Shown: piece by piece, positions 1-6,099 of the stretch
Layout of the letters: each line of letters starts with the position of its first letter
How positions within the stretch are numbered: position 1 is the stretch's first letter
Notes under the pieces: generated by a model
Seen by the model: the letters and a program-made list of their open reading frames with translations, nothing else
What the model was told of the DNA's origin: nothing
The model's database searches: none
Program-made: the position numbers and the translations under genes
Assembly: GCA_903870305.1 (NCBI GenBank)
Contig: CAIQCM010000051.1
Coordinates: 1 to 6,099, forward strand
From: an uncultured bacterium
Lineage (GTDB): Bacteria > Patescibacteriota > Patescibacteriia > CAIQCM01
Reading direction: 5' to 3'
Length of the DNA stretch: 6,099 nt

Positions 1-2
1 AC

Positions 3-59
3 ACCGCCTATTGGAATAGAGAAATACGGTATTATGTTTCCATAGAGTATCGATTATAG
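3..59 (+). CDS. Possible C-terminal end of an unidentified gene (partial)
   Basis: Reading from base 3, an open frame enters from the left edge and ends at TAG 57-59, giving the residues TAYWNREIRYYVSIEYRL. The alternating polar/apolar tail (RYYVSIEYRL) looks like a C-terminal beta strand. A perfect hairpin terminator follows 47 bases later at 106-136, as expected behind a + strand gene. The frame starting at base 1 (TPPIGIEKYGIMFP, stop 43-45) is also possible, so neither the frame nor the existence of the gene is certain. No family can be named from so few residues. Confidence 0.3.
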   Translation, partial: TAYWNREIRYYVSIEYRL

Positions 60-105
60 TACTTTTTGGAAAATATACGGCGTTTGAATTTTCGCACCAA
101 TCTCC

Positions 106-136
106 AAAAATCCCGAGATTCAATCTCGGGATTTTT
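106..136. terminator. Bidirectional intrinsic terminator
   Basis: TCCCGAGATT (111-120) and AATCTCGGGA (122-131) are perfect reverse complements around one central base, flanked by AAAAA (106-110) and TTTTT (132-136). This gives a GC-containing stem with a U-tract on either strand. It most likely closes a + strand gene entering from the left edge. Confidence 0.8.
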
Positions 137-276
137 ATATCATTTCCGACCCGATCGAGAATCCGGAAAAAGAAAACAAGAGGCGCGTTCTCTTCGTTCG
201 GTAGCCGTTACAATCTTATCCGCGATAGCGTACAACTCTGTAACGATAATCTTTTTTCGATCCGAATGTAAACCCG

Positions 277-330
277 CATAAAAACAAAAGCACCCGTCGA
301 CGAAGCGGCGAATGCTTCTGTCGCGGGTGC
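277..330 (-). terminator. Intrinsic terminator of the 346-678 gene
   Basis: On the minus strand, arms 330-314 and 306-290 pair over 16 positions with one bulged base on each side, around a 7-base loop. The U-tract TTTTGTTTTTAT follows at 289-278. It begins 16 bases after the TAG stop at 346-348. It overlaps open frames on both strands, which argues against those being genes. Confidence 0.85.
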
Positions 331-345
331 GCACGTGTGTGTGAA

Positions 346-678
346 CTACTTGTTCTTCTTCTGATCACTAGCTATGTCCGATATGACCATCGCCCCATCT
401 TCGAAGGGTGGCTCGTCGTCCCCAGCGAGATCGGTGTTCTCGTCCGCGGCAATTCTCCTGTCTAGGACATCTGCGGGGTACTCACACGGCGGCTTGGGGG
501 GCGGAATCCAGCGTTCGGAACTAGGAGCATCCTGAGCCGTGATGGTTCTGGCGCCCGCCACGAATTCCGAATCGTCGAACACGTCGCCTTCTGGATACCC
601 TCCCGAAGTATCATCGTGGTGGATAGGATTCCTATTGAATGTGAATGTACCCTTGCGATTGTCGTTATTGTTTGACAT
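346..678 (-). CDS. Acidic, low-complexity hypothetical protein, 110 aa
   Basis: I do not recognise a family. The protein is rich in Asp, Glu, Asn, Pro and Ser, has one Cys (residue 65) and no hydrophobic segment long enough for a membrane helix or signal peptide. It begins with the Asn-rich MSNNNDNRKG, has a proline run near residues 59-64 and ends with the basic QKKNK. It looks largely disordered and cytoplasmic. The start at 678 is supported by AAAGGAG (687-693), 8 bases upstream. The gene is a complete single unit: promoter 781-809, a leader of about 95 bases containing a long hairpin (698-757), TAG stop, and terminator 277-330. That full set of signals is the main reason to believe in so featureless a protein. 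Function unknown. Confidence 0.8.
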   Translation of the reverse strand: MSNNNDNRKGTFTFNRNPIHHDDTSGGYPEGDVFDDSEFVAGARTITAQDAPSSERWIPPPKPPCEYPADVLDRRIAADENTDLAGDDEPPFEDGAMVISDIASDQKKNK

Positions 679-686
679 AACCTACT

Positions 687-693
687 CTCCTTT
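687..693 (-). promoter_or_regulatory. Shine-Dalgarno for the 346-678 gene
   Basis: The minus strand reads AAAGGAG at 693-687, leaving 8 bases to ATG at 678. It fixes the start and lies 4 bases after the end of the leader hairpin, so the fold could affect ribosome access. Confidence 0.8.
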
Positions 694-697
694 GATT

Positions 698-757
698 GTT
701 TTTCAAAACCGGAAACCTTGGGCCGATGGCGGCCAGAAATTTCCGATTTCGAAAAAC
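698..757 (-). promoter_or_regulatory. Structured 5' leader hairpin, candidate cis-regulatory RNA
   Basis: In the minus-strand transcript, bases 757-740 pair with 715-698 along an uninterrupted 18-bp helix. Sixteen pairs are Watson-Crick and two are G-U wobbles (750/705 and 746/709). Above a symmetric 5x5 internal loop (739-735 and 720-716) sits a second 5-bp GC stem, 734-730 with 725-721, capped by a 4-base loop. The two wobble positions would be A-C mismatches in a + strand RNA, so the fold favours the minus transcript. No U-tract follows; the next feature is the ribosome binding site. I recognise no known riboswitch class. Confidence 0.6.
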
Positions 758-780
758 ATTCGTTCAAAGAGCAATGTTGG

Positions 781-809
781 TTTATATCACTTTTTAGCCA
801 TTTTGTCAA
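781..809 (-). promoter_or_regulatory. Sigma-70-type promoter of the 346-678 gene
   Basis: The minus strand carries a consensus -35 TTGACA (809-804), a 17-base spacer and -10 TATAAA (786-781). Transcription should begin near 774, giving a leader of about 95 bases. The preceding bases CGTATC extend a 12-base identity with the promoter of the 2667-3065 gene. Confidence 0.8.
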
Positions 810-855
810 GATACGTGGCCAATTAACTGAACAACGGGGTCTGCCCCCTTATTAT

Positions 856-892
856 GAATATAAAAACAGCCGCCCGTCGAAGACGTGCGGCT
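856..892 (-). terminator. Intrinsic terminator of the lipoprotein gene
   Basis: On the minus strand AGCCGC (892-887) pairs with GCGGCT (873-868). After one mismatch, three further pairs close a small CUUCG-type loop. TGTTTTTATATT follows at 867-856. It lies about 25 bases past the TAG at 917-919. Confidence 0.8.
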
Positions 893-916
893 ACAGAGCG
901 AAATATGTTGAATGAC

Positions 917-1300
917 CTACTTGGCCGGGTCAACCGTCCGTGTACGGATCTGTCTGCATGATTGTGGTGTGAGACCAACCTCGGCGAAGGCATCATCCCA
1001 GTTTCCACCGACAATCTGCACGCGGTTGTAGTTTCCGGAAATATGAACGAGATTGCCCGACCGGTCTGACTTCCAGTAGATGCCATCGGACTTGTCCTCG
1101 TTCGAGATCGACACGCCGTGCAACTCCCAGCAGCGGTACGGGCGACCATTGTTGTCCATTTGCACAACCACCCAGTCTGCCCCGAAGTTCTCAGCGCTGC
1201 AGGACGAACAACCCCGCTCCATCCCCGCACAGCTAACGAACAACAGGCAGAAAAGGTACGTTCCAATTCGTCGAGCCAGTGACTTGGTCTGTGTTTTCAT
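917..1300 (-). CDS. Predicted small lipoprotein, 127 aa, unknown function
   Basis: The N-terminus has a basic n-region (K2, K6, R10, R11), a hydrophobic stretch (residues 13-22) and a lipobox-like FVSC ending at Cys24, so a lipid-anchored exported protein is predicted; F at -3 is less usual than L. A CxxC pair follows (C31, C34), with further Cys at 57 and 115. The mature domain, roughly residues 40-110, is rich in Trp, Gly and Asn (ADWVVVQ, CWELHGV, GIYWKSD, LVHISGNYNRVQIVGG) and looks like a compact beta domain. Similar small proteins may occur in candidate-phylum genomes, but I cannot name a family. The frame stays open back to 1573. I chose ATG 1300 because AAAGGA lies 8 bases upstream and the signal peptide begins there. 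Stop is TAG. Confidence 0.8.
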   Translation of the reverse strand: MKTQTKSLARRIGTYLFCLLFVSCAGMERGCSSCSAENFGADWVVVQMDNNGRPYRCWELHGVSISNEDKSDGIYWKSDRSGNLVHISGNYNRVQIVGGNWDDAFAEVGLTPQSCRQIRTRTVDPAK

Positions 1301-1308
1301 CTGTTCTT

Positions 1309-1314
1309 TCCTTT
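1309..1314 (-). promoter_or_regulatory. Shine-Dalgarno deciding the lipoprotein start
   Basis: AAAGGA on the minus strand (1314-1309) lies 8 bases before ATG 1300. It selects this start over upstream in-frame starts that would prepend about 90 residues and read through the promoter. Confidence 0.75.
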
Positions 1315-1328
1315 CAAGGTGCGGTGAC

Positions 1329-1357
1329 AAAATAACAAAAAAATTGTTCTTTGTCAA
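1329..1357 (-). promoter_or_regulatory. Sigma-70-type promoter of the lipoprotein gene
   Basis: The minus strand shows TTGACA (1357-1352), 17 bases and TATTTT (1334-1329). The predicted transcription start near 1322 leaves a leader of about 22 bases that contains the Shine-Dalgarno. Confidence 0.75.
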
Positions 1358-1385
1358 TAATGCCGCCATTAGAACCCGCGCACAT

Positions 1386-1414
1386 CGCGCCTTGGCGCAC
1401 CGAGCGCGGCTCGG
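1386..1414. other. Two short GC-rich hairpins in the 1301-1643 intergenic region
   Basis: GCGCC-TT-GGCGC (1387-1398) and CCGAGC-GCG-GCTCGG (1400-1414) are adjacent perfect inverted repeats with no U-tract. With the three further hairpins at 1457-1591 they are what I see in this 343-base stretch besides the lipoprotein promoter and ribosome binding site. No coding frame in it has supporting signals. Confidence 0.4.
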
Positions 1415-1456
1415 TTGAGGATTGTTTGGCTCAATAATGATTCCGATTTTTTCGAT

Positions 1457-1485
1457 TTTTTCACGAAGTGACACCTCGTGAAAAA
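1457..1485. terminator. Terminator-like hairpin, symmetric
   Basis: TTTTTCACGA (1457-1466) and TCGTGAAAAA (1476-1485) form a perfect 10-bp stem around a 9-base loop, with A/T runs at the base in both directions. No gene immediately needs it, since the Mrr-like gene already has a terminator at 1564-1591. It could be a backup terminator or the end of an unseen short transcript. Confidence 0.5.
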
Positions 1486-1502
1486 TAGACCCCCTTCGGG
1501 GG
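1480..1502 (-). terminator. Second terminator-like hairpin downstream of the Mrr-like gene
   Basis: On the minus strand CCCCC-GAA-GGGGG (1502-1490) is followed by TCTATTTTT (1489-1481). This is a short GC stem with a U-rich tail, overlapping the arm of the 1457-1485 hairpin, so the two could compete. Confidence 0.45.
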
Positions 1503-1563
1503 AGAAAAACGATCAAGAGTTTTGGGTAAAATAGGTTGGGATGGGGTTGTACGGGGCTACTTG

Positions 1564-1591
1564 AAAATACCACTCTAAGAAGTGGTATTTT
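1564..1591. terminator. Terminator of the Mrr-like gene
   Basis: AAAATACCACT (1564-1574) and AGTGGTATTTT (1581-1591) form a perfect 11-bp stem around a 6-base loop, with the U-run inside the stem base. It lies about 50 bases after the TAA stop at 1644-1646. The GC content is modest and it could act on either strand. Confidence 0.65.
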
Positions 1592-1643
1592 CTTTGCGAT
1601 TACCTTAAAAGGATATATCCGCTTTATCCTTCGCTATTCAAAA

Positions 1644-2492
1644 TTAGCCCCAACTTTCTTTAAGATTTTGGAGTAATAGCTCGCTCAACTTTCCACCGCC
1701 GATAAGCTCGACGCCGTTCGCCGTCGCCAGTTCAATGGCCTCCTTGGTAAAACTTGAATTCGTAACGACCAAAACTTTGTTACAGTCATAGAACTTCTGC
1801 GCAGCCACGGCCTCTTGGACGGCGGCGTTGCCGACCGTACCCGAATAACATTTAGCTTGGATGACGATTCTCTGACCGTTTAGGTTGGCGACCAAATCTC
1901 CTCCTTGGTCTCCGGTCTTGCCCGTATTTTGGACGGCGTAACCCATTGCCGTAAATAAGCGGTAAAGAAGATTCTCGAAATCGGAACCGGAGAGGGTGGA
2001 GAATTTTTGAGGGAGGACGCTCACGCTTTCACGGGTTAAACGTTCCTCTTTTTCTTGTATATAGTGTCTAAGTAAAATCAGGGTGGTATCCCACTTGTTT
2101 ACGGAAAGGCGCATCCCTTTTTCGTTTAGTATCTTTCTAAGATCTTCCAATCGTTGCCAATCAAAGGCGTATCCGCGAAAAACCCAAGTCCCCTTACCTT
2201 TCTGCGCACCAAAACGATCAATGAAATTTTTTACGTACTCTTCTAAACTGTTCTGCTTAACCGCCGAAAGTAGATCGTTTGATCTCTTTTCGCGCCAGCG
2301 AGCAAGGAGTATCCAATATGTGGTAGTCGCTAAAGCAGCAACGACGATAAATATTACAAAGTACCTAACCTGTTGCCAATATGCGGCTCGATCCGAATTA
2401 TAAAGAAGAAAAATATAAATAAAATACAGCAGACCGATTCCTGCCACAATACCTACTATAGGATTTTCATTTTCTCTGCGTCTGCGAGGCAT
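1644..2492 (-). CDS. Membrane-anchored Mrr-like restriction endonuclease domain protein
   Basis: This 282-aa protein begins with a basic MPRRRRENEN and two predicted membrane helices (about 11-31 and 43-64). A soluble, partly helical linker follows, then a C-terminal Mrr-type nuclease domain (about 160-280). The domain is recognisable by FENLLYRLFTAMGY, GDQGGDL and VIQAKCY. By family knowledge of PD-(D/E)xK nucleases, the likely catalytic residues are Glu173, Asp199, Gln212 and Lys214, so the site looks intact. Mrr proteins cut foreign, often modified, DNA. The membrane anchor suggests action at the cell surface on incoming DNA, but that is inference. No methyltransferase or specificity gene adjoins it, so this is not a classical restriction-modification pair. 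An in-frame TAG lies four codons before ATG 2492, which limits the start. No Shine-Dalgarno is seen, and a -10 box ends 6 bases upstream, so the mRNA is probably leaderless. Confidence 0.88.
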   Translation of the reverse strand: MPRRRRENENPIVGIVAGIGLLYFIYIFLLYNSDRAAYWQQVRYFVIFIVVAALATTTYWILLARWREKRSNDLLSAVKQNSLEEYVKNFIDRFGAQKGKGTWVFRGYAFDWQRLEDLRKILNEKGMRLSVNKWDTTLILLRHYIQEKEERLTRESVSVLPQKFSTLSGSDFENLLYRLFTAMGYAVQNTGKTGDQGGDLVANLNGQRIVIQAKCYSGTVGNAAVQEAVAAQKFYDCNKVLVVTNSSFTKEAIELATANGVELIGGGKLSELLLQNLKESWG

Positions 2493-2498
2493 AGGATC

Positions 2499-2527
2499 AT
2501 TCTACATCTTTTTACAATTTTTGGAAA
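2499..2527 (-). promoter_or_regulatory. Promoter of the Mrr-like gene, leaderless geometry
   Basis: The minus strand carries TAGAAT (2504-2499) exactly 6 bases before ATG 2492, with TTTCCA (2527-2522, 4 of 6 matches to TTGACA) 17 bases upstream of it. Transcription would start at or next to the ATG. The weak -35 keeps confidence moderate. Confidence 0.55.
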
Positions 2528-2611
2528 AAACTATTTTTCGATCTACCATCAACATCTATCAATATTTTACCACTGAGGATTTGAAGATCAGACCCAATTT
2601 CATTATTAAAC

Positions 2612-2638
2612 AAAACCCCTCCGCTTGATACGGAAGGG
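2612..2638 (-). terminator. Intrinsic terminator of the 2667-3065 gene
   Basis: On the minus strand CCCTTCCG (2638-2631) pairs with CGGAGGGG (2623-2616), including one U-G wobble, around a 7-base loop. TTTTG follows (2615-2611). It lies 28 bases past the TAG at 2667-2669. The rest of the 2528-2611 gap shows nothing I can support. Confidence 0.8.
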
Positions 2639-2666
2639 CCGAATGAGTTTCGGGTCGGTCGAGTTG

Positions 2667-3065
2667 CTACTCCGGCAGAAAGCCGAATGAGAGTGCGATG
2701 CCCGTGCAGGCCTTTTCGGTTTCAGGCCTCTTGGTCGGGTACCAATACATTGACAGTGCGAAACAATCGCTGCTGTGGTCGTTATTGGCCGACATGCACT
2801 TGCAGGCGTGCTTGATCGCCGCGACGAGTTCCGCCTCGATCTTCCAAATTTTGCGCGGAACCGCGTTATCGGAATTCAGCTCCATCGTCTGCAGGAAACC
2901 GAGCTCCTTGACGATCATTGCCGCCACAACGCGACGGACGCGCTTCGGCATGATGTCGATCTCCGCCTGACCAATTCCCTTTTCGAGGAGATCGGCGTCG
3001 GCCTTGTCTGTCTCTGCCTTGCGAGCGGTCCTTGCGGCGATCTTGCGTCTCTCTTTTGCGTGCAT
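2667..3065 (-). CDS. Hypothetical protein with Cys/His cluster, 132 aa
   Basis: I do not recognise a family. The first 25 residues are strongly charged (MHAKERRKIAARTARKAETD) and probably helical. Residues 41-60 are basic then hydrophobic (KRVRRVVAAMIVKELGF). The C-terminal half carries H86, C88, C90, H97, C101 and C120, a spacing that could bind a metal, although the order matches no zinc motif I know. There is no signal peptide. The start at ATG 3065 is supported by AAGGA 8 bases upstream and the stop is TAG. The gene has its own promoter (3105-3133) and terminator (2612-2638), the same architecture as the 346-678 and 917-1300 genes. An open frame on the opposite strand (2775-3104) lacks such signals and would read through this gene's ribosome binding site. 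Confidence 0.75.
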   Translation of the reverse strand: MHAKERRKIAARTARKAETDKADADLLEKGIGQAEIDIMPKRVRRVVAAMIVKELGFLQTMELNSDNAVPRKIWKIEAELVAAIKHACKCMSANNDHSSDCFALSMYWYPTKRPETEKACTGIALSFGFLPE

Positions 3066-3073
3066 GGTTCTTG

Positions 3074-3078
3074 TCCTT
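3074..3078 (-). promoter_or_regulatory. Shine-Dalgarno for the 2667-3065 gene
   Basis: AAGGA on the minus strand (3078-3074), preceded by a run of A, lies 8 bases before ATG 3065 and supports that start. Confidence 0.7.
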
Positions 3079-3104
3079 TTTTGAGGGTTGAAATAACTGG
3101 CTGA

Positions 3105-3133
3105 AAATTAGCGCGAACGCGAAAAAATGTCAA
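3105..3133 (-). promoter_or_regulatory. Sigma-70-type promoter of the 2667-3065 gene
   Basis: The minus strand shows TTGACA (3133-3128), 17 bases and TAATTT (3110-3105). Predicted transcription starts near 3098 with a leader of about 33 bases. It shares CGTATCTTGACA with the promoter at 781-809 and lies back to back with the + strand promoter at 3156-3164. Confidence 0.75.
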
Positions 3134-3155
3134 GATACGCCAGTAATCACGATAA

Positions 3156-3164
3156 TGCTATAAT
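3156..3164 (+). promoter_or_regulatory. Extended -10 promoter of the lytic transglycosylase gene, leaderless
   Basis: TGCTATAAT is a perfect extended -10 element (TGn plus TATAAT). It ends 6 bases before ATG 3171, so transcription should begin at the start codon. No good -35 is present at 16-18 bases, which extended -10 promoters can tolerate. Confidence 0.7.
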
Positions 3165-3170
3165 GGCGGC

Positions 3171-4526
3171 ATGAATGATTATTCTCGACTTCGCTCGAAT
3201 AATATAAGCGCTTGTATTTGCGTATTGCTCGCGATTGCGATGGCGTCTTTTGGCGCGTTTCCGGCGCGCGCACAAACCACGCTCGATCAGGTGGCGGCCG
3301 AACAGAACCAATTGCAGCAGCAGCTTGCAGCGCTCAACAAACAAATAAGCGATTACCAAAGCCAGCTTACCAAGATCAAGGGGCAGAAAAACACCCTGGT
3401 CAACAAGATCAGTCAGTTGCAAAAACAACAAGCGCTTGTTACCGCGCAGATCAAGATATCGTCGCTAACGATCAATGACATCGACGAACAAGAGGCGGTG
3501 CTCCAGATTTCGATCGATCTGAATAAGAAAAAACTTGACGGATTGAAAACCGAAATGGCCGGTCTTATTGTGAACATCAATATTCGCGATCAACGTTCAT
3601 TCATCGAGCTGCTGCTCGTTAGCGACAACTTGGCGCAAGCGTTCACCGAACGCGCCGATACCGATCGGTTGGTAAAAGATCTCGGCGATATCTTCAAACA
3701 AAGCCGGCAAACGGAAACCGACCTCGCAACGGCCATGCAAACGATCTCGGTAAAACGAGACGTCGAGAATAACCTGCTCGCGATCAAATCGCTTCAAGAA
3801 AAACAGCTGACCGGTTCGGTGAGCGAACAAAGCACGCTGCTTACTCAAACCAAAGGCAAGGAAAGTAAGTATCAAGCGAACCTAAAAAGTTCACAGGCGG
3901 AAGTGGCCGCGATCAAGAGCCGCTTATACCAATTGCTTGAGGTTAGCGCGCAGATAACCTTTGGCCAGGCGGTGGCAATCGCGCAATGGGCTTCGGCGCA
4001 AACCGGCGTGCGCGCGGCTTTCCTCTTGGCAATCCTCACTCAAGAATCAAGCTTGGGAAAAAATGTCGGCACCTGCAACCGCGCGGGTGACCCGCCGTCA
4101 AAAAGCTGGAAGGTTGTGATGAAACCCGACCGCGACCAAGTTCCATTTCAAACGATCACAACGGAACTTGGCATGAACATAAACACCACCCCTGTCTCCT
4201 GCCCGATGAAAGACAAGAGCGGCAACCAAATAGGTTGGGGCGGCGCCATGGGTCCGGCGCAATTCATCCCCTCGACCTGGATGGGCTACCGCGCCAAGGT
4301 GGCGGCCATAACCGGCAAGGCCGCGAACCCCTGGGACATCCGCGACGCATTCCTTGCCGCCGCGATAAAACTAAGGGACGGCGGCGCCGGCTCACAATCC
4401 GGCGAATGGGCGGCGGCCATGAAATATTTTTCCGGCGGCACCAACCCGGCCTATCGCTTTTACGGCGACAACGTCGTCGCCACCGCCGCACAGTACGCGA
4501 GCGACATTGCGAAGTTGAATCAATAA
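3171..4526 (+). CDS. Exported coiled-coil lytic murein transglycosylase
   Basis: This 451-aa protein has a Sec signal peptide (positive R6/R8, hydrophobic 13-30, likely cleavage after ARA at 34). A long Gln/Lys-rich coiled coil spans about 37-255 and resembles the coils of PcsB/CwlO/EnvC-type cell-wall proteins, including SFIELLLVSDNLAQAF (143-158). The C-terminal lytic transglycosylase domain spans about 263-450. Glu292 in AILTQESSLG is the likely catalytic acid. GGAMGPAQFIPSTW (357-370) and WDIRDAFLAAAIKLRDGG (388-405) match the MltB/SLT fold as I know it. It should cleave peptidoglycan glycan strands outside the membrane, perhaps at division. Cys302 and Cys344 lie in an insertion between catalytic motifs and could form a disulfide. 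An in-frame TAA at 3153 and no other start codon before the signal peptide fix ATG 3171. No Shine-Dalgarno precedes it. Confidence 0.9.
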   Translation: MNDYSRLRSNNISACICVLLAIAMASFGAFPARAQTTLDQVAAEQNQLQQQLAALNKQISDYQSQLTKIKGQKNTLVNKISQLQKQQALVTAQIKISSLTINDIDEQEAVLQISIDLNKKKLDGLKTEMAGLIVNINIRDQRSFIELLLVSDNLAQAFTERADTDRLVKDLGDIFKQSRQTETDLATAMQTISVKRDVENNLLAIKSLQEKQLTGSVSEQSTLLTQTKGKESKYQANLKSSQAEVAAIKSRLYQLLEVSAQITFGQAVAIAQWASAQTGVRAAFLLAILTQESSLGKNVGTCNRAGDPPSKSWKVVMKPDRDQVPFQTITTELGMNINTTPVSCPMKDKSGNQIGWGGAMGPAQFIPSTWMGYRAKVAAITGKAANPWDIRDAFLAAAIKLRDGGAGSQSGEWAAAMKYFSGGTNPAYRFYGDNVVATAAQYASDIAKLNQ

Positions 4527-4552
4527 CAACCGTTTTTTATCACAACCTAATT

Positions 4553-4656
4553 TGTCATACCGGCGAAAGCCGGTATCCAGCCCATCTGCGCCGCATCTGC
4601 TTATTTAGCACATTGTTGCTTTCTAGCTGGATCCCGTGTCCCGGCACGGGATGACA
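4553..4656. repeat. REP-like inverted pair (possible MITE)
   Basis: Two palindromic units lie in inverted orientation. Unit 1 (4553-4581) is TGTCAT...ATCCAGC and contains ATACCGGC-GAAA-GCCGGTAT. Unit 2 (4626-4656) is GCTGGAT...ATGACA and contains ATCCCGTG-TCCCGG-CACGGGAT. The outer motifs are exact reverse complements, while the hairpin stems differ in sequence but keep perfect pairing. This GTCAT-hairpin-ATCCAG form resembles widespread bacterial REP-like repeats. It sits between two convergent genes and shows no open frame for a transposase. Confidence 0.7.
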
Positions 4657-4659
4657 TAC

Positions 4660-4708
4660 AATAAACACAAAACCGGTCCGAGGGCATCGGGCCGGTTTTG
4701 TGTTTATT
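4660..4708. terminator. Strong bidirectional terminator between convergent genes
   Basis: Bases 4660-4676 and 4692-4708 form a perfect 17-bp stem, with CCGG at the loop end and AT-rich bases below. CCGA/TCGG can pair further within the 15-base loop. It begins 8 bases past the stop of the 4716-5243 gene and also lies downstream of the transglycosylase gene. Confidence 0.85.
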
Positions 4709-4715
4709 GAGTTGT

Positions 4716-5243
4716 TTATTCCTTTTCAGCGATCCTGTTGTTCTGGTTGTCGCTGGCCGCTTCCATCTTCTTGAACTCATCCCTTAATTCGGCAAGCTCT
4801 TCGTGCACATCGGCGTCCCCAAGAGCGACTTTCTTGTATATATTATTACTGTTTTTGTCGGCGCCTATTTTCTGTTCGCCAACGATGATCCTTTTTGTCT
4901 CTTTCTTACCGTTTTCTTCAAAAGTGACATTAGCAACAAGTGGACTATTTTTTTCTTTTCTTTCAAAAGAAACGGTGTATTGATTTTCTGTGATCGTTCC
5001 GGTTTTTTCATCACGACCCTCAGTCGCTTTGTCCAACGCAAACTGGATCGCGCCGGCCATCCCAGACAGCTCGTGCCTTTCCACTACCGCCGATCGATCA
5101 TCGGTCTTATGATGCTTCGTCGACGCTTCGGCCGTATTATGCAACGCGCCTTCAGCAGTAACGGCGGCCGCTACCGCCGCGGCGACCTTTGCTTCTTTAG
5201 AACCGAAAACCTTTCCAAAAATACCCATACGTTTTATAAACAT
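4716..5243 (-). CDS. Hypothetical protein, 175 aa, alanine-rich N-terminus
   Basis: I do not recognise a family. Residues 1-15 are basic and aromatic (MFIKRMGIFGKVFG), followed by an Ala/Val stretch (17-30) that is too short and weak for a confident membrane helix. Residues 31-60 are His-rich and polar. Residues 82-140 look like a beta meander of charged strands (TGTITENQYTVSFERK, LVANVTFEENGKKETKRIIV). Residues 146-165 (VHEELAELRDEFKKMEAASD) look like a coiled coil. A cytoplasmic or membrane-edge role is possible. There is no Shine-Dalgarno for ATG 5243 or for the alternative ATG 5228 (Met6). A four-codon mini-ORF (5243-5257) ends in TAATG overlapping the 5243 start, which suggests coupled re-initiation. 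Promoter 5264-5292, terminator 4660-4708, stop TAA. Confidence 0.8.
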   Translation of the reverse strand: MFIKRMGIFGKVFGSKEAKVAAAVAAAVTAEGALHNTAEASTKHHKTDDRSAVVERHELSGMAGAIQFALDKATEGRDEKTGTITENQYTVSFERKEKNSPLVANVTFEENGKKETKRIIVGEQKIGADKNSNNIYKKVALGDADVHEELAELRDEFKKMEAASDNQNNRIAEKE

Positions 5244-5257
5244 TACGAGTTAATCAT
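5243..5257 (-). CDS. Four-codon leaderless mini-ORF (MINS) coupled to the downstream gene
   Basis: The minus strand reads ATG ATT AAC TCG TAA from 5257. The -10 box TATCAT ends exactly 6 bases before this ATG, so it is the expected first codon of the transcript. Its stop TAA shares one base with the ATG of the 175-aa gene (TAATG). The proposed role is to load a ribosome on a leaderless end and hand it to the main frame by termination-reinitiation. It is too short to identify by homology and could be coincidence. Confidence 0.4.
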   Translation of the reverse strand: MINS

Positions 5258-5263
5258 GTTAAA

Positions 5264-5292
5264 ATGATACCATTTTTTCGGACTTTTGTCAA
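5264..5292 (-). promoter_or_regulatory. Sigma-70-type promoter of the 4716-5243 gene
   Basis: TTGACA (5292-5287), 17 bases and TATCAT (5269-5264) on the minus strand. The predicted start is near 5257. The -35 lies in an 18-bp perfect palindrome (5284-5301). Confidence 0.8.
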
Positions 5293-5301
5293 TTGACAAA
5301 A
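5284..5301. repeat. 18-bp perfect palindrome holding back-to-back TTGACA
   Basis: TTTTGTCAA (5284-5292) and TTGACAAAA (5293-5301) are exact reverse complements with no spacer. The minus-facing TTGACA serves the 175-aa gene. The + facing copy (5293-5298) has no good -10 at 16-18 bases, so it may be an operator half or mere symmetry. Confidence 0.6.
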
Positions 5302-5344
5302 CAAAAAACGAGTTATGAACAGCTTGCCCACAAGGTACCGGCAA

Positions 5345-5360
5345 ACACAACATCTTGTGT
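5345..5360. promoter_or_regulatory. NrdR box 1 upstream of nrdD
   Basis: ACACAACATCTTGTGT is a 16-bp palindrome (6-bp perfect arms) and matches the NrdR-box consensus acaCwAtATaTwGtgt at 14 of 16 positions. NrdR is the ATP/dATP-sensing repressor of ribonucleotide reductase genes. Its sites normally occur in pairs, as here with 5377-5392. Confidence 0.75.
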
Positions 5361-5376
5361 ATAACTTTTTAAAGCA

Positions 5377-5392
5377 CCCCTATATGTAGGGT
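5377..5392. promoter_or_regulatory. NrdR box 2 upstream of nrdD
   Basis: CCCCTATATGTAGGGT matches the NrdR consensus at 12 of 16 positions and has CCCTA/TAGGG arms. Its centre is 32 bp from that of box 1, which is three helical turns and the known tandem spacing. It ends 11 bases before the -35 of the nrdD promoter. Confidence 0.65.
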
Positions 5393-5403
5393 TTTCCAAC
5401 TAT

Positions 5404-5432
5404 TTGGCATGGTTAAGAAAGGGCTGTATAGT
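5404..5432 (+). promoter_or_regulatory. Promoter of nrdD
   Basis: TTGGCA (5404-5409) and TATAGT (5427-5432) each match consensus at 5 of 6 positions with a 17-base spacer. Transcription should begin near 5439, giving an A-rich leader of about 35 bases with no Shine-Dalgarno. An 8-bp dyad (AAGGGCTG 5419-5426, CAGCCCTT 5440-5447) straddles the -10. Confidence 0.65.
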
Positions 5433-5473
5433 GGGTGGGCAGCCCTTAATTCAAAAATATAAAAACGAACGCT

Positions 5474-6099
5474 ATGTCCGAACTCATGGTCGTCACCCGC
5501 GAAGGCGAAAAGGTCCCTTTTGACAAAGAAAGGATCGTTATTGCCGTTACCAAAGCCGCCGAAGCGACCCAGGAGTTCAACGCGACCGAAGCGCGAAAAA
5601 TAGCCGAAATGGCGGCGCACTTTGTTTCCAAATCGAAAAAGATGGCGGAATCGATCGCCGTTGAAGAAATCCAGGACATTGTCGAGTTCACGCTCATGAG
5701 TTCGGGGCATTTTAAGACCGCTCGCGCCTATATCGTTTACCGCGAAAAGCGCGCCCAGTCGCGCGCCGCCGGCGCCGTGGCCGTTGAGGTGGAAAAGACG
5801 ATCAATGAATATCTTCAGCAATCCGACTGGCGAGTACATGAAAACGCTAACCAAAGCTACTCGCTCGGAGGCATGATCCTCAACACATCCGGCAAGCTAA
5901 CGGCCAACTACTGGCTTCACCATGTCTATCCCAAAGAGGTTCGCGAAGCTCATCTGGACGCCGATTTTCACATCCATGACCTGAGCATGTTCTCGGGTTA
6001 CTGCGCCGGCTGGTCGCTCCGCCAGCTTTTAGAAGAGGGTTTTAACGGCGTCCCAGGCAAGGTTGAATCGGCCCCGCCCAAACACTTGGAAACCGCCGT
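5474..6099 (+). CDS. nrdD: Anaerobic (class III) ribonucleoside-triphosphate reductase, N-terminal part
   Basis: The gene continues past the window; 208 codons are visible, less than half of a typical NrdD. Residues 1-95 are an ATP-cone, the allosteric activity domain (VVTREGEKVPFDKERI, VEEIQDIVEFTLMSSGHFKTARAYIVYREKR). The catalytic domain begins about residue 105: VHENANQSYSLGGM (121-134), NYWLHHVYPKEVREAHLDAD (145-164) and FHIHDLSMFSGYCAGWSL (165-182). Cys177 in GYCAG is the likely first active-site cysteine. NrdD reduces ribonucleoside triphosphates to deoxy forms with a glycyl radical made by the NrdG activase. The glycyl-radical motif and nrdG would lie beyond the right edge. The paired NrdR boxes upstream fit control by nucleotide level. 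The first ATG (5474) is used; Met5 (5486) is an alternative, and neither has a Shine-Dalgarno. Confidence 0.92.
   Translation, partial: MSELMVVTREGEKVPFDKERIVIAVTKAAEATQEFNATEARKIAEMAAHFVSKSKKMAESIAVEEIQDIVEFTLMSSGHFKTARAYIVYREKRAQSRAAGAVAVEVEKTINEYLQQSDWRVHENANQSYSLGGMILNTSGKLTANYWLHHVYPKEVREAHLDADFHIHDLSMFSGYCAGWSLRQLLEEGFNGVPGKVESAPPKHLETA

Follow-up and report, generated by a model that had tools for sequence, protein, structure and literature searches.

Two genes of an uncultured member of the Patescibacteria begin at an ATG that lies six bases past a −10-like box and opens a long reading frame, and we consider it likely (probability about 0.8) that their transcripts start at the A of this ATG and that the mRNAs are leaderless. 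Patescibacteria are a very large group of mostly uncultured bacteria with small genomes. The two genes, which start at positions 3171 (plus strand) and 2492 (minus strand), lie in a window of 6,099 nucleotides (nt), contig CAIQCM010000051.1, from an assembly of 947,774 bases in 160 contigs. The box-to-ATG geometry recurs before relatives of the 3171 gene and exceeds controls in the organism's own genome, in its class and across the phylum. We propose that the box would serve in the cell as an extended −10 element for a sigma-70-type polymerase, which would use the A of the ATG as +1, and that the ribosome would then take the 5′-terminal AUG directly, without a leader or a Shine–Dalgarno (SD) sequence. 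Such direct uptake is described for known leaderless mRNAs in passages of PMC12340547.

The preliminary description of this DNA had placed three starts, at 2492, 3171 and 5257, exactly six bases past a −10 box, had found no SD sequence at any of them and had reported in-frame stops before the first two. Boxes and spacings are as it described: the window sequence holds no GGAG, AGGA or GAGG shortly before any of the three ATGs, and the stops are a TAG four codons upstream of 2492 and a TAA at 3153. The features concerned are as follows.

1644..2492, minus strand: gene headed by site 1, a Mrr-type, restriction endonuclease-like nuclease (Mrr_cat; Pfam PF04471, E = 1.3e-29)
2490..2504, minus strand: site 1, predicted leaderless start; −10 box TAGAAT (2504–2499), spacer GATCCT, ATG 2492–2490
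3156..3173, plus strand: site 2, predicted leaderless start; extended −10 TGC-TATAAT (3156–3164), spacer GGCGGC, ATG 3171
3171..4526, plus strand: gene headed by site 2, 451 amino acids (aa), coiled coil, likely exported; signal-like N terminus (by eye) and weak transglycosylase-like end
5257..5292, minus strand: site 3 promoter, TTGACA-17-TATCAT (5292–5264), with TG before the −10, spacer TTTAAC and predicted +1 at 5257
5243..5257, minus strand: four-codon frame ATG ATT AAC TCG TAA (M-I-N-S-stop) at the predicted +1; likely no gene start
4716..5228, minus strand: gene downstream of site 3; ATG 5228 is the likelier start (5243 in the ORF list), with a predicted SD-less leader of about 29 nt

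At site 2 the in-frame TAA fixes the start codon, and the start has the make-up of an ORF-adjacent −10 element, with a TANNNT box about 6–7 nt off the start, no SD sequence and an in-frame stop close upstream. Every Pfam match of the encoded protein falls under the curated cut-offs (SLT_2, E = 5e-4). We assembled 33 distinct sequences (the window, eight named loci and 24 further loci), of which the other 32 are 28–81% identical to the window's protein. Seven of the eight named loci are MAGs of Patescibacteria groups, named Doudnabacteria (two), Komeilibacteria, Uhrbacteria, Magasanikbacteria, Yanofskybacteria and 'Patescibacteria group'. The closest relative among the eight is L021 (81% identity), and the DNA before its gene is identical to that in G001, the single other genome of the window's order in our collection. 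The start was taken as the first in-frame ATG past the upstream stop, and an extended −10 was defined as TGn plus at least five of the six TATAAT bases. By these rules the element stands 4–11 nt before the ATG in 16 of the 33 relatives (window included) and at any other distance from 0 to 79 nt in one; an SD tetramer precedes the start in one. When any candidate ATG was allowed, 17 of the 33 carried the element at 6–9 nt (6 nt in eight, 7 nt in three, 8 nt in two and 9 nt in four). It is absent at these distances from the remaining 16, among which L083 has it at 11 nt and L076 at 31 nt, the L076 relative probably being leadered. Because relatives keep the box–spacing–ATG geometry, which recurs even in distant ones, the predicted leaderless start at 3171 is strongly supported.

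At site 1, the in-frame TAG forms part of the −10 box itself, and the promoter scan places a weak −35 (TTTCCA) 17 nt upstream. With a box at 6 nt, no SD sequence and an in-frame stop upstream, the pattern makes a leaderless start at 2492 plausible; relatives of the encoded protein were sought in the comparison DNA and none was found.

Site 3 has the top-scoring promoter of the window (11 of 12 consensus bases in the promoter scan). Its ATG at 5257 and the 175-aa ORF lie in different frames, and the TAA of the short frame overlaps ATG 5243 (TAATG). This exact anatomy, a strong promoter with an ATG at the predicted +1 and a TAATG overlap, would suit a leaderless four-codon upstream frame from which ribosomes move on to the gene through coupled restart, a reading that we judge quite unlikely from comparison with a single sister sequence, that of L021. 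At the same place the sister species reads TTGACA-17-TATCAT-TTTAAC-ATC, keeping the promoter and the A at the predicted +1 but not the ATG; it has no counterpart of ATG 5243, and its ATG GGC start aligns with ATG GGT at 5228. Because L021 keeps the promoter but reads ATC, and because its ATG GGC aligns with 5228, we prefer a start at 5228 to one at 5243, and the gene is likely leadered (about 29 nt, no SD). The proteins of the two species are both strongly diverged and were not joined by tblastn; position, promoter and N terminus suggest their kinship. The leaderless gene starts first described thus come down to two, 3171 with its relatives and, plausibly, 2492 by its pattern; that at 5257 was set aside, as it meets a stop after four codons and its ATG is ATC in L021.

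In the organism's own genome, more gene starts have a box at this spacing than at control spacings, and the signal is weaker without gene calls. We sampled 81 of the 160 contigs (450,137 of the 947,774 bases), which hold 327 ORFs of at least 100 aa with a usable first ATG; as translation may often begin at another codon than the first ATG, the figures are rough. A box with five of the six consensus bases precedes the first ATG at a spacing of 6 nt in 16 of the 327, at 7 nt in four and at 8 nt in ten, against a mean of 2.6 (maximum 5) at 12–31 nt; the Poisson probability for 16 at 6 nt is 2e-8. Plain TA...T hexamers, counted in the same sample without gene calls, show no excess (114 at 6 nt versus 103, s.d. 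13). With the TG included and still without gene calls, TG.TA...T occurs 12, 5 and 19 times at 6, 7 and 8 nt, against a null at 15–74 nt of 6.4 (s.d. 3.2, maximum 15), the value at 6 nt alone lying inside that range. Another genome, G073, gave 15, 5 and 14 against 3.2 (s.d. 1.6, maximum 8). The strict pattern TGNTATAAT-Nd-ATG is found 5, 1, 5 and 1 times at 6, 7, 8 and 14 nt in the whole own genome, and its reversed form not at all.

Nine of the 12 TG.TA...T sites at 6 nt in the own sample head ORFs of at least 50 aa, 3171 included, and seven of the other eight ORFs match Pfam families: integrase, DNA alkylation repair, two glycosyltransferases, ABC ATPase, methionyl-tRNA synthetase and glycosyl hydrolase family 1. 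The last of these is an internal ATG (L058), preceded by 225 open codons and with a match that covers the profile from position 283 (of 453) on. Of the 12 ORFs at 8 nt, a scan of ten gave family matches for six. Codon-usage start calling was dropped in favour of the first-ATG rule, having put the 3171 gene at 3240 and retained just 172 genes of the genome; it nonetheless gave 4 sites at 6 nt and 4 at 8 nt versus 0–2 elsewhere.

Across 95 genomes of the class, TGNTATAAT-Nd-ATG occurs 455, 204, 279 and 169 times at 6, 7, 8 and 14 nt, counts that include repeats (one G080 string nine times at 6 nt, one G054 string five times at 8 nt); the reversed pattern occurs 48, 76, 45 and 74 times. As promoters sit upstream of genes anyway, the spacing of 14 nt is a fairer control than the reversed pattern. 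Among 192 genomes of the phylum, the pattern at 6 nt was counted 1444 times versus 107 for its reverse, with a match in 174 genomes and a median of 5; in the 180 of these genomes that belong to other classes the counts were 1406 and 96. Phylum-wide, the box-6-ATG spacing is thus found far more often than chance would give. High counts at 6 nt were seen in G388 (100) and G433 (86), where repeats are possible, and in G438 (36) and G443 (32). G388 and G433 belong to one genus of family f98, with genomes of about 0.7 Mb, and other members of the family have 3, 4 and 12. Among 13 genomes picked for high counts at 6 nt, G388, G433 and G443 have 29, 29 and 23 at 7 nt and 6, 3 and 0 at 14 nt; the 7-nt spacers of G388 and G433 are diverse among the matches listed. 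The looser TG.TA...T showed no clear peak in 740,241 bases sampled as 40 stretches from as many other genomes of the class (26, 26 and 35 at 6–8 nt, background about 25). The strict pattern, pooled over the own genome, G073 and these stretches, was found seven times at 6 nt (six heading ORFs of at least 50 aa) versus 0–3 times at the other spacings from 0 to 25. In 200 kb of Escherichia coli K-12 there was no peak (1, 3 and 2 at 6–8 nt versus 4.0, 3.4 and 1.8 with permuted codons).

These counts also bear on whether the boxes are promoters. Many bacteria have AT-rich start regions, and the boxes might be AT-rich DNA that prevents structure at the start or is bound by ribosomal protein S1, with the real promoters further upstream; Nakagawa et al. 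2017 (PMC5397173) leave S1 sites open, in part of that paper, as a cause of such bias. The signal is, however, a spaced and oriented TGn-TATAAT, its reverse of the same make-up is found 48 times against 455, and 32 of the 33 relatives of the 3171 gene have no other extended −10 within 79 nt upstream, which makes such an account very improbable. More serious, yet still unlikely, is the alternative that the promoters are true and the transcripts begin a few bases off the ATG, leaving leaders of 1–4 nt rather than none. The 6–9-nt range of spacings among the 3171 relatives would fit this, as would the raised class-wide count at 8 nt (279 versus 169 at 14 nt), where the spacers have a purine at position 7 in 70% and a pyrimidine at position 6 in 66%, as would be expected of a +1 two bases upstream of the ATG. 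Against it, 6 nt is the clear maximum in the class, and from there the usual distance between −10 and +1 lands on the ATG.

The base before +1 is often a pyrimidine, a known initiator preference, and a transcript that starts with the ATG should therefore tend to have one just before that codon. At 6 nt, 90% of 128 distinct spacers of the class (from 142 of the 455 matches) end in a pyrimidine next to the ATG, compared with 39–48% pyrimidine at inner spacer positions and 59% before the ATG at 7 nt. First ATGs in general also follow a pyrimidine (75% in the own genome, 80% in the 40-genome sample), so that this signal is weaker than it looks; C before the ATG is raised at 6 nt, at 38% versus 25% (own) and 18% (40-genome sample). 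We retain leaderless transcripts as the preferred reading for 3171 and 2492. More broadly, and with some reserve, we favour the view that Patescibacteria use, as a standard design, an extended −10 placed directly at the start codon, kept before single genes class-wide and found at 100 and 86 perfect TGNTATAAT-N6-ATG sites in G388 and G433 of one genus, and that the window's class favours leaders of 0 or 2 nt over 1 nt.

Leaderless initiation is known from Deinococcus-Thermus and Actinobacteria, and the mode proposed here belongs to a known kind; what is new is how widely it extends in Patescibacteria. If many Patescibacteria genes are leaderless, transcription starts could be read from sequence and start-codon annotation corrected, translation in these bacteria could be tested for direct initiation on a 5′-terminal AUG, and a phylum would be added to the question of whether leaderless starts are an old bacterial trait. 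Passages of Zhong et al. 2025 (PMC12340547) report for Deinococcus-Thermus a TANNNT box about 6–7 bp before the ORF, which was demonstrated to function as a −10 region. To judge from these passages, both cases share an ORF-adjacent box, leaderless mRNA (here predicted) and SD genes alongside. They differ in phylum and in extent, with about one third of Deinococcus radiodurans genes there and a smaller share by a crude count here; moreover, the TGn extension was part of the pattern searched here, and our case is known from sequence. In the part of Zheng et al. 2011 (PMC3160421) that bears on leaderless genes, a TA-like signal whose first T stands about 12 bp upstream is reported, 207 of 953 genomes being concerned, with, as here, TG before the box, there in low-GC genomes; the groups named in that part include no Patescibacteria, and one genome is called unclassified. 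A term search of the StartLink text (PMC9581028), which gives an account of the GeneMarkS-2 leaderless transcription classes, found no mention of CPR or Patescibacteria. A search of literature on Patescibacteria, CPR, Saccharibacteria and Parcubacteria, with most subscription journals outside its scope, found no title reporting leaderless genes in this phylum. In excerpts of PMC12641178, PMC6851277, PMC10434106 and PMC7441243, 'leaderless' occurs just in references (three papers) and in a remark on YchF (one).

Other genes of the window differ in how they would start.

346..678, minus strand: GGAG 8 nt before the ATG (start 678); no Pfam family
917..1300, minus strand: small, lipoprotein-like (by eye); AGGA 8 nt before the ATG (start 1300); no Pfam family
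2667..3065, minus strand: AGGA 8 nt before the ATG (start 3065); no Pfam family
5404..6097, plus strand: nrdD, which starts at 5474 and runs off the window end; TTGGCA-17-TATAGT (5404–5432), SD-less leader of about 35 nt

An Rfam scan of the window gave no match, and a search of the own assembly for 16S found none; among ten relatives searched, the anti-SD CACCTCC ends all seven 16S genes found. This anti-SD and the three SD genes in the window show SD initiation to coexist with the predicted leaderless starts. Leaderless initiation, described beforehand as perhaps a standard mode, is thus likely one ordinary mode of this organism beside SD genes: by the crude first-ATG rule, a box stands at 5–8 nt before 32 of the 327 first ATGs and an SD tetramer before 36. 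The organism likely mixes leaderless, SD and leadered non-SD genes. Comparison of the nrdD stretch with E. coli found nothing similar; the gene has the Pfam domains NRDD and ATP-cone and is conserved in L021.

Box-to-ATG spacing was compared using class-wide counts of the pattern TGNTATAAT-Nd-ATG over 95 genomes, where d is the number of intervening bases, together with the window's own genome and a further genome, G073. Spacings of 6 and 8 were elevated and 7 barely so (class-wide, 204 sites at 7 versus 169 at the control spacing of 14; Wilcoxon 0.15), and the count at 8 exceeded that at 7 (Wilcoxon 0.004). Such a distribution might reflect a preference for 0-nt and 2-nt leaders over leaders of 1 nt. 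Counter to such a preference, spacing-7 sites are numerous in genomes of the family that includes G388 (29, 29 and 23), and spacings of 7 and 9 also occur among relatives of the predicted leaderless gene at 3171. Perfect TGNTATAAT-N6-ATG sites, possibly including repeats, number 100 in G388 and 86 in its congener G433 (genomes of about 0.7 Mb), with one match apiece for the reversed-pattern control.

One box–ATG string recurs identically nine times in G080, a genome of the class, and another five times in G054; several of these copies lie close to contig ends. The recurrences look as if a repeated mobile gene were bringing its own ORF-adjacent promoter.

Two further features lie in the window:

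4553–4656, after the 3171 gene and ahead of that gene's terminator: segment of about 104 bases, starting TGTCATACCGGCG and ending GGGATGACA
5345–5391, before nrdD: palindromes ACACAACATCTTGTGT and CACCCCTATATGTAGGG, spaced 30 bases apart

The 4553–4656 segment is missing from the sister-species locus, L021, and has the look of a small mobile element with inverted repeats. Sequence comparison found both palindromes kept in L021 (4051–4097); they resemble NrdR boxes and are treated here as putative ones.
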